From: Salinibacterium sp. TMP30
Lineage (GTDB): Bacteria > Actinomycetota > Actinomycetes > Actinomycetales > Microbacteriaceae
Direction of reading: 5' to 3'
Length of the DNA: 64,000 nucleotides
NCBI RefSeq assembly: GCF_038397785.1
Contig: NZ_CP151642.1
Coordinates: 2,356,001 to 2,420,000, forward strand
Shown here: positions 1-64,000 of the stretch, piece by piece
Layout: every line of letters begins with the position of its first letter
How positions within the stretch are numbered: position 1 is the first letter of the stretch
Translations under genes and position numbers: made by a program
Notes under the pieces: model-generated
The model's input: the letters and a program-made list of their open reading frames with translations, nothing else
Database searches by the model: none
Told to the model about the DNA's origin: nothing

Positions 1-49
1 CAATTAGTTCGTCGAAGCGGCGCTGTCCGACGAAGTCGTCCTCTGTCAT
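1..49 (-). CDS. paaA: Start of a gene, probable phenylacetyl-CoA epoxidase subunit PaaA (partial)
   Basis: Only the first 16 codons lie in the window, reading MTEDDFVGQRRFDELI. A strong Shine-Dalgarno AAGGAG sits 5 bases before the ATG at 47-49, so this is a genuine gene start. Actinobacterial PaaA proteins have a similar acidic N-terminus followed by a Phe-Asp segment, and the neighbouring paaZ, paaI, paaH, paaG and paaJ supply the downstream pathway, so paaA is the natural candidate for the ring-epoxidising oxygenase large subunit. The assignment rests mostly on context; 16 residues cannot prove it. The gene diverges from the TetR regulator, with a PaaR-like box between them. Confidence 0.5.
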   Translation of the reverse strand, partial: MTEDDFVGQRRFDELI

Positions 50-64
50 GATGGCTCCTTTGCA

Positions 65-86
65 ACTTACCGGGCGTTCAGTAACC
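65..86. promoter_or_regulatory. PaaR-type operator between paaA and the TetR gene
   Basis: The 22 bp begin ACTTACCG, followed by GGCGTT and CAGTAACC. The PaaR site I recall from Corynebacterium glutamicum is a palindrome of ACTNACCG and CGGTNAGT separated by NNCGNN. The left half and the centre match fully and the right half differs at three fixed positions. It lies 16 bp upstream of the paaA start codon and 85 bp upstream of the regulator start, a position suited to repressing the divergent promoters. The consensus is from memory and binding is inferred. Confidence 0.6.
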
Positions 87-170
87 TTAGCAGGCGGAGT
101 CGGACTGATCAAGCATCCGAGTCGACTAGAGTCGGGATACCATCGACCGGCGAAGTCACGAGGAGCACGC

Positions 171-809
171 ATGGCAAGCTCAGTTCCGGAGGCAAACGAA
201 CAGCGTCGCGGCGGCAATGGACGCAGCGGTCGCGATCCCTACGACCTCACCGCCGTCCTCGACATCTCGGTCGCCGCATTCAACGACTTCGGCTACGAAG
301 CAACATCTATGGGGACTCTTGCCGAACGACTGGGAACCAGCAAATCTGCGGTCTACTACCACGTGACCGCCAAGGAGGACCTTCTGAGGCTGGCACTTGA
401 TCGCGCCCTCAGCCATCTGGAGGCGGTGCTCGCCGAGCCTGGGGCGACCTCCGGGCCAGCCGACGACCGACTGCGGTTCGTACTTCGCGGAGCAGTGCGG
501 GTGCTGGTCGACGATCTGCCCTATGTGACTCTCCTGCTGCGCCTGCGCGGCAACACCGACGTCGAGCGCGTCGCCCTCGAACGTCGGCGGGAGTTTGACC
601 ATTCGGTCGCCAGTCTCGTTGACGAGGCGCGCACCACCGGCAGCCTGCGCTCCGACATTGATGCTCGCACCACAACCCGGCTTCTGTTCGGCATGATCAA
701 CTCGATTGTCGAGTGGTACAAGCCGGGCGGTCAGCTCACGTGCGAACAGCTCGCCGACGACGTCATCACCGTCGCTTTTGACGGGCTCCACGAGCGCTCA
801 GCACGCTAG
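171..809 (+). CDS. paaR: TetR-family transcriptional repressor, PaaR-like
   Basis: A 212-residue one-component repressor. The N-terminal helix-turn-helix is visible around residues 18-65, with the TetR pattern GYEATSMGTLAERLGTS followed by KSAVYYH; the rest is the all-helical ligand domain. The ATG at 171 is chosen because GAGGAG lies just ahead of it; an upstream in-frame ATG at 48 would add 41 residues unlike the family. The gene diverges from the probable paaA and its stop codon touches that of paaZ with no gap. Phenylacetyl-CoA is the usual inducer of PaaR proteins; that is family knowledge, and the PaaR assignment rests on context and the operator boxes. Confidence 0.75.
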   Translation: MASSVPEANEQRRGGNGRSGRDPYDLTAVLDISVAAFNDFGYEATSMGTLAERLGTSKSAVYYHVTAKEDLLRLALDRALSHLEAVLAEPGATSGPADDRLRFVLRGAVRVLVDDLPYVTLLLRLRGNTDVERVALERRREFDHSVASLVDEARTTGSLRSDIDARTTTRLLFGMINSIVEWYKPGGQLTCEQLADDVITVAFDGLHERSAR

Positions 810-2876
810 TTAGGTCTTCGACACGAGCGTCAGCACTTCATAGGTGGCGACCGGTTCATCCGACTGGTTGGTCAACACAGCGTCCCAGCGCACTTCACCG
901 TACACTTCGTTCTCGCGAGGCGTGATTTCCTTAGCAGTGAGGCTTACCTTCACCACATCCCCGGGCACGACCGGCGTCAGGAAGCGAAGGTTGTCCAGAC
1001 CGTAATTCGCAAGAACAGGGCCCGGTGAAGGATCGACAAACAGCCCGGCAGCCCAAGACAACAAGAGGTAGCCGTGCGCGACGCGCCCCGGGAAAAACGG
1101 GTTCGCGGCCGCCGCCTTCTCGTCGGTGTGTGCATAAAATGTGTCACCCGTAAAATCAGCGAAGTGTGCGATGTCGTCGAGCGTGATCTCGCGCCCGTCA
1201 GACTTGACGGTATCGCCGATCACGAGGCGTGACAGGGGTTTGCGGAATGGATGCTCGCCTTCGACTATCGGTGCACCGGCACGCCACTGGCCGGTCAATC
1301 CGGTCAGCACTGCGGGTGAACCCTGCAAAGCGAGACGGCGCATATAGTGCTTCACGGCACGGATGCCGCCTAGCTCCTCGCCACCGCCCGCGCGACCCGG
1401 GCCACCGTGTACCAAATGTGGCACTGGCGATCCGTGGCCGGTGCTAGTCCGTGCATCGTCCCGGTCGAGCACTAGTAGACGACCGTGGAATCCTGCAATG
1501 CCCTCCACGATTCGCGCGACTGACTCGGGATTATAGCTGGCGATTGTCGCGACAAGTGATCCTCCGCCACGATTTGCCAGCCGGATCGCGTCGCCAACGT
1601 CGGCATAGCCCAGCACGGATGCCACCGGACCGAACGCTTCGATATCGTGCACGGCCTCCGAGTCCGCATCGTCGAACTGAAGCAGGACCGGGCCTTGGAA
1701 AGCACCATCCGGGGCAGAGCCGCTACTGCCATCCTTGAGGACTACAGTCGGATCGTCGAGACTGCCGTACACGATCCGCCCGCCTCCTGAGACTAGTGCC
1801 TGCACGCTTCTGTACACCTCTTCGCGCTGTTCGACACTCGCGAGCGGGCCCATCGTCACACCATCGACGCGCGGGTCTCCCAAGGTCACACGCGAATCGA
1901 GGCGCTTGCTGACCGCCGCGATCACAGGGGCAACCATCTCGGCCGGGACGATGACCCGGCGGATGCTGGTGCACTTCTGCCCCGCCTTGGCCATCATCTC
2001 CGAAACGACCGACGCGACGAACGCGGCGAACTCGGGGGCGTCTATGGTCACGTCGGGCCCTAGGATCGCTGCGTTCAGCGAATCAGTCTCGATTGTCAGG
2101 CCCAGACCGCGGGAGATGACGTTGCGGTGGACCGCGAACGATGCGGCGGTGCTCGCTGAACCGGTAAACGACACGTGGTCACGCACGTCCAGCAGGTCGA
2201 GCAGGTTGCGTGCTCCGCCGCAAACGAGCTGCAGGGATCCTTCGGGTAGCAGGCCGGATTCGACCATCACCCGTACCGCTGCCTCGGTCAGGGTAGCCGT
2301 CGGACTAGCAGGCTTGACGATACTTGGCACACCCGCGAGGAATGCGGGCGCAAACTTCTCAAGCATGCCCCAGACCGGAAAGTTAAAGGCGTTTACCTGA
2401 AAAGCGACGCCGGGGATGCGCTCATAAACGTGCTGGCCTCCGAAGGACCCGTCACGCGCGAGATTTTCAGCGGTTCCGTCAACGATGCGAGTGTGTACAT
2501 TAGGCAGATCACGTCGGCCCTTTGAACCATAGGTGAAGAGCACGCCTATACCACCGTCGACGTCTACCATCGAATCGCGGGATGTTGCGCCTGTGCTCGC
2601 GCTGACCCGATACAACTCGTCTTTCGCCTCGGTGAGGGCCCCGGCGAGCGACTTGAGGATCAGCGCGCGCTCATGGAATGTCAGCTGACCGAGGCTCTTC
2701 TGGCCGATGGTGCGGGCAAAGTCGATCGCCCCGGCGAGATCGATGCCCTCACTTCCGACGAGGGCCAACACCTCACCTGTGGAGGCATCTCGGATTGGAA
2801 TGCCATCGGCACTTTCCCACCAACTGCCCTGCACATAGCTGGGAAGCACGCGAGTTTCAACGAGCGTTGCGGTCAT
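810..2876 (-). CDS. paaZ: PaaZ: oxepin-CoA hydrolase / 3-oxo-5,6-dehydrosuberyl-CoA semialdehyde dehydrogenase
   Basis: A bifunctional 688-residue enzyme that opens the oxepin-CoA ring and oxidises the resulting aldehyde in aerobic phenylacetate degradation. Residues 1 to about 525 are an aldehyde dehydrogenase with catalytic Glu263 (TIETDSL) and Cys302 (AGQKCTSIRR). Residues from about 545 form a MaoC-type hydratase with FTGDTFYAHTDE and NPFFPGRVAHG, matching Escherichia coli PaaZ in length (681) and order. The ATG at 2874-2876 follows AAAAGG on the coding strand; earlier in-frame codons lack support. It diverges from paaI across 44 bp. Both active sites look complete. Confidence 0.93.
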   Translation of the reverse strand: MTATLVETRVLPSYVQGSWWESADGIPIRDASTGEVLALVGSEGIDLAGAIDFARTIGQKSLGQLTFHERALILKSLAGALTEAKDELYRVSASTGATSRDSMVDVDGGIGVLFTYGSKGRRDLPNVHTRIVDGTAENLARDGSFGGQHVYERIPGVAFQVNAFNFPVWGMLEKFAPAFLAGVPSIVKPASPTATLTEAAVRVMVESGLLPEGSLQLVCGGARNLLDLLDVRDHVSFTGSASTAASFAVHRNVISRGLGLTIETDSLNAAILGPDVTIDAPEFAAFVASVVSEMMAKAGQKCTSIRRVIVPAEMVAPVIAAVSKRLDSRVTLGDPRVDGVTMGPLASVEQREEVYRSVQALVSGGGRIVYGSLDDPTVVLKDGSSGSAPDGAFQGPVLLQFDDADSEAVHDIEAFGPVASVLGYADVGDAIRLANRGGGSLVATIASYNPESVARIVEGIAGFHGRLLVLDRDDARTSTGHGSPVPHLVHGGPGRAGGGEELGGIRAVKHYMRRLALQGSPAVLTGLTGQWRAGAPIVEGEHPFRKPLSRLVIGDTVKSDGREITLDDIAHFADFTGDTFYAHTDEKAAAANPFFPGRVAHGYLLLSWAAGLFVDPSPGPVLANYGLDNLRFLTPVVPGDVVKVSLTAKEITPRENEVYGEVRWDAVLTNQSDEPVATYEVLTLVSKT

Positions 2877-2887
2877 GAGGTACCTTT

Positions 2888-2909
2888 TTCCATTTGCTGA
2901 ACGGACAGT
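2888..2909. promoter_or_regulatory. Weak PaaR-like half site in the paaZ/paaI promoter region
   Basis: Read on the minus strand the segment starts ACTGTCCG, seven of eight positions of the PaaR half-site counting one degenerate position, but the other half is poorly conserved. It lies between the divergent starts of paaZ (2876) and paaI (2921), where a shared operator would be expected. Weak on its own; it gains value only because two better sites occur at 65-86 and 6134-6155. Confidence 0.3.
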
Positions 2910-2920
2910 AGACTGGCGCG

Positions 2921-3319
2921 ATGACGCAGCAGCCTTGGAAGATCGTGCTCGGTGACCTCGACCGCAAGATGGGAATCGAGGTCGTCGAAGAGTCGGCGGA
3001 GCGAGTTGTCGCGACCATGCCCGTAAATGGCAACACACAGTCGTTCGGATCGCTTCACGGTGGAGCGTCCTTGGTGCTTGGCGAAGCGCTCGGCTCGTGG
3101 GCCGCAGTCATCCACGCGAGCACGCTTGACAAAACAGCTGTTGGCCTCGATGTCAGCGCGACGCATCACCGTGGAGCGCGAGCAGGAATCGTCACGGGCA
3201 CAGCAACCGCCATCCAGCTCGGCAAGACGGTGACGTGCCACGAGGTTGTGATGACAGACGAGACTGGCGCACGACTGTGCACAGTGCGGATCACAAATCT
3301 CATAGTGAAGCTTCGCTAG
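2921..3319 (+). CDS. paaI: PaaI: hotdog-fold acyl-CoA thioesterase
   Basis: A 132-residue single hotdog domain. The signature HGGASLVLGEALGSWAA at about residues 46-62 holds the conserved His-Gly-Gly and the acidic catalytic residue of the PaaI/YdiI group. In phenylacetate degradation PaaI hydrolyses dead-end CoA thioesters and so releases trapped CoA. It is transcribed divergently from paaZ. Its 3' end overlaps that of paaH by four bases, the CTAG at 3316-3319 serving as stop for both convergent genes. A menaquinone-type thioesterase of the same fold is the main alternative; the cluster favours PaaI. Confidence 0.85.
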   Translation: MTQQPWKIVLGDLDRKMGIEVVEESAERVVATMPVNGNTQSFGSLHGGASLVLGEALGSWAAVIHASTLDKTAVGLDVSATHHRGARAGIVTGTATAIQLGKTVTCHEVVMTDETGARLCTVRITNLIVKLR

Positions 3320-4170
3320 TCCTCCCATTGGAAGAACCCCTGACCGGTCTTGCGGCCGAGTCTGCCCGCGGCGACCATCTCGCGCATCAGGGCCGGCGGC
3401 TCGAACCGGTCGCCCAGCGTCTCGTGCAGGTAGGTAGCGATGCCCAGTCGAACGTCGAGACCGACCATATCGGTGAGACGCAATGGCCCCACCGGGAACT
3501 TGTAGCCCAGCACCATAGCTGCGTCGATGTCCTCGGCAGACGCGACGCCCTCTTCGAGCATCCTGATCGCCTCGAGAGCGATCACGACGCCCAACCGCGA
3601 ACTTGCGAAGCCAGGTGAGTCATTCACCGTCACCGGGGTTTTGCCGATTTCCACCACCCACTGCTGCGCCAAGTCGATCAACTGAGCTGCGGATGCGACC
3701 CCGCGTACGATTTCGACAAGCTTCGAACTCGGCACGGGGTTGAAGAAGTGCAGTCCACACAGGCGCTCGGGGCGAGCGAGCGCCTGGGCGATCAGCGAAA
3801 TTGATAGCGACGATGTGTTCGACGCGAGCCAAGCATCGGCACCGACCACCCCTTCTACGCGCGCGAGCATTTGGCCCTTGAGCGGAAGATCCTCGGGCAC
3901 AGCTTCAACAACTAGTCCGGAGTCGGCCAGATCATCAATATTGATCGTGGTTCTGGCGCGCGCAACGAGTTCCTCGCGCGGCTCCTCGGTCGTGCCGCGG
4001 GCGACGCTCGTTTCGATCGCTGTCAATAGTGCTGCGCTGGCATGGTCGGCGGCCTCATGGTCGCGCTCGAGCACTGTAACCTGAGCGCCCGCGAGCAGGA
4101 ACGCATGGGCGATACCAATGCCCATACGGCCACCCCCAACGACCCCTACAACCTGCGGTAGGGCGCTCAC
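3316..4170 (-). CDS. paaH: PaaH: 3-hydroxyacyl-CoA dehydrogenase
   Basis: A 284-residue NAD-dependent dehydrogenase for the beta-oxidation-like steps that follow ring opening. The N-terminal Rossmann motif GVVGGGRMGIGIA is at residues 9-21; the catalytic His is in GLHFFNP (near residue 140) and the partner Glu lies in the C-terminal helical domain. Length matches single-domain family members such as PaaH/FadB2. The start is GTG at 4168-4170, overlapping the paaG stop (GTGA), so the two are translationally coupled. The 3' end overlaps convergent paaI by four bases. Confidence 0.9.
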   Translation of the reverse strand: MSALPQVVGVVGGGRMGIGIAHAFLLAGAQVTVLERDHEAADHASAALLTAIETSVARGTTEEPREELVARARTTINIDDLADSGLVVEAVPEDLPLKGQMLARVEGVVGADAWLASNTSSLSISLIAQALARPERLCGLHFFNPVPSSKLVEIVRGVASAAQLIDLAQQWVVEIGKTPVTVNDSPGFASSRLGVVIALEAIRMLEEGVASAEDIDAAMVLGYKFPVGPLRLTDMVGLDVRLGIATYLHETLGDRFEPPALMREMVAAGRLGRKTGQGFFQWED

Positions 4171-4907
4171 TTCGCGCGCCTATCAACAAAGGCGGTCATC
4201 CGCTCGAACTTCGCTGACGACTCGAACAGGACGGACTGCGCAAGCTCATCGACAGCCGGATGCTCAGAGCGCGGAGCGCTCATGACTCTCTTGCTGTGCT
4301 GGATAGCAAGGGGATCGAGCACAGCGATCCGATCGGCGAGTGCGTCAGCCGCCGCATCCAGTGCACTCGGGTCGTGCAGCTCGGTGACCAAACGCGCCTC
4401 AAGTGCCTCCTGAGCAGTGAGCACCCGACCAGCCAGCAGGATCTCCTTAGCAAGCGGCTCCCCGACCAGTTCGAGCAAGCGCCATGTGGCACCGGCAGCC
4501 GCAATGATTCCCAGCGAGGCTTCCGGGTTGCCAAAACACGCTCGATTGCTGGCGATCCGGAAGTCGGCCGCGTAAGCGAGCTCGGCTCCACCGCCGAGCG
4601 CCCAACCGTCGATCGCGGCAATGACTGGCATCGGCAGTGCGGCTATCCTCATGAACAGGCGCGAGTTGATACCTTCGAGAGCGTCTGCGGCTCGACGTTC
4701 ACGCAACTCGGCGATGTCCGCTCCCGATGCGAAGACACCCTCGCCGCCGCTGAGGATCAGGATACGGGGGCTGGCTTCGAGGCGGTCACATATATCGTGG
4801 AGCTCCTCCACCATCACGCGGCTTATCGCGTTGCGCACGCCCGGACGATTGAGCCGCACGTGCAGGCGATCAGTTTGATCTCCGACAATCAGCAGCGTTG
4901 TGTACAT
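4167..4907 (-). CDS. PaaG/PaaF-type enoyl-CoA hydratase/isomerase
   Basis: A 246-residue crotonase-fold protein. Visible are the oxyanion-hole segments GVFASGADIAEL and GWALGGGAELAYAADFRIA, and NPEASLGIIAAAGATWRLL carrying the catalytic-loop glutamate region. It would hydrate or isomerise unsaturated CoA esters of the phenylacetate pathway. PaaF (hydratase) and PaaG (isomerase) cannot be told apart from sequence inspection alone. The ATG at 4905-4907 shares its last base with the paaJ stop codon (TGATG), so the longer frame beginning upstream is not used. Followed directly by paaH with a GTGA overlap. Confidence 0.85.
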   Translation of the reverse strand: MYTTLLIVGDQTDRLHVRLNRPGVRNAISRVMVEELHDICDRLEASPRILILSGGEGVFASGADIAELRERRAADALEGINSRLFMRIAALPMPVIAAIDGWALGGGAELAYAADFRIASNRACFGNPEASLGIIAAAGATWRLLELVGEPLAKEILLAGRVLTAQEALEARLVTELHDPSALDAAADALADRIAVLDPLAIQHSKRVMSAPRSEHPAVDELAQSVLFESSAKFERMTAFVDRRAK

Positions 4908-6094
4908 CACACTGCCTCCACGATGAGAGCGGCTCCCTGCCCAACCCCAACACACATGGTGGCAAGGCCTCTTCGCGCACTTTCGCGGTCCATTCGGCCA
5001 AGCAGTGTGACCAATAGTCGGGTGCCCGACGCGCCGAGTGGGTGACCGAGCGCTATGGCACCGCCGTCGGCGTTCACGATCGCATCATCGAATCCGAGAG
5101 TGCGTAGGCAGGCGAGGGACTGGGTCGCGAAGGCCTCGTTGAGCTCGACGGCGCCGAGGTCTCCGATCGTGAGGCCGGTGCGCTCGAGCAGCTTGCGAGT
5201 TGCAGGAATAGGGCCGAGCCCCATTACTTCGGGCGCCAGGCCCGCAGAAGCGCCGCCGACTACTCGCGCGCGCGGCGTGAGGTCGAAGCGCTCAACCGCG
5301 GCTTCGCTTGCAATGAGTACCGCGGCCGCACCGTCGTTCAACGGTGACGAGTTGCCTGCCGTTACGATGCTGCCGCCCAGTACAACGGGCCGCAGACGGG
5401 AAAGTATCTCAAGCGTCGTGTCGGCACGGGGGCCCTCATCCGTCGACACGACGATGCCGTTCGGGGTTGCAACGGGGACAATCTCCCGATCGAAGTGACC
5501 GGAGGTCACGGCCGCGAGGGCCCGCCTGTGTGAGCCCAGGGCGAACTCGTCAGCGTCGGCCCGCGAGATGCCCTCCTGAACACCGACGAACTCGCCAGTC
5601 TCCGTCATAGAATAGGTCGCCTTGTCTCGGGCCTTGAGTCTCGGGTTGGGAAAACGCCAACCGATCGAAGTGTCATAGATCTCGCTGGGCTTGGCGAACG
5701 CCTTATCGGGCTTCGCAAGGACCCAGGGTGCCCGAGTCATGGATTCCACACCGCCGGCGATCACGATGTCGGCTTCGCCGGACTTGACCATGCTCGCCGC
5801 CAGGTGCACGGCAGAGAGGCCAGATGCGCACAGCCGGTTCACAGTGATACCCGGCACCGAGTCGGGCAGGCCAGCAAGGAGGAGCGCCATGCGGGCGACG
5901 TTGCGGTTGTCCTCACCAGCTTGGTTCGCATCACCGAAGATGACGTCGTCGATGACTGTCGGGTCTACGCCGGTGCGGGCAACAATCTCCCCAATGGCGA
6001 TGGCGGCGAGGTCATCGGGCCTAACTGTGGAAAGAGTTCCGCCGTAACGGCCGATCGGGGTACGAACCCCATCGATCACAAATGCCTCAGCCAC
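4907..6094 (-). CDS. paaJ: PaaJ/PcaF: 3-oxoadipyl-CoA / beta-ketoacyl-CoA thiolase
   Basis: A 395-residue thiolase that releases acetyl-CoA at the end of the pathway. The acyl-accepting cysteine is in NRLCASGLSAVH (near residue 90), the catalytic His in ALGHPLGASGTRL and the second Cys in TMCVGVGQGAAL, so all three residues are present. The start is GTG at 6092-6094, preceded by AAGGTGG; it gives AEAFVIDGVRTPIG, the usual thiolase N-terminus, and the upstream in-frame extension to 6541 looks non-coding. First gene of a paaJ-paaG-paaH unit whose members overlap by one to four bases. Confidence 0.9.
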   Translation of the reverse strand: MAEAFVIDGVRTPIGRYGGTLSTVRPDDLAAIAIGEIVARTGVDPTVIDDVIFGDANQAGEDNRNVARMALLLAGLPDSVPGITVNRLCASGLSAVHLAASMVKSGEADIVIAGGVESMTRAPWVLAKPDKAFAKPSEIYDTSIGWRFPNPRLKARDKATYSMTETGEFVGVQEGISRADADEFALGSHRRALAAVTSGHFDREIVPVATPNGIVVSTDEGPRADTTLEILSRLRPVVLGGSIVTAGNSSPLNDGAAAVLIASEAAVERFDLTPRARVVGGASAGLAPEVMGLGPIPATRKLLERTGLTIGDLGAVELNEAFATQSLACLRTLGFDDAIVNADGGAIALGHPLGASGTRLLVTLLGRMDRESARRGLATMCVGVGQGAALIVEAV

Positions 6095-6133
6095 TGCTCG
6101 CCACCTTGCGTCGTGTTCGGTCGTTAAGTACTT

Positions 6134-6155
6134 ACTTACTGATCGTTCGTTCGTT
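6134..6155. promoter_or_regulatory. PaaR-type operator upstream of paaJ
   Basis: The site reads ACTTACTG, ATCGTT, CGTTCGTT: 12 of the 16 fixed positions of the PaaR palindrome match. It lies 40 bp upstream of the paaJ GTG start. Together with 65-86 it argues that the divergent units of this cluster are under one repressor. Confidence 0.55.
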
Positions 6156-7544
6156 CTGCAAGAATGACACGGCTCTCGAAAACAGTCAACCCGCGCGCGT
6201 TGACTAGCGATTCCGAACCTGTCCTCATTCACCCAGTGCGTCTCGCACTTGCGGTCACGAAGTGTGACGGCGTCCATCGCCGTAAGGGTCGCGGATTTGC
6301 CGGTCACTTCAGCGCTTGGAAGAGGGGAGCAGTGCGTTCCCAAGTGTGCTTCATGGGACACGACTGGGTCATCTTCGTTAACCTCTCGCTGCATCGAGAC
6401 TGACAAATCAAGAACTGCGGGGCGCAGCACATAGCCGAGGCAGAAGAACGCGCGCCCTTGTCCGAACCGCCGCCGGAGCTGAAGAATTGGTTGATAAAGC
6501 TGTCGGCGGCAATCGCCTTGAAGAAGGAGTCCTCCTGCCACTGAATGAAGCGTTGGTTGAACTCGCGCACGATCGCCTCGTTCTGACCTTTCACGAGCAC
6601 TGCTAGCTCCTTAGGCGCCGCGGATGCTCTACTGGCCAGGATCGGATCCCCCGCGGACAGCGCCACCCAAAAACCACTTGGCGTCACGGACAATCGCTCC
6701 GCTGGCTGCCTGAACAATCGTCCCTTCCGGCATGTCCATGAGAGGGGAACAAATGTGGATGAGACTCAGCGCGCCCGATAAGGGCCGTGCTGCCAGCGCC
6801 GATGTTTAGCGCCCTGTGCACCTTGCTACGCGCGTACCTCTTGAGCAAAGGCGCGAAGCTCGGAAATGATGGACTGTCGATCCGTGATGGTGACCATTTG
6901 CTGTTGCGCTTGAAACCTAGTTGCTAACTTGAGGCATGCTAGTTGTTGCCGAGCACGTGGGTGCGTTCAATGTGTGACAGTCGATGGATTTATGCAGTAA
7001 CGGCGGTGTTGCCGGTGGCTGAAACGTCGGCGGCGGCGTACGTACGCGAGCCGCGGCGGGGGCGACTTCGGTCATCACTGCGAAGAAGAGTCCGGTCGCT
7101 TCGAGGACCGCCTATCCCCAGCCAGACTGCGGAGTAAGGAACGGGAAGACTCGGGTCAAATTCTTGCTGGCGTCGCGGGTCCATCTCCGGCGCGAAGCGA
7201 TGCCGAACAGGTGCTGGGCTACTCTGAGGCAGAGCAGTTCAGCATTGGTGATGGCTGGTCGTCGCCGGAGCCGATCCCGTTGGCAAATCCCGGTGCGGGA
7301 ATGATCCGATCCTATAACTGGGCAAAAGTTTGGCCAGGCGGGTGGTCAGAGCTGTCTTTACAAACAAGGGTTAACACCCTTCACCTTTGATCAAGAGTGC
7401 CGACTCGCGACTAGTCAGATCGGACAATACAACAAGCGCGAAGCCTGTCGAATAGGAATCATTCCTCTAGGCCCGCCACGCATACGTTTTTCTTGGCAAC
7501 TGCCGCCCCCGCAGGTCCCTTGCGAAACTGTTCGAAGCGTCGAG
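6156..7544. other. Gene-poor stretch between the paa cluster and the next operon
   Basis: No convincing gene was found in nearly 1.4 kb. A 137-codon minus-strand frame (6304-6717) has an uneven composition and no recognisable family. On the plus strand a frame without an ATG stays open from about 7010 to 7389, with a protein-like middle (RSKEREDSGQILAGV and QVLGYSEAEQFSIGDG), and may be a remnant of a lost gene. No inverted repeats or RNA gene were recognised. Confidence 0.4.
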
Positions 7545-8957
7545 TCAACCGTCCTCCAGCAGCGGAAATCCGCGCATGGATATCCGATCGTCACAGGCCA
7601 ATGTCGTGGCCCACAGCGCGATGGCGTCCAATTCGGGAGCAGCTTCGCTGACGAGGGCGATGAACTTGGCCCCAATGTCTTCATCGAGTGCACGGTTCTT
7701 TGGGTTCCCGTATGGGTTCTCGCAGGACCCGGTGAGCACCCGTCCGGAAGTGAATTCGAGCTCGACTCGAGCGCGATGGACATCGGGAAAGACCGCATCA
7801 TATTTCGAATCCGACTGAATCGTGACTCGTTCCGCGAGCTGCCGGATGTCAGGATCAGTGAGGGCGGCTCCTTCGAACGCGGCTGCCGAGGCTGCACCAT
7901 GGACGAGCGTAGTGGCCACGGAGAACGGGATGGAGAACCGCGCTGCCAAGGGCGTTAGCAATTCTGGCAGTGCGTCGAGTTCCGCTGCACGCTCGCTAAC
8001 CCGCACGCTGACGCGCGCGACTGTGCGCGGATCGATTCGTGCGCCCAGCTCCCAACGGGCCCGTTCCGGTGAGGTATCTTCCCTCACAGCGTCAATAAGG
8101 GCGTCGACGACGGGATGCAGATGGCCGCAGGTGGAGTGGAACTTCACGTATCCGTCATTAACAGCCCAAGAAGCCCCCAGGTTTTCAGTGAGTGGTCCTT
8201 CCTCGAAGCGCTCGCCGAGGATACTTCCGAAGACTTCTGTCACGGATCTGTCGAATGCGCTGAAACCTACTGCCATGAGTCGGTCAACAGTGAGTGCTGT
8301 GAGTCCGCTCATCGCTGGTGCGGCCGAGTGAATCGTGGCCCCGGAGTAGGGAAGGCTGTACGAAGTGGCCGACGCGAATGCCGCAGCAGCGTTCATCGCT
8401 GCCGCGGTCGCTATGGCGTCCGCCCCCCGAAGCCACGCGAGGGCGGCTGCCACTCCGACATGCCCGTAGTTGCCGTGGCAGTGAATCGGCGGTCGGAGTC
8501 GTGCCGCACGCTGAATCCTGGCTTGGACCTCGTAGCCCAGAATGAAAGCGGTCAGGAACCGTCGGCCAGAGGCGTCGTTTGCCTGAGTTGTGGCTAGGAC
8601 GGGCGGCAGGATGTGCATCGCGGGATGTCCGGTTGGGCGAGTGCCCTCGTCCAGCTCCGTCGAGCAGGCTGACACGGCGTTGAGAAGTGTTGCCTCCTCG
8701 ATGTCTACTCGTTGAAACAGCGGTGAAATTACGGTCGCCGGTCCCGTGTTCTGCGAGCCGTCGATGAGACGGTGAGCCAAGTCCGTCACCGAACCTCGCA
8801 GCATGACACCGATGGTGTCCGATATAACGAACGATGCACGCCTTCGGGTCGCAGATGGGATATGATCGCCCGTCGTCGCTGCGACAAATCGTGCGAGCTC
8901 CTGGACTGATGGCTCGAAGTTGGAGCTGCTTTCCTCGTCAAATTTCATATTCTGCAT
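7545..8957 (-). CDS. MmgE/PrpD family protein (2-methylcitrate dehydratase-like)
   Basis: A 470-residue MmgE/PrpD-superfamily protein. Family features include the Ser-Thr-Glu-rich loop ACSTELDEGTRPTGHPA near residues 97-113, the glycine/alanine-rich helices GVAAALAWLRGADAIATAAA, and VKFHSTCGHLHPVVDAL. Members dehydrate or isomerise tricarboxylic and related acids, but many have unknown substrates, so no exact reaction is claimed. ATG at 8955-8957 is preferred; a GTG directly before it is equally possible. The start overlaps the MFS gene by 20 bp, indicating one operon with the regulator and transporter. Confidence 0.75.
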   Translation of the reverse strand: MQNMKFDEESSSNFEPSVQELARFVAATTGDHIPSATRRRASFVISDTIGVMLRGSVTDLAHRLIDGSQNTGPATVISPLFQRVDIEEATLLNAVSACSTELDEGTRPTGHPAMHILPPVLATTQANDASGRRFLTAFILGYEVQARIQRAARLRPPIHCHGNYGHVGVAAALAWLRGADAIATAAAMNAAAAFASATSYSLPYSGATIHSAAPAMSGLTALTVDRLMAVGFSAFDRSVTEVFGSILGERFEEGPLTENLGASWAVNDGYVKFHSTCGHLHPVVDALIDAVREDTSPERARWELGARIDPRTVARVSVRVSERAAELDALPELLTPLAARFSIPFSVATTLVHGAASAAAFEGAALTDPDIRQLAERVTIQSDSKYDAVFPDVHRARVELEFTSGRVLTGSCENPYGNPKNRALDEDIGAKFIALVSEAAPELDAIALWATTLACDDRISMRGFPLLEDG

Positions 8958-10476
8958 CACCGGTCGCTTTCTGATGGTTGGCTAGAGGTTTCGTCTCGAG
9001 AAAGGCGAGGAGGACCGTGGCGACCAGCGCTAGTGGCGATAGGAGAAGAAACAGGGGCGGTAGGGCCGCGCTGTAGGCTTCCGCGACCTCGGATTGGAGC
9101 GTAACCGGCATTTGAGCCAGGACCGAAGGAGTCAAGGTCTCTAGATCCACGGCGACGGCCGTGTCGCCGATACGAGTTCCGGCCAAGGTGGTGGCGAGAG
9201 TCGCAGTGAACGCGCTTCCCACCGCCGAGATTCCAACCGCGGCCCCCACCTGTCTGAAATAGTTATTGGATGCCGTGGCGCTGCCAACCATGATGGCAGG
9301 CAGGGCGTTCTGCACGATAAGCACCAACAATTGGGTGACGGTGCCGAGTCCGGCGCCCATCAGCGCGGAGTAGGCACAAACTTCAAAGACGGTGGTGGAT
9401 GCGTCCATGGTCGACATCAGCACGAGTGCGATACCGACTATCACCGATCCGACAATCGGAATGAGCTTGTAACGCCCGGTACGGGTGACGGTGTAACCCG
9501 TCACCGCGGATGAGACCAAGATCGAGCCGATCATGGGGATCAATATCAGGCCCGACTCAGTCGCGTTCAGACCCATAACCATCTGTACGTAAACGGGGAG
9601 GTAGGTAACCACTGCGAACATTGCGATGCCACTTACCAGCAGAGCCGCTCCCGTTGCCAGCACGAAGGTCCGGTCCCGGAAGAGCTTGAGGGACATGATG
9701 GGCTGCACTGCACGATACTCCGCAAAGACGAATCCAGTGGCGGATGCGAGAGAGATAGCTGCCATGCCAACAGTCTCGGGGGAATTCCACTCGAATACTG
9801 TGCCAGCCCAGGTGGCAAGAAGCACAACCGTGGTCGTTCCGATCAAGAGGAAGATAATGCCGAAAAAGTCGGGCTCAGGCCTCAGCCGGGACTGTGACGG
9901 TTTGACGAATCTAAGAGTCAGGCCAAGGGCAATGGCCCCGATCGGCACATTGAGCCAAAATGCCCAATTCCAGCCAGGCCCATCCGTGAACCAGCCGCCG
10001 AGAAGCGGTCCGATAACCGAAGCGACGGCCCATACTGCACCGAACACTCCTGCGTACTTGGCCCGCTCTCGAGCGGGAACGGCATCGGCGAGGATGGTTT
10101 GCGAGAGAACGAGAAGGCCGCCACCTCCCACACCCTGAATGAGGCGGCAAACGATCAGCCCGTCCATTGTCGTGGCGAGCGCTGCCGCGACTGATCCGCC
10201 CGTGAAGATTACGATCGCGAGGGCCAGAAGTCCCCTTCTTCCGACTACGTCACTCAGGGAACCGTAGATGGGCATGCTGGCGGTCGACGTGAGGACGAAG
10301 CCAGAGACCACCCAGGCGATGCGGTCCGCACCGCCGAGCTCGCCGGCGATAGTCGGCAGCGCGGTGCTCAGCAACGTCTGATTGAACGCGACCATGAGTA
10401 GGGCCAGCATTAGGCACGCGACGAGGAAGCGTACATCTCTCGGAGAGTAGAGCTGAGGGGAGGCAGTATCCGTCAT
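8938..10476 (-). CDS. MFS transporter, EmrB/QacA (DHA2, 14-TM) family
   Basis: A 512-residue membrane protein with about 14 hydrophobic spans. It carries the DHA2 motifs: TALPTIAGELGG in helix 1, GSLSDVVGRRGLLA in loop 2-3 and RLIQGVGGGGLL in helix 4, then GVFGAVWAVASVIGPLLGGWF. This group exports drugs or organic compounds using the proton gradient. It begins 5 bp after the XRE-cupin regulator stop and overlaps the MmgE/PrpD gene, suggesting a regulator-controlled export unit. Substrate unknown. Confidence 0.88.
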   Translation of the reverse strand: MTDTASPQLYSPRDVRFLVACLMLALLMVAFNQTLLSTALPTIAGELGGADRIAWVVSGFVLTSTASMPIYGSLSDVVGRRGLLALAIVIFTGGSVAAALATTMDGLIVCRLIQGVGGGGLLVLSQTILADAVPARERAKYAGVFGAVWAVASVIGPLLGGWFTDGPGWNWAFWLNVPIGAIALGLTLRFVKPSQSRLRPEPDFFGIIFLLIGTTTVVLLATWAGTVFEWNSPETVGMAAISLASATGFVFAEYRAVQPIMSLKLFRDRTFVLATGAALLVSGIAMFAVVTYLPVYVQMVMGLNATESGLILIPMIGSILVSSAVTGYTVTRTGRYKLIPIVGSVIVGIALVLMSTMDASTTVFEVCAYSALMGAGLGTVTQLLVLIVQNALPAIMVGSATASNNYFRQVGAAVGISAVGSAFTATLATTLAGTRIGDTAVAVDLETLTPSVLAQMPVTLQSEVAEAYSAALPPLFLLLSPLALVATVLLAFLETKPLANHQKATGDAEYEI

Positions 10477-10481
10477 ATCTG

Positions 10482-11084
10482 CTAGTAATATCTTGCGGTC
10501 GTCGGAGGCGTGGAAGCCCCCATAAACACCACTGGCCGCGCGGTTCGGTTGGAGTATGCGTGGGGGGTCGCTGAATCGAACGAGACTGTGTCGCCTTCGC
10601 TCAATACATAGTGGTGGCCGTCGAGCGTGACTTCGAGTTCGCCCTCCAGAATGTGGAACGCTTCCTCTCCCGGATGGGTCATGGGTGTGTCTTCACTCGA
10701 ATAGCCTGATGGAACGACTGTGCGAACCATTCCGAGCTTTCGGTTCGCATCCGGGGTGAGCAACTCCTGCGTCAACCCTTCGCTGGTGAGCTTGCGTCGT
10801 TCGTTGGTGCGAACGACGCGTCGCTCCGGCTCGTAGCCTTCGCCCTCGAATAGCTCGGAGATCGCAAAGCCCAGCGCGCGTGACAATCGCATCAGGGTAT
10901 TGAAGGAGGGGTTTCCGATTCCTCGTTCCAGCTGACTAATCAGTCCCCCGCTGACCCCCGCGGCCTCCGCCAACTCCTCGACCGTCATTCGACCCTCTCT
11001 GCTGGCCCTGATGACTTTGCCTAAATGGGCCATGCGCGGCTCACTGTCTGGGAGGGCCCTAGTCTTAGTTTCCTTCATAGTCAT
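10482..11084 (-). CDS. XRE-family regulator with C-terminal cupin sensor domain
   Basis: A 200-residue regulator. Residues 20-75 form a helix-turn-helix (TVEELAEAAGVSGGLISQLE, then NPSFNTLMRLSRALG). Residues 115-190 form a cupin beta-barrel (HPGEEAFHILEGELEVTLDG, then DTVSFDSATPHAYSN). This architecture is typical of local regulators of small-molecule catabolism or efflux (SutR/PuuR-like). The ATG follows AAGGAG by 9 bases. It is first in the operon with the MFS pump. A motif 30 bp ahead of its start recurs at the same distance ahead of the binding-protein gene at 24385. Confidence 0.85.
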   Translation of the reverse strand: MTMKETKTRALPDSEPRMAHLGKVIRASREGRMTVEELAEAAGVSGGLISQLERGIGNPSFNTLMRLSRALGFAISELFEGEGYEPERRVVRTNERRKLTSEGLTQELLTPDANRKLGMVRTVVPSGYSSEDTPMTHPGEEAFHILEGELEVTLDGHHYVLSEGDTVSFDSATPHAYSNRTARPVVFMGASTPPTTARYY

Positions 11085-11315
11085 GGAGATACTCCTTCTG
11101 GTGCGCTCGTAAACTAGACCAGATATTCCCGGCCAGGTGAGGAATTGCCAATGTATCGCAGTCGTGACGCTTTATTCGCGTCGTCTTCATTATAACCATG
11201 GTATCTTTGTTTTCATGAAGAGGGAGTGGTTGACAGTGACCACACAGCCGCTTGACCTTGATCTAGTCGGCCTTAACGGTCACGCACCGCTCACTCGGCC
11301 ATACCAGGAGACCTC
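11085..11315. promoter_or_regulatory. Divergent promoter region between the XRE-cupin regulator and the aldolase operon
   Basis: On the minus strand TTGGCA is followed 17 bp later by GAATAT, a fair sigma-A promoter for the regulator, and GGTCTAG overlaps its start region (motif at 11114-11127). Further out, ACCATGGT (11195-11202) is an 8-bp palindrome flanked by CTTCAT and ATGAAG, 24 bp apart. AGGAG at 11309-11313 serves the aldolase. These could be operator elements for the regulator; none is proven. Confidence 0.35.
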
Positions 11316-12086
11316 ATGCCACAACCAAGCACGGAAGACGCCCGCCCAAAGCAGATAGGACTCATCACAGCAGATCCGAGCCCCACCTTAATCTCCGTCA
11401 TCACTCAAGCAGGACTTGATTTTCTCGTCCTGGATGCAGAGCAGACTGGTCTGACGGTGAGGGACTGCACCGACGTGGTACAACGGGTCGCCTGCTCAGG
11501 TATAGAGGTGGCCATTCGCGTCCCAGACCTCGCTGGTAACACGCTGGTAGCTTTCGCCAACACGGGTGCATCTGAACTTGTCCTTCCCCAGGTGCGCAGC
11601 GTCAGCGAACTCGAACACGCTCATCGGGTAACTCGATATCTGCCAGACGGCAATCGGTCTGCACAGGCCTCGTTCTCCTCTGGTTTCGGAAAAGACTTCT
11701 CGCACGCCCCTCGGATCACAGTGCTATTCGAGACTCTGGAGGCAACAGAGTCAGTGGCCGACATCGCCGCTTCTGAGCATTTTCAGGGCGGGTGGGTTGG
11801 CCCGGCAGACCTCGCCTCCGACTTGCGCCTGGCGGGTCGATCCGCTCCCAATGCGCTGGAGCTCGCCACTAAGAAGATCGTGGATGGAGTGTGCTCCCAG
11901 GGAGGAAGCCTCGGCCTTCCTGCGTCTGGCATCGGCGGAATAGCGGCTGCGTTCGACGCCGGAGCAGACCGGGTGGCGCTGTATTGGGAGCGTCACCTCA
12001 CCGCGGTCATATCGGAGCTGGTAGATGCCCCGCGCGGGTCCTTTGACAGCCGTGTCATAGCTAACGATAGAAGGCATAAGAGGTGA
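11316..12086 (+). CDS. HpcH/HpaI aldolase/citrate lyase family protein
   Basis: A 256-residue TIM-barrel aldolase. Family positions seen: LDAEQTGLT (usually an Asp-x-Glu-His segment), AIRVPD holding the substrate-binding Arg, FETLEATES with the metal-ligand Glu, and GWVGPADLASDL with the metal-ligand Asp. Relatives such as HpaI cleave 4-hydroxy-2-oxo acids to pyruvate and an aldehyde. The base His of HpaI is Gln here, so the reaction may differ. It begins the plus-strand operon, and its stop overlaps the next GTG start. A reverse-strand shadow was discarded. Confidence 0.75.
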   Translation: MPQPSTEDARPKQIGLITADPSPTLISVITQAGLDFLVLDAEQTGLTVRDCTDVVQRVACSGIEVAIRVPDLAGNTLVAFANTGASELVLPQVRSVSELEHAHRVTRYLPDGNRSAQASFSSGFGKDFSHAPRITVLFETLEATESVADIAASEHFQGGWVGPADLASDLRLAGRSAPNALELATKKIVDGVCSQGGSLGLPASGIGGIAAAFDAGADRVALYWERHLTAVISELVDAPRGSFDSRVIANDRRHKR

Positions 12087-13243
12087 ACTTCAAACGGCTG
12101 AGTGCAGTGGGTGACGTGCTCATCGATAGGGACGAACCGGCGACAGCGTTCACTCCGAGCCGGGCCGTGCTGCAGGACTCGGACGTGTTGTTTGGGAACT
12201 GCGAGGCTGTCTACGCGGATGGCGCACAGCCGGCGCCGAGTGCCAGTATCCCAGTGCTGGGTAAGCCGGAGCACGCTACCGGGTTGGGTGTCGCCGGTTT
12301 CGACATCATGTCGCTCGCCAACAACCACACAGTGGACGGTGGGTATGAGGGACTGCTGCAGACCCGCGAAACGCTCCGCGCTCAGGGCATCGACACATGC
12401 GGTGCAGGAGCCAACGCGGCTGAGGCCCGCGCCCCGATCGTAGTGGAACGCGGCGACTGGAGCGTTGCCTTTCTTGCATACTCGTGCGAGTATCCCGCCG
12501 GATACGGTGCCGGTGAGGACCGGCCGGGCATCGCCACCATTCGAACCCACACCATTTACGTGCCATCTGAGATGAACGCTTTCCAGTCTGGAGGCGCACC
12601 CGATCGGCTCACAATCGCCGATCCGCGAGACCTAGCCACCGTGAGTCGCGAGGTTGAAGCGGCGGATAAACTGGCGGATGTCGTGGTTGTCAGCGTGCAC
12701 GCCGGGGACGGAAGTCGTCCAGCCGTCATCATGGATTTCGAGCGCCAGATTGCTCGGGCGGTGATCGATGCAGGTGCCGATGTCTACTTGGGACATCACC
12801 ACCACATGCTGCGCGGCGCCGAATACCACCACGGAAAGCCGATCTTTTATGGGCTTGGGCACTTCGTTTTTGACGTGTTAGATTTCGAAAGTCAGGTTCC
12901 ACCATCCGTGCTCGCTCGGATGAAAGAGCACGCCGGAGAGTACGGCTACGGATACAGGGAGGGATACCCTCTGCTCCCGATGCACCCCGAAGCCCGAATG
13001 AGCATGGTCGCCGTTTGCGATTTCATGGAAGATGGCTCCATTCGTGCCGGTGCCGTACCCTGCAGGCTCAACCCGGAGGGACAGCCCATTCCGCTCAGCC
13101 TGAATGATGCGGCGGGTCGCGAGGTCGAAGAGTACCTAGGCGAATTGAACACATCGCAAGGACTGCGCGGGAGGTGGCAACCTTCGCAGACTACAGTCGC
13201 TGGTTTTCCCCTATTGGAGTTGGTAGCGGCGGAGGCACAATGA
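12083..13243 (+). CDS. CapA/PgsA-like metallophosphoesterase-fold protein
   Basis: A 386-residue CapA-family protein with the calcineurin-like metal motifs AVGDVLIDRD, FGNCEAV, LANNHTVDGGYEGL, a divergent VSVHAGDG (usually His-Trp-Gly), and GHHHHMLRGAEYHHGKPIFYG. CapA proteins are known from poly-gamma-glutamate capsule synthesis. This copy has no signal peptide or membrane span and sits inside a catabolic operon, so a cytoplasmic hydrolase role is more likely. The start is GTG at 12083, overlapping the aldolase stop (GTGA); it overlaps the next gene by ATGA. Confidence 0.75.
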   Translation: MNFKRLSAVGDVLIDRDEPATAFTPSRAVLQDSDVLFGNCEAVYADGAQPAPSASIPVLGKPEHATGLGVAGFDIMSLANNHTVDGGYEGLLQTRETLRAQGIDTCGAGANAAEARAPIVVERGDWSVAFLAYSCEYPAGYGAGEDRPGIATIRTHTIYVPSEMNAFQSGGAPDRLTIADPRDLATVSREVEAADKLADVVVVSVHAGDGSRPAVIMDFERQIARAVIDAGADVYLGHHHHMLRGAEYHHGKPIFYGLGHFVFDVLDFESQVPPSVLARMKEHAGEYGYGYREGYPLLPMHPEARMSMVAVCDFMEDGSIRAGAVPCRLNPEGQPIPLSLNDAAGREVEEYLGELNTSQGLRGRWQPSQTTVAGFPLLELVAAEAQ

Positions 13244-14433
13244 GAATCGATGACTTGACGGGCAGACGCATAGCGTCAGGCTCGGTGCGACAGTTCGACT
13301 TCCCGAACCTGAAACGAGTCGTCTATGGCCAGGAAGCGCTCGGTGAACTCGGTGCCGAAGTACGCCGATTGCACGGGACTCGTGTGTTGCTCATCACGAG
13401 TCGCAGCACTGCGGCGAACAGCGAATTGACTAGGCTCGTACGCTCATCGTTAGGTAGTCTGCTCGTGGCCGAATTCCGGGACGCTGCCGCGCATGTCCCC
13501 TTGGCGACTGTTCGGGTGGCAACCGCGATGGCCAGGGAAGCCGGCGCAGACCTCGTGGTAAGTCTGGGTGGCGGTAGCCCCATCGACTGTGGCAAGGCGG
13601 TTGCGCTGTGTGCGCCTTCTACGGAATCCGTAGAAGTGACCCTGGCTCGCACCGTCGTCGACACCGGAGTGACAGCTGTGGGTGACATTGAACACGCCCC
13701 CTTGCCACAGGTCACGATCAGCACCACGCTTTCGGCTGCAGAGTTCACGCCGACATTCACTGTCACGAGCGAGATCGCGCGCGCCAAGATCATGTATCAC
13801 GACCCACGGGTTACGCCATCAACCGTAATCCTCGATCCCTTCGCGGCGAAGGGGACACCGAGCTGGCTCTGGGCTGCCAGTGGTGTTCGGGCGATCGACC
13901 ACTGTGTCGAATGGTACCTGTCAGCCGCACGCACCCCGTTCACAGACGCGCTTGCGATCTCGGCACTACAAATGCTCTGGCGAGCCTTGCCGACCGCCGT
14001 CAATGACCCGGACGACCTCGATGCGCGCCAGGAATGTCAGTTGGCCGCCTGGATGAGTGTTTATGGCTCCTCGAATGTGCTGGGTGGACTTTCCCACGCG
14101 ATCGGCCACCAACTCGGCAGCAATACTGGAATGCCCCACGGGTACACTTCCTGCGTGATCCTGCCGCACGTGATCGAATTCAACGCCCACGCTGTCGGAG
14201 ATCGGGTGGCCGCGCTCGCCGGCGCAGTAGGCCTTCCCGATGACGATCTGGCTAACGGCCTCAGGCGGTTGCTCGACGGGCTCGGCATGCCGAGCACAAT
14301 TTCTCAAGCTACCGATAGCGTGCCGGACCTCAGCGCGATCGCGGAAGCGACCATGATGGAAGTGGCCATAGTCAACAACCCTCGTGAGGTGACGATTGAG
14401 GATGTCCAAAGAATTCTCGAGCAGGCGCATTGA
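13240..14433 (+). CDS. Iron-containing alcohol dehydrogenase (maleylacetate-reductase-like), copy 1
   Basis: A 397-residue group III dehydrogenase. The NAD(P) site is VVSLGGGSPIDCGKAVAL near residues 104-121. Metal-binding histidines are in GVRAIDHCVEW, GLSHAIGHQLG and MPHGYTSC. The Asp usually found in the first metal motif is replaced (Arg in GVRAIDH), as is seen with other replacements in maleylacetate reductases. It likely interconverts an aldehyde or keto group and an alcohol. ATG at 13240 follows GGAGG and overlaps the CapA stop; an earlier frame start at 13174 is unsupported. A paralogue of equal length is at 15845-17038. Confidence 0.82.
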   Translation: MRIDDLTGRRIASGSVRQFDFPNLKRVVYGQEALGELGAEVRRLHGTRVLLITSRSTAANSELTRLVRSSLGSLLVAEFRDAAAHVPLATVRVATAMAREAGADLVVSLGGGSPIDCGKAVALCAPSTESVEVTLARTVVDTGVTAVGDIEHAPLPQVTISTTLSAAEFTPTFTVTSEIARAKIMYHDPRVTPSTVILDPFAAKGTPSWLWAASGVRAIDHCVEWYLSAARTPFTDALAISALQMLWRALPTAVNDPDDLDARQECQLAAWMSVYGSSNVLGGLSHAIGHQLGSNTGMPHGYTSCVILPHVIEFNAHAVGDRVAALAGAVGLPDDDLANGLRRLLDGLGMPSTISQATDSVPDLSAIAEATMMEVAIVNNPREVTIEDVQRILEQAH

Positions 14434-15808
14434 GAAGCCCGAGACTTCGCTCGTTCTCGCCAATGTCGGCTTTGCGTGGGTCGGTGACCACGCCGATCGG
14501 CGTCTGGTCAGCGGTGTCGACCTAGTTCTCAGACACGGGCGGATCGATGAGATCACTGTCGCGGCAATGAGGCCTACCGATGCCAGGGTGATCGACGCCT
14601 CCAGCTGGCTGGTGTTGCCGGGTTTGATCAATGCCCATCATCACCTATCCCAACAACTCACTCGTAACCTAGTGCCATCGGCTTCTGTCGTTCAGTGGCT
14701 GGCAGAGTGCTACCCACGCTGGTCGCGTCTCAGCGCGGATACGGCGCTGGCAGGGGCGCGCGTCGGACTAGCGGAGTTGCTACTTGCCGGCGTGACGACG
14801 ACGGCAGACCTCAGCTACTACTTCCCGCGCGGACACGCAGACATCTTTGACGCGCAGGTGCAGGCCGCCGCGGATGTGGGGATTCGGATGCTCGCGGTTC
14901 GAGGTGGCATGAGGAGCGTCGGCGGGCCGGTGCGCGACCTGATCGGTTCCAGCATCGATTCCACCGTTGAGTCCGCTGAGACACTTCTGACCGAACTTGA
15001 CCGCGTGACGGCGGCCTACCATGATCATTCCCCTGATGCAATGCTCAAAGTGGGGGTCGGCTTGACCGAGCCCTTGTGGGACGAGCCAGACCTTATGCGA
15101 TCACTCTCCGGTTTTGCGAGGCACCACGATCTCGCACTTCATACTCATGTACATCCGAGACAGATTGATCGAGAGGTAACCGGAGGAGTAGCTGACGCGT
15201 TCGCCGAGGTCGGGTGGTGGCATGACCGGCTCTGGGTGGCGCATGGGACGCAATTGTCTGAGCTTGAGCTCATCGCCATGAGCGAGGCGGGCGTAGCTCT
15301 GGCCACTTGCCCGTCTTCCAACGCCAGGTTGGGAATGCAGATCGCGCCGGCCTGGGATTTGCACCTCCGTGGCGGCACTGTAGCGATCGGCGTGGATGGT
15401 GCTGCCTCCAGTGACAGTGGAGACATGGTGGGAGAGACCCGACTCGCCTGGCAGGTTCAGCGAATCAGAGCCGGTGTTCACCCGGAGGCCAACGCACTGA
15501 CGCCTGAACTGGCGCTGAGCTGGGCGACTAATGGCGGGGCGGTCGCGCTCGGTTGGCCCGGCCTCGGCGAACTTACAGTTGGCGGGCTTGCAGATGTCGC
15601 TTGCTTCGATATTTCACGGCTGGATTACGTCGGCTCATCCAGTCCGCTTGACGCCCTGTTACTGTGTGGCCTCTCACATCGTGCGAGCCTGGTTGTAGTG
15701 GCGGGTCGCATAGTTGTCGAGGACGGACGCCTGACATTGCTCGACGAATCGGAACTCGCGGACTCAGGCAGGCGAGCGGCGGCCTTACTGAGCCCTAGTA
15801 AGAGCTAA
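14402..15808 (+). CDS. Amidohydrolase, 8-oxoguanine deaminase / AtzB-like
   Basis: A 468-residue TIM-barrel metal-dependent hydrolase. Metal ligands appear as HxH in LINAHHHLSQQL, His in ALHTHVHP, His in WVAHGTQLS and Asp in GVDGAASSDSG. The segment with VVQWLAECYPRWSRL resembles 8-oxoguanine deaminases and triazine hydrolases, which remove amino or other groups from N-heterocycles. Substrate not determined. ATG at 14402 is favoured over a TTG at 14396. It overlaps the dehydrogenase by 32 bp and ends the plus-strand operon, facing the second dehydrogenase 36 bp away. Confidence 0.82.
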   Translation: MSKEFSSRRIEKPETSLVLANVGFAWVGDHADRRLVSGVDLVLRHGRIDEITVAAMRPTDARVIDASSWLVLPGLINAHHHLSQQLTRNLVPSASVVQWLAECYPRWSRLSADTALAGARVGLAELLLAGVTTTADLSYYFPRGHADIFDAQVQAAADVGIRMLAVRGGMRSVGGPVRDLIGSSIDSTVESAETLLTELDRVTAAYHDHSPDAMLKVGVGLTEPLWDEPDLMRSLSGFARHHDLALHTHVHPRQIDREVTGGVADAFAEVGWWHDRLWVAHGTQLSELELIAMSEAGVALATCPSSNARLGMQIAPAWDLHLRGGTVAIGVDGAASSDSGDMVGETRLAWQVQRIRAGVHPEANALTPELALSWATNGGAVALGWPGLGELTVGGLADVACFDISRLDYVGSSSPLDALLLCGLSHRASLVVVAGRIVVEDGRLTLLDESELADSGRRAAALLSPSKS

Positions 15809-15844
15809 AACGGGCGACAGCATTCGTTGCGCCGCGTCAAGCCC

Positions 15845-17038
15845 TTAGCGAATGGACCCGAGTAATGCCTCGATGTCGTCGAGCGTGACGTAACGCGGGT
15901 TGTTCCGAAGCATCGGGTCGTTCATCGCGGCGCGTGCGACTCCACTGAGGTCGGCGTCCCAGATGCCGGCCTCAGCGAGTGTTCTCGGCAAGCGCATCGA
16001 AATAATCAACTCGTTCAGTGCACTGATCAGCTGGCACGCTGAGGAATTCGTGTCTAGTCCGGTGGTGTCCGATCCCATTGCCGCTGCGAGCGCCGCCTGT
16101 CGTTCGACAGTCGCCGGGCGGTTGAATTCAAGCACCGCCGGCAGCACGATCGAGGTGGTGTGACCATGCACTAGACCTGCGCGGGGGCCGAGATGGTGGC
16201 CAATTGCGTGAGATAATCCGCCGACGACGTTCAATGCACCGAATGCAGACATCCACGCGGCGATCTGACATCGTTGGCGCGCATCGGCGTCGCGCTCCTG
16301 GCCGACGGCGAGAGGAAGTGAGTCGCGCAATTCCTTCAGCGCATGAAGTACCAAGGCATCCGTGAATGGGGTACGCCCGAGGGAGAGATACCACTCGATA
16401 CAGTGGTCGACTGTCTTTATGCCGGTCGAGGCCCACAGCCAGTCCGGAGTATGGATCGCTAAGTCTGCGTCTAAGAAGGCGATCTGAGGGACGACACGGC
16501 GATCCCAGTACATGTCCTTCATCTTGGTCGCGGAGTTGGTGACGGTGAAGGAGTGAGTGAACTCAGAACTGCCCAACGTCGTTGGCAACGAAATGTGGGG
16601 AAGCGGTTCCGCGGCGAGTGGCGAGTTGATCATACCCCCTGTGAGACTCAACGCCTGCAAACTGTCCACGTCATGTACTCCTTCGGGCATGGACATGGAA
16701 ACTGCTTTCGCAGTATCGATTGCACTTCCACCCCCCAAGCTGATAACGCCATCGGCCCGGTATGCGCGTGCAGCCTCGATCGCCTCGAGCACCGCCGCGG
16801 CCGGAGCGTGCGAGCGTACCTCAGTAAACACTCCTATCGCGAGCCCTCCCAAACTCTCGCGGACGGAGCGGCCTATCGGCCCATTCGACACCGATGGGCT
16901 GGTCACCAGCAAAGGGCGTTTCAGGCCGAGCTCCGCTATTGCCTCTGGGAGCCGTGAACTGCAGCCGCGACCATAATGGACGCGACGCATTTCGGGCAGG
17001 TCAAAGGTCCGTGTAGATCTCCTCGAATTGCTGTTCAT
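15845..17038 (-). CDS. Iron-containing alcohol dehydrogenase (maleylacetate-reductase-like), copy 2
   Basis: A 397-residue paralogue of the enzyme at 13240. It has VISLGGGSAIDTAKAVSM for the dinucleotide, GIKTVDHCIEW in place of the usual Asp-containing metal motif, GLSHAIGHHLG, and VHGHTTSIVLP. Both copies share the same altered first metal motif, marking them as one subfamily. ATG at 17036-17038 gives an N-terminus aligned with copy 1. It is last in a long minus-strand run, 19 bp behind the ThDP enzyme. Aldehyde reduction after decarboxylation is a plausible role but inferred. Confidence 0.82.
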   Translation of the reverse strand: MNSNSRRSTRTFDLPEMRRVHYGRGCSSRLPEAIAELGLKRPLLVTSPSVSNGPIGRSVRESLGGLAIGVFTEVRSHAPAAAVLEAIEAARAYRADGVISLGGGSAIDTAKAVSMSMPEGVHDVDSLQALSLTGGMINSPLAAEPLPHISLPTTLGSSEFTHSFTVTNSATKMKDMYWDRRVVPQIAFLDADLAIHTPDWLWASTGIKTVDHCIEWYLSLGRTPFTDALVLHALKELRDSLPLAVGQERDADARQRCQIAAWMSAFGALNVVGGLSHAIGHHLGPRAGLVHGHTTSIVLPAVLEFNRPATVERQAALAAAMGSDTTGLDTNSSACQLISALNELIISMRLPRTLAEAGIWDADLSGVARAAMNDPMLRNNPRYVTLDDIEALLGSIR

Positions 17039-17057
17039 CTCGCGGCTCAGTCCATTC

Positions 17058-18683
17058 TCAGCGGTGCAGTTGCTTGATTTCCAGAAAGGTGTCAGCAATC
17101 AGGCCGCCGTTGACCCGCAGATCGATCAGTACTGGTCCCGACTCTTGGAGAAGCTGCGGAATCAGAGACAGATCTTCAACGCTCGACACAGTGATCGCAG
17201 ACGCACCGGCAGCTCGTGCCAGATCGGCGAAATTTGGCGATGGGTAGTTCGACTCCGCGACGGGGAGGTTCTGGAGGGCAAGCGTGTGACGCTCTATTCC
17301 GAATCCGCCGTCATTGAGAACGACGATTGCAACCGGAAGATTCTCACGGACTGCAGTCTCGAGCTCTGCGATGCTCATTGCCGCCGACCCGTCGCCCATG
17401 ATGGCTGCGACCCGACGGCCGTTGAGGCCCGCTGCGGCCCCCAGTGCGAGGCTCAGGCTCTGGCCGATCGAGCCGAATGAGAACCCGTGGGTGAATGATC
17501 GGGGCATGTGTGTCTGGACGAGTTGGGCGCCCCAGATGCAGGCGTGGCCACCATCCACAACAACGGCGCGATCTCGTGGAAGAGCATTTTCAATGGCGAG
17601 ACAGGCCCGCCTCGGGTCGACTGTGTTGGCTCCGTCGTCGTACTCGAGGTCGTCACCGGCCGAGTCGCGTGCGGGCGGCCGCCAACTCAGCGGTGGGGCA
17701 GACGGCACGATGTACTCGGTGATCGCCAGTGCTGCACATGCTGCGTCGGAAAGGATCGCCAATGCTGGATCGACGAAGCGGCCGAAAGCCAGCGGATCGA
17801 CGTCAATCTGGATGATGGTGGCGTCTGTAACGAAGTCTTTACGGGTGGTCGTCCAATCGTTCAGTGACGCGCCTATTGAAAGGACGCAGTCCGCAGTTGC
17901 CAAGGTGTGAGAAGCCGCAGGATCGCCTAGGCCGCCGGCCACACCTAGCGAGTTCGGGTGCGAACTGAAGTTTCCCTTTCCAAGCAACGACGTCACCACT
18001 GGCGCACCGATGGCGACGGCAAGCTTGCCGATCGCGGAGATCGCATCATTAGATGAGGCTCCACGCCCTGCCACGATGATCGGTCGCTTCGCGGCACCGA
18101 GGATGCGCGCGGCCTGCTCAGCGAGCTCGCGGCTGGGTGCTGGCGCCGATGCCGTGATGCGGGTTTCGCCACTGCGAATCGTCGTGATGCCTGTCTCTGC
18201 TGTCTGAATATCGGTTGCCGCGTCCAATACGACAGTTCGGCGACCGTTCAACACAATCCGGAGCGCCCTATCCAGATCAGCACCTACACGTGAAGGAGTC
18301 GTCAGAGCCACTCGGTCAGCACCCAGCGATGCCGCAAATGCCGATTGGTCCAGTTGCTGAAGGTTGTCGACGTCATGCGCGGCCAGTCCCCCGACAATGA
18401 GCAACACACGAGACCGGTGCGCCACCGCGGTGGCGAGCGAGGTCGCAGTGTTGGTCATTCCGGGGCCGTGAGTGACCGTCGCCACACCGAGCTGCCCAGT
18501 GAATCGAGAGTAGCCGTCCGCCATGCTTACCGCGCCCTGTTCGTGCCGCGCGTGCACGATCCGGATGCCATGGGTCAGGCCTAGCTCCGCCAACAGGTGA
18601 AGATTGCCGTCGCCCATAACAGCAAAGACCGTATCCACGCCCTCCGCGACAAGTTGGCGGGCAATAAGTTCATAGCCGTACAT
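17058..18683 (-). CDS. Thiamine diphosphate-dependent enzyme (acetolactate synthase/decarboxylase superfamily)
   Basis: A 541-residue ThDP enzyme with the three usual domains. The activating Glu is in HARHEQGAVSMADGYSR (near residue 47), the central domain has IVAGRGASS, and the ThDP/Mg motif is IMGDGSAAMSIAEL with VLNDGGFG. It may be a 2-oxo acid decarboxylase, carboligase or acetolactate-synthase-like enzyme; the sequence does not decide. ATG at 18681-18683 places the conserved helix (MYGYELIARQLVAEGV) at the N-terminus. An alternative ATG at 18725 adds 14 residues. Neither has a strong ribosome-binding site. Confidence 0.82.
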   Translation of the reverse strand: MYGYELIARQLVAEGVDTVFAVMGDGNLHLLAELGLTHGIRIVHARHEQGAVSMADGYSRFTGQLGVATVTHGPGMTNTATSLATAVAHRSRVLLIVGGLAAHDVDNLQQLDQSAFAASLGADRVALTTPSRVGADLDRALRIVLNGRRTVVLDAATDIQTAETGITTIRSGETRITASAPAPSRELAEQAARILGAAKRPIIVAGRGASSNDAISAIGKLAVAIGAPVVTSLLGKGNFSSHPNSLGVAGGLGDPAASHTLATADCVLSIGASLNDWTTTRKDFVTDATIIQIDVDPLAFGRFVDPALAILSDAACAALAITEYIVPSAPPLSWRPPARDSAGDDLEYDDGANTVDPRRACLAIENALPRDRAVVVDGGHACIWGAQLVQTHMPRSFTHGFSFGSIGQSLSLALGAAAGLNGRRVAAIMGDGSAAMSIAELETAVRENLPVAIVVLNDGGFGIERHTLALQNLPVAESNYPSPNFADLARAAGASAITVSSVEDLSLIPQLLQESGPVLIDLRVNGGLIADTFLEIKQLHR

Positions 18684-18745
18684 TTGATGGTTACCGCTTC
18701 TTTCACTAGGGGTCCGTGCAGTCATGGCGTGCGCCGGGATTGATC

Positions 18746-20170
18746 TCAGCAGGCGGGGCGGTTCAGCACATCACGGGAAACATGCTGTTTGAGCAGAGTG
18801 CCATCGGGCCCACGCAGGAGCTTCTTGTTCTCAACCATGACACGGCCCCGCAGGATGGTCATGCTTGGCCAAGCGGCAACTTCGTAGCCTTCCCAGGGTG
18901 TGTAGTCCGCCTCGTGCAGATCCATAGAGGAGATCGCGCGCCGGTCTGTGGTGTCCAGAACCGCTAGGTCGGCATCGCTACCGATGGCGATGGCGCCCTT
19001 CTGGGGATAGAGGCCGAGGATCTTCGCGGCATTCGCCGAGGTCAGATCTACAAATCTCGTCAGTTCGAGCCCACGCTTATCGACCCCTTCCGTATACGCG
19101 ACAGGCATGCGCATCTCGACTCCGGCGTGCCCGCCCGTTGCATCGAAGATGGTCTTTCCCCGTGTCTTCACGTCAAAGTCTGTGCACACTCCATCGGTCG
19201 CCAGCGTGCTCAAGGAACCGGCGAGAAGTGCCTCCCACATGGAGTCTCGGTCGGTCGCAGACTTCAGTGAAGGGTAAGTGTGGTAGATCGCACCGTGGTC
19301 CAGCTTGTAATCCTCTTCAGTAAAGTGTGCGTAGTGGGGGAGCACTTCACCGTAAACGGCCTGCCCCCGCCCTCGAGCCTCCGCGATAGCCTGCACGCCC
19401 TCAATTGCACTGACATGCATTAGATAGATCGGGGCCCCAACATGCTCAGCGAGAGTTATCACTCGCTGAAACGAAATCTTCTCGGAGATCTTGTTGTGCG
19501 CTTGCGGCATGTATTCCAACGCGGTCTGACCGTCCCGCTGGAGTTGCTTGTAGGCGTACATCACGAGATCATCGTCTTCGGCGTGAACGGCGAGCATGGC
19601 GCCGGCCTCTGCAGTCTTCTGCATCAGACCCCATATATTGCCGAGGTCAGTCTTCTGCTTGGGCCGGGTCGGAGTCGTGTTGGTCATCCAGACCTTCCAG
19701 CTGCCGTGACCGTTGCGGATAGCATCCGGCACCTGTTCGAGTACCTCGAACGGGATTTCCTCCTCCTTGAACGTGCCATGGAGTGCGTAGTCAGTGTAAG
19801 TCTGACCTTCCCACTCAGCCGACTTGCGGGCGAAGGAATCGCTGAGATCGTCGCCGGGTTGCCAATGTGCGAAGTCGATCAAAGTGGTGGTCCCGCCGTA
19901 GATGGCGCCTTCGCTTACTCGATCCGCGCCAAAGCACTTGATGCCGCTGTCGGCAGCGGTAGGGAGAACCGAGTTGGTGTGGACGTGAGGATCCACACCC
20001 CCAGGTACCACAAGCTGTCCGGCCAGGTCGACGACACGGGCGGCCTCATTGGCGAGAGAGCGGCCGTTCTCTACTAGGGACACAATCTTGCCGTCGGCGA
20101 TACCGATATCGAGTTTCTTCGCCCCGGAAGGAGTGACTACCAGTCCGTTAATTAGAAGGAGGTCGAGCAT
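18746..20170 (-). CDS. Hydantoinase/dihydropyrimidinase-family cyclic amidohydrolase
   Basis: A 474-residue enzyme that should open a cyclic amide or imide ring. Metal ligands are visible: DPHVHTN, the carboxylated Lys in GSWKVWMTN (near 159), His in LAVHAEDD, His in YLMHVSA and Asp in LATDGVCTDF. Length equals D-hydantoinases. The lysine context is unusual (WKVW rather than the common FKVF), so substrate preference may differ. The ATG follows AAAGG at a good distance. It sits between formamidase and ThDP genes, in one run with an isochorismatase-type amidase that could take its product. Confidence 0.87.
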   Translation of the reverse strand: MLDLLLINGLVVTPSGAKKLDIGIADGKIVSLVENGRSLANEAARVVDLAGQLVVPGGVDPHVHTNSVLPTAADSGIKCFGADRVSEGAIYGGTTTLIDFAHWQPGDDLSDSFARKSAEWEGQTYTDYALHGTFKEEEIPFEVLEQVPDAIRNGHGSWKVWMTNTTPTRPKQKTDLGNIWGLMQKTAEAGAMLAVHAEDDDLVMYAYKQLQRDGQTALEYMPQAHNKISEKISFQRVITLAEHVGAPIYLMHVSAIEGVQAIAEARGRGQAVYGEVLPHYAHFTEEDYKLDHGAIYHTYPSLKSATDRDSMWEALLAGSLSTLATDGVCTDFDVKTRGKTIFDATGGHAGVEMRMPVAYTEGVDKRGLELTRFVDLTSANAAKILGLYPQKGAIAIGSDADLAVLDTTDRRAISSMDLHEADYTPWEGYEVAAWPSMTILRGRVMVENKKLLRGPDGTLLKQHVSRDVLNRPAC

Positions 20171-20229
20171 GAGGGTGGAGCCTTTCGTTTAAAGTTGTAT
20201 TGCAGTCGGCGGGAGTACCATTTACTGAT

Positions 20230-21117
20230 TCAGGAGGACGACAAAACAGGTGGTGCAATGAAGTACTCCGTGGCCAGACTCACCTTCACTGAACTGCGAG
20301 CGTTCACGAGCTGGGAGATGGAAACATCTGCGACGGCGCTAAGCAGCATCGCGGCCTTCTCGCGCTCCCATCCGCGGTCGGATTGCACCAGCGCGAGCAT
20401 GTCGTCGAGGGCAAGTCGAGCTGCTTCATCAAGATCATCGCCGTCGCCGATCGTGATCACATAGTTCCCGGAGAGAATAACGGGGCGTGGGTACGATGCG
20501 CGGCCGACGACGCTACACGACATCACGACTCGGCCCTCAACCTCGACCGCGGTGAGGGAGGACTCACCGTCACCCTGCACCGCGTGAAGGTCGCCGACGA
20601 ACAGGAACCCTCCGGCAACTTGCGCTGTGAGGAAGATCGTGGAGCCCTCCACCAAGTCCTTACAATCCATGTTGCCGCCGAAGGTGCCGACAGTGCTTGA
20701 ACTTGGGCTATCGTCCGCCGGAGCGAACCCAAGCTTGCCGACCATGGGCCGTACAGGGATGGTGACATCCTTTTCGAAGTACACCAAGCCGTTGCGGATA
20801 TCCATGGTGTGACCGAACGGGCGAAATTCGCCGCTGAAGCCTCCTCGTCCGGGCAGCGTAAGCATCGCACCACGCTCGGCAATATCGAGCTTGTGGATTT
20901 CAATGCGGACCAGATCACCCGGATTCACGCCCTCAATAGCTACGGGGCCTATTACTGGAATCGAGAATGCACTGAAGTCGTCGGCGTCCTCAAAACCTGC
21001 ACGCGAAAGGATGCTCGGCGTTTTGACCAGGAACTGCTCGCCTTGCGCGACAGTGAGCGAGGCTGTCGCTTGCGCGGTGTAAACCGAGGACGAACCCTCA
21101 TGACCGAGTGCCTGCAT
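20230..21117 (-). CDS. Acetamidase/formamidase family protein
   Basis: A 295-residue FmdA/AmdA-family protein. Characteristic segments are VNPGDLVRIEIHKL, FRPFGHTMDIRNG, MVGKLGFAPADD, GTFGGNMDCKDLVEG and GFLFVGDLHAVQGDGE. Members hydrolyse formamide or short amides to ammonia. The ATG at 21115-21117 is chosen because GAGG sits 8 bases before it; an ATG at 21177 would overlap the aminotransferase by 28 bp. It could recycle a formamide-type by-product of ring cleavage. The Asp and His metal ligands of the family (FGGNMDC, VGDLHA) are retained. Confidence 0.83.
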   Translation of the reverse strand: MQALGHEGSSSVYTAQATASLTVAQGEQFLVKTPSILSRAGFEDADDFSAFSIPVIGPVAIEGVNPGDLVRIEIHKLDIAERGAMLTLPGRGGFSGEFRPFGHTMDIRNGLVYFEKDVTIPVRPMVGKLGFAPADDSPSSSTVGTFGGNMDCKDLVEGSTIFLTAQVAGGFLFVGDLHAVQGDGESSLTAVEVEGRVVMSCSVVGRASYPRPVILSGNYVITIGDGDDLDEAARLALDDMLALVQSDRGWEREKAAMLLSAVADVSISQLVNARSSVKVSLATEYFIAPPVLSSS

Positions 21118-21149
21118 CTGCGGTGCCTCTTCGCTGCCTTCGTGCACCG

Positions 21150-22109
21150 TTATACCGAGTAGACGGGCTGAGCCCATCCTTGGTCGGCGGAGACCTTACC
21201 ACGCACAGCTTTCTGGTAAAGGTCCTGCAGCTGACGAGTGATCTCTCCCGGCTGAGTGTCTCCAATGGGGGTTCGGTCTACCGATTTGACATGGTTGACC
21301 TCCGCCGCGCTACCGCACACGAAAACTTCTTCTGCGGAGTAAAGCTCGGTGCGATCAATGGGACGAACATCCAGCTCCAGACCGAGTTCTGCGGTTGCTA
21401 AGTGCATGACACTGTCCCGTGTGATGCCCTCGAGAATGCTCTCGGTGACCGGTGGGGTGCACAGCCTACCGTCGCGCACCATAAACACGTTGTAGCCGGC
21501 ACCTTCGGAAACGTGACCGTCCTCGGTGAGCAGGAGTGCCGCATCATAACCGTTCCGTCGCGATTCCAGAAGCGCCAGTCGCCCGTTCTGATAGTTCGCG
21601 ATTGACTTCACTCGCGGAGGCATCGATCGGTCTGACAGGCGCGCCCAACTGCTGATCTGCACATCCAACCCGGTCGCACCGAAGTAATTGCCCATGGGGA
21701 TGGCCGCCATATAGACCGTCGCGGGGCCTGTATCATCAGGTTTTCCGTCACTGGAATCGACGAAGACCTGGGTGCGCATATGCAGATTGCCGCGCAGCTC
21801 GTTTGCCCGCACCAGTCCGAGTAGCTGTGCCGAAAGTAAGTCAACATCCGTCGGCCCGTCGATTTCGACGACTCGCATCGAGTCAACCAGTCGACGCATG
21901 TGGTCCTGAATTCGGAAAGCATAGAGTTCGTCGTCCTCTTCGCTCCAATAGGCGCGGAATCCTTCAAAGACTCCAACACCGTACTTAAGCGTCGTGCTGA
22001 GCACGTGGAGCTTCGCCTCGCCATATTCCACCAACTCCCCGTCGTGGAGCAGGTAACGTACGCCAATGTCTTGTGTCGGGGCTGCTGGGGCGATTGTGGT
22101 GTGTGTCAT
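21150..22109 (-). CDS. Branched-chain-type amino acid aminotransferase (PLP class IV)
   Basis: A 319-residue class IV aminotransferase. The PLP lysine is in VKSIANYQNGRLAL, and the N-terminus has KYGVGVFEGFRAYW and MRRLVDSMRV typical of IlvE. The phosphate-binding turn is GITRDSVMHLA. Context between amidases and a ThDP enzyme suggests it transaminates the amino acid released from an N-carbamoyl intermediate rather than serving general valine/leucine synthesis; this is inference. It begins 13 bp after the isochorismatase-family gene. Confidence 0.87.
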   Translation of the reverse strand: MTHTTIAPAAPTQDIGVRYLLHDGELVEYGEAKLHVLSTTLKYGVGVFEGFRAYWSEEDDELYAFRIQDHMRRLVDSMRVVEIDGPTDVDLLSAQLLGLVRANELRGNLHMRTQVFVDSSDGKPDDTGPATVYMAAIPMGNYFGATGLDVQISSWARLSDRSMPPRVKSIANYQNGRLALLESRRNGYDAALLLTEDGHVSEGAGYNVFMVRDGRLCTPPVTESILEGITRDSVMHLATAELGLELDVRPIDRTELYSAEEVFVCGSAAEVNHVKSVDRTPIGDTQPGEITRQLQDLYQKAVRGKVSADQGWAQPVYSV

Positions 22110-22122
22110 GACAGAGTTACTC

Positions 22123-22746
22123 CTATGAACGAATGGTCGATAAAGCGCTCGTGACGACCGCGCTGGTCGTCACGGTGCCGTGGAAAAGGGAAATATTCTT
22201 CATGGTGGCCGCGTGGAGGTCAGGCCAAGGAGTGCCACAGGCGTCTTCGACGACCGTGACGCCCAGATCTCGCGAGTACGCATCGCGTACTGTCCCATCC
22301 ACGCAGTAGCTGGTGGTAACTCCGCAAATCACGAGATGCGTGATGCCCCGCATTCTCAGCTCGACTTCTAAGCCGGTGCCGTAAAACGCACTGGCCCGGT
22401 GCTTGACGATTTTCACATCGTTCTCGTGAACGAGCGGGGAGAGGTCATCCAGCAGTTCCGAGTCCCAACTGCCCCGAAGGCAAGGGGGCACGAGGAGTTC
22501 CGCTTGTGGATTATCCAACCAAGACCGATCGATCGACACGTCGTTCGCGATGTGCTCCTGGATTGACCAGAAAACGGTCATACCTGCTGCATGCGCAGCA
22601 GACACCAGACCAGCAACAACCGGGACGACCTTCGAGTTCGCATCAATAGGCATCGTCTGGGCGATTGACCCGTCTGGGTGGCAGAATCCGTTCTGCATGT
22701 CGATCACGACCAGAGCCGTATCTACTGCAGACAATTCGGGGCTCAT
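22123..22746 (-). CDS. Isochorismatase-family cysteine hydrolase, candidate N-carbamoyl amidase
   Basis: A 207-residue hydrolase with the complete Asp-Lys-Cys triad: VVIDMQNGF, KIVKHRASAFYGT and VTTSYCVDGTVRDA. The family contains N-carbamoylsarcosine amidase, maleamate amidase and nicotinamidase. Next to a hydantoinase, removal of an N-carbamoyl group is the attractive role. ATG at 22744-22746 follows GCGAGG by 8 bases, better than the GTG at 22764. It lies 19 bp after the substrate-binding protein gene. Confidence 0.83.
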   Translation of the reverse strand: MSPELSAVDTALVVIDMQNGFCHPDGSIAQTMPIDANSKVVPVVAGLVSAAHAAGMTVFWSIQEHIANDVSIDRSWLDNPQAELLVPPCLRGSWDSELLDDLSPLVHENDVKIVKHRASAFYGTGLEVELRMRGITHLVICGVTTSYCVDGTVRDAYSRDLGVTVVEDACGTPWPDLHAATMKNISLFHGTVTTSAVVTSALSTIRS

Positions 22747-22765
22747 TTGGATGACCTCGCCCACG

Positions 22766-24385
22766 CTATTCGACGCTCATAAGCGCCGGATTGATGGTGC
22801 GAAGTGGGGAGTTGGAGAATCCGGAAATGTTGTCGCGGTGCGCTTGAACGTTGGCACTGTCGACGAGATAGAGGATCGGCATATCCGCGACTGCGAGATC
22901 AGCAATCTGTGAGATCAAGTCACCGCGATCTTCTGCCGATGCCTCCTGCGCCTTACCGACAAGCGCGTCGTATTCGGCGCTATCGTATCCGAAGCTGTTG
23001 ATGTTGGAGTTCGATAGCGTGAAAGCAGCTGCCCCGTAGGTGGCATCCCCCACGAACGTCGAGTCACTATAGAACGCAGCATCGTAGCGCCCTTCACGGA
23101 CCAGCTGGAAGAACTCGGCAGCTCCTGCAACTCGGTTGAGTTCCATGGTCACCCCGATATTCTTGAGGTCGGCTTGAATTTGGATGGCAAGCGGCTCCAC
23201 CCAAGGGCCGGGACGGGACGGGCTGAACAGGGCTGTAAAGGTAAGTCCGTCGGGGTAGCCAGCTTCGGCTAGCAACTTTTGTGCACCCTCAGGGTCGAAC
23301 TTATAGCTGGTCCCTGACTCTGGGAAGTCATAGTATTGCGGGATGCCGTGTTTCGCGCTTTCCCCAAAGTCCCGATAAATGGTTTCCACAATCTGATCGC
23401 GGTCGATCGCCATAGAAATCGCTTGCCGAACGCGAACATCATCGAAGATCTCGCCGTCCTGCTGGAGGAACATTTCGTCACGATCGGCCGCAACACAGTT
23501 CTCGATGGCTACACCCTCGGCATCGCGCAACCCGTCGTACTCGGCAAAGGTCAAGGCGTCTGCCCAGTCTGCGTCGCCAGAACGCACGAGTTGCATGCGC
23601 GTCGCTGAGTCGGCGACTGCGCGCAGGGTGACCGTCTCGAAGTTGCCGCGTTCCCCTGTGTAGTTGGGGTTCTGGCTTAGCACGATCTCCGTGTTCGGCT
23701 GGAACCGGTCCACCTGCCAGGGGCCGAAGTTGGCTGAGTTCATGCGAATGAACTCATTGGCCCACGGGTCTGCGTCAGTTACATGCTTCTTCGCCTCAGT
23801 GCTGTCGTGGATGGTCAGAAGGGGGCTTGCGAATTGAATGACATCCGATGACGTTGACGTGACCACGTTCATCTGCACGGTTTTGTCGTCGATGACCTCG
23901 ACCAGATTGTCGACGTCGTAGCGCCCGATGAACCCCAGCGCGCTCGGGATGAATGCCTCTTGCGCAAGCTGTCGCTCGACGCTCCACTTCACGTCTTCCG
24001 AGGTGATCTCGTTGCCGTTGTTACTCACCGCATCGCCTAGGCGGAATACGACGCTCTTGCCGTCATCAGCTAGATCCCAAGAGTCGGCCAGATGGGGTAC
24101 GACGTCGTTGGATTCGCCGAGCACATCACAAGTGCCTTGGTAGCGGACAAGCGTCGAGTCATAAACCGAGTACAGGATCTTACTCGGCTGACCGCCCCAA
24201 GGTGTTTGATCAAGATGTTCTGGAACGCCAGGGACAGCATAGGAAAAGTCGAGATCTGCGGCGACTGAATCCTCGGTATTACCACTCTGAAGACTGCAAC
24301 TACTGACTAACAGCACGCTTGCTGTCAGTATCCCGAAGGCTGCGGTTGTTCTTTGTCGAGCAGTGCGAGGGAGTGAAACGACCAT
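22766..24385 (-). CDS. ABC transporter substrate-binding lipoprotein, peptide/nickel family
   Basis: A 539-residue extracytoplasmic binding protein (SBP_bac_5). The signal peptide ends in the lipobox VLLVSSC, so it is anchored at the outer face of the membrane. The body has the family segments LADSWDLADDGKSVVFRL and VRQAISMAIDRDQIVE. AAAGGAG precedes the ATG by 8 bases. It lies 105 bp downstream of the four other importer genes and has its own promoter-like elements. The ligand may be a small amide-containing compound rather than a peptide, given the enzymes behind it. Confidence 0.9.
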   Translation of the reverse strand: MVVSLPRTARQRTTAAFGILTASVLLVSSCSLQSGNTEDSVAADLDFSYAVPGVPEHLDQTPWGGQPSKILYSVYDSTLVRYQGTCDVLGESNDVVPHLADSWDLADDGKSVVFRLGDAVSNNGNEITSEDVKWSVERQLAQEAFIPSALGFIGRYDVDNLVEVIDDKTVQMNVVTSTSSDVIQFASPLLTIHDSTEAKKHVTDADPWANEFIRMNSANFGPWQVDRFQPNTEIVLSQNPNYTGERGNFETVTLRAVADSATRMQLVRSGDADWADALTFAEYDGLRDAEGVAIENCVAADRDEMFLQQDGEIFDDVRVRQAISMAIDRDQIVETIYRDFGESAKHGIPQYYDFPESGTSYKFDPEGAQKLLAEAGYPDGLTFTALFSPSRPGPWVEPLAIQIQADLKNIGVTMELNRVAGAAEFFQLVREGRYDAAFYSDSTFVGDATYGAAAFTLSNSNINSFGYDSAEYDALVGKAQEASAEDRGDLISQIADLAVADMPILYLVDSANVQAHRDNISGFSNSPLRTINPALMSVE

Positions 24386-24411
24386 GTTTTTGCTCCTTTT
24401 ATTAAAATGAT

Positions 24412-24447
24412 TGTCTAGACAGTATATTGAAACTTGGGTGCCGTCAA
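24412..24447 (-). promoter_or_regulatory. Promoter/operator of the substrate-binding protein gene
   Basis: On the minus strand TTGACG is followed 15 bp later by TATACT and then by the perfect 10-bp palindrome TGTCTAGACA (24412-24421). The -10 is good but the spacing is short. The 14-bp motif at 24415-24428 matches 11 of 14 positions of the one before the XRE-cupin gene (11114-11127), and both lie 30 bp before their start codons. Confidence 0.45.
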
Positions 24448-24490
24448 CTGCGGATATTGTTTCGCTATTGACTCCAGCTCGAACCTGTGC

Positions 24491-25504
24491 TCAGTAGCGG
24501 ATGCGCGGATCGAGCATGGCCACGATCACGTCCAACGCAACGTAGGCGAGGATGACAACCGCACCGGTCACGAGGATGAACCCCTGAATGATCGGCAGGT
24601 CGCCCTTGAGTACTCCGTCGAGTGCCCATGCGCCGGCACCAGGCCAGGCGAAGACGATCTCGATGATGGATTGGGCGCTCAGGCTGACGCCGAAAAGGAT
24701 CGCCGCATAGGTGAGCGCAGCAGTGCGCGAGGACAGGAGCGCGTAGCGCATCACCTGCCACTCCGGCAGTCCACACCCCCGAGCGAACTCGATCTGCGGC
24801 GTGACCAGCGCCTGAGTGACGCTGGTGCGGACGGTCTTCGCGAAGTACGCAGCCAGAAATATTCCGGAACTAATTACGGGGAGAATCGAGTGGGCCGCGA
24901 TTGCGCCCAAGGCATCCAGATTTCCGGCCAAGATAGCGTCGTAGAGAACTACACCAGTAACGTCTGGGGAGCGCGGTGTGTTGGGATAAAGCATACCGAC
25001 CGGGGTGGGAAACAAGCGAAACTGGAACACGAACAGGAAGATTAGGACCACCCCGAGAAAAAATGGGGGGATACCCTGAGCTAGCGAGATGAACCCAGAC
25101 GAGATTCGCCCTATTGTGCGTCCTCGGAAGTATGCGCCCACCGCACCGATGGCGGTGCCGAGAACGAGGGCAAGCATCAGTGATGGGATGACCAGGATAA
25201 AACTGTTCGGCAAGCGTCGCATCAACTCACCAGTGACCGAAGAGCCAGTCAGGTATGAATTGCCCAAGTCGCCGCGGAACGCGGCAAGTACATAGCTAGA
25301 GTACTGCTCCCACAGTGAGCGGTCCAACCCTAGATCCGTTCGCACCTTCGCAAGGGCCTCATCGCTTGCGAAATCCCCAAGAATCAAAGCGGCAGGATCC
25401 CCGGGAATAAGGAGCACGAGACCAAACGAAAGTGACGCCAAGATGAAGAGCATTACCGGGAGCAGCGCTAGCCGCTTTAGTGTGAAGATCAATGCGGAGT
25501 TCAA
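24491..25504 (-). CDS. ABC transporter permease, DppB family
   Basis: A 337-residue inner-membrane permease with six predicted spans. The DppB hallmarks are PGDPAALILG near the first span, WEQYSSYVLAAFRGDLGNS, and the EAA-like loop ARGCGLPEWQVMRYALLSS, ending VAMLDPRIRY. It appears to start with TTG at 25502-25504, overlapping the stop of the preceding ATPase gene (TTGA). Normally this permease is first in such operons; here it is last of the four. Confidence 0.87.
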   Translation of the reverse strand: MNSALIFTLKRLALLPVMLFILASLSFGLVLLIPGDPAALILGDFASDEALAKVRTDLGLDRSLWEQYSSYVLAAFRGDLGNSYLTGSSVTGELMRRLPNSFILVIPSLMLALVLGTAIGAVGAYFRGRTIGRISSGFISLAQGIPPFFLGVVLIFLFVFQFRLFPTPVGMLYPNTPRSPDVTGVVLYDAILAGNLDALGAIAAHSILPVISSGIFLAAYFAKTVRTSVTQALVTPQIEFARGCGLPEWQVMRYALLSSRTAALTYAAILFGVSLSAQSIIEIVFAWPGAGAWALDGVLKGDLPIIQGFILVTGAVVILAYVALDVIVAMLDPRIRY

Positions 25505-26487
25505 TTCATCACCGTACTTTCCTCGGTCGAGTCAAGTGGGGGAGCTGCACCGATGTGAATACATGCGGCCGCCCGTGCTGGCGCGATTGGCAAAAGCGGA
25601 ACTGGCGAGACGGCGCACTCATCAGTCTGCAGTGGGCACCGCCCGACCAGTGGGCATCCGCTGAAGCGCGTTGTCGGACTCGGAATGTCACCATGAAGTT
25701 TCTTTGAAACCGACTTCTCGTCCGGATCGACCGAAAGTGTCGACGAGAGGAGCGCGACACTGTACGGGTGCTCAGGCTGGTCGATGATCAGGCTGGTTGG
25801 GCCCGTCTCCATGAACCGGCCCAGATACATCACCGCTGTGGTGTCGCTAAAAAAACGCACGGTCGCTATGTCATGAGAGATGAATAGATAGGTGAGGTTG
25901 TGCTTCAGTTGTAGATCTTTGAGCAGGTTCAGGATCGTTGCCCGCACGGTCAAGTCGAGAGACGACGTCGGCTCATCGAGGACGATCAGCTTCGGGTCCA
26001 CGATAATAGCGCGCGCAATGCCGATCCGCTGCTGCTGGCCGCCGCTCAGATCAGCGGGATGCCTACGAAGCACGGCATCACTCAGACCGACCTCCTTCAG
26101 TACTTCGACCACCCGCTGCCTCCGCGCCGAGGACGACAGGGAAGTGAAGAGTCGAAGTGGTTCGCCAATGATTGCCTCGACCGTCATGCGTGGGTTCAGA
26201 GACTCGTACGGCTCTTGAAACACAACGGAGATTGATGAACGCATCTCGCGTAGTTGCCGCGGTGACATCGCGGTGAGATCTCTACCATCGAATATCACCT
26301 GTCCCGCGTCTGGCCGGAGCAGCCCGAGCACAATACGTCCGACAGTGGACTTGCCAGAACCACTCTCCCCGATCAGGCTCATCGTCCTTCCTTGTTCAAC
26401 GCCGAAGCTCACATCGTCAACGGCACGGATGACCTTTCCCCCGCTGCGGAACTCTTTGGAAACGTTCCTAACCTCAAGCAGTGACAC
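25501..26487 (-). CDS. ABC transporter ATP-binding protein, DppF/OppF family
   Basis: A 328-residue ATPase. Walker A is GESGSGKST, signature LSGGQQQR, Walker B LIVLDEPTSSLD, and the switch His is in FISHD. The C-terminal cysteine-containing tail (GCPLVGRCP) is typical of oligopeptide transporter ATPases. GTG at 26485-26487 is chosen for the GGGGAGG 9 bases upstream; it overlaps the preceding ATPase gene by 14 bp. The longer frame start at 26541 lacks support. Confidence 0.88.
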   Translation of the reverse strand: MSLLEVRNVSKEFRSGGKVIRAVDDVSFGVEQGRTMSLIGESGSGKSTVGRIVLGLLRPDAGQVIFDGRDLTAMSPRQLREMRSSISVVFQEPYESLNPRMTVEAIIGEPLRLFTSLSSSARRQRVVEVLKEVGLSDAVLRRHPADLSGGQQQRIGIARAIIVDPKLIVLDEPTSSLDLTVRATILNLLKDLQLKHNLTYLFISHDIATVRFFSDTTAVMYLGRFMETGPTSLIIDQPEHPYSVALLSSTLSVDPDEKSVSKKLHGDIPSPTTRFSGCPLVGRCPLQTDECAVSPVPLLPIAPARAAACIHIGAAPPLDSTEESTVMN

Positions 26488-27460
26488 GATTCGGAACCTC
26501 CCCGAGTTGGTGGTGGCAGGATGCAGCGCGCGCGAGCCCATCCCCGGTCATCGTCGGCGCGACTTCGCGGCAGACCTCGGTGACGTGAGGGCAACGTGAT
26601 GCGTACGGGCATCCGACCGGGTAGTTGACGACGTCTGGCAGAGTACCGGTTAGGCCCTTGATCGTGCCGCCAGAGCGAGGGACAGCATCGAGCAAAGCCC
26701 GTGTGTAGGGGTGGTGAGGGTTGTGGAATACGTCTCGAACGTCGCCGACCTCGACGGGCTTGCCCGCATACATCACCACCACTCGCGTGCAGTACTGCGC
26801 CACGACACTCAAGTCGTGCGTGACCAAGAGCATCGAACGGTCGCCGCCAGATATTAGGCCCGTGATGAGGTCAAGAATCTGACGTTGGACGGTGACGTCA
26901 AGGGCGGTCGTCGGTTCGTCGGCCAGCAGCAGTCGAGGACCGTGAATCATGGCCATCGCGATGACCACGCGCTGGGCCATGCCGCCGCTCAGCTCATGGG
27001 CATAGCCGTCGAGTACGCGCATGGGGTCCGCTATACCGACCTCCTGTAGCGCTCGGAGTGACATTTCGCGGCATTCTCTTCTGGATGCACGACGATGAGC
27101 TCTGATGATGTTGGCAAACTGTTGTGCGATGCTGAGAATCGGGTTGAGCGCACCAAACGGGCTCTGGCTAATGAAGCCGATGTCCTTGCCGCGGATGAGG
27201 CGCTGTTGCCGGGGCGTCATCTGTAGGAAATTCTCACCTTGGAACTCAACGATGCCACCATCGATGCTCCCGGGGTCTTGAGTGAGCCCGATAATGGCGC
27301 GGAGTGTCTGCGATTTGCCGCAACCGGACTCCCCTACGATGCCGACAATCTCTCCTCGTTTCGCTTCAAAAGTCACACCGTTGACGGCGTGTACCGTTCC
27401 TTTTTTGGTTGCAAACGAGACTCTCAAATCGGTGACGCTCAGCAACGGTGCCCCGCTCAT
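26474..27460 (-). CDS. ABC transporter ATP-binding protein, DppD/OppD family
   Basis: A 328-residue ATPase partnered with the adjacent DppF-like subunit. Walker A GESGCGKSQ, Q-loop FISQSPFGALNP, signature LSGGMAQR, Walker B LLLADEPTTALD, His in VTHDLS. The tail carries GCPYASRCPHVTEVC, a cysteine cluster known from this family. ATG at 27458-27460 overlaps the permease stop by ATGA; the longer upstream frame is not used. Confidence 0.88.
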   Translation of the reverse strand: MSGAPLLSVTDLRVSFATKKGTVHAVNGVTFEAKRGEIVGIVGESGCGKSQTLRAIIGLTQDPGSIDGGIVEFQGENFLQMTPRQQRLIRGKDIGFISQSPFGALNPILSIAQQFANIIRAHRRASRRECREMSLRALQEVGIADPMRVLDGYAHELSGGMAQRVVIAMAMIHGPRLLLADEPTTALDVTVQRQILDLITGLISGGDRSMLLVTHDLSVVAQYCTRVVVMYAGKPVEVGDVRDVFHNPHHPYTRALLDAVPRSGGTIKGLTGTLPDVVNYPVGCPYASRCPHVTEVCREVAPTMTGDGLARAASCHHQLGEVPNRVTA

Positions 27461-28344
27461 TTCTTGCCCACCCCCAACAGGTACTCGAGGTTGTCCGCAA
27501 TGAGATTGAACGCGATGATCGTCACCAGTGTGGCAACGCCTGGGAAGATGGCAACCCACCAGGCACCCTGTGGGATGTACTGGCTGCCTTCCTGGATCAT
27601 CGACCCCCAGTTTGGAATCGGCGGGTTGGAGCCAAGTCCGATGAAGTTAAGGGAGGCGATGACGATGATGCCGTTGGCCGCAGCCAGCGAACTTTGAACC
27701 AAGATGATCCCGGGCACGTTCGGAAGGATGTGGCGGAACGTGATGCGGGTGGGTGAGGCACCGATGGCGTGTGCTGCTTCGACGAACCGGCTCTCACGAA
27801 TGGTGAGAACCTCGGCTCGGACCAAGCGAATGAATCTCGGAACGTTGACGATAGCGAGGGCTAGGATGACGTTCTCCACCCGGTTGCCTGTGATCTGAAC
27901 GATGACGACGGCTAGGACAATGAGGGGGAACGCCTGGAAAACCTCGATCGCGCGCATCAGCCACTCGGTCCATCTGCCGCGCCCCCCGGCGAGGAGCCCA
28001 ACCGGAACACCGATGAGCACGGACACGGCAACGCCGGCGACTGCTAGTGGGATGTCCAGCCTCGCCGAGTACAGAACTCGAGCGAAGACATCGAAGCCCG
28101 ATCCGTCTGTACCCATAAAGTGCATGGCTCCGGGAGCCTGGAGCATGGCACGAGGGTCTGGAGTGAGTGGGTCAAAGGGGAGTTGCGCCACGAAGGACGA
28201 GAGGATGAGTCCCACTAGGATTAGGAGTCCTGCAGCGGCTCCTGCAATTCGATTAGCCTCCGGGAATCGTCGCGTCAACTCTCTGCGACTTTCAAGCAAG
28301 CCAGCTATCGACGCTAGTCGAGGGGGAGCATGAGTGGTCACCAT
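27457..28344 (-). CDS. ABC transporter permease, DppC family
   Basis: A 295-residue permease with six spans. It has the DppC N-terminal region, HFMGTDGSGFDVFARVLYSAR, and the coupling loop EAAHAIGASPTRITFRHILP, then SLNFIGLGSNPPIPNWGSMI. ATG at 28342-28344 follows GGAGAG. It is the first gene of the importer; the order C-D-F-B-A differs from the common A-B-C-D-F. No paired permease is missing, so the transporter looks complete. Confidence 0.88.
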   Translation of the reverse strand: MVTTHAPPRLASIAGLLESRRELTRRFPEANRIAGAAAGLLILVGLILSSFVAQLPFDPLTPDPRAMLQAPGAMHFMGTDGSGFDVFARVLYSARLDIPLAVAGVAVSVLIGVPVGLLAGGRGRWTEWLMRAIEVFQAFPLIVLAVVIVQITGNRVENVILALAIVNVPRFIRLVRAEVLTIRESRFVEAAHAIGASPTRITFRHILPNVPGIILVQSSLAAANGIIVIASLNFIGLGSNPPIPNWGSMIQEGSQYIPQGAWWVAIFPGVATLVTIIAFNLIADNLEYLLGVGKK

Positions 28345-28689
28345 TTTCACTCTCCATACGGTCGTGATCTGTCGGTGGCCCAGCCCGGGGAACACCGTTG
28401 TCCTCTATGTGCCTTCTTCATCAAAATAATGATGCTCTCACCATAATGAAGAAGTTGGGCGCTTCTGTCAATGCTCCCGGCCGATCGCAATGGTCTGAGA
28501 CATCACAGCTTGCAATCGGCCGAGGTCGAAGGCACAGTCGAACCTCTGGGCTGCGCTGGCGCCAGGGCCGCCCAGACGCCCTATTCCCGAGATGTGTCGG
28601 GATCTCCGCGAATGACCTTCCGATGGAGGTACCTTGAGCGTGTTAACGCCAACTGAAAATAGGGCCAGAAACGCCAGGCGGTTTCAAGT
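28345..28689. other. Leader region of the importer operon and IS flank, no gene
   Basis: The 345 bp contain no credible gene. A 9-bp inverted repeat, CTTCTTCAT at 28413-28421 and ATGAAGAAG at 28446-28454, lies 69-110 bp upstream of the permease start and could be an operator. Around 28638-28672 GTTAACGCCAACTGAAAA followed by TAGGGCCAG resembles ends of IS21-type elements seen in actinobacteria, but no partner end was found. Confidence 0.35.
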
Positions 28690-30153
28690 GATCGTCGCAA
28701 CACTGCGGTGAATCAGGTCGAGATCAGTAGATCACGGATCCGCTCCGCGGGGGTGTCCCAGTCGAGGGTTTTGCGGGGACGGGCGTTGAGTTCCTGAGCG
28801 ACGTGTTCCAGGTCCTCCAGGCCGTAGGTCGAGAGGTCGGTGCTTTTCGGGAAGTATTGGCGCAGAAGCCCGTTGGCGTTCTCGTTCGAGCCGCGCTGCC
28901 AGGGGCTGGCCGGGTCGCAAAAATATACGGGCATGTCGGTGGCGGTGGTGAAGGATTTGTGGGTCGCCATCTCGGAGCCCTGGTCCCAGGTCAGCGATCC
29001 GCGCAGGTGTTCCGGGAGCGTTGCGATGGCGGCGACCAGTCCGTCGCGGACGGCGTCGGCGGTATGACTGTGGGGCAGATGCACCAGCATCACGTAGCGG
29101 GTGGTGCGCTCGACGAGGGTTCCGATGGCGGACTGGTTCAGCATCCCGGTGATGAGGTCACCCTCCCAGTGCCCCGGTATTGCGCGGTCCTCGATCTGGG
29201 GTGGGCGGTCGGCGATCATGATCATCGGGTCAACGAACCTGCTCCGGCGTTCCAGACCGGTGTTCTGTGCTTTGCGGCGGGCTCGACCGGTGCGCAGTGC
29301 CGCTTGAACTTCCTTCTTCAAACCGCCCCGGGCCTAGAGGTAGAGGGCTTGGTAGATCGTCTCGGGCGACACGCGCATCTCCTGATCAGTCGGATAGGTT
29401 TTTATCAAAGCGTGGCAGATCTGCTCCGGAGACCAGCGAATGCGGAATTTATCTTGAACGTATTCGCGCAGGCGTGGCCGCTGCACCAGCTTCGCAGTTT
29501 TCGGTCGAGGGCGGCGCTCGGCCGCGGTGCGGTGGGCGGCATAGGGCTCGTAAGTGCCTGCTGTGGTGGCGTTGCGGCGCAGCTCCCGGCTGATCGTCGA
29601 CGCCGACCGCTGCAGGACGGCTGCGATCGATCGGATGGAGGCGCCGGTGGCTGATAGGTCCCGGATTCGTTCCCGTTCCGCTAACGACAGGTAGCGGGCG
29701 TCGAGTTGCTGCTCGATTCTGGCCAGGCGGGCTCGACGCTCATGGAGTTTAGGCACGTGATAGTTGTATCCCGCCACGCGCCCGTTCGGGTGTATCCGCA
29801 CACGACCAGACTTTCGGACACCCTGGTCCCAGTCGTTCGCCGTGCGAATATGCACGCCGACCTGCTTCGCAGCCGCCTGCCGTGAGATACCCGTCGTACG
29901 CAGCTGGTCGTATTCGGCACGCCGTTCGACTTCGCGGCGCCTCGGGTTGATACCGGCAGCGACCAGCCACCGGTAGCCGGCCATCGTTGTGACGCCGGCC
30001 TCCCGGGCGGCATCAGCCACCTTTTCAAGGCGGTCCTAGGCGGCGAGGAATGCAACTTTTTCGGCTTCTCGATAGACCCTCTTGCGGGACAATTCCGGCG
30101 GTGTGAATTCGGTGCTCATAGCCACTCTCAAAGTGATGAGTGTTGCGACGATC
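28690..30153 (-). mobile_element. IS30-family insertion sequence with a broken transposase
   Basis: The element is bounded by perfect 15-bp inverted repeats: GATCGTCGCAACACT at 28690-28704 and its complement at 30139-30153. It encloses one transposase frame occupying nearly the whole 1464 bp. No clear target duplication was seen. The transposase has two nonsense codons, so the copy is not autonomous. Confidence 0.82.
28713..30119 (-). pseudogene. IS30-family transposase interrupted by two in-frame amber codons
   Basis: Translation from ATG at 30117-30119 gives MSTEFTPPELSRKRVYREAE, then a TAG at 30036-30038. The frame then stays open through the helix-turn-helix (RSIAAVLQRSASTISREL) to a second TAG at 29334-29336, directly after ETIYQALYL. 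It then continues in frame as ARGGLKKEVQ into the DDE core (HWEGDLITG, TWDQGSEMATH, CDPASPWQRGSNENANGLLR). The total is 468 codons, a normal length. In relatives Gln follows YQALYL, so CAG to TAG is the simplest explanation for the second. No frameshift is needed. Confidence 0.88.
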
Positions 30154-30319
30154 GATAGAACCCAAGCCCTACTAAAGCTGCTGCACGGTCGGCTTAGTTG
30201 ACGTAAGTGCTCGGGATGGATAAGTCAAGCAGGATGGTGTCTCCCGCTTGAACTAACCTGGGGGCCCCATCGAGAGTGATCATGAGGTTGTCCTTGAACA
30301 TGTGTCCCGTATCGCTAGT
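30154..30319 (-). pseudogene. Cupin-like gene fragment cut by the IS481-type element
   Basis: On the minus strand a frame ending with TAA at 30194-30196 reads DTGHMFKDNLMITLDG, then APRLVQAGDTILLDLSIPSTYVN. This resembles the C-terminal beta-barrel strands of cupin sensors (compare LEVTLDG and GDTVSFDSATPHAYSN in the regulator at 10482). Joining across the IS481 insertion and one target copy extends it upstream as RFKAGVPVAILPLTS (31381-31425), before which stop codons appear. It is therefore a decayed remnant. The family assignment is tentative. Confidence 0.4.
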
Positions 30320-31380
30320 TGTAGTTCCTTTGGACGTTGTGATCGTTTGATTTAGTGAAGTCCTCCGGCACGATGTGGGTTACCAAGCTCACATCAATAA
30401 CCGGAGGCCTTCGTGACTCACGCTAATGCTCCTTTCACCCCACAGGGGCGAATTCGTCTTGCCCAGTTGATCGTGGATCAGGGGTGGTCGGCCCGGCGAG
30501 CGGCGGAACGGTTGCAGTGTTCACCCGCGACCGCAATGAAGTGGGCGGCTCGCTATCGGTTGAATCAGCCGATGATCGATCGTTCCTCGCGGCCGCGCAC
30601 GTCGCCCAGTCAGTGCTCTGCTCGGCTTGAACATCGCATCGTCGCACTGCGGTTTACTCGCCGCTGGGGGCCGCACCGCATCGGCTATCACCTTGGCATC
30701 AACCGATCTACGGTCGAGAAGGTCCTGGTGCGCTATCGGATGCCGAAGCTGATCTATCTCGACCAAGCAACCGGTCTTCCCGTGCGTCGGCTAAAAGCCG
30801 TCCGCTATGAGAAGGCCAGTGCCGGTGAACTGGTGCACGTTGATATCAAGAAGCAGGGCCGGATCCCTGACGGTGGCGGACATCGGGTTCTCGGTCGCGC
30901 GGCGGGCAAGAGAAACAACACCGGACACGGGCGACCGGGGCGCGGATATTCTTTTCTGCACCATGCCGTCGATGACCATTCCCGGCTCGCTTACTCGGAA
31001 ATATTGAGCGATGAGAGGAAGGAAACCGCTGCCGAATTTTGGCTGCGGGCTAACGTGTTCTTCGCCGCGGCCGGCATCACCGTCACGGCGGTGATGACTG
31101 ACAACGGGGCCTGTTACCGATCACGAAACTTTGCGGCTGCTTTAGGGAGCATCAAGCATGTTTGGACGCGTCCTTACCGGCCACAAACCAACGGAAAAGT
31201 CGAACGATTCAAGCGAACACTCGCTACCGAATGGGCCTACGCCGCAACCTACCGCAGCGACGAAGCCCGAGCCGCCGCATATCCCACTTGGCTCCACCAC
31301 TACAATTTTCACAGACCCCATACCGGCATCGGCGGCCAAACACCATCAGACCGCGTTCACAACCTCAGTGGGAACTACAC
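30320..31380 (+). mobile_element. IS481-family insertion sequence, apparently intact
   Basis: The ends are imperfect inverted repeats: the left begins TGTAGTTCC, the right (complement) GTGTAGTTCC, and both later share GTTGTGA and CG. The flanks are GCTAGT on the left and CCTAGT on the right, consistent with duplication of an NCTAGN target, the known preference of IS481. The 1061-bp element carries one DDE transposase. It inserted into an already decaying region. Confidence 0.85.
30362..30407 (+). promoter_or_regulatory. Nested inverted repeat covering the transposase ribosome-binding site
   Basis: CCTCCGG (30362-30368) pairs with CCGGAGG (30401-30407), and inside it GATGTG pairs with CACATC. 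The GGAGG of the right arm is the Shine-Dalgarno of the transposase GTG at 30413. Folding would hide it, a known way in which insertion sequences limit translation from outside transcripts. Confidence 0.5.
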
Positions 31381-31384
31381 CTAG
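30413..31384 (+). CDS. IS481-family transposase
   Basis: A 323-residue integrase-core transposase. The N-terminal helix-turn-helix is at about 15-60 (DQGWSARRAAERLQCSPATA). Catalytic acids appear as HVDIKKQGR, VMTDNGACYRS and GKVERFKRTLATEW (DDE). The start is GTG at 30413 with GGAGG 5 bases before it. The TAG stop at 31382-31384 lies outside the right terminal repeat, inside the duplicated CTAGT target, so the target sequence supplies the end of the protein. Confidence 0.9.
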   Translation: MTHANAPFTPQGRIRLAQLIVDQGWSARRAAERLQCSPATAMKWAARYRLNQPMIDRSSRPRTSPSQCSARLEHRIVALRFTRRWGPHRIGYHLGINRSTVEKVLVRYRMPKLIYLDQATGLPVRRLKAVRYEKASAGELVHVDIKKQGRIPDGGGHRVLGRAAGKRNNTGHGRPGRGYSFLHHAVDDHSRLAYSEILSDERKETAAEFWLRANVFFAAAGITVTAVMTDNGACYRSRNFAAALGSIKHVWTRPYRPQTNGKVERFKRTLATEWAYAATYRSDEARAAAYPTWLHHYNFHRPHTGIGGQTPSDRVHNLSGNYT

Positions 31385-31442
31385 TGAGCGGCAAAATGGC
31401 CACGGGCACACCAGCCTTGAACCTCTACTCTTGCGCCTCGGC

Positions 31443-32084
31443 CTACGAGCAATGTACTTTCTCCTCGCGGGCCTCATACATCGCTTCGTCGAGCTCAAGG
31501 TAGGGCTCGGCGTGATGCGGGGCATGCGGCGCGGTGCTTCGCGTCGGCGCGAGACCGCTTCGTACGCCACACCAATACTCAGCAGGTCGAGGTCGGAGCA
31601 GGCCGCACCCGCGAACGTGATGCCTACGGGCATCCGGATGTCGTCCATGATTCCCATAGGCACCGTCACCGTCGGAATGCCGAGGTGATGAATCGCGAGG
31701 CTACCGTTCACTACCCAGACACCGTTTCGCCAACCGCGGGTGGCCAATTCGGGGTTGATGTCCATATCGGCGCGGCCGACATCGGCGACCGCCGGAAAGA
31801 CCACGGCATCTAGCTCGTTGTCGCGCACCCAACCTTCAAGGTCTCGGCGCCGAGTCTCCTCGAACGCGTGAACGCCGGCTGCCAGTTCCGGGATCTCTTC
31901 GAAGCTTGCGTAAGGATGCTCACGCACCTGAGTTGGGTAGGCCGCGAGGTCGACGATCTCTCTCCTGAGAAACTCAGGGCGCACAATGCTACGGGTAGCG
32001 ATCGTGGCGGTGACCGGTGACCGCGTCATCGAGAACGGCACGAAGCTCCGCAATTGAAGCCTCGACGACGTTAACCGTGCTCAT
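31443..32084 (-). pseudogene. Amidase-signature-family gene, core deleted and frameshifted
   Basis: The start is ATG at 32082-32084, reading MSTVNVVEASIAELRAVLDD, a typical amidase N-terminus. This frame closes after about 30 codons. The C-terminal third continues in another frame: LEGWVRDNELDAVVFPAVAD, then NGSLAIHHLGIPTVTVPMG and MPVGITFAGAACSDLDLLSI. The central amidase signature, with the catalytic Lys and Ser pair, is absent, so several hundred bases have been deleted. The tail (PYLELDEAMYEAREEK) lies in a third phase and ends at TAG 31443-31445. It cannot be functional. Confidence 0.75.
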
Positions 32085-32116
32085 GTTGATACCACTAGCT
32101 GTAGTTGGATGATGCG

Positions 32117-34903
32117 TTAAAGCCGGCGCAGCACAATCTTGCGAAGTTCCTGAAACCAGAGCACGACCGAGGCAAGGCTGATGCAGACCACCCAGTGCAG
32201 AAGATCCATCGAGGCGGTGCCGAACGCAACTTGCAGGAAGGGCACCTCCACCACGGCGACCTGGAGGACCAGCCCGAGCACGATCGCACCCCACAGCCAG
32301 CGGTTGGCGAACAGACCATGGAACGCACTGGTGGTTTCGGATCGGGCATTGAGGGCGTTGAAGAGCTGGGCGAAGACGAGGGTGGTAAATCCTGCAGTCC
32401 GTGCAACGTCAAGGCTGTCGCGGCCCTCAACGAGCCCACCCGGCAAGAACACGTCGATCGTGAACAGGGTGACTACAGCCATCACCACACCGACAGAGAC
32501 GATGCCGGCCCACATGTGGCGGTCGATGGTAGGTGCATCTAGCCGTCGCGGACGACGAGCCATCACGTCGTCGATCTCGGGGTCTACACCCATTGCCAAC
32601 GCTGGGGTGGAGTCGGTGATGAGGTTGACCCAGAGGATTTGGGTCGCCAGCAAGGGCAGCACCAATGCCTCACCGCTTCCCGCGCCGAGGCCAATCACTC
32701 CGGCCCCAACGACTCCGAGGAACACGGTAAGCACCTCGCCGATATTTGAGGACAACAGGTAGCGCAGGAACTTCTTGATGTTGTCGAAAATCACCCGACC
32801 TTGGCGCACTGCAGCCACGATGGTGGCGAAGTTGTCGTCGCCGAGGATCATCCGCGAGGCTTCCTTGGTGACCTCGGTGCCGGTGATACCCATCGCCACC
32901 CCGATGTCAGCGGACTTCAGCGCCGGTGCGTCGTTGACGCCGTCACCGGTCATCGCCACGATCTGCCCGGTTGCTTGCAGAGCATCCACGAGGCGCAGTT
33001 TGTGCTGCGGTGACACCCGGGCATAGACCGACACCTCACCCACCATCTTCTGAAGGATCGTGTCAGTGCAGGTGTCCAACTCGGCGCCGGTGACCGCGCG
33101 ACCGCCTGGCTCGATAATGCCCAGATCGGCGGCGATGTGTGTGGCCGTAATCGGGTGATCTCCGGTGATCATGACGACGCGGATGCCCGCTCGCCGCGCC
33201 TCGGCGATCGCCTCGGCTGCCTCTGCTCGCGGAGGATCAATCATGCCCACCACCCCCAGATACACCAGGTCGCGTTCGGAAAACTCGTCTAGCGCGCCCG
33301 GGCCATCCGTGGGGCCGTCGGCGACTCGGTAGGCAACCCCGATGGTCCGCAGGGCCTCGGCTGAGAGCCCGTCCACCTGATCCAGACACTTCTTTCGGAC
33401 TGCTTCAGTCAGCGGGCGCGTGGTGTCCCCAACCTGAAGCATCGTGCAGCGACCGAGCAGAACATCGGGGGCCCCCTTGCTCAGAAGCAGGTGAGCGCCC
33501 TCGTCCTGCTCCTGATGCACGGTCGTCATCATCTTCCGCTCAGAACTGAACGGGATCTCGGCCCGTCTTTCGAACCGGCTCATCCTCGCGGTCGTGCCCG
33601 CCAGCTTGCGAGCTGCGACCAGAAACGCCGCCTCGGTGGGATCGCCCTGGATCTCCCATGTCCCCTCCCGCTCCGTGAGCTGGGCGTCGTTGGCGAGCGC
33701 GCCAGCGCCAAGAAGGAGCTGGACCTCGCGGTGGAGAGCCCCGGACGGCTCAGACCCATCAATTACGACTTCGCCCACGGGCTGGTACCCGACCCCCGTC
33801 ACCTCGACACTGCCCGACGCCGTGACAACGCGCACCATGGTCATCTCGTTTCGGGTCAGGGTTCCTGTCTTGTCGGTGCAGATCACCGAAGCAGATCCCA
33901 AAGCTTCCACTGAGCTGAGCTGCTTAACCACCGCGTTGCGTCTGGCCAGGCGTTGTACTCCAATCGCCAGGACAACGGAAAGGATCGTCGGTAACCCTTC
34001 GGGCACCGCCGCCACCGCGAGCGAAACACCAAGGAGTAGGACAGTGACGAAGTCCTCCGGCTTGGTGACCCCACTGACCAACACGATCGTTGCCATCACA
34101 ACGACAGCGATAGCGATCACGAGCAGACCAAGCATTTTGCTGATCTTGGAAATCTCAACCTCGAGCGGAGTTGGATCTGCTTCGGTCGCCTCAAGCATTT
34201 CGGCGATCGCGCCCACCTCGGTGGCCGTCGCGACACCCGTGACCACCGCACGACCTACGCCCTGCACAACACTGGTGCCCTTGAAGACCATGTTGGTCCG
34301 GTCGCCAATTGACACCGGCCCGGCCAGCACTGCCGCGTCTTTGGCGACCGCCTGGCTCTCGCCGGTGAGAGATGCCTCTTGGATGCTCAGGGCGGTCGCA
34401 TCCACCAAGCGGGCATCCGCACCCACCGCATCGCCCTCAGTCAAGACCAACACATCTCCGCGGACGAGTTCGGCTGAGGGCACCGTCTGACGTCGCCCAC
34501 CACGCAGCACTGTCGACGACGTTGCCGTCATGGTGGCGAGCGCCGCCACCGCGTTCTCTGCCTTGGCCTCCTGGCTGTAACCGAGAAGAGCGTTAAGCAA
34601 CACGATGGCCGCGATCACTGATGCGTCGACGGGTACGCCCGCGCCGCCCGCCAGAACCCAGGCAAATAATGAGATCGCTACTGCGAACAGCAGCAAATAG
34701 ATCAGCGGGTTCTGGAACTGCGCCAGAACCTTCCGCCACACTGGCACCGGCTTTTTCGCACGCAGCTGGTTGGGGCCGTCGATCGACAACCGCCGCGCGG
34801 CTTCCTCCTGCGACAACCCGAACGATAGGTCAACACCCAGACTGCGGGCGATGGCCTCGGCATCGACGACCGAAGCATCAGCAAGATCACTAGCCTGAGT
34901 CAT
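32117..34903 (-). CDS. P-type cation-transporting ATPase, type II (Ca2+-like)
   Basis: A 928-residue membrane pump. Visible are the actuator loop LTGESQAV near 179, PEGLP at 301-305 in the fourth membrane span, the phosphorylated Asp344 in CTDKTGTLT, and the hinge TGDGVNDAPALKSADIGVAMG. The C-terminal six-span cation-ATPase domain is complete. PEGLP and overall layout place it with SERCA/PMR1-like Ca2+ or Mn2+ exporters rather than heavy-metal pumps; the ion is not certain. The ATG at 34901 has only a weak ribosome-binding site. It stands alone between the amidase pseudogene and the SnoaL-like gene. Confidence 0.88.
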   Translation of the reverse strand: MTQASDLADASVVDAEAIARSLGVDLSFGLSQEEAARRLSIDGPNQLRAKKPVPVWRKVLAQFQNPLIYLLLFAVAISLFAWVLAGGAGVPVDASVIAAIVLLNALLGYSQEAKAENAVAALATMTATSSTVLRGGRRQTVPSAELVRGDVLVLTEGDAVGADARLVDATALSIQEASLTGESQAVAKDAAVLAGPVSIGDRTNMVFKGTSVVQGVGRAVVTGVATATEVGAIAEMLEATEADPTPLEVEISKISKMLGLLVIAIAVVVMATIVLVSGVTKPEDFVTVLLLGVSLAVAAVPEGLPTILSVVLAIGVQRLARRNAVVKQLSSVEALGSASVICTDKTGTLTRNEMTMVRVVTASGSVEVTGVGYQPVGEVVIDGSEPSGALHREVQLLLGAGALANDAQLTEREGTWEIQGDPTEAAFLVAARKLAGTTARMSRFERRAEIPFSSERKMMTTVHQEQDEGAHLLLSKGAPDVLLGRCTMLQVGDTTRPLTEAVRKKCLDQVDGLSAEALRTIGVAYRVADGPTDGPGALDEFSERDLVYLGVVGMIDPPRAEAAEAIAEARRAGIRVVMITGDHPITATHIAADLGIIEPGGRAVTGAELDTCTDTILQKMVGEVSVYARVSPQHKLRLVDALQATGQIVAMTGDGVNDAPALKSADIGVAMGITGTEVTKEASRMILGDDNFATIVAAVRQGRVIFDNIKKFLRYLLSSNIGEVLTVFLGVVGAGVIGLGAGSGEALVLPLLATQILWVNLITDSTPALAMGVDPEIDDVMARRPRRLDAPTIDRHMWAGIVSVGVVMAVVTLFTIDVFLPGGLVEGRDSLDVARTAGFTTLVFAQLFNALNARSETTSAFHGLFANRWLWGAIVLGLVLQVAVVEVPFLQVAFGTASMDLLHWVVCISLASVVLWFQELRKIVLRRL

Positions 34904-35081
34904 ATCGTTCTGCCAGCGGACGTGCGCACTCCCACCGCGGCGATGGCCGAGCGGCAGTTCGACCCCACGATGAGAGCTCCTTACCGATGTTCCGGAACCG
35001 TGCGGTCAGCTAACCCGCGGTCCACTCGGTCACAACATTATGGCGGCGATCCTGACGAAAGGGCAATGTCCATGGACCTAA

Positions 35082-35537
35082 TCAGGTCGCGGCGGGGATG
35101 ATCTGGTGCACGAAGCGCGCCTCCGTGATGATGCTCCGTCTCGCGAATACCCAGCGGCCGTCCTCGCGCACATAATCATCGTCGTAGCGGATCAGGAAGT
35201 TATGGCTCAGATCAAACGGCAGCCTATCGTTCTGATGGAAATCCTCGTAGATGTGGTGGGCAAGGCAATACACCTCGCCCGAGGCCTTGTCGCCGTCGAG
35301 GAAAACTTGTTGAGTCGTGACAGAGTGCAACGTCTTTGCGTAGCGCTTCAGCTGGATTTCAGGAATCCGCACGACATCTTCCAGCCCGCGGGGCGCCGAT
35401 GTCCCGCTCTCGAAGACGATGTCCTGAGAGAACAATGCCCGCCATACCTCGACGTCGTTCTTGTCGAGCGCCATCGCGTACCGGTGTGACAGGTCTCGAA
35501 TGGCTAGTTCATCCATAAGGTCGGAAATCGAATTCAC
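35082..35537 (-). CDS. SnoaL-like / NTF2-fold small protein
   Basis: A 151-residue NTF2-fold protein of the SnoaL-like group. It has the helix LAIRDLSHRYAMALDKNDVEVWRALF followed by VFESG and a beta-rich half ending GRWVFARRSIITEARFVHQI. The group includes small dehydratases, isomerases and aromatic dioxygenase beta subunits; the Asp and His positions (HRYAMALDKND) suit a catalytic member. GTG at 35535-35537 is chosen for the AAGAGAG 8 bases ahead; the longer start at 35591 is less likely. No partner gene identifies a substrate. Confidence 0.7.
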   Translation of the reverse strand: MNSISDLMDELAIRDLSHRYAMALDKNDVEVWRALFSQDIVFESGTSAPRGLEDVVRIPEIQLKRYAKTLHSVTTQQVFLDGDKASGEVYCLAHHIYEDFHQNDRLPFDLSHNFLIRYDDDYVREDGRWVFARRSIITEARFVHQIIPAAT

Positions 35538-35707
35538 GGCACCACTCTCTTTTGATTCGGAAAACTGCGCTTTCTGAAGCGTCGTCAGCACCCTACCAGC
35601 CGCCTCTTTTGCGCCCTTTCTTGCGGTAAAGAAACCGGAAAGAAGGGGGCGATACGCTTCCGATCGACGAGCACGCGTTCGGCAGGGTGCACCCCATTAT
35701 GGAAACC

Positions 35708-35752
35708 AAAAACCCCCACTTCCTGAGAAATACGGGGAAAGTAGGGGTTTTT
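35708..35752 (-). terminator. Rho-independent terminator behind tRNA-Ser
   Basis: In the tRNA direction AAAAACCCCTACTT pairs with AAGTGGGGGTTTTT, one mismatch, loop of about 17 bases, ending in a T run. It starts a few bases after the CCA end. Confidence 0.8.
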
Positions 35753-35755
35753 CTG

Positions 35756-35845
35756 TGGCGGTACCGGTGGGATTTGAACCCACGGTGCGCTTTCACGCAC
35801 ACAACTTTTCGAGAGTTGCACCTTCGGCCGCTCGGACACGGTACC
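35756..35845 (-). tRNA. tRNA-Ser(CGA)
   Basis: The minus strand folds into a class II tRNA. The acceptor stem GGTACCG pairs with CGGTACC, then discriminator G and an encoded CCA (35756-35758). The anticodon loop CTCGAAA gives anticodon CGA, reading UCG serine. A long variable arm (GTGCG/CGCAC) is typical of serine tRNA, and the T arm is GTGGG TTCAAAT CCCAC. Its 3' end faces the accessory left part of the window, the orientation expected if an island integrated here. Confidence 0.96.
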
Positions 35846-35881
35846 GGGAAAGAGTTTAGTACAGATAAAGGGGCAGTGCGT

Positions 35882-36538
35882 TCACGGGTTTCTGCGCATC
35901 CAGTTGAGAGCATGAACAATCAATGCGCCGACGAGACTAAGAGCTCCGACCGTGGCAGCAATGGGTGCGAGGCCCTGAATTCCTGTGATCAGCCCATAGT
36001 CCTCGACGTTGAGTCCGGTCTGGGAGTAGAGCTGCGAATAGGCCCACATCTGCCCCGCTACTCCGCCGGCAGTGACGACGACGCCCACGATCCACAGCAC
36101 GTAAATCCATGGGTTACGGGCGAGACTTTTGCCGCGGCCAGCCGGGACAATTTCGGAAAGCGCGCCTCCCGCCCCCACATAGTGTGATTGCGGCGCAACG
36201 TCGCGCTGCTCTTCGCGGCCGGTCACTGCCGCGGCCGAATCCGAACCATCGTCTGATGCTCTGCCGGATGCTGGTGGGAGCGCGACGACGGCGTCTGCGG
36301 TTACAGCGCGGCGAGCATCCGCAGCTCGTGGTGGTGTGGGTGCGAAGCTTGCGCTGGCACGAGTCGGCGGCTGGCCGTGGGTGCGGGAGTACTGCGCGTC
36401 TGCTGCGTCATCCCGCAACGAATCCACCGTGCGTGCTGCCCGTACGGCATCCGACGACGCGCTCTGATTGCTTTCCGAATAGCCGCGCTGGAATGCGGGA
36501 TCAAACCGGGGGTCGATGTTTTTGTTTCCCGTTGCCAC
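35882..36538 (-). CDS. Membrane protein of unknown function with disordered N-terminal half
   Basis: A 218-residue protein. The first 140 or so residues are rich in Ala, Asp, Arg and Ser and probably disordered; the C-terminal part has two spans (WIYVLWIVGVVVTAGGVAG and LAPIAATVGALSLVGALIV) and a short basic tail. GTG at 36536-36538 follows GGGAG by 6 bases and gives NKNIDPRFDPAFQRGY, an N-terminus I associate with actinobacterial membrane proteins. No enzyme motif is visible. Confidence 0.65.
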   Translation of the reverse strand: MATGNKNIDPRFDPAFQRGYSESNQSASSDAVRAARTVDSLRDDAADAQYSRTHGQPPTRASASFAPTPPRAADARRAVTADAVVALPPASGRASDDGSDSAAAVTGREEQRDVAPQSHYVGAGGALSEIVPAGRGKSLARNPWIYVLWIVGVVVTAGGVAGQMWAYSQLYSQTGLNVEDYGLITGIQGLAPIAATVGALSLVGALIVHALNWMRRNP

Positions 36539-36683
36539 AATGCTCCCTTGGTCGTTTTCCCATCGTAGGCATTCGTGTGCAACGATGCGCGCATTCCTCA
36601 CCCAGCAACATATTGGGGCGTTACGCTGGAGTGATGAGACGACCAACGGCAGTCGACTCAATCAACAATGATTAGCGCTTTAC

Positions 36684-36699
36684 ATACCCCCATGGGTAT
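36684..36699. promoter_or_regulatory. CsoR/CstR-type operator
   Basis: ATACCC and GGGTAT are perfect inverted halves around CCAT, the layout of CsoR-family (DUF156) operators. It ends 9 bp before the start codon of the reductase gene and would block its expression. The matching repressor is encoded at 38700. Confidence 0.7.
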
Positions 36700-36708
36700 G
36701 CTTTAAAG

Positions 36709-38697
36709 ATGCCTACTGCGACCCCAGAACGCGCCCGCCGCATCCTCGTCATCGGAGGAGTCGCCGCGGGCATGTCGTTCGCTACCCGGATGCGTCGCCG
36801 TGATGAGCATGCCGAAATAGTTGTCTTTGAACGCAGCGGTCACGTCTCCTTCGCCAACTGCGGGCTCGCCTACTATCTGGGCGGCGTCATCACCGAACGC
36901 GAAAACCTGCTGCTGCAAACGCCCGCAAGTCTCGGCAGTCGCTTCGAGCTCGACGTGCGCGTCAACCACGACGTCACGAGCATCAACCCCGACCACCGCA
37001 CCATCAGAGTCCATAACCAGTTCACCAACACAACCAGTACCGAAAGCTACGACGAACTTGTCATCGCCACAGGGGCAAGCCCCATCATCCCTCCTCTCCC
37101 CGGCAGCGATCGGATACTCCTGCTGCGCAATATCGAAGATGTGGATGCACTCGATTCCGCCCTGGGCGCGCTTGAGCCCAGCACCGCACATGTCGTCGTT
37201 TTGGGCGCCGGATATATCGGCATCGAGATGGCCGAAAATCTCATTGCTCGTGGACTCAAAGTCACACTCGTGCAGCTCGACGAGCACGTGCTCGGAACGT
37301 TCGACATCGAAATGATCACCCCGGTCGAAGAACACCTGCGCGCACAGGGTATTGACCTGCGCATCGGTACGGCAGCGGTCGCGGTGCACGACTCCACCGT
37401 CGAACTCAGTGACGGCAGCGCCGTCGCCGCAGACCTTGTCGTCGCAGCCGTTGGGGTGCGACCGGAGAATGCGCTCGCTGTGGATGCTGGGCTCACCGTC
37501 GGCGCTGCAGGCGGCATCCGGGTGAATACAGGCTACGAAACCAGCTCACCCCATATCTATGCCATCGGCGATGTTGCAGAAAAGAATGGCGCAATCAGTG
37601 GAGAGCCTGAAATTGTTGCTTTGGCTGGTCCGGCGAACCGTGATGGCCGCTACCTCGCCGACACCCTCGCTGGCGACCACGTGCACTCCAAGCCAGCACT
37701 TGGCACCGCAATCGTGGGCGTCTTCGACCTCACCGCAGCAAGCCTTGGCGCAACCGAGCGCACGCTGCGGGCAGCCGGCCGCGACATCCGCATCATTCAC
37801 ACTCACCCCGTTTCGCACGCCGGCTACTACCCCGGCGCCGAATTCCTCTCGCTCAAGCTCATTGTTGACGCCAACACCGACCTCATCCTCGGAGCCCAAG
37901 CAGTGGGACGTGACGGTGTGGATAAGCGGATGGATGTTCTCGCGACCGCCGCGAGCGCCGGACTCACCGCCAGCGCTCTCGCCGACCTTGAACTCGCCTA
38001 CGCCCCGCAATACGGTTCAGCTAAAGACCCCATCAACCACCTTGGTTATGTCGCCAAGAACCTGCGCGACAACCTCAGTGCGTCGATTCAGTGGCACGAG
38101 ATCGATGCCGAACTGGCGGCAGGGAGCCTGCTGGTGGATGTTCGCACCCCTGCCGAATTTGAGAGCGGCGCCATCCCGCACGCCGTCAATATTCCGCTCG
38201 ATGATCTGCGCGGCCGCCTCAGCGAACTCGGTGACAGCCGCGTGATCGTGCACTGCCAGGTTGGACAGCGCGGCCACACCGCCGTGCGCATCCTCAACCA
38301 GCACGGCTACGACGCCGTCAACCTTGACGGCGGCTACCGCACCTGGATTGCGGCGACCCCCCGAACTAGCCACCCCACCCCTAAGGATCGAATGATGAAC
38401 ACCATTAGCACCAAAGCTCTCTCCGAACTCACGAATCCCGTAATCATCGACGTGCGCGAACCCTTCGAATACGTTTCCGGGCATGCGCCTGCCGCAGCGA
38501 GCATTCCGCTCGGCGAACTTGTTGCCCGCGTCGAAGAAATCGACCGCGACAACACCGTTTACGTTATTTGCGAAAGCGGAAGACGCAGCGGCCAAGCCGT
38601 CGAATGGCTCAGCGCTCAAGGCTTCGACGCCGTCAACGTTGAGGGCGGCACATCGGCATGGCGCGACTCAGATCTACCCGTGAAGAAGGAGAACTAG
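36709..38697 (+). CDS. CoA-disulfide reductase-like flavoenzyme fused to two rhodanese domains
   Basis: A 662-residue fusion. Residues 10 to about 450 are an FAD/NAD(P)H pyridine-nucleotide-disulfide oxidoreductase: GGVAAGMSFATR, then the single redox Cys in SFANCGLAYYLGG typical of CoA-disulfide reductases, VVLGAGYIGIEMAENL for NAD(P)H and YAIGDVAEK for FAD. Two rhodanese domains follow, with active cysteines in VHCQVGQRGHTAV and VICESGRRSGQAV. Such proteins reduce CoA disulfides or per/polysulfides and move sulfane sulfur. An internal AAGGA and ATG pair at 38383-38397 precedes the second rhodanese. The CsoR-family repressor gene follows 2 bp downstream. Confidence 0.88.
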   Translation: MPTATPERARRILVIGGVAAGMSFATRMRRRDEHAEIVVFERSGHVSFANCGLAYYLGGVITERENLLLQTPASLGSRFELDVRVNHDVTSINPDHRTIRVHNQFTNTTSTESYDELVIATGASPIIPPLPGSDRILLLRNIEDVDALDSALGALEPSTAHVVVLGAGYIGIEMAENLIARGLKVTLVQLDEHVLGTFDIEMITPVEEHLRAQGIDLRIGTAAVAVHDSTVELSDGSAVAADLVVAAVGVRPENALAVDAGLTVGAAGGIRVNTGYETSSPHIYAIGDVAEKNGAISGEPEIVALAGPANRDGRYLADTLAGDHVHSKPALGTAIVGVFDLTAASLGATERTLRAAGRDIRIIHTHPVSHAGYYPGAEFLSLKLIVDANTDLILGAQAVGRDGVDKRMDVLATAASAGLTASALADLELAYAPQYGSAKDPINHLGYVAKNLRDNLSASIQWHEIDAELAAGSLLVDVRTPAEFESGAIPHAVNIPLDDLRGRLSELGDSRVIVHCQVGQRGHTAVRILNQHGYDAVNLDGGYRTWIAATPRTSHPTPKDRMMNTISTKALSELTNPVIIDVREPFEYVSGHAPAAASIPLGELVARVEEIDRDNTVYVICESGRRSGQAVEWLSAQGFDAVNVEGGTSAWRDSDLPVKKEN

Positions 38698-38699
38698 CG

Positions 38700-39014
38700 A
38701 TGGCCGTCAACACAACACGCAACGATGTCGATTCCCCGACCGGCCACGACCCCGAAGCCATGCGCAAGGTCATGAATCGCCTCAAGCGGGCCGAAGGACA
38801 ACTGCGAGCCCTCACTGAGTCGATCGGCGCAGAATCGAACTGCAAAGACGTGGTCACCCAGCTCGCCGCAGTAAGCAAAGCGCTTGACCGCGCCGGCTAC
38901 ATGATCATCGCCAACGCACTCAAGTCCTGCGCCGTCGATGATGCGGATGGCGAAGGAAGTCACGATGGAATGACAGCAGACGACATCGAGAAACTGTTCC
39001 TCAGCCTCGCCTAG
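38700..39014 (+). CDS. CsoR/CstR-family (DUF156) repressor
   Basis: A 104-residue helical repressor. Cys48 (SNCKDVV) and Cys77 (LKSCAV) are at the two conserved cysteine positions. The His lying four residues before the second Cys in copper-sensing CsoR is Ala73 here, so a Cys-His-Cys copper site cannot form. With sulfur-transfer domains next door, a persulfide-sensing CstR-type role fits best. The ATG follows GAAGGAG. Probably autoregulated together with the flavoenzyme through the site at 36684-36699. Confidence 0.8.
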   Translation: MAVNTTRNDVDSPTGHDPEAMRKVMNRLKRAEGQLRALTESIGAESNCKDVVTQLAAVSKALDRAGYMIIANALKSCAVDDADGEGSHDGMTADDIEKLFLSLA

Positions 39015-39106
39015 TGATGGTGACGGAGGTGGTCGCGGTGCGACCGAGGTGGTAGCGGCCGCACTACCCACTCGCCGCTGTCAGTCGCCCCGCCTAGGGT
39101 TGGAAC

Positions 39107-40462
39107 ATGGCCCGAACTGTAAGTAATTTTCGCTGCACTGAGTGCGGCTGGTCGAGCATCAAATGGGTAGGCCGCTGCGGCGAATGCCAACAGTGGGGCA
39201 CCGTGATCGACTCCGGCGAGGCCACCGGAGTCACCAAACGCGTCGCCACCGTCGCTGTTGCAGAGAAGAGTGCGGCACGATCCATCACCGAGATTGGTGC
39301 TGAGTCAGTGGCTCATTGGCCGAGCGGCATCAACGAGTTCGACCGTGTACTCGGCGGCGGCGTCGTGCCCGGGGCGGCGATTCTGTTGAGCGGCGAACCC
39401 GGCGTCGGTAAATCCACACTGCTCCTTGAGGTCGCATCGCGAGCGGCGGCATCCGGCCAGCGTGTGCTCTACGTCACCGCAGAAGAGTCGGTCAGTCAAG
39501 TACGGCTGCGCGCCGAACGCACCAATGCCCTGCACCCGTCGCTCTACCTCGCTGCCGAAACCGATCTCGGCACCATCCTCGGACAAATCGATCACGTTAA
39601 GCCGCAACTCGTGATCGTCGACTCGGTGCAAACCGTTGCCTCCGCCGCAACAGAAGGTATCGCGGGCGGCCCATCGCAAGTACGTGAAGTTGCCTCCACC
39701 CTCATCCGTGTCAGCAAAGACCGCAACCTTCCCGTGCTGCTCGTCGGTCACGTCACCAAAGACGGCAGCATCGCCGGGCCCCGACTGCTCGAACACCTTG
39801 TGGATGTCGTGCTGCAGTTCGAAGGCGACCGCCAGACCGCTCTGCGTTTCGTTCGCGCGCACAAAAACCGTTTCGGCTCCACCGACGAAGTTGGCTGCTT
39901 CGAGATGACCGGCGAAGGCATCGCCGAAGTCTCCGACCCCAGCGGTCTGTTCCTCTCCCACGCCCGCCGACCGGTCAGCGGCACCTGCGTCACCATCGCC
40001 CTCGAAGGCCGACGCGCGCTTCCCGTCGAAGTGCAGGCACTGATCGTCAAGTCGCAGGCTCCGCAACCGCGTCGCGTCGTCAACGGTGTTGATGCGTCAC
40101 GAGTAGCGATGCTGCTCGCGGTGCTCGAGCGGCGAGCGGGGATTCCGCTCTCGGGATTCGACGTTTATGTATCCACTGTTGGCGGCATCCGAGTCACCGA
40201 ACCGGGTGCAGACCTTGCCATCGCATTGGCCATTGCTAGCGCATACAAAGACAAGGCTTATCCCGCCGCAATGGCCGTGGTCGGTGAGATCAGTCTCGCC
40301 GGCGAGATTCGGCCAGCGTCCTCCGCAAAACAGCGCCTTGCTGAAGCTGCCAGGCTCGGCTTCGGCACCGTCATTGATTCCGAAGCGTCGCACATTCGGG
40401 AAGCCCTAAGGCTGGCATTCGCCGGGGCCATCGACGAACGCGTCGACATCCCCGAGTTCTAG
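39107..40462 (+). CDS. radA: RadA: DNA repair and recombination ATPase
   Basis: A 451-residue RadA that helps process recombination intermediates. In order: N-terminal zinc finger CTEC...CGEC, Walker A GEPGVGKST, the RadA-specific KNRFGSTDEVG, and a C-terminal Lon-like domain (VYVSTVGGIRVTEPGADLAIA). Length is normal. It is a single gene ending at a hairpin. Confidence 0.96.
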   Translation: MARTVSNFRCTECGWSSIKWVGRCGECQQWGTVIDSGEATGVTKRVATVAVAEKSAARSITEIGAESVAHWPSGINEFDRVLGGGVVPGAAILLSGEPGVGKSTLLLEVASRAAASGQRVLYVTAEESVSQVRLRAERTNALHPSLYLAAETDLGTILGQIDHVKPQLVIVDSVQTVASAATEGIAGGPSQVREVASTLIRVSKDRNLPVLLVGHVTKDGSIAGPRLLEHLVDVVLQFEGDRQTALRFVRAHKNRFGSTDEVGCFEMTGEGIAEVSDPSGLFLSHARRPVSGTCVTIALEGRRALPVEVQALIVKSQAPQPRRVVNGVDASRVAMLLAVLERRAGIPLSGFDVYVSTVGGIRVTEPGADLAIALAIASAYKDKAYPAAMAVVGEISLAGEIRPASSAKQRLAEAARLGFGTVIDSEASHIREALRLAFAGAIDERVDIPEF

Positions 40463-40493
40463 GCCCGAGTTCTAGCCCGCGCCCGCACACAGC

Positions 40494-40525
40494 AATGGCG
40501 GTCCGCCTCACGACGGGCCGCCATT
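40494..40525. terminator. Hairpin between convergent radA and DUF2510 gene
   Basis: AATGGCGG (40494-40501) pairs perfectly with CCGCCATT (40518-40525). It lies 31 bp after the radA stop and 52 bp after the stop of the opposite gene, so could serve both. There is no T run. Confidence 0.55.
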
Positions 40526-40576
40526 ACTCCACAATGCTGCGCTAGGTGCTCATTGCTCGTTGTTAGCTGTTAGCTG

Positions 40577-41704
40577 TTAGCCGAAGAGGGTCCAGAGGCC
40601 CCAGTCTTCTACGCGCCAGCTGATCCAGCCGTTCTCGCGCTGCAAGCTCACCAGAATCGAGTCACGCTGACCGTTATCTGGCTTTACTGCACGACACGTA
40701 AAGGTCTCCCCGATAAGCACCGGTGGAGTTGAGGGGCAATCGAGCTCAATATTTGCGCCCAGAGTTGCAGCTTGCGCCTCAACCGACTGTTCGATCTGGG
40801 TGCTGAAGGTCTGAGGAATGAGCGAAATAACGAGCCCCGGAAGAACAAGCATCCCGATGACAAGAGAAACAAGGGTTGCCGACCACGTAGCGATCGGTGC
40901 GATTCCCTTACCCGTTTCCCGCATCGTGCGGATGCCGCGAATCACCAGATAGACCGGTGCAGTAAGGAACGCCCATGCTGCATTCGCTGGTCGTTCGTGA
41001 CCCCACACCTGCAGGAGCAGGTTGTCATAGGCTGCGAGACCAAGAACAACAACGTACGGCGCAATCCACACGACAAGCAGCAGCGGCAAGTTATCACCAA
41101 GGCCCGCATATGCAATCAAGAACATACTCGTCAACAACTGCACGAGAGGCAGTAGTGCGATGAGCCACACAGCGGCGTTGTAGGTGCGGTGTTGGCGAAT
41201 CTCACGCTTCGGCGCTTCTTCTTCTTCGGCATAGGCGCTCAGCGTTGATGCCCCGGGCATCGTGTTTGCGTGGCCCGCGGCCGCCTTAGGAAGCAACTGA
41301 GGCTCGTTGGCCTCTTGGGGTTCTTCGAGCGGCGCCTCAAGCTCACGCAGTGTCATCGCGAGCAGTGGCTGTGCACTCAGTTCGTCATGAACAGGGGCGG
41401 TCTCAGTCTCGGGTTCGCTGCGAGTCTCCGTGACCAGATAGTCCTTGGAGTCACCGCGTTCGCGGTCCCGTTGGTCACGGCGAGACGGCAGTTCATCGAC
41501 GTCGTCATCGTAATCGTCATCGGCAAAGGCCAACTTGGTTGTTGGCTGCACGACGATAGGGGCTCGAGCGTCTGAGGTGTGCTCAGTCCAGGCTTGGGCA
41601 TCCCACCAGCGCAACTGGGGCAAACCCAGAGGGTCTGGGTACCATCCCGCTGGCACACCGAAACTGTTGTCTTCCACGTTGAACAGAGTAACTGTCACAG
41701 ACAC
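40577..41704 (-). CDS. DUF2510 domain membrane protein
   Basis: A 375-residue protein. Residues 19-42 are a DUF2510 motif (GWYPDPLGLPQLRWWD, then WTEHT). A long acidic linker follows, then three or more hydrophobic spans between about 175 and 310, and an extracytoplasmic tail with two cysteines (ELDCPSTPP and FTCRAVK) resembling DUF4333. It is typical of actinobacterial envelope proteins with no known function. The start is uncertain: GTG at 41704 has no clear ribosome site, and later GTG codons would keep DUF2510 intact. The sequence TTAGCTG is repeated three times at the stop codon. Confidence 0.75.
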   Translation of the reverse strand: MSVTVTLFNVEDNSFGVPAGWYPDPLGLPQLRWWDAQAWTEHTSDARAPIVVQPTTKLAFADDDYDDDVDELPSRRDQRDRERGDSKDYLVTETRSEPETETAPVHDELSAQPLLAMTLRELEAPLEEPQEANEPQLLPKAAAGHANTMPGASTLSAYAEEEEAPKREIRQHRTYNAAVWLIALLPLVQLLTSMFLIAYAGLGDNLPLLLVVWIAPYVVVLGLAAYDNLLLQVWGHERPANAAWAFLTAPVYLVIRGIRTMRETGKGIAPIATWSATLVSLVIGMLVLPGLVISLIPQTFSTQIEQSVEAQAATLGANIELDCPSTPPVLIGETFTCRAVKPDNGQRDSILVSLQRENGWISWRVEDWGLWTLFG

Positions 41705-41884
41705 GGGATAGAAAGCCCTGTTTATAACATTGATGTTCTGGCTTAGCTGGATGTAACCCGAAAGAGTGCCGAAAAGGGGCCCAAATAGACCATTTCTGCA
41801 CCTTTGCCCCCTGAACTGGGACGTCTACCTGACGGTGGCCGAATGCCGAAAGCTAACCCGGTGGTGACACAACCGGGCCCGCAC

Positions 41885-42289
41885 TCACGAGAGTGTTAGG
41901 GCATCCAGAATGTCATCGGGTGACGCCTGCATGGTGTGCGGGCCAGCCACGTCGAACCAGACCGATTCCAAGACTCCCCGATTGGTCTCGAGGAAGCCCC
42001 GCAGATCATCTGCCCCATAGGCGACGACCTGATGGTCGGTCTCTTCGGGCAGCATCGCAACGTACGTGTCGACCGAGGAAAACAGCAGGAGCATGTACTT
42101 GTCGGCATCCCCGCGACGGAATACTCGCACTTGAGCGTCGCCTTCGTTGCCGTCGCTGAGCATCGGGACAATGACTCTGTCATTGCGAAGCGCGAGGGCT
42201 ACCGCAACGGGGTCTCCAGTCTCCAATGCTTGGGCAAGCATGGGGGAGCTAAATTCGGCGCTCTGCGCCGCCGAGGAAGAAGAATCCAT
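41885..42289 (-). CDS. SseB-like N-terminal domain protein
   Basis: A 134-residue protein with the SseB-type alpha/beta pattern (VIVPMLSDGN, KYMLLLFSSVDTYVAMLPE, RGFLETNRGVLESVWFDVAGP). The biochemical role of this domain in actinobacteria is unknown. ATG at 42287-42289 is preferred over a TTG two codons upstream because AGGA lies 7 bases ahead. It follows the membrane-anchored protein gene by 12 bp on the same strand. Confidence 0.7.
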   Translation of the reverse strand: MDSSSSAAQSAEFSSPMLAQALETGDPVAVALALRNDRVIVPMLSDGNEGDAQVRVFRRGDADKYMLLLFSSVDTYVAMLPEETDHQVVAYGADDLRGFLETNRGVLESVWFDVAGPHTMQASPDDILDALTLS

Positions 42290-42301
42290 GATCAATCCTG
42301 G

Positions 42302-42916
42302 CTAGTTCAACAAGAACTGCTTGGTACTTTCTGAGGTGACGTCTCCCACAGAGACTCCGAGATGGTAGCTCGCGCCGTCAGCCGTGACCACGGGACGATC
42401 AGACTCGCACGTGTCGGTCGCGGAACGAGTGCGATCCCATTCGATAGAACTTGACTGCACGGGAACGCCGGGCTGCAATATTACGGAACGCGCCTCCCCT
42501 GCCGTCTGGCAGTGCTTCGAGTTCCAAATTTCGTCGCTACCGCTAGTGATCACAAACTCTTGGATATCGCTGCCAGCATCCACAACACACGGCTCAGTCA
42601 TGGTGCTTTTGAGTGAGAACGATAGTTGCGGCTTTTGGCCTTCACCGTAGGTGGACGCATCCGTAATTGCTTCAAGCGTGAGCTTGGCAGGGTCGCAGAC
42701 TACTGAACCGCTGGAATCGGTGGCAGCGGGACTGTTGGACTCTGTACCGGCCGTCTCGGCTGGCGCAGACGTATTGGGGTTAGAGGAAGCTTTCGGCCCA
42801 AAGACGATCAACAGAATGATCGCGATCACGGCAACGAGCCCTAACCCGACGATCAAGCGTCGGCGCCAGTAGACGCTGCTTGACTGCGGGCCGACTGGAT
42901 TCCGAAACGTCGACAT
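42302..42916 (-). CDS. Single-span membrane-anchored protein, DUF4232-like
   Basis: A 204-residue protein with an N-terminal cytoplasmic stub, one span (LIVGLGLVAVIAIILLIVFG), a Ser/Thr/Ala-rich linker and an extracytoplasmic beta-rich domain with four cysteines (VVCDPAK, EPCVVDAG, KHCQTAG, DTCESD). The domain resembles DUF4232-type secreted domains. No catalytic motif is seen. It lies in one direction with the acetyltransferase upstream and the SseB-like gene downstream. Confidence 0.65.
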   Translation of the reverse strand: MSTFRNPVGPQSSSVYWRRRLIVGLGLVAVIAIILLIVFGPKASSNPNTSAPAETAGTESNSPAATDSSGSVVCDPAKLTLEAITDASTYGEGQKPQLSFSLKSTMTEPCVVDAGSDIQEFVITSGSDEIWNSKHCQTAGEARSVILQPGVPVQSSSIEWDRTRSATDTCESDRPVVTADGASYHLGVSVGDVTSESTKQFLLN

Positions 42917-42942
42917 ACCGTAAGGCTAAACGTCTCAGGCCG

Positions 42943-43473
42943 CTAAAGGCGTTTCAGCATGCGCGTGTTGCCGAGGGTATTAGGTTTCACACGAGAAAGA
43001 TCGAGGAATTCGGCGACCCCCTCATCGGGAGACAGCGACAATTGCGCGAAGACAGCGGGATCGACAAGCTCTTCGTTCACCGGCTCAAAGCCATGGCGGG
43101 TGAAGAAGTCGGTTTCGAAGGTGAGGCAAAAGAGTCGCTCTAGACCGAGCCTGTGGGCATCGCGCTCGATCTGTTCAAGCAGTGCGTGTCCAACACCCTT
43201 CCCCAGCCAGTCGGATGCCACAGCCAACGTTCGAACTTCGGCGAGGTCTTGCCACATCACGTGCAGGGCCCCGCATCCGATGACGGTGCCGTCTGCGGCT
43301 ACCGCTACGCGAAACTCTTGCACTGCTTCGAAGAAGACGACGAGGTCTTTACCGAGCAGAATGCGTTCGTTTACGAACGGCTCAACGAGAGACTGAATTG
43401 TCCGCACATCGGCTGTCGTGGCAGGGCGAACACTGAATGGGGTCACGAAGTAAATGTACTGCTGCTGGCTCAC
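42943..43473 (-). CDS. Amino-acid N-acetyltransferase (mycobacterial-type N-acetylglutamate synthase)
   Basis: A 176-residue GNAT protein. The acetyl-CoA site is SDWLGKGVGHALLEQIE (near residue 87), and the body RPATTADVRTIQSLVEPFV and FCLTFETDFFTRHGFEPV follows the short ArgA-type enzymes of mycobacteria, which make N-acetylglutamate for arginine synthesis. The start is GTG at 43473; a later GTG at residue 10 is possible. It stands between clpC and the membrane protein gene. Confidence 0.8.
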   Translation of the reverse strand: MSQQQYIYFVTPFSVRPATTADVRTIQSLVEPFVNERILLGKDLVVFFEAVQEFRVAVAADGTVIGCGALHVMWQDLAEVRTLAVASDWLGKGVGHALLEQIERDAHRLGLERLFCLTFETDFFTRHGFEPVNEELVDPAVFAQLSLSPDEGVAEFLDLSRVKPNTLGNTRMLKRL

Positions 43474-43493
43474 AGCTCTGCGCGTTAACGAGG

Positions 43494-43534
43494 AAGTGGC
43501 TGAACCTGCACCGTGAGGTGCGGCCCAGCCACTT
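43494..43534 (-). terminator. Branched hairpin behind clpC
   Basis: AAGTGGCTG (43494-43502) pairs perfectly with CAGCCACTT (43526-43534), and inside it GCACC pairs with GGTGC. It lies 18 bp past the clpC stop. No long T run follows, so termination efficiency is uncertain. Confidence 0.6.
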
Positions 43535-43551
43535 GTCGTTCGGTGTGAGGT

Positions 43552-46029
43552 TTAGGCCTCAACCTCAGCAGGTTCCTTTTCGGGGAGGCCCGGCTGGCGG
43601 CTCGTGGTGAACACGAACGTGTTGTCAATGAAGTCAACGTGCACGTGATCGCCGGCGTTGAGCTCGCCGTGCAGAATCTTCTCGCTCAGGGCGTCTTCTA
43701 CCTCGTGCTGCACTGCGCGGCGGAGCGGTCGTGCACCGAGGGCGGGGTCGAACCCGATATCGATGAGACGCTCCTTGGCAGGAACAGTGAGCTCAACGGT
43801 GAGGTCGCGATCCATCATCCGCTCCGAGAGTCGCTTGATGAAGAGATCGACAATCTGCAACAGTTCTGGCTTGCTGAGCTGCGGGAACACGATGGTCTCG
43901 TCAACACGGTTGAGGAACTCTGGCTTGAAGTGCTTCTTGAGCTCTTCAACAACCTTGCCGCGCATGCGGTCGTAACTTGTTGCCGAGTCGCCTTCCACCT
44001 GGAACCCCATGGGGCCCGCGGTGATGTCCTTGGTGCCGAGGTTGGTGGTCATGATGATGACGGTGTTCTTGAAGTCCACTACGCGACCCTGGCCGTCGGT
44101 CAGGCGACCCTCTTCGAGGATCTGCAGGAGCGAGTTGAAGATATCGGGGTGAGCCTTCTCGATTTCGTCGAACAGCACAACGCTGAATGGCTTGCGGCGT
44201 ACCTTCTCGGTGAGCTGGCCTCCCTCTTCGAATCCTACGAATCCGGGAGGGGCACCGAACAGGCGCGAAACGGTGTGCTTCTCGCCGTATTCGCTCATGT
44301 CGAGCGAGATCATGGCCGACTCGTCGTCGAACAGGAATTCGGCAAGCGCCTTAGCAAGCTCGGTCTTACCGACACCGGTGGGGCCGGCGAAGATGAACGA
44401 ACCACTGGGACGGTTGGGGTCCTTGAGTCCAGCACGCGTGCGGCGGATGGTCTTGGAGAGAACCGAGATGGCTTCCTCTTGACCAATGACGCGCATGTGC
44501 AGTGCCTTCTCCATGAAGATGAGTCGGCTGGATTCTTCTTCGGTGAGCTTGAACACGGGGATGCCGGTTGCTGCTGCCAGAACTTCGGCAATCAAGCCTT
44601 CATCCACGATTCCGCTCGCACCAACGTCGCCCGACTTCCACTGCTTCTCGAGGCGCAGGCGCTCTCCGAGCAGTTTCTTTTCTTCGTCGCGCAGGCTGGC
44701 GGCCTTTTCGAAGTCTTGGTCTTCGATTGCGCCCTCTTTTTGGCCACGGACTTCGGCAATCTTGTCGTCGAATTCACGCAGCTCGGGGGGTGCAGAAAGG
44801 ATGGAGAGTCGCAAGCGTGCGCCTGCTTCATCCAGAAGGTCAATTGCCTTGTCTGGCAGGAACCTGTCGGCCACGTAGCGGTCGGCGAGGTTCGCTGCGG
44901 CAACAATGGCACCGTCAGTGATGGACACCTTGTGGAAGGACTCGTAGCGGTCGCGGAGCCCTTTCAGGATGTTGATGGTATGCGGCAGGTTGGGTTCGTG
45001 CACCTGCACCGACTGGAATCGACGCTCGAGAGCAGCATCTTTCTCGAAGTGCTTGCGGTACTCGTCGAGAGTGGTCGCACCGATCGTCTGGAGCTCGCCG
45101 CGGGCAAGCAGCGGCTTGAGGATGGAGGCAGCATCGATGGCGCCCTCGGCCGCTCCAGCACCAACGAGGGTGTGGATTTCGTCGATGAAGACGATGATGT
45201 CGCCGCGAGTGCGGATCTCTTTGGTTACTTTCTTGAGTCGCTCTTCAAAGTCACCGCGGTAGCGGCTTCCGGCGATGAGCGATCCGAGGTCGAGCGAGTA
45301 GAGCTGCTTGTCTTTCAGTGTCTCGGGTACCTCACCGTGAACGATGGCGAGGGCGAGTCCTTCAACAACGGCGGTCTTACCCACACCGGGTTCGCCGATG
45401 AGCACTGGGTTGTTCTTGCTGCGGCGGGAGAGGATCTGCATGACGCGTTCCATCTCCTTCTCGCGGCCGATTACGGGGTCGAGCTTGCCGTCACGTGCCG
45501 CCTGAGTGAGGTTGCGGCCGAACTGGTCAAGAACCTGCGAACCCTTGTCGGGCGTCGCGTCGTTTCCGCCAACGGCAACAGCCTCTTTGCCTTGGAAGCT
45601 ACCGAGGAGCTGGATGACCTGCTGACGCACCTTGTTGAGGTCTGCGCCCAGCTTGACGAGAACCTGGGCGGCAACGCCTTCACCCTCGCGGATGAGGCCC
45701 AACAGGATGTGCTCGGTGCCGATGTAGTTGTGGCCGAGTTGCAGCGCTTCGCGCAAGCTCAGCTCAAGTACCTTCTTGGCACGGGGCGTGAAGGGGATGT
45801 GGCCGGTCGGCTGCTGCTGACCCTGACCAATAATGTCTTGCACCTGCTCGCGCACAGAGTCGAGTGAAATGCCCAAAGACTCGAGTGCCTTCGCGGCGAC
45901 TCCCTCGCCCTCATGGATGAGGCCAAGCAGAATGTGCTCCGTGCCGATGTAGTTGTGGTTGAGCATCTTGGCCTCTTCTTGGGCCAAAACGACTACCCGA
46001 CGGGCGCGGTCGGTAAATCTCTCAAACAT
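43552..46029 (-). CDS. clpC: ClpC: ATP-dependent Clp protease unfoldase
   Basis: An 825-residue Hsp100 ATPase that unfolds substrates for ClpP. It has two ClpN repeats ([21 protein letters not shown] and the near copy at about residue 80), AAA1 with [13 protein letters not shown], a UVR coiled-coil region around 425, AAA2 with [16 protein letters not shown], and a C-terminal D2-small domain. Length and order match actinobacterial ClpC1. A long open frame on the opposite strand is a shadow. A ClgR-type box lies 80 bp upstream. Confidence 0.97.
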
Positions 46030-46108
46030 CTCTTCACTCCTTTGATACCGCTACGAATTCGGTACCCATGTAAAGAGAGTAACCAGTGAAATGGTGAAAT
46101 AGTCCGGT

Positions 46109-46126
46109 GTTCGCCCTAGGCGTGAC
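46109..46126 (-). promoter_or_regulatory. ClgR-type operator upstream of clpC
   Basis: On the clpC coding strand the site reads GTCACGCCTAGGGCGAAC. The ClgR consensus I recall (WNNWCGCYNANRGCGWWS) matches at all but the first position. ClgR activates clp genes in corynebacteria and streptomycetes. Confidence 0.65.
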
Positions 46127-46135
46127 GGTCTACGG

Positions 46136-47212
46136 CTAGCGCTCAGGGACGCAGGCACCTGGGCCTGCGCCGTCTAAGAATTCTGCACCAGTGGCGAGCA
46201 CCGCTTCGAAGAATTTTTGATCATCGCTCGACTCATTGACGGTGCCCTTGCACGTGGAGGTGTGCAACTGAAACTGCTGTTCTCCAGCCGCATACCTGAC
46301 GTTCAGGTTGCTCACCGGGGTTGCTTGAGCCGCGGCTAGGAGAGCGTTCTCCCAATCGGCTTCGCGATATTCGCGGTGGCTGATTAGAATCTCTGCGAGC
46401 GCCGGCTTGTCGAGCTGTGGCTTGTTCCACATCAGCAGCACGCCTTCGGGGTATTCAAAGTCTGGCGCCGGGTTCTCCGGGACTGCCGAGAAATCGATCA
46501 GAGGGATGGTGCCGCGGATCCCGTCAAGCAACTGCACAAGGTCGGCTGGCGGCAGGTGCGGATAGGACCGCATCCCCGCAAATTCCCAGATCGTGGGGTT
46601 TTGTGTCTCGTCGTGCACGGCATTGAGTGCTTCGACGTTCTCAATTATGAGTTCAGCGGTACGCCCCGCGTCAGCCTGTTCGGGTGCGCTGAAGGTGCGG
46701 TCGTAGGTCCCGGTAATGGCCGCCGGCGTCAGGGCCATCGATAGTTGGGTGCCGGTCGCGGTTTCTGCAGCCCGCCAGTATGCGAAGTCCTCCGCGAACT
46801 GTTCGTCGGAGTATCCGAAGTAGCTCCGGGTAAGCATGCTGTTGGTGTCCCCTGCGATTCGCAGTGTGAGTAGTGGCACCGCATTTGCCAGCTCGACGCT
46901 CGTGAAGGCCTCATGGGTCACCGTTGCGATCTCCCACGCTTGGTCTTTGGTGGACGCCGCGTTCACTGTCACCTGAAGTTGGGCCTCATCCCCTGACGGG
47001 CCATCGGAGGTGAAGTCGGATGATGCGGACTCAACACCCTCGATGCGCTCAAGCGCTGAGACGACATCCGCGAGCTTTCGCTGCTTTTCAGCATCTGCAG
47101 CCACGACCCCGAACACTTGGCCAGCATCGTTGACAAGCGAGCAGCCGCCGAGAGTGAGAGAAAGGAGCACGGCAGCGGCGACAATTGCGGCCGGACGTCG
47201 AGAACTCTTCAT
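46136..47212 (-). CDS. Putative lipoprotein of unknown function
   Basis: A 358-residue exported protein. The signal peptide ends in the lipobox LTLGGC (Cys24), so it should be lipid-anchored. The mature part has no recognised enzyme motif; a C-terminal cysteine pair (TCKGTV and GACVPER) may form a disulfide. The repeated ratio of small residues with amphipathic segments (ADVVSALERIEGVESASSDF) hints at a BON- or ferredoxin-like fold, but that is a guess. It is divergent from the LysR gene. Confidence 0.7.
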   Translation of the reverse strand: MKSSRRPAAIVAAAVLLSLTLGGCSLVNDAGQVFGVVAADAEKQRKLADVVSALERIEGVESASSDFTSDGPSGDEAQLQVTVNAASTKDQAWEIATVTHEAFTSVELANAVPLLTLRIAGDTNSMLTRSYFGYSDEQFAEDFAYWRAAETATGTQLSMALTPAAITGTYDRTFSAPEQADAGRTAELIIENVEALNAVHDETQNPTIWEFAGMRSYPHLPPADLVQLLDGIRGTIPLIDFSAVPENPAPDFEYPEGVLLMWNKPQLDKPALAEILISHREYREADWENALLAAAQATPVSNLNVRYAAGEQQFQLHTSTCKGTVNESSDDQKFFEAVLATGAEFLDGAGPGACVPER

Positions 47213-47399
47213 GATTCAAACTTACGCACTGGTGGGCGTTGAGGCCTGTCCCCGTTCGGGTTGAGCTCAGGGACGTGCCGCTCAGATCCACCCGTCTCGC
47301 AGCAAATGACGTCTGCTACTGCTGCGTCGCCGCTAGACCAAACCAAAGTTAATCATTCTGTAACGTTATGTAGCGGTGCTTTGGCCATAAGGTGTCGTT

Positions 47400-48476
47400 A
47401 TGCAGGCCGCGTCAGGAGAATCCGCCAACCTTGATGAACTCACGCGTGCACTCGACCTCCACATGCTGCGCATCCTGGTCGCAATCAACGAAACCGGGAG
47501 TGTCTCCGCCGCCGCCCGCCGCCTAGGGTTCAGCCAACCCGCCATCACCCAACACCTCAAGCGCAGCGAAGCCCGCCTCACCATCGCGCTCGTCGCCCGA
47601 ACACCGCGCGGTATGGAACTCACCGAAAGTGGCGCACTCCTTGCGCGTCACGCACCGCGCATCGACGCCGCAATTACCGCCGCCGCCAGCGACCTCACCG
47701 CGCACCTCGGCCTCGACCGCGGCTCCGTGCGGCTTGCCGCGTTTCCCGCCGCCGTCGCCAGCATCATCGCGCCACTACTTTCGCGCCTCGATCGCGAGTT
47801 TCCGGGCATCCATGTCGAATTCAGCGAAGCTAACCCGGATGCCGCCCTCAGCGCTGTAGCCGAAGGTCGCGCCGACATTGCGCTCGATTACCGCTATGCG
47901 AGTGACCACACCATCGCATCGAGCTCCCACACAAGTGCCGACGGACTGCGCTCCCGCTTCCTGCTCTCGGAGAACGTGCTCGCGATCGTTCCCCGCACCG
48001 AAGCCGACAAGTTGGGCGCGACCGCGAGCGTCACAACATTGCTCCCCTTTACGTGGATCGGCGGCCCGGCAACCTGCACCGAACAACTCGTCGCCGTCGC
48101 CCACACCCTCGACGAAAAGCCAAGCCTCCGCCACGATGTAACCAAGACCGATGCCGCACTCGCGCTCGTCGCCTCCGGAATCGGCGTGACCTTTCTCTCT
48201 GAACTCGCACTCGCGACCACCGCCCTCCCCGCCGAGGTCATCGCGATCGAACTTCAGCCCAAACTTCGTCGACGCATCTATGCGACCACCCTCGACGACA
48301 CAGCCGACACCCCGAGCATTGCGGTCGCCCTACGGCTGCTCGCCATGCGTGAGGTGGCCCGGAAAACGAGCAGTGACCGCGCGGCACTATCACAGCACTC
48401 CCATCTTCAGCGCGCGAGATTCTCCTCACCACCATTCACTCATCCTGTGACCCTCACCGAAAGGCACGAACTGCGC
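47400..48476 (+). CDS. LysR-family regulator that runs in frame into the next gene
   Basis: The first 359 codons of an 890-codon frame with no stop. Residues 15-75 are a LysR helix-turn-helix (LDLHMLRILVAINETGSVSA, ARRLGFSQPAITQHLKRSEA). Residues 100 to about 320 are the LysR substrate domain (VRLAAFPAAVASIIAPLL, IALDYRY, GVTFLSELAL). About 38 residues of unremarkable linker lead to the binding-protein start codon. AAGGTG precedes the ATG. Either the LysR stop has been lost or translation of the next gene restarts internally. It likely controls the peptide importer behind it. Confidence 0.75.
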
Positions 48477-50072
48477 ATGAGAACTTCGAACACAACACTG
48501 GCCCGGGGAGCCCGGGCGTCAACGGTTGCCGTTGCCGCCTCCGCCCTACTACTCGCCGGCTGTGCCACCACGAGCACCAATACCGGCGACGGCAACATCG
48601 ACACCATCACCGTTGCCCTGCCCGGATCGCTCTCCAGCCTCTATGTTGGCGCGGAGAGCGGCATCCTGAACTACTACATCGCCTCCATCACCCAGGAAGG
48701 CCTCGTGTCGTTGGATGCCGATGGTGCGCTCCAACCTGGCCTCGCAGAATCGTGGGAACAACCGGATGACCTGACCTACGTTTATGAGCTTCGTGACGAT
48801 GCGATGTTCCAAGATGGCACCCCGGTGACCGCCGATGATGTCGTCTTCAGCTTGGAGCAGGCACGCGACGAAACCAGCTCACCCGGACTCTCCTACTACC
48901 TCGGAGGCGTAGACACCGTCGAAAAGACCGGCGACAGCGAAGTCACCGTCACCCTCACCGCCCCCGACTCTGCCTTCGCAAAGAACATGAGCACCGGTGG
49001 CGCAGCCTTCATCACGTCGCAGAAGTTCTGGGAAGAGAATAACGGCGAGGTCGGCACCAGCAGCTCTCTGCTACTCGGCTCGGGGCCCTACAAGGTCACC
49101 GAGTTCGTCCCCGACTCCCACGTGTACTTTGAACGCGTCGACACCTGGTGGGGCGAGCTTCCCACGGTGAAGAACATCGACGTGAAGTTCATCCCCGATG
49201 AGGGAACGCGACTTCTCGCGGCCCAATCTGGCGACATCGACATTGCCTTCAACGTGCCGCTTGCCCAGTCAACCCAGTGGGAAAACCTCGACAACATGCG
49301 CGTCGACTACGTCAACGACCTCTCGTACGTCGGCATGTACTTCAACACCACACTCGCCCCCTTCGATGACCCGAAGGTGCGCGAAGCATTCGCCCACAGC
49401 GTCGACCGCACCACCATCGTTGACAAACTGCTGCGCGGCCACGGAGAAGTAGCCACCGCCATCGCCACTCCAGAATCGCTCGGAAGTGTCTATAGCCCCG
49501 ACGATGCCCGCGACCTGCTCGCGAGCATCCCGCAGTATGACTTCGACCTCGACGCGGCCGCGAAAGCGCTTGCGGCATCCGATCACCCGGATGGCTTCGA
49601 AACCGACATGCTGTTCCCCTCGACCGGACCCCAGCTCGGCTCTGCCGCGCAATCGCTCGCCGAGAACCTCTCCAAGATCGGCATCACCCTCAACGTGCGT
49701 GAAGTTCCTATCGAAGAGTGGCTTGCGAGCCTAGAACCCAACAGCAGCTACGGCGTAGGGCTGATGTGGTACTTCTCCACCCTCGGTGACCCCTCGGAGG
49801 TGTCGTCGTACATGCTCGGCGAGTTCAACATCTCAAACTACGAGAACCCAGAAGTGCTCTCACTGTTTGAACGTGTTGGTGCCGAGACCGACCCGGCGGC
49901 CCGCATCGACCTTCTCATTGAGGCGGAAGTTCTCCAGGCCGAAGACATCATCAACGTTCCGCTCTGGTGGGGACAATCAGCAACGGCATTCTCGAAGAAC
50001 ATCGAAATGAGCAACTACAGCTCATTCGCGTTCATCTCGTCGTGGCCCGCTACGCTCACCCCCGCTGGATAG
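48477..50072 (+). CDS. ABC transporter substrate-binding lipoprotein, peptide family
   Basis: Read from ATG at 48477 this is a 531-residue SBP_bac_5 protein. The signal peptide ends in the lipobox LLLAGC (Cys29). Family segments: GLAESWEQPDDLTYVYELRD, VREAFAHSVDRTTIVDKLL. AAAGG lies 13 bases before the ATG, further than usual. The frame is continuous with the upstream LysR gene, so a 890-residue fusion is formally possible; a functional signal peptide in its middle argues for separate synthesis. It opens an importer operon with 3 bp to the first permease. Confidence 0.82.
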   Translation: MRTSNTTLARGARASTVAVAASALLLAGCATTSTNTGDGNIDTITVALPGSLSSLYVGAESGILNYYIASITQEGLVSLDADGALQPGLAESWEQPDDLTYVYELRDDAMFQDGTPVTADDVVFSLEQARDETSSPGLSYYLGGVDTVEKTGDSEVTVTLTAPDSAFAKNMSTGGAAFITSQKFWEENNGEVGTSSSLLLGSGPYKVTEFVPDSHVYFERVDTWWGELPTVKNIDVKFIPDEGTRLLAAQSGDIDIAFNVPLAQSTQWENLDNMRVDYVNDLSYVGMYFNTTLAPFDDPKVREAFAHSVDRTTIVDKLLRGHGEVATAIATPESLGSVYSPDDARDLLASIPQYDFDLDAAAKALAASDHPDGFETDMLFPSTGPQLGSAAQSLAENLSKIGITLNVREVPIEEWLASLEPNSSYGVGLMWYFSTLGDPSEVSSYMLGEFNISNYENPEVLSLFERVGAETDPAARIDLLIEAEVLQAEDIINVPLWWGQSATAFSKNIEMSNYSSFAFISSWPATLTPAG

Positions 50073-50075
50073 TCA

Positions 50076-51065
50076 GTGATCTCAACCCCGATTGCACGCG
50101 CATCACGAGCACGGCCCCTCGGCCGCATGCTCGTGGTGCGTGTGCTCGGCACCCTCGGCATTCTGTTGGTGCTCTCCATTGTCGTATTCTCGATGCTGCA
50201 CCTCGCCCCCGGCGATATCGTCAAGAACCTTCTCGGCAATCGACCATCATCACCGGATGCCGTAGCCGCGATTCGTGCGCAATATCATCTAGATCAGCCT
50301 CTCTACATGCAATACCTGATCTGGCTCGGCAACACCCTCACCGGTGACTTCGGTCAATCCATTCGTCTGCAGGATTCGGTATCGAATGTGATCGGCGCCC
50401 GCCTCGGTATCACCGCGTCGCTCAGCGGTCTTGCGTTTGTTCTCGCGCTTGTCGTCGCAATCCCGCTTGGTGTTCAGAGTGCTGTGCGTTCGGGCAGCTG
50501 GATCGACCGCTTCGCTACCGGCTTCGGCATCGTCGGGCTCAGCGCCCCCACCTTCGCCGTCGGCCTGCTCCTGCTCTACGTTTTCGCGTTCTACCTGCCA
50601 ATCTTTCCGGTCTACGGCTCTGGGGATGGCGGACTCGACACTCTCTGGCACCTTGTGCTCCCCGCTATTACTTTGGCGCTTGGACTCGGGGCAATCATCC
50701 TCAAACTCACCCGCACGGCGATGCTGCGCGAACTCGAATCCGACTATGTAACCTTTGGTCACGCGCGCGGACTTCCCGATCGCCAAGTGCACATGATCGC
50801 CCTGCGCAACGCTGCCATCCCCATCGTCACCGGCGCCAGCCTCGTGCTGACCTTCCTCGTCGGCGGCACCGTGCTCGCCGAGACCACGTTCGCTTTGCCG
50901 GGCCTCGGCACCCTGCTGCAAGGCTCCGTGCTTTTCAAAGACATTGCCGTTGTGCAAGCACTCACCCTGCTCGTGGCGGTGACGATTGCAACAATCGCGC
51001 TGCTCGCCGACCTCGCCTACATCTTCCTCGATCCCCGCATCCGCGCTAAGGAGGGTGCACAGTGA
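50076..51065 (+). CDS. ABC transporter permease, DppB family
   Basis: A 329-residue permease with six spans: APGDIVKNLLGNRP after the first span, MQYLIWLGNTLTGDFGQSI, and the coupling loop GHARGLPDRQVHMIALRNAA, ending YIFLDPRIR. The start is GTG at 50076, 3 bp after the binding-protein stop; its end overlaps the next gene by GTGA. It is distinct from the DppB-like gene at 24491, so the window holds two peptide-type importers. Confidence 0.88.
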   Translation: MISTPIARASRARPLGRMLVVRVLGTLGILLVLSIVVFSMLHLAPGDIVKNLLGNRPSSPDAVAAIRAQYHLDQPLYMQYLIWLGNTLTGDFGQSIRLQDSVSNVIGARLGITASLSGLAFVLALVVAIPLGVQSAVRSGSWIDRFATGFGIVGLSAPTFAVGLLLLYVFAFYLPIFPVYGSGDGGLDTLWHLVLPAITLALGLGAIILKLTRTAMLRELESDYVTFGHARGLPDRQVHMIALRNAAIPIVTGASLVLTFLVGGTVLAETTFALPGLGTLLQGSVLFKDIAVVQALTLLVAVTIATIALLADLAYIFLDPRIRAKEGAQ

Positions 51066-51919
51066 GCAGCACCGAAGCTATCGCCCTCGCACAGGTTCCC
51101 CGCACGCGCCGTCGGCATCCCCTCGCAGTGTGGGCCTCGCTAATTCTGCTGGGCGTCGTGGCACTTCTGGTCGTGTTTGGCAATCTGATTGCTCCGGATG
51201 CCACAGCCCAGTCGATTCTCGATTCCCTCCTGCCACCGGGCAGCCCCGGCCACCTTCTCGGCACCGACGAACTCGGTCGTGACGTGCTCGCCCTGACGAT
51301 CGCAGGAGCGTCATCCGCCCTCATCGGCCCGATCTGCGTCGCGCTAGGCTCGATGCTCATCGGAATCGTACTCGGCACCATCTCCGGCTATCTGCGCGGC
51401 CCCATCGACTTCATCATTGGCCGCTGGACCGACCTGCTCTTCTCGCTGCCCCTGTTGCTCGCCGCGATTGTCGTTGCCGGCGTTTTCGGTGCCGGCTATT
51501 GGATGACCGTGCTGCTGTTGATCTTGCTGTTCTCGCCCTCAGACACCCGCATCGTTCGTGCTGGAGTGATGGAGCAGGCCGCTCGACCGTTCGTGGAGGC
51601 AGCCCAAATGCTGTCCCTCTCCCGCACCCGCATCATGTTTACCCAAGTGCTGCCGAACGTGTCATCGCTCATCATCACAAACGCGATGCTCAATGTGGCT
51701 TTCGCTCTCGTCGCATTCTCCTCACTGTCATTCTTGGGCGTCGGCGTTGCTCCCGGAACCGCAGACTGGGGCCGCCAGCTCACCGATGGCCGAGCGATCA
51801 TGGTCGACAATCCTGCCGCCGTGCTCGTGCCCGCACTACTCATCATCGGGGTTGCTTCTGCAGCAAACCTCGTCGGCGACTGGCTCGGGCAAAACTTGAC
51901 CAGAACGGGGCGCTCATGA
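51062..51919 (+). CDS. ABC transporter permease, DppC family
   Basis: A 285-residue permease partner. It has HLLGTDELGRDVLALTIAGA, GTISGYLRG, and the coupling loop EAAQMLSLSRTRIMFTQVLP, then SLSFLGVGVAPGTADWGRQL. The start is GTG at 51062, overlapping the previous stop; its end overlaps the ATPase gene by ATGA. Translational coupling along the operon is evident. Confidence 0.88.
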   Translation: MSSTEAIALAQVPRTRRRHPLAVWASLILLGVVALLVVFGNLIAPDATAQSILDSLLPPGSPGHLLGTDELGRDVLALTIAGASSALIGPICVALGSMLIGIVLGTISGYLRGPIDFIIGRWTDLLFSLPLLLAAIVVAGVFGAGYWMTVLLLILLFSPSDTRIVRAGVMEQAARPFVEAAQMLSLSRTRIMFTQVLPNVSSLIITNAMLNVAFALVAFSSLSFLGVGVAPGTADWGRQLTDGRAIMVDNPAAVLVPALLIIGVASAANLVGDWLGQNLTRTGRS

Positions 51920-53472
51920 CGCACGAACAAGTCGCCGTCACGGGCTTGACCATTGATGGCCCTGCCGGTGTCGTCGTCGCGCCCTTCGACTTCTCGATTG
52001 CTCCCGGCGAAACTCTTGCGCTCATCGGCGAATCGGGTTCGGGAAAGACACTCTCGGCAAAAGCCATCGCCGGGCTACTGCCCGCCGGGTTCAGCGCGCG
52101 CGGCACGATCGCTCTGGGCAGTGCCACGATCGAACTGCCGTCAACGGATGCCGTCTGGCGTGCCACCCGGGGCCGCCGAATCTCGCTGCTGCTACAGGAT
52201 CCCTTCACCAGTCTGAGCCCCGTGCACCGCTGCGGAATCCAAATCGGCATGACAATTGATGCGGCAAGCGATCGTCAATTGAGCCGTAGCGAACGAACCG
52301 CCCTCGTCACCCAGCGCCTCGCCGAAGTGAACCTGCCCGCGGAAGTCGCCCGCGCCTATCCCCACGAACTCTCCGGCGGAATGCGTCAACGCGTTGCCAT
52401 CGCCGCAGCCCTCGCCACCGACCCCGAACTACTGATCGCCGACGAACCGACCACCGCTCTCGACGCGAGCAACCAGGGCGAAATTCTCGACCTGCTGCGA
52501 GGTCTGCAACAAGCCCGCGGGATGGCCGCCCTCCTCATCTCCCACGACCTCGGTATGGTGCGGGGGCGGGCCGAACATGTGCTCGTCATGCGCGCCGGCG
52601 AAATTGTGGAGCGAGGCCTCACGAGCTCCGTGCTCAGTGCGCCTAGCCACCCATACACTCGCGCGCTCATCGAAGCCGACCCCTCCCTGACCGACCGCTC
52701 TGCCGGTGTCTCACACGCGGCATCCGACACCGCTAACGACCTCGTCGTTGTCACGGACCTCACCAAGAGTTTCGGCGACAAAACAGTGGTGCACGGGGTG
52801 AGCGTGACGATCCCTCGCGGGGAGACCGTCGGAATTGTGGGCGAGAGTGGTTCAGGCAAGACCACAATCGCGCGGTGCATTGCCGGGCTCGAGCGCGAAA
52901 CCAGCGGCAATATCGAGTTTGACGGTCTTGCTCTGGCCCCCGGCCGCGCTTCGCGCACTCCAACGCAAATGCAGATCGTGTTTCAGGATCCCTACTCCTC
53001 GCTGAACCCCATGATCAATGTTGGGCGGTCGCTGAAGCTCGCGCTCAGCGTGGCGGGGCGTCCGGCATCCGATCTGCCAGGCCTGCTGAAACTCGTGGAA
53101 CTACCCACAGAATTCGCCGGAAAACGGCCAGCCGAACTTTCGGGAGGGCAACGACAGAGGGTGGCCATTGCGCGGGCACTAGCGGTGCAACCTCAGCTGC
53201 TCATTTGCGATGAGTCAGTATCGGCCCTCGACGTTTCGGTACAAAAACAGATCCTCGATTTGCTCGCGAAACTGCGTGTCGATCTCGGACTCTCGATCCT
53301 GTTCATCTCCCACGACCTCGCCGTTGTGCGCCAACTCGCCGACCGCGTCTACGTGCTGCGCGATGGCGAAGTCGTTGAATCCGGAGCCTGCCAAGACGTG
53401 CTCAACTCACCAACCCACCCCTACACCCAATCCCTCGTCGCCGCCTCAATTCACGAAACGGCACCCCACTGA
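51916..53472 (+). CDS. Fused double ATPase of a peptide ABC importer (DppD-DppF type)
   Basis: A 518-residue protein with two ABC ATPases in one chain. The first has GESGSGKTL, LSGGMRQR and LLIADEPTTALD (about 40-190); the second has GESGSGKTT, LSGGQRQR and LLICDESVSALD (about 310-450). In the second Walker B the usual Glu-Pro is Glu-Ser, still keeping the catalytic Glu. The upstream frame extension is discarded because ATG at 51916 overlaps the permease stop. It supplies both nucleotide-binding domains for the two permeases. Confidence 0.88.
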   Translation: MTHEQVAVTGLTIDGPAGVVVAPFDFSIAPGETLALIGESGSGKTLSAKAIAGLLPAGFSARGTIALGSATIELPSTDAVWRATRGRRISLLLQDPFTSLSPVHRCGIQIGMTIDAASDRQLSRSERTALVTQRLAEVNLPAEVARAYPHELSGGMRQRVAIAAALATDPELLIADEPTTALDASNQGEILDLLRGLQQARGMAALLISHDLGMVRGRAEHVLVMRAGEIVERGLTSSVLSAPSHPYTRALIEADPSLTDRSAGVSHAASDTANDLVVVTDLTKSFGDKTVVHGVSVTIPRGETVGIVGESGSGKTTIARCIAGLERETSGNIEFDGLALAPGRASRTPTQMQIVFQDPYSSLNPMINVGRSLKLALSVAGRPASDLPGLLKLVELPTEFAGKRPAELSGGQRQRVAIARALAVQPQLLICDESVSALDVSVQKQILDLLAKLRVDLGLSILFISHDLAVVRQLADRVYVLRDGEVVESGACQDVLNSPTHPYTQSLVAASIHETAPH

Positions 53473-53513
53473 TTTCGGTGCCACCGGCGACCGAAATCCC
53501 CTGAAAGGACCCC

Positions 53514-54587
53514 GTGGAATCTTCCACTCACACTATTGAGCGCTTCACCCCGGCAGCGATGCCCGCCAAATTACTGAGCGCTCTCGGCCCTGAGCGTGCC
53601 GAATTCTGGAAGCTCAATCGCGAGCCATACAACCCGCAGGTGTGGATGCTCGACTCACCGCACGGCGCGGCTGCAGCCCTCACCTCTGGTCGCCCCAATA
53701 CGCGCTACACAAAAATTGTCGATCTCTGGTGTGAGGCCGGTGCCAGCGCAGAAGTACTCGTGGGCGAAATCATTACGGCATCCCAGCAGCGCGGTGATGC
53801 CTGCATCAAGTGGCAACTGGCTTCGGATACTGAACTGCCCGGCTTCGCGCTCGCCCTCGGTTTCAGTGAACTGCGTGAGCCCATCTCCTCGGCCGACGGC
53901 ACCCGCGATGTGCGCGGATTCGTGAAGTGGCACAGCGAATGGCCACACCCCCAGTTGCGCTATTACGGGCAGACCACGCTCTTCACGTGTGGGGCTGTAG
54001 CCGCCATGACGGCGCTCACCCAGCTCGGACTCGACCCCTTCGATTCGACCGACGACGCCGATGCCCGCGAGCGCGAACTCGCCTTCTGGCGGGCAGCAAC
54101 CAACTTTCCGGCCGTCGAACCCATCGGACTCGCCGTTGCCGTGCACGATGCGGTCGCCGCAACAGGCGTACGCCTCGAACTTCACCTCGACACCACTGAG
54201 CCGACATTGCTCGAAACGTATGAGGGCGACGAGCGCGTCTTTCGGGAGCAGCTGCAAACACAATCGCGGGCAGAGGCGGCGAGCCGCGGCATCCAGCAGC
54301 ACACCCAACCACTCCCCATCGAAACGATCGTAGAGCGGGTGGCTGGTGGCGAGCTGGCACTGCTGCTGATCGAAGAAGAGCCCATGCACGACGCCTCAAC
54401 ACCGCACTGGGTTGTCGCCCACGCGGTGCAGGGTGACACGGTGCTAGTGAACGATCCGTGGATCACAGCGGAGCACGGCGAGACCTGGGTTGACTCCCAC
54501 GATCTGCCCGTTTCGGTCGCGGTGCTCGACCAAATGGTTGCTTTCGGTGACCCCGCGTATCGCGGAGTGATTTTTATGGCACGCTGA
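53514..54587 (+). CDS. C39-like cysteine peptidase family protein
   Basis: A 357-residue protein whose second half is a papain-like C39-type domain: catalytic Cys in YYGQTTLFTCGAVAAMTAL (about residue 164), His in TPHWVVAHAVQGD and an Asn/Asp in VLVNDPW. The N-terminal half (to about 140) has an alpha/beta pattern reminiscent of a GNAT-like fold (RYTKIVDLWCEAGASAEVLV, ALALGFSELREPIS). There is no signal peptide. The start is GTG at 53514, 4 bases after AAAGGAC. It is last in the importer operon, so it may cut imported peptides in the cytoplasm; this is inference. Confidence 0.72.
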   Translation: MESSTHTIERFTPAAMPAKLLSALGPERAEFWKLNREPYNPQVWMLDSPHGAAAALTSGRPNTRYTKIVDLWCEAGASAEVLVGEIITASQQRGDACIKWQLASDTELPGFALALGFSELREPISSADGTRDVRGFVKWHSEWPHPQLRYYGQTTLFTCGAVAAMTALTQLGLDPFDSTDDADARERELAFWRAATNFPAVEPIGLAVAVHDAVAATGVRLELHLDTTEPTLLETYEGDERVFREQLQTQSRAEAASRGIQQHTQPLPIETIVERVAGGELALLLIEEEPMHDASTPHWVVAHAVQGDTVLVNDPWITAEHGETWVDSHDLPVSVAVLDQMVAFGDPAYRGVIFMAR

Positions 54588-54590
54588 AAA

Positions 54591-54602
54591 TCACCTAGGT
54601 GA
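54591..54602. terminator. 12-bp palindrome between convergent genes
   Basis: TCACCTAGGTGA is a perfect palindrome in the 27 bp between the stops of the C39-like gene and the GH36 gene. It may be a small bidirectional terminator; loopless and without a T run, so weak evidence. Confidence 0.3.
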
Positions 54603-54614
54603 GGAACTTGCCGA

Positions 54615-56798
54615 CTAGACCGCAGTAACCCGCAGCACGATCGCTTCGTCGGGGTGCAGCAACGGCACATCGATTCCCACAGAGTCGAGTACGACGCCCG
54701 GCAGTGTGATTTCACCGTCGACCCACCACGCCGGCGCAGTACCCGGGTAGGTCTCGGCGGGGGAACCCACGTCCACTGGGGCAATTCGATAGTTGCGGTG
54801 CGGGTCGAGGCCCGGCAGTCGGCGTGTGGGCCGCACCGAATCGCTGGGCGTCACAAGACAGGTAATCCAAAAAACACCATCGCTCAGATCGTGGGCGACC
54901 ACACCGGTGACGATCGGGTCTTCACCGGTCTCGCCGCGCACTACTCGGCCCGAATGAATCAGAGAGCGCAACGCGCGATAGGTTCCCGCCCAGGTTCGCA
55001 GGGCATCCCGTTCGACTTCGGTTGTGGTGGTGAGATCCCATTCAATGCCGGAGTGCCCCATGAGCGCGGTCGCGAGTCGGAAGCCGAGCGAGAGCGAACG
55101 GCCCGAGGTGTGGGCGGGAGACGAACCGACATGCGAACCCAAGTATTCGAAGGGGACAAGCAGGTTGGTCCACCGCATGATCGAGAACCGGTCGTGGGCA
55201 TCGTTGGTGTCTGACGGCCAGACACGCTGCACACGCTCAAGCACGCCCGCATCTACGCGGGCACCCCCCGAGGCGCACGATTCGATCTCGACGTGCGGGT
55301 ACCGTTCGCGCAACTCGTCCATCAATCGGTAGGTGGCGTGCACATGCCGGTGAACAGAACCACCAAGCAGGTCACGGTTCATGTCCCACTTGAGGTAGCT
55401 AATCGCGTACTCATCGAGCAGCGCCGCAATTGCTTCCCGCACATGGTCGTGCGCGGCAGGGTTGTCGAGGTCGAGCACATACTGGTTGCGCCACGATTTG
55501 GGCAGTGGTCGGTCATCGTCCCGCAAAATCCATTCCGGATGCTCGCGCGCAAGCTCAGAGTCAAGCGAAACCATCTCGGGTTCAACCCACAGACCGAACT
55601 GCATTCCGGCGGAAGTCACGCGGTCAACGAGGGGTGCAAGCCCATTCGGCCAGGCCACCGGATCGACGGTCCAGTCGCCTAGGGCACGTGCGGCGTCGGT
55701 GCGCCCCGTCATCCAACCGTCATCGAGCACAAACCGTTCAACCCCAACTTCGGCAGCGGCGTCAACGAGGCCGGTTAGCTGCTCAACGTTGTGGTCGAAA
55801 TAGACGGCCTCCCACGTGTTGAGGGTGAGCGGGCGCGGTGTCGTGGGGTGCGCGGGGAGATCTCGGAACCAGGAATGGAACCGCTCGCTGAGGCCATCGA
55901 GGCCGGCATCCGACCATGCGGCGTACGCCCACGGGCTTTGGTAGCTTTCATCGGTCGCAAGCCGCAGCTCGCCGGGGGCGAAAAGTTCGGCGGCGCCCAG
56001 TGTTGTGATGCCGAGGGCTGTGCGGTCGATCCACATGCGGGTGTCGCCGCTGGTGCCCAGATGGATTGCCCAGACTTCACCGTGGCGAAAGCCGAAATCG
56101 GGTGTTCCGGCAACGGTGAGGTAGGAATCGTCGTGACCGCGACGGCCATACCGTGATTCACGCAGCCAGGTGCCATAGTCGATTGCTGAACGCTGGGGCA
56201 CGCGTTCTGCTGCCCAGATTCCGGTGAAGTCGAGTCGCTCTCGCGCCATCGGCGGCAGCGGAAGTGTTGTCGCGAGCGTCGAAAGCTCAAACGGCTGTGC
56301 GGCAGTGTTCGTGATGTGTGACCGGCTGCGAAGTACACCGCTGGGTGATAGCTCAAACTCGACGATGAGTCGCAGCGTTGCGGCATCCATCGCCGTGGTT
56401 GCGTCACCCGAGTTTGCACTAGCGCGTGATGTGGCAGCGTCGCTCAGTGTTATCGAAACACGGTGGGGCTTCGGATAATCGATGCTCTCGGTGTGCAGCA
56501 TCGGCCGGCGAACTCGCCCGCCCTCTGTATCGTGCCGGCCTTCGAGACCGGGGATGCCAGTCCAGGCATCGGCAAGCAGGGGAACAATTCCCAGCCGCAA
56601 AGGTTCGTCGATTGAACTGGGGCCCACGGCGCGTTCGCGAGAACGAACCACGTCACTCAATTGTTGGGGTGAGAGTTCTCCGAGGTCGGAGCCCCAGTGC
56701 GTGATCGACGGCACGCCCGTGCCGCGGGTGTCCAGCACAAGGCTGGTACCCGCGGCACGGAGGTGAATAACGTCGTTCGTGTTATTCGTTGACAGCAA
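54615..56798 (-). CDS. Alpha-galactosidase, GH36 family
   Basis: A 727-residue GH36 enzyme removing terminal alpha-galactose, as from raffinose or melibiose. The nucleophile Asp is in YLKWDMNRD and the acid/base Asp in PSDTNDAHDR; ERFVLDDGWM and GLWVEPEMVS are family segments, with the N-terminal beta-sandwich and C-terminal beta-domain in place. There is no signal peptide, so it acts inside the cell on imported sugar. It appears to start with TTG at 56796-56798, AAGG 9 bases ahead, overlapping the binding-protein gene by 17 bp. Confidence 0.92.
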   Translation of the reverse strand: MLSTNNTNDVIHLRAAGTSLVLDTRGTGVPSITHWGSDLGELSPQQLSDVVRSRERAVGPSSIDEPLRLGIVPLLADAWTGIPGLEGRHDTEGGRVRRPMLHTESIDYPKPHRVSITLSDAATSRASANSGDATTAMDAATLRLIVEFELSPSGVLRSRSHITNTAAQPFELSTLATTLPLPPMARERLDFTGIWAAERVPQRSAIDYGTWLRESRYGRRGHDDSYLTVAGTPDFGFRHGEVWAIHLGTSGDTRMWIDRTALGITTLGAAELFAPGELRLATDESYQSPWAYAAWSDAGLDGLSERFHSWFRDLPAHPTTPRPLTLNTWEAVYFDHNVEQLTGLVDAAAEVGVERFVLDDGWMTGRTDAARALGDWTVDPVAWPNGLAPLVDRVTSAGMQFGLWVEPEMVSLDSELAREHPEWILRDDDRPLPKSWRNQYVLDLDNPAAHDHVREAIAALLDEYAISYLKWDMNRDLLGGSVHRHVHATYRLMDELRERYPHVEIESCASGGARVDAGVLERVQRVWPSDTNDAHDRFSIMRWTNLLVPFEYLGSHVGSSPAHTSGRSLSLGFRLATALMGHSGIEWDLTTTTEVERDALRTWAGTYRALRSLIHSGRVVRGETGEDPIVTGVVAHDLSDGVFWITCLVTPSDSVRPTRRLPGLDPHRNYRIAPVDVGSPAETYPGTAPAWWVDGEITLPGVVLDSVGIDVPLLHPDEAIVLRVTAV

Positions 56799-58113
56799 TC
56801 GCGGCAGCCTTCATGGCGTCGATTGTTTTCTGCTGACCCGATTTCAGTGCATCCATGAGGGTGCCTGAACCGGAGATTGCGGCGGAGAACCCGTCAGCAA
56901 CATCCGTGTAGGTCTGCGTCATTGTTGGTCCCCACGTGAAGTCGGGGTTGACCTGGGCTCCGGCTTCAGCGAACACATCGTAAATGTTCTGTCCGCCGTA
57001 GAAGTCGAGGCCCTCGGAGAATGCTGGCAGGTCTCCGCCAGCCTTCGTTGCCGGGTAGATGTTCGCTGTCTTGTTCATGCTCGTCAGCGCTTCTGGGTCG
57101 GTGTTCAGCCAGAGTGCGAACTGTGCAGCCTCGTAGGGGTGCTCGCTTCCCTTGAGTACTGCGGTGCTCGATCCGCCCCAGTTACCTGCAGCGGAGTCGC
57201 CAGCGTTCCACTGCGGCATCGGAGCTACAGCCCAGTTGCCTGCGGTGTCGGGTGCGCCACTCGTGATGGTGTTTGCACCCCATACTGCAGAAACCCAGCT
57301 CCAGACTTCGCCCGAGTTGTAGCCGTTGTTCCACTCGTCAGTCCACGGCGGAAGAGTTGCGACGAGGTCATCGTCGAGCAACCCCTGCCAGTATTCGGCA
57401 ACCTTGGCCGACTCGGGGGAGTCGAGGGTTACATCCCATGCGGTTCCGTCGTTCTGGAACCACTGGCCGTCTGCCTGCCACACGAGCCCAGCGAAGGCGT
57501 TGATGTCGCTCTGTGAGAAGTTGGTGATGTAGCCACCCTCTGCGCGGATCTTCTTCGCTGCCTCAGCGTATTCGTCCCACGTGGTCGGGATGGCGATGCC
57601 AGCCTTCTCGAACAGGTCGGCGCGGTAGAACAAGGCTTCAGGGCCAGTGTCCTGCGGGATTGCGTAGACCGCGTTGTCTTCACCGAACGTCACTTGGCTC
57701 CAGGTCCAGTCAATGAACTGGTCCTGAGCATCCATGACCCCAGCGCAGTCGGCGATGTTAACAACACCGTCTTGCACGCGGAAGTTGGGCAGTGCGTCGT
57801 ACTCGATCTGGCCGAGATCGGGAGCATTGCCTGCTTCGATCTGGTTGAAGAAGTTCTTGTACGTTCCGCCGTTACCGTTCGGACCGGTCTGAACCTCAAC
57901 CTGGATGTCAGGATTCTTCTCGTTCCAGATTGCTACGGCATCTTCCATGCCGGGCAACCAGGTAGTGAAGTTGAGGGTTACCGGTCCCTCTGACGGAGCA
58001 CAGGCTGCGGCGTCTGTGCCACCGTCTGTGCCTGCGCCGGATGAGCATGCGGAGAGTGCGAGCACGGAGACGAGCATCAGTGCTCCTCCGGCCCGACCTA
58101 TGCGATTAGCCAT
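56782..58113 (-). CDS. Sugar ABC transporter substrate-binding lipoprotein (CUT1 family)
   Basis: A 443-residue binding protein. The signal peptide ends in the lipobox LALSAC (Cys23). The mature part is a family 1 solute-binding protein: VTLNFTTWLPGMEDAV, APDLGQIEYDALPNF, ALFYRADLFEKAGI and WGGSSTAVLKGSEHP. GGAAGG precedes the ATG. It stands between the permeases and the GH36 gene, pointing to galacto-oligosaccharide capture. No ATPase gene lies in the locus, so a shared MsiK-type ATPase elsewhere is probable. Confidence 0.92.
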   Translation of the reverse strand: MANRIGRAGGALMLVSVLALSACSSGAGTDGGTDAAACAPSEGPVTLNFTTWLPGMEDAVAIWNEKNPDIQVEVQTGPNGNGGTYKNFFNQIEAGNAPDLGQIEYDALPNFRVQDGVVNIADCAGVMDAQDQFIDWTWSQVTFGEDNAVYAIPQDTGPEALFYRADLFEKAGIAIPTTWDEYAEAAKKIRAEGGYITNFSQSDINAFAGLVWQADGQWFQNDGTAWDVTLDSPESAKVAEYWQGLLDDDLVATLPPWTDEWNNGYNSGEVWSWVSAVWGANTITSGAPDTAGNWAVAPMPQWNAGDSAAGNWGGSSTAVLKGSEHPYEAAQFALWLNTDPEALTSMNKTANIYPATKAGGDLPAFSEGLDFYGGQNIYDVFAEAGAQVNPDFTWGPTMTQTYTDVADGFSAAISGSGTLMDALKSGQQKTIDAMKAAAIAVNE

Positions 58114-58184
58114 GCGAGTTCCTTCCTAGTGATTGTTCGTGGTGCGGGGTTCCATCGGCGCGAACCGAGTGGTCTGTGGGGCGA

Positions 58185-59084
58185 TCATTTGAGCGCGCCC
58201 GTTCCCAGCCCGCTGCGCCAGAAGCGCTGCAGGCCGAGGAAAGCGATGATGAGCGGGATGATCGAGAGCAGTGCGCCAATAATCACGAGCGCCCGAATTT
58301 CAGGAATCTGGCTGACTTGGCTGTTCCAGATGTAGAGACCAAGCGTTACCGGGAACAGCTCTTCGTCACGGAGCATGATCAGCGGCAGGAAGAAGTTGTT
58401 CCAGATCGTCACAAACTGGAACAGGAAGATCGTGACCATGGCCGGCATCATCAGTCGCGTTGAGACGGTAAAGAAGGTGCGGACTTCTCCTGAGCCGTCA
58501 ATTCGCGCGGCCTCAACAAGCTCATCAGGAACGCTTGAACTCGCGTAGATGCGCGCCAAGTAGACGCCGAACGGGCTGACGAGGCTGGGGAGGAACACAG
58601 ACCAAAAAGTGTTAGTTGCTCCGACCTGGCTGAAGACCAGAAATAGGGGTAGCGCCAGTGCGGTTGCCGGAACCAACACTCCACCGAGGATGATGTTGAA
58701 GATTGTCTCGCGACCGCGGAAAGCATACTTCGCGAGCGCGTAGCCGGTCATTGTGGCGAAGAGGGTAGCGATCGCGGCGCCAGCACCGGCGTAGAGCACA
58801 CTGTTGAGCATCCACTGGAAAAAGAGGCCATCACGGTAGCTCGCGAGGTCGGCAATGTTCTGAAAGAGGTTGAAGTCAGCGAACCACAGTGGTGCCGAAG
58901 AAATGAAGTCGCTGCGGTCTTTCGTAGCCGCAACGAAAAGCCACCAGATCGGCACCAAGAAATAGAAGGTGCAAATGGCCATGACCAGCATGGCACCAGC
59001 CCGCGAGAACAGGCTTTCGCGCGGCCCGCGAAGCCGCTTCGCCACGGAAGTAGACTTCGCCGCTGAAGTAGTTGGGGCACTCAT
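58185..59084 (-). CDS. Sugar ABC transporter permease, MalG-type
   Basis: A 299-residue permease with six spans. The MalG-type coupling loop is ELVEAARIDGSGEVRTFFTV, and the protein has LFATMTGYALAKYAFRGRE and the C-terminal end FLGLQRFWRSGLGTGALK. The ATG at 59082-59084 shares a base with the stop of the preceding permease (TGATG). A 71-bp gap separates it from the binding-protein gene, which may allow extra expression of the latter. Confidence 0.9.
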   Translation of the reverse strand: MSAPTTSAAKSTSVAKRLRGPRESLFSRAGAMLVMAICTFYFLVPIWWLFVAATKDRSDFISSAPLWFADFNLFQNIADLASYRDGLFFQWMLNSVLYAGAGAAIATLFATMTGYALAKYAFRGRETIFNIILGGVLVPATALALPLFLVFSQVGATNTFWSVFLPSLVSPFGVYLARIYASSSVPDELVEAARIDGSGEVRTFFTVSTRLMMPAMVTIFLFQFVTIWNNFFLPLIMLRDEELFPVTLGLYIWNSQVSQIPEIRALVIIGALLSIIPLIIAFLGLQRFWRSGLGTGALK

Positions 59085-60001
59085 CAGTCAGCCTTTCGTT
59101 GAGTGAGCTTGAGCACGGTGAATGACAGCGCGAAAGTCAGCAGGGCAAGCACCACCGAGAACGCCGCTGCCAAATTCACGTTCGGTACTGATGCCGTCGA
59201 GTAAATGAGCAAGTTCGGCGTGTAGGTGCTAGTCACCGCGGAAGTGAAGCTCTTGAACACCTGCGGTTCGGCAAGCAGTTGTAGGGTTCCGATGATCGAG
59301 AAGATCGACGTCAGTATGATCGCGGGCGTCACCAGCGGAATCTTGATCGACCACGCTATTCGCGCCTGAGAGGCGCCATCGAGGCGGGCGGCCTCATAAA
59401 GCTCGCTCGGGATCGCCAACAGTGCCGAGTAAATGATGATCATGTTGTAGCCGATGAACACCCAGGTGACGACGTTGGCAATCGACCACAGCACCAGATC
59501 AGCACCCAAGAAGTTGATCTCACTCGTGACCGCCGTAAATGGCGACAGGTTGGGCGAGTAAAGGAAGCCCCACATGACCGCCGCGATTACACCGGGAACT
59601 GCGTAAGGGGCGAAGAACGCGAGCCTAAAGAAGCGCTTGCCCTTAACGAGCGGCGAATCCAGCAGCAGAGCCAACAGCAGCGCAACACCGAGCATGATCG
59701 GCACCTGCACGACACCAAAGCCGGCGACACGAAGAATGGATGCCCAGAAAGCATCGTCTTGGAAGACCCGTGCGTACTGCACGAACCCCCCAAACACCTC
59801 CGTCGGCTTACCGAAGGTTCCCTCACGCTCTACCGTAAGCAGCGACTGGTAGATCGCAACGAAGATCGGGATGATGTAGAACAGGCTGAACAGCACAGCG
59901 AATGGGGTGATAAAGAAAATCACCGCACCGCGGTTCTTGGACACCCCTCGCCTCTTTACCTGCTGTGGTGCTGTGGTGGGTTGAGCAATGCTGGTGTTCA
60001 T
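59084..60001 (-). CDS. Sugar ABC transporter permease, MalF-type
   Basis: A 305-residue permease with six spans. The coupling loop is LYEAARLDGASQARIAWSI, preceded by VFIGYNMIIIYSALLAIPSE. The N-terminal basic stretch (VKRRGVSKNRGAV) precedes the first span. The ATG at 59999-60001 overlaps the GH42 stop by four bases. Together with the MalG-type partner it forms the membrane channel of a CUT1 importer. Confidence 0.9.
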   Translation of the reverse strand: MNTSIAQPTTAPQQVKRRGVSKNRGAVIFFITPFAVLFSLFYIIPIFVAIYQSLLTVEREGTFGKPTEVFGGFVQYARVFQDDAFWASILRVAGFGVVQVPIMLGVALLLALLLDSPLVKGKRFFRLAFFAPYAVPGVIAAVMWGFLYSPNLSPFTAVTSEINFLGADLVLWSIANVVTWVFIGYNMIIIYSALLAIPSELYEAARLDGASQARIAWSIKIPLVTPAIILTSIFSIIGTLQLLAEPQVFKSFTSAVTSTYTPNLLIYSTASVPNVNLAAAFSVVLALLTFALSFTVLKLTQRKAD

Positions 60002-62037
60002 CGCGTAGCTCCTTCTTCAACACTCAGGCGGATGACGCGAACGCCCCCGGCAGGAACAGTCACCGAACCCGCAATCGTTGTGTCTGTCAACAGCTCTTCG
60101 CCATCGACAGGGAAAGAAATGTCGTGGGCGCTGTGGTTAATGACAAAGCGGAAGCGTTCTGAGTCGTTCGACCGAGTGACCACCTCAACACCAGCACGAA
60201 GCTCCAGCTGTTCAACGCCAGCCTCGTCGAGCGCACGGCCCATCAGGTCAGCGAAACTTGGCTCGTCGAGCGCGGTAGCCACGTACCAGGCCGCTCCCGA
60301 ACCGAAGCGATTGCGCGTGATTGCCGGCCCACCGGGCACTGGGCCGCTCGCGAATTCGGCGACGACATCCGCAGTGGTTGGTCGAACATGTTCTGCCCAG
60401 GTCGTGGCGTGTCCGCCGTCGCTGAGCACAAGCTGAGTTTCGGGCATGAGGGGGAAGAATTGTTCGGTCCAGACCCCTAGCAGCGCAGGGAATGCCCCGG
60501 GAGGCGTCTCTCCTGTGGGGTCACACCGGATGCCATCAGTTTCGTCAACGATGCCCGAGAAGAAGGTAACAACAGCGACACCGCCGGCCTCAACAAATTC
60601 GGTGATGACGTCGATACTGTCGTCGTCGACGAGGTAGAGGCTCGGAACAACAACAAGCTGGTAGTCGTTAAGTGCTGCGCCCGGCGCGACGACGTCTACG
60701 GTGACCCCGTTGGCGCGGAGTGCATCGTAGGCAGCGTGCACTTGCTCGAGGTATTTCACGTCTGTTGATGGTTGCGAGTCGCCCTCGGCGGCCCACCAGG
60801 ATTCCCAACTGAATATTAACGCCACTGAAGCCTCGACCCGGGTGCCCGCGAGAGACTCGAGCGCGTGGAGTTTCGCACCCAGGTCGAGGGTCTCACGCCA
60901 TACGGAAGTGTCAGTGCCGGCGTGAGGAAGAAGCGCCGAGTGAAACTTTTCGGCACCGTGTCGCGACGCACGCCACTGGAAGAAGCAGACGGTGTCTGCT
61001 CCTCTAGCGACATGAGTCAACGTATTGCGCAACATCTCGCCGGGCTGCTTGGCGAGATTGTGTGGCTGCCAGCTCACCGCACTGCTGGCCTGTTCCATGA
61101 GCACCCAGGGTGCGCCCTGCGCGAGACCGCGGGTGAGGTCAGCAGCAAACGACAGTTCGCTTACCGGATGCGATAGCCGGTGATCAAGGTAGTGATCGTT
61201 GGCGATGACATCCATTTCGCTCGCCCACTGCCAATAGTTTTGGCTGCGGATATGAGCGGTGACCATGAAATTGGTGGTGACGGGGATGCTGCTAACCGAG
61301 CGGAGCAGTGCCGCTTCGCCGCGGTAGTAGTCGAGCAGTTCATCCGAGCTGAAGCGTGAGAAGTCGATGCGCTGCGCAGGGTTTGTTGACGAGAGCGTCG
61401 CCCGCGGAGGAAGTATTTGGTTCCACTCGCTGTAGCGCTGGCTCCAGAAGGCGGTGCCCCATGCCTGGTTGAGCGCGTCAACAGTTGTGTAGCGGGCGCG
61501 AAGCCATTCGCGGAACGCGGCTGCTGAGGTGTCGCAGTAGCAGTGCGCGTTGTGGCATCCCAGTTCGTTGGAGACGTGCCACAGGGCGAGCGCTGGGTGC
61601 GAGCTATAGCGTTCGGCAACTTTCGCGACGAGGCCCAATGCTGCAGAACGGAACTCGGGCGAGCTCGGGCACCAGGCTTGGCGGCCGCCAGGCCAGCGGC
61701 GAGTGCCGTCGGCTGCGGTGGGCAAAATTTCGGGGTGGAGGGTGGTGAGCCAGGCGGGCGGTGATGAGGTTCCGGTGCCCAAATTGACGCGGATGCCCGC
61801 AGAGTGCAGCAGATCCATAATCGTATCGAGGCGGTCGAAGTTGTACTCTCCCTGCCGCGGCTCAATTTCTGCCCAACCAAAGATGTTGATTGCGACGAGG
61901 CTGACGCCGGCTTCACGCATGAGCGCGACATCCTGGTGCCAGACGCTTTCCGACCACTGCTCGGGGTTGTAGTCACACCCGAGCACCACTGAATCGGGTG
62001 ACCAGCTCGCGGCGCGATCTGCGCGGGATGTGGTCAC
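59998..62037 (-). CDS. Beta-galactosidase, GH42 family
   Basis: A 679-residue GH42 enzyme. The acid/base Glu is in ALWHVSNELGCHN and the nucleophile Glu in PWVLMEQASSAVSW. CDYNPEQWSESVW marks the N-terminus, and a trimerisation domain and C-terminal beta-domain follow. Cysteines in GCHNAHCYCD may bind structural zinc, as in other GH42 enzymes. GTG at 62035-62037 is chosen for the AAAGGAGG 6 bases ahead; the upstream frame extension crosses the operators. First gene of the galactoside operon. Confidence 0.92.
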   Translation of the reverse strand: MTTSRADRAASWSPDSVVLGCDYNPEQWSESVWHQDVALMREAGVSLVAINIFGWAEIEPRQGEYNFDRLDTIMDLLHSAGIRVNLGTGTSSPPAWLTTLHPEILPTAADGTRRWPGGRQAWCPSSPEFRSAALGLVAKVAERYSSHPALALWHVSNELGCHNAHCYCDTSAAAFREWLRARYTTVDALNQAWGTAFWSQRYSEWNQILPPRATLSSTNPAQRIDFSRFSSDELLDYYRGEAALLRSVSSIPVTTNFMVTAHIRSQNYWQWASEMDVIANDHYLDHRLSHPVSELSFAADLTRGLAQGAPWVLMEQASSAVSWQPHNLAKQPGEMLRNTLTHVARGADTVCFFQWRASRHGAEKFHSALLPHAGTDTSVWRETLDLGAKLHALESLAGTRVEASVALIFSWESWWAAEGDSQPSTDVKYLEQVHAAYDALRANGVTVDVVAPGAALNDYQLVVVPSLYLVDDDSIDVITEFVEAGGVAVVTFFSGIVDETDGIRCDPTGETPPGAFPALLGVWTEQFFPLMPETQLVLSDGGHATTWAEHVRPTTADVVAEFASGPVPGGPAITRNRFGSGAAWYVATALDEPSFADLMGRALDEAGVEQLELRAGVEVVTRSNDSERFRFVINHSAHDISFPVDGEELLTDTTIAGSVTVPAGGVRVIRLSVEEGATR

Positions 62038-62100
62038 ACGTGCCTCCTTTGGCATCTGACTCGACTGCTTGTGCTCTGAGTCTTTATTCTGCGGACGTTT

Positions 62101-62223
62101 TTCTGTGAACGTGCACAGAATCTGCCCCGAAAGAACCTGCGTGGTTTTCTGGGAGCGTGCACAGACTATGCGAGCCCTCATCGACGTGTCAAGCGTTCGG
62201 CGTGTCTGGGAGCGTGAACAGTC
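62101..62223. promoter_or_regulatory. Three operator-like repeats between the GH42 operon and lacI-type gene
   Basis: Site 1 (62101-62120) is TTCTGTGAACGTGCACAGAA, palindromic except at two central bases. Site 2 (62147-62166) is TTCTGGGAGCGTGCACAGAC. Site 3 (62204-62223) is GTCTGGGAGCGTGAACAGTC. The shared core is TCTGKGARCGTGMACAG. Starts are 46 and 57 bp apart. They fit binding by the adjacent LacI-family regulator, with site 1 nearest the GH42 promoter. Confidence 0.8.
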
Positions 62224-62272
62224 CCGCAAACTCGGGCAACCCACACACCGCTGCGAGCGCTAGCATGGAGCC

Positions 62273-63295
62273 ATGGCAACCCCACGGGCTCGGCAACGCC
62301 GCGCGACAATTTTCGATGTCGCAGCAGAAGCGAACGTTTCCCGCGGCACCGTCTCGCGACTACTCAACGGTGAGCCCTACGTCTCAGACTCTGCCCGCGA
62401 TGCAGTCGAGAAAGCGATCGCCAAAGTCGGTTACGTGCGCAATATGGCCGCCCGCAACCTCGCCACCCAGCGCTCCAAGGCAATCGCGCTCATCGTGCAC
62501 GAACCTCACTCGGTATTTCTCGAAGACCCCAACATTGGTGCGATTCTGCTCGGCACTAACGAGCGACTCTCCGAAGCCGACTATCAGCTTGTGTGCCTCA
62601 TCATCGGATCCGACCGCGACAGCACTCGCATCGCCGAATACCTGCGCGGCGGATTCGTCGACGGCGCCGTCATCGTCTCGGCACGCGAACACGATCCCAT
62701 CGCCGACGCCATCGCCCACATTGGTCTTCCCGCGGTTTTCGTTGGCCACCCCGAGAGCGCCCCAGAAATGCCCTACGTGGGCATCGACAACCGCAGTGCC
62801 GCGCGCGATATCACCCGCGAACTACTTGCCACCGGTCGCAAACGCGTGGGAATGATTGCTGCCGCCCTCGACCGCGACTCCGGTAGCGAACGACTGGCCG
62901 GCTTTCGGGATGCTATGGGTGACGACTTCGACGAAAGTCTGGTTGTCGATTTTCCGCTCTACTCCCGCACCAGCGGCGTCGAGGGAATGGAAACCCTCCT
63001 CGAACGCGCTGGCGACATTGATGGCGTGTTTGCGGCATCCGATGCTGTTGCCGCTGGCGCGATGGATGTGTTGCGGGAGCACGGGCGATCGGTGCCGGGA
63101 GATGTCGGAATCGTCGGCTTCGACGACAGCGACTGGGCGCTTCGGTGCCAACCTCAGCTATCGACGGTGCGACAGCCTGCCGACTTGCTCGGCCGTGAGG
63201 CGGCGTCGATGGTGCTTGAACTGGTAAACGGCCTCACCCCGGAGTCGCCGGGGCGAATCTTGCCCACCGAGATCAGATTACGCGGTTCCGCTTAA
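62273..63295 (+). CDS. LacI-family transcriptional regulator
   Basis: A 340-residue regulator. The helix-turn-helix is at residues 9-33 (TIFDVAAEANVSRGTVSRLL) with the hinge helix up to about 60. The periplasmic-binding-like sensor domain follows (KAIALIVHEPHSVFLEDP, VGHPESAPEMPYVGIDN, DVGIVGFDDSDWALRCQPQL). GGAG precedes the ATG. It is divergent from the galactoside operon and likely represses it until a galactoside binds. Its stop codon lies inside the first unit of a 20-bp tandem repeat. Confidence 0.92.
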   Translation: MATPRARQRRATIFDVAAEANVSRGTVSRLLNGEPYVSDSARDAVEKAIAKVGYVRNMAARNLATQRSKAIALIVHEPHSVFLEDPNIGAILLGTNERLSEADYQLVCLIIGSDRDSTRIAEYLRGGFVDGAVIVSAREHDPIADAIAHIGLPAVFVGHPESAPEMPYVGIDNRSAARDITRELLATGRKRVGMIAAALDRDSGSERLAGFRDAMGDDFDESLVVDFPLYSRTSGVEGMETLLERAGDIDGVFAASDAVAAGAMDVLREHGRSVPGDVGIVGFDDSDWALRCQPQLSTVRQPADLLGREAASMVLELVNGLTPESPGRILPTEIRLRGSA

Positions 63296-63360
63296 GACTG
63301 CGCGGTTCAGCTTAAAGCTGCGCGGCTCAGCCTGCGACTGAGCGGTTCAGGCTAGGGCTG
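63281..63360. repeat. Four tandem 20-bp repeats bridging two convergent genes
   Basis: Units begin at 63281, 63301, 63321 and 63341 with an exact 20-bp period. Unit 2 reads CGCGGTTCAGCTTAAAGCTG; the others differ at several positions. Unit 1 contains the stop of the LacI gene, and unit 4 contains the stop of the small membrane protein gene. Recent duplication is suggested. Confidence 0.85.
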
Positions 63361-63540
63361 TGTCGTCGCGTCGACGAGAGCCGCAGCCTTGGCGCGCTCT
63401 TCTGCCTCGATCTTGGCGTAGCTGGTGCGCTCGGTGCGGTCGGAGCGAATGATTGCCGCCATCACGATCCAAAAAATCACCCCAACAGCAATTGTGGGCA
63501 CGACGGAGAAGATCGCGTTCGACCAGAATTCTTGAGGCAC
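63352..63540 (-). CDS. Small single-span membrane protein
   Basis: A 62-residue protein with a short N-terminus, one span (AIFSVVPTIAVGVIFWIVMAA) and a basic then acidic tail (RSDRTERTSYAKIEAEERAK). The start is GTG at 63538-63540. It lies 9 bp behind another tiny membrane protein gene in the same direction as lysS. I associate this type with actinobacterial genomes, but its function is unknown. Confidence 0.7.
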   Translation of the reverse strand: MPQEFWSNAIFSVVPTIAVGVIFWIVMAAIIRSDRTERTSYAKIEAEERAKAAALVDATTQP

Positions 63541-63549
63541 GTATTTAGC

Positions 63550-63639
63550 CTAACCGTTCAGCAGCGTGACAATGGCGATGAGTACAACAAGTCCCACGAG
63601 AGTCACAGTCATGATGAGCCGCGACGATTTGCGGTCCAC
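63550..63639 (-). CDS. Very small (29-residue) membrane protein
   Basis: GTG at 63637-63639 opens a 29-codon frame: VDRKSSRLIM followed by one span of about 17 residues (VTLVGLVVLIAIVTLL) and a short end. The start shares its first base with the stop of the preceding small gene (TAGTG), a coupling pattern rarely seen by chance. Its size explains why it would be missed by length cut-offs. Confidence 0.5.
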   Translation of the reverse strand: MDRKSSRLIMTVTLVGLVVLIAIVTLLNG

Positions 63640-63767
63640 TACTGCGCCTTCACGAACATGCCAACGATCCCGGTAGCAATCATGAATACACCAGCACCGG
63701 TCACCAGAATCCACAGCGTAACGCGCAGGGGCGTGATCGCTGAGGTCTTGCGGGGTTCGATCACCAC
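63639..63767 (-). CDS. Small (42-residue) membrane protein behind lysS
   Basis: GTG at 63765-63767 (a second GTG follows at once) gives 42 residues: a short charged N-terminus (VVIEPRKTSAITPLR), one hydrophobic span (VTLWILVTGAGVFMIATGI, then VGMF) and VKAQ. It begins 2 bp after the lysS stop codon and ends in overlap with the next small gene. The GGTGAAG at the end of lysS can serve as its ribosome site. Confidence 0.6.
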   Translation of the reverse strand: MVIEPRKTSAITPLRVTLWILVTGAGVFMIATGIVGMFVKAQ

Positions 63768-63769
63768 TG

Positions 63770-64000
63770 CTACTTCACCAGCGGGAAGAGAATTGTTTCG
63801 CGAATACCCAAACCGGTGATCGCCATCAACAGGCGGTCGACACCAACACCGATGCCACCGCTCGGCGGCATGCCGTGCTCGAGCGCACGAAGGAAGTCTT
63901 CATCGAGGCGCATCGCTTCAACATCGCCCTGACTAGCCAAGAGCGATTGCTCAACAAAACGTTCCCGTTGGATGACCGGGTCTACGAGCTCCGAGTAGCC
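63770..64000 (-). CDS. lysS: Lysyl-tRNA synthetase, class II, C-terminal part (partial)
   Basis: The last 76 residues lie in the window. [18 protein letters not shown], then [20 protein letters not shown] and [20 protein letters not shown] are the final conserved region of class II lysyl-tRNA synthetase, including motif 3 ([11 protein letters not shown]). The gene continues beyond position 64000. Housekeeping gene for lysine charging in the cytoplasm. Confidence 0.95.

Follow-up and report, generated by a model that had tools for sequence, protein, structure and literature searches.

A LysR-type regulator and a substrate-binding lipoprotein in one conserved open reading frame, with an internal start, in Salinibacterium and relatives

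Closest described systems and the fused gene

The LysR type is probably the largest of the bacterial regulator families, and its members are usually separate proteins of about 300 residues, a length that serves as a guide and is not a strict criterion. Other regulators provide the nearest points of comparison. In SgrR-like regulators, according to a preprint (PMC13060122), an SBP_bac_5 domain is combined with an HTH; ToxR-like receptors are described in PMC5936718; and more than 100 kinds of DNA-binding domain, among which the LysR type may figure, are recorded for transmembrane regulators in PMC10269533. In the main text of PMC10269533, LysR occurs once, in the title of a reference, and the terms solute-binding and lipoprotein are absent. 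No description of a LysR regulator fused to a substrate-binding protein (SBP) was found in the literature searched, which included few subscription journals.

We analyzed a window of 64,000 nucleotides from Salinibacterium sp. TMP30, the genome of which is a single 2.69-Mb contig; all positions given here are those of the window. A gene on the forward strand (47400 to 50072), resolved from the open reading frame, Pfam matches and relatives into a LysR regulator, a linker and a lipoprotein SBP, runs from ATG 47400 to TAG 50070-50072 without an in-frame stop, and this bears out the sequence-only reading that the stretch from the LysR domain to the signal peptide of the binding protein lies open within 890 codons. 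A Pfam scan of the 890-residue product at E ≤ 0.001 placed a LysR-type DNA-binding domain at the N terminus (HTH_1, PF00126, 2.7e-17, residues 20 to 78), followed by a LysR-type effector domain (LysR_substrate, PF03466, 6.8e-24, residues 105 to 314) and, farther on, by the SBP domain SBP_bac_5 (PF00496, 5.3e-80, residues 444 to 812). The first two constitute a LysR module of residues 1 to 314 (47400 to 48341), delimited by Pfam and by pN/pS, and both were above the Pfam cut-off in the 890-residue protein and in the four relatives scanned; the usual separate end of a LysR protein, at about 300 residues, is missing, there being no stop until codon 890. A second ATG at 48477, in frame with ATG 47400 and ahead of a lipoprotein-type signal peptide, would begin a 531-residue SBP_bac_5 lipoprotein (48477 to 50072). 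Each half has its own relatives in the PDB: for the LysR half they align mostly with the N-terminal part, and for the SBP half they include 5u4o and 6hlx (AgaA). An AlphaFold model of the fusion, built from nine sequences of which eight were 89 to 100% identical to the 890-residue protein and one 75%, was too poor for use (mean pLDDT, 37.6).

Downstream on the same strand lie two ABC permeases (both BPD_transp_1; 50076 to 51065 and 51062 to 51919, the second with OppC_N just under the cutoff), an ABC ATPase with two nucleotide-binding domains (51916 to 53472; the scanned segment, 51499 to 53469, included bases ahead of the gene) and a C39-like peptidase-family protein (DUF3335; 53514 to 54587), all assigned by Pfam. 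The first permease adjoins the SBP, fused or unfused, in 20 of 20 loci, and the DUF3335 gene comes after the importer genes in 19 of these irrespective of fusion, the exception (G132) being cut by a contig end. The gene order of the operon is kept, and the accompanying permeases and ATPase identify the SBP as that of an importer; the DUF3335 neighbor hints at a peptide-like ligand. On the reverse strand, 46136 to 47212 encodes a divergent lipoprotein-like protein of 358 residues without a Pfam match, which is 33% identical to its counterpart in one Salinibacterium relative, against 91 to 98% for the neighboring genes; no counterpart turned up in the second relative checked.

The fused protein resembles LysR-type regulators at large in its HTH_1 and LysR_substrate domains and in a motif 5' of its own start that suggests autoregulation; it differs in being extended by some 45 linker residues, a signal peptide and a complete SBP, and in standing first in a same-strand operon, unlike the divergent LysR gene of one unfused locus, G215. 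It shares with SBP_bac_5 lipoproteins of the OppA/NikA/DppA type the domain itself, the signal peptide, the lipobox and the succession of two permeases and a double ATPase, but its SBP coding sequence runs upstream into LysR without a stop. As in SgrR-like regulators, SBP_bac_5 stands behind a DNA-binding domain; SgrR_N, however, was not matched at E ≤ 0.001 (HTH_1, LysR_substrate and SBP_bac_5 were the only matches), and the protein is further set apart by its LysR domains, internal signal peptide, lipobox, internal start and location in an importer operon. Were the fusion inserted into the membrane, it would have the order of DNA-binding domain, hydrophobic segment and outside domain of ToxR/CadC-like regulators, as these are described in PMC5936718 and PMC10269533; unlike them, it has a LysR DNA-binding part with an effector domain of its own, a lipoprotein-type signal instead of a plain membrane helix, and an outside domain that is the transporter's own SBP.

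Distribution and history of the fusion

In the genomes searched, LysR lies directly 5' of the SBP and on the same strand in 33 loci from six genera and two families, and in 32 of these the two form an uninterrupted single frame; the search among relatives that had been proposed from the sequence thus recovered the fusion well beyond its first host. A stop codon at the junction was also looked for and occurs in none of the 33 linkers, the frame of the exceptional locus, G842, breaking earlier, inside LysR at about residue 288 and ahead of the linker, so that its LysR frame differs from that of linker and SBP. This break, at about 3330 to 3336 of L102, may be natural or may derive from assembly. 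The count of 33 is a lower bound, because at the family, order and class levels evenly sampled genomes were searched, with cutoffs of E ≤ 1e-100 or 1e-80.

Twelve of 27 Salinibacterium genomes, TMP30 included, carry the gene, in all 12 as one frame, and the other 11 carriers are 87 to 91% identical to it over the LysR part; among the 15 genomes without it, 14 gave only more-distant LysR matches and G009 gave none. Nineteen of 398 genomes in the family sample matched at E ≤ 1e-100, nine over the whole length (seven Salinibacterium genomes, G090 and G411), G046 over residues 249 to 890 and nine in the SBP only. The fusion was present in the single g65 genome, in 9 of 60 g80 genomes (one of them with an additional SBP-only copy) and in 1 of 11 g21 genomes, alongside two SBP-only matches; in g94, which represents a different family, 9 of 44 genomes have a LysR-SBP locus, the broken G842 being among these nine. 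The order sample (396 genomes, 17 matched) added the fused G807 of g85 and seven SBP-only genomes, and the class sample (394 genomes) gave, besides TMP30, four SBP-only matches, none of which matched the LysR part, and no new fusion. The same frame in 12 of 12 Salinibacterium loci and in five other genera rules out a sequencing error, including the read error at the junction against which the sequence-only reading had cautioned, as well as a stop loss confined to one strain.

Sixteen of the 18 SBP-only loci have no LysR in the stretch seen, which spans 3 to 16 kb in total and, for eight loci, only 0.8 to 1.5 kb upstream; of the other two, G215 has a related LysR next to the SBP in divergent orientation and G467 is cut by a contig end. 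Judged from these neighborhoods, the transporter can do without a nearby LysR, a point that counts against the explanation we favor below. The unfused arrangement of G215 (L067, about 8180 to 8420), with LysR divergent from the SBP, is perhaps near the one that preceded fusion.

All 29 fused rows used in the SBP tree fall in one 31-row clade (100/99), the other two rows of which are g21 loci, and 28 fused rows group together in the LysR tree, joined there by one paralogue row with 14% filled columns. The LysR of G046 is only 33% identical to that of the 890-residue protein, a divergence that raised the possibility of separate fusion events; this was rejected on the SBP tree, which places G046 beside the other fusions (100/99). 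In the LysR tree, G046 also groups with the fusions, at the end of a very long branch; the program flagged this position as unsure. Two changes of the fused or unfused label are required on the SBP tree, and one gain plus one loss in g21 fits; G467, a g21 locus, ends at the contig end, and its fused state cannot be judged. These trees are most simply explained by a single origin and a subsequent loss in g21, and transfer between families is possible because g94 belongs to a different family. On this comparative evidence, the fusion is old and not a recent stop loss. The first half of the simpler explanation offered at the outset, loss of the LysR stop as a trivial event, is therefore not supported: the carriers share one SBP-tree clade with the two g21 loci, and the linker in Salinibacterium evolves as protein.

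Linker, internal start and promoter

The linker comprises residues 315 to 359 (45 residues; 48342 to 48476) and was delimited by pN/pS and codon-position counts. For the linker (residues 319 to 359) of the 12 Salinibacterium loci, pN/pS amounts to 0.136, compared with 0.138 for LysR_substrate (101 to 318), 0.132 for residues 1 to 100 and 0.071 for the SBP, and the variable linker columns (residues 319 to 359) are distributed 5/3/21 over the codon positions, third positions accounting for 21 of 29. By these measures the linker is evolving as protein in Salinibacterium, i.e., is translated, and the third-position variation rules out a purely noncoding conserved junction in that genus. Linker windows in g80 have pN/pS values of about 0.4 to 1.0, the second half being hardly constrained as protein; those in g94 range from 0.26 to 0.52, figures that include G842, the out-of-frame LysR of which inflates pN ahead of the linker.

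When the 44-codon linker of TMP30 was shuffled by dinucleotides, 43% of the shuffled sequences had no in-frame stop, so an open junction is unremarkable in this genome alone, and the weight of the finding rests on conservation. No frame-0 stop occurs in the 33 linkers, against totals of 16 and 21 for the alternative frames. The 12 Salinibacterium loci, which are closely related, contribute 29 of these 37 off-frame stops, and high G+C content leaves most g80 and g94 linkers stop-free in all three frames. Multiplied over ten chosen divergent members, the chances of a stop-free shuffle give 0.011. Linker length varies from 38 to 52 codons without ever a stop, and hence has changed with no loss of frame. 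Most g80, g85 and g94 members share a basic motif, [DE]ARRR[ST]-xx-HRARF, with varying codons; it is shortened to QRARF or QRAKF in Salinibacterium (QRARF at 48408 to 48422 in TMP30), is weak in G465 and G046, and is followed by a spacer of 12 to 25 residues when the two loci with a wrongly picked ATG are left out. Synonymous change at residues 321 to 340 (48360 to 48419) is 0.179 in Salinibacterium, the lowest of 168 windows of the open reading frame (mean, 0.387; standard deviation, 0.076), a dip that is absent in g80 and g94; a DNA or RNA element inside the linker, with an additional role at the nucleic acid level, is possible. Inverted repeats (CAGTG...CACTG and GTGAC...GTCAC) were seen by eye at 48360 to 48419 in most relatives and are less complete in TMP30.

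Ahead of the internal ATG lies the Shine-Dalgarno-like site GAAAGG (48459 to 48464), the computed pairing energy of which is -7.4 kcal/mol against the 16S tail, a strength equaled at 3.5% of codon positions in this open reading frame. Over 33 loci the internal start averages -8.4 kcal/mol and the remaining in-frame ATGs -3.6 kcal/mol; of these 272 remaining ATGs, 32 are equally strong, 22 of them from two loci in which an incorrect ATG had been chosen as the internal start, and in the 31 loci with a correct pick, equally strong sites stand at 0.2 to 11% of codon positions. The Salinibacterium loci share GAAAGG with G090; in G807, the five g94 loci inspected and seven of the nine g80 loci the site is AGGAGG or resembles GAGGAG(G), in G046 it is AAGGAG, and in G456 and G465 it is only GGAG. 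The internal ATG opens a type II (lipoprotein) signal peptide, MRTSNTTLARGARASTVAVAASALLLAG (48477 to 48560), located between linker and SBP domain and followed at once by the lipobox cysteine, residue 388 (48561 to 48563), and a pattern script found a lipobox-type cysteine in 33 of 33 loci. By inspection and script, the SBP has the type II signal, lipobox cysteine, own start and ribosome site of a lipoprotein. The restart at 48477 that had been read from the single sequence is upheld by these features, and sequence conservation of the Shine-Dalgarno-like site, ATG and lipoprotein signal indicates that internal restart is a conserved property. Conservation of the lipobox would be needed anyway by the free SBP, and this, too, counts against the explanation we favor.

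The hydrophobic stretch of the signal is short. Its best 15-residue mean is 2.08, versus 2.13 and 2.03 for stretches within LysR, and over 19 residues it lies outside the six highest values listed; membrane linkage is therefore the weakest step of the argument, and hydropathy gives no strong prediction of a stable membrane anchor. The initial proposal of a one-protein transmembrane sensor accordingly stands at the level of coding, and as a sensor the protein is a possibility only, its signal being short, of the lipoprotein type and no more hydrophobic than parts of LysR.

A -10-like TANNNT hexamer, TAAGGT (47388 to 47393), ends exactly six bases ahead of the LysR ATG, and the TANNNT-N6-ATG layout was found in 30 of 33 loci by script and in 32 after the start codons of G435 and G438 were corrected by eye, G842 not being assessable; the LysR start thus looks leaderless, as a prediction from this spacing. 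Overlapping this predicted promoter and extending just upstream is the dyad-like element GTAACGTTATG-N15-CATAA (47360 to 47390), a proposed LysR autoregulatory operator. The 12 Salinibacterium loci have TTATG (10 loci) or TTATA (2 loci), each with CATAA. The only exact match to the pattern in the TMP30 genome is the promoter of the fused gene; with up to three mismatches there are 4 matches versus 7 for a reversed control, so only the exact match is informative. A GTAAC/GTTAC-type motif was seen by eye just 5' of TANNNT in many loci; it takes the form GTAACGTTAT in Salinibacterium, TTGTTAC in several g80 loci and GTAACCCATGG in several g94 loci, varies between genera and appears by eye to be absent in G046, G494 and G629. 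At the equivalent position ahead of its divergent LysR, G215 carries GTAACCTTATG, without the CATAA half, and TACGAT stands five bases before that LysR's ATG. These motifs suggest an old autoregulated LysR promoter that has driven the whole operon since the fusion, and the LysR-SBP gene is probably autoregulated.

Possible products and significance

The open and conserved fusion, the selection on the Salinibacterium linker, the conserved internal start and lipobox and the TANNNT-N6-ATG layout come from sequence comparison, and from them we infer four further elements: leaderless transcription, autoregulation, membrane location and sensing. We suggest that the gene, with its two starts, encodes both a LysR-SBP fusion and a separate SBP lipoprotein, and that LysR regulates its own gene while the fusion acts as a membrane-linked sensor, an account that we consider rather more probable than otherwise. 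The short hydrophobic stretch, the weak constraint on the g80 linker, the variability of the GTAAC-type motif and the broken LysR frame of G842 weigh against it. Transcription would start at or beside ATG 47400, and ribosomes starting there would read LysR, linker and signal peptide into the SBP; LysR would be made as part of the fusion because there is no stop. The Shine-Dalgarno-like site and ATG 48477 would also give the free lipoprotein, which would feed the downstream ABC importer, and LysR, through the upstream element, would act on its own promoter and hence on the whole SBP-permease-permease-ATPase-peptidase operon. The internal signal sequence would keep the fused LysR on the cytoplasmic side of the membrane and the SBP outside the cell, and ligand or transporter occupancy would be reported to LysR through the fusion. 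Since there is no stop, a LysR protein ending near residue 314 could presumably arise only by proteolysis, from truncated messages or through interrupted translation, and LysR must function as a fusion or be cut from one. In its fullest form, which we advance tentatively and hold to be slightly less than an even prospect, the importer would report on itself: the SBP of the membrane-linked fusion would dock to the importer or bind ligand outside and signal to the DNA inside, and the internal start would supply free SBP.

Internal signal peptides can separate two proteins encoded by one gene, as in the cytochrome b/c1 gene fbcH of Bradyrhizobium, and the fusion might likewise be a polyprotein, in which signal peptidase II cuts before Cys388, freeing LysR with a short hydrophobic tail and exporting the SBP, with no sensing. 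The invariant lipobox-type cysteine is compatible with this, as are the basic residues that follow the internal start in the 890-residue protein; the recurring basic linker motif, however, exceeds the needs of a cut site, the internal start already supplies free SBP, and a released LysR would presumably keep hydrophobic residues on its tail, so that we regard such processing as unlikely. A cytoplasmic regulator of the SgrR kind, in which folded LysR blocks export, the SBP domain inside senses imported ligand and the lipoprotein comes from the internal start, would accord with the shortness of the hydrophobic stretch and with the combination of HTH and SBP_bac_5 in known SgrR-like regulators (PMC13060122), but the DNA-binding part is of the LysR type with no SgrR_N matched, and a purely cytoplasmic protein would need the signal sequence and lipobox between its domains only for the internal start; we judge it quite unlikely.

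Under neutral read-through, the simpler explanation offered at the outset, a single loss of the LysR stop would have left a fusion without function: LysR would remain active with its tail attached, and the SBP from the internal start would be the one product of consequence. Such a history could be reconciled with the conserved internal start, with a 44-codon junction likely enough to be open by chance here (0.43), with the many G+C-rich g80 and g94 linkers that are stop-free in every frame and with the weak constraint on the g80 linker. It is nevertheless very improbable in our estimation, for regained stops or frameshifts would be expected somewhere in a neutral junction, whereas the frame has been kept through changes of linker length in 32 of 33 loci, the Salinibacterium linker is under protein-type selection and the linker motif is retained across two families.

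For the annotation of these genomes, the two-product account of the gene calls for caution, in that either domain may be taken for the whole protein and the 890- and 531-residue products may both be real. If the LysR-SBP fusion operates as proposed, it would amount to a natural biosensor design; LysR regulators are usually soluble and carry a domain for small molecules, and one joined to an exported binding lipoprotein would, if true, constitute a new route of signaling from the outside of the cell to its DNA.
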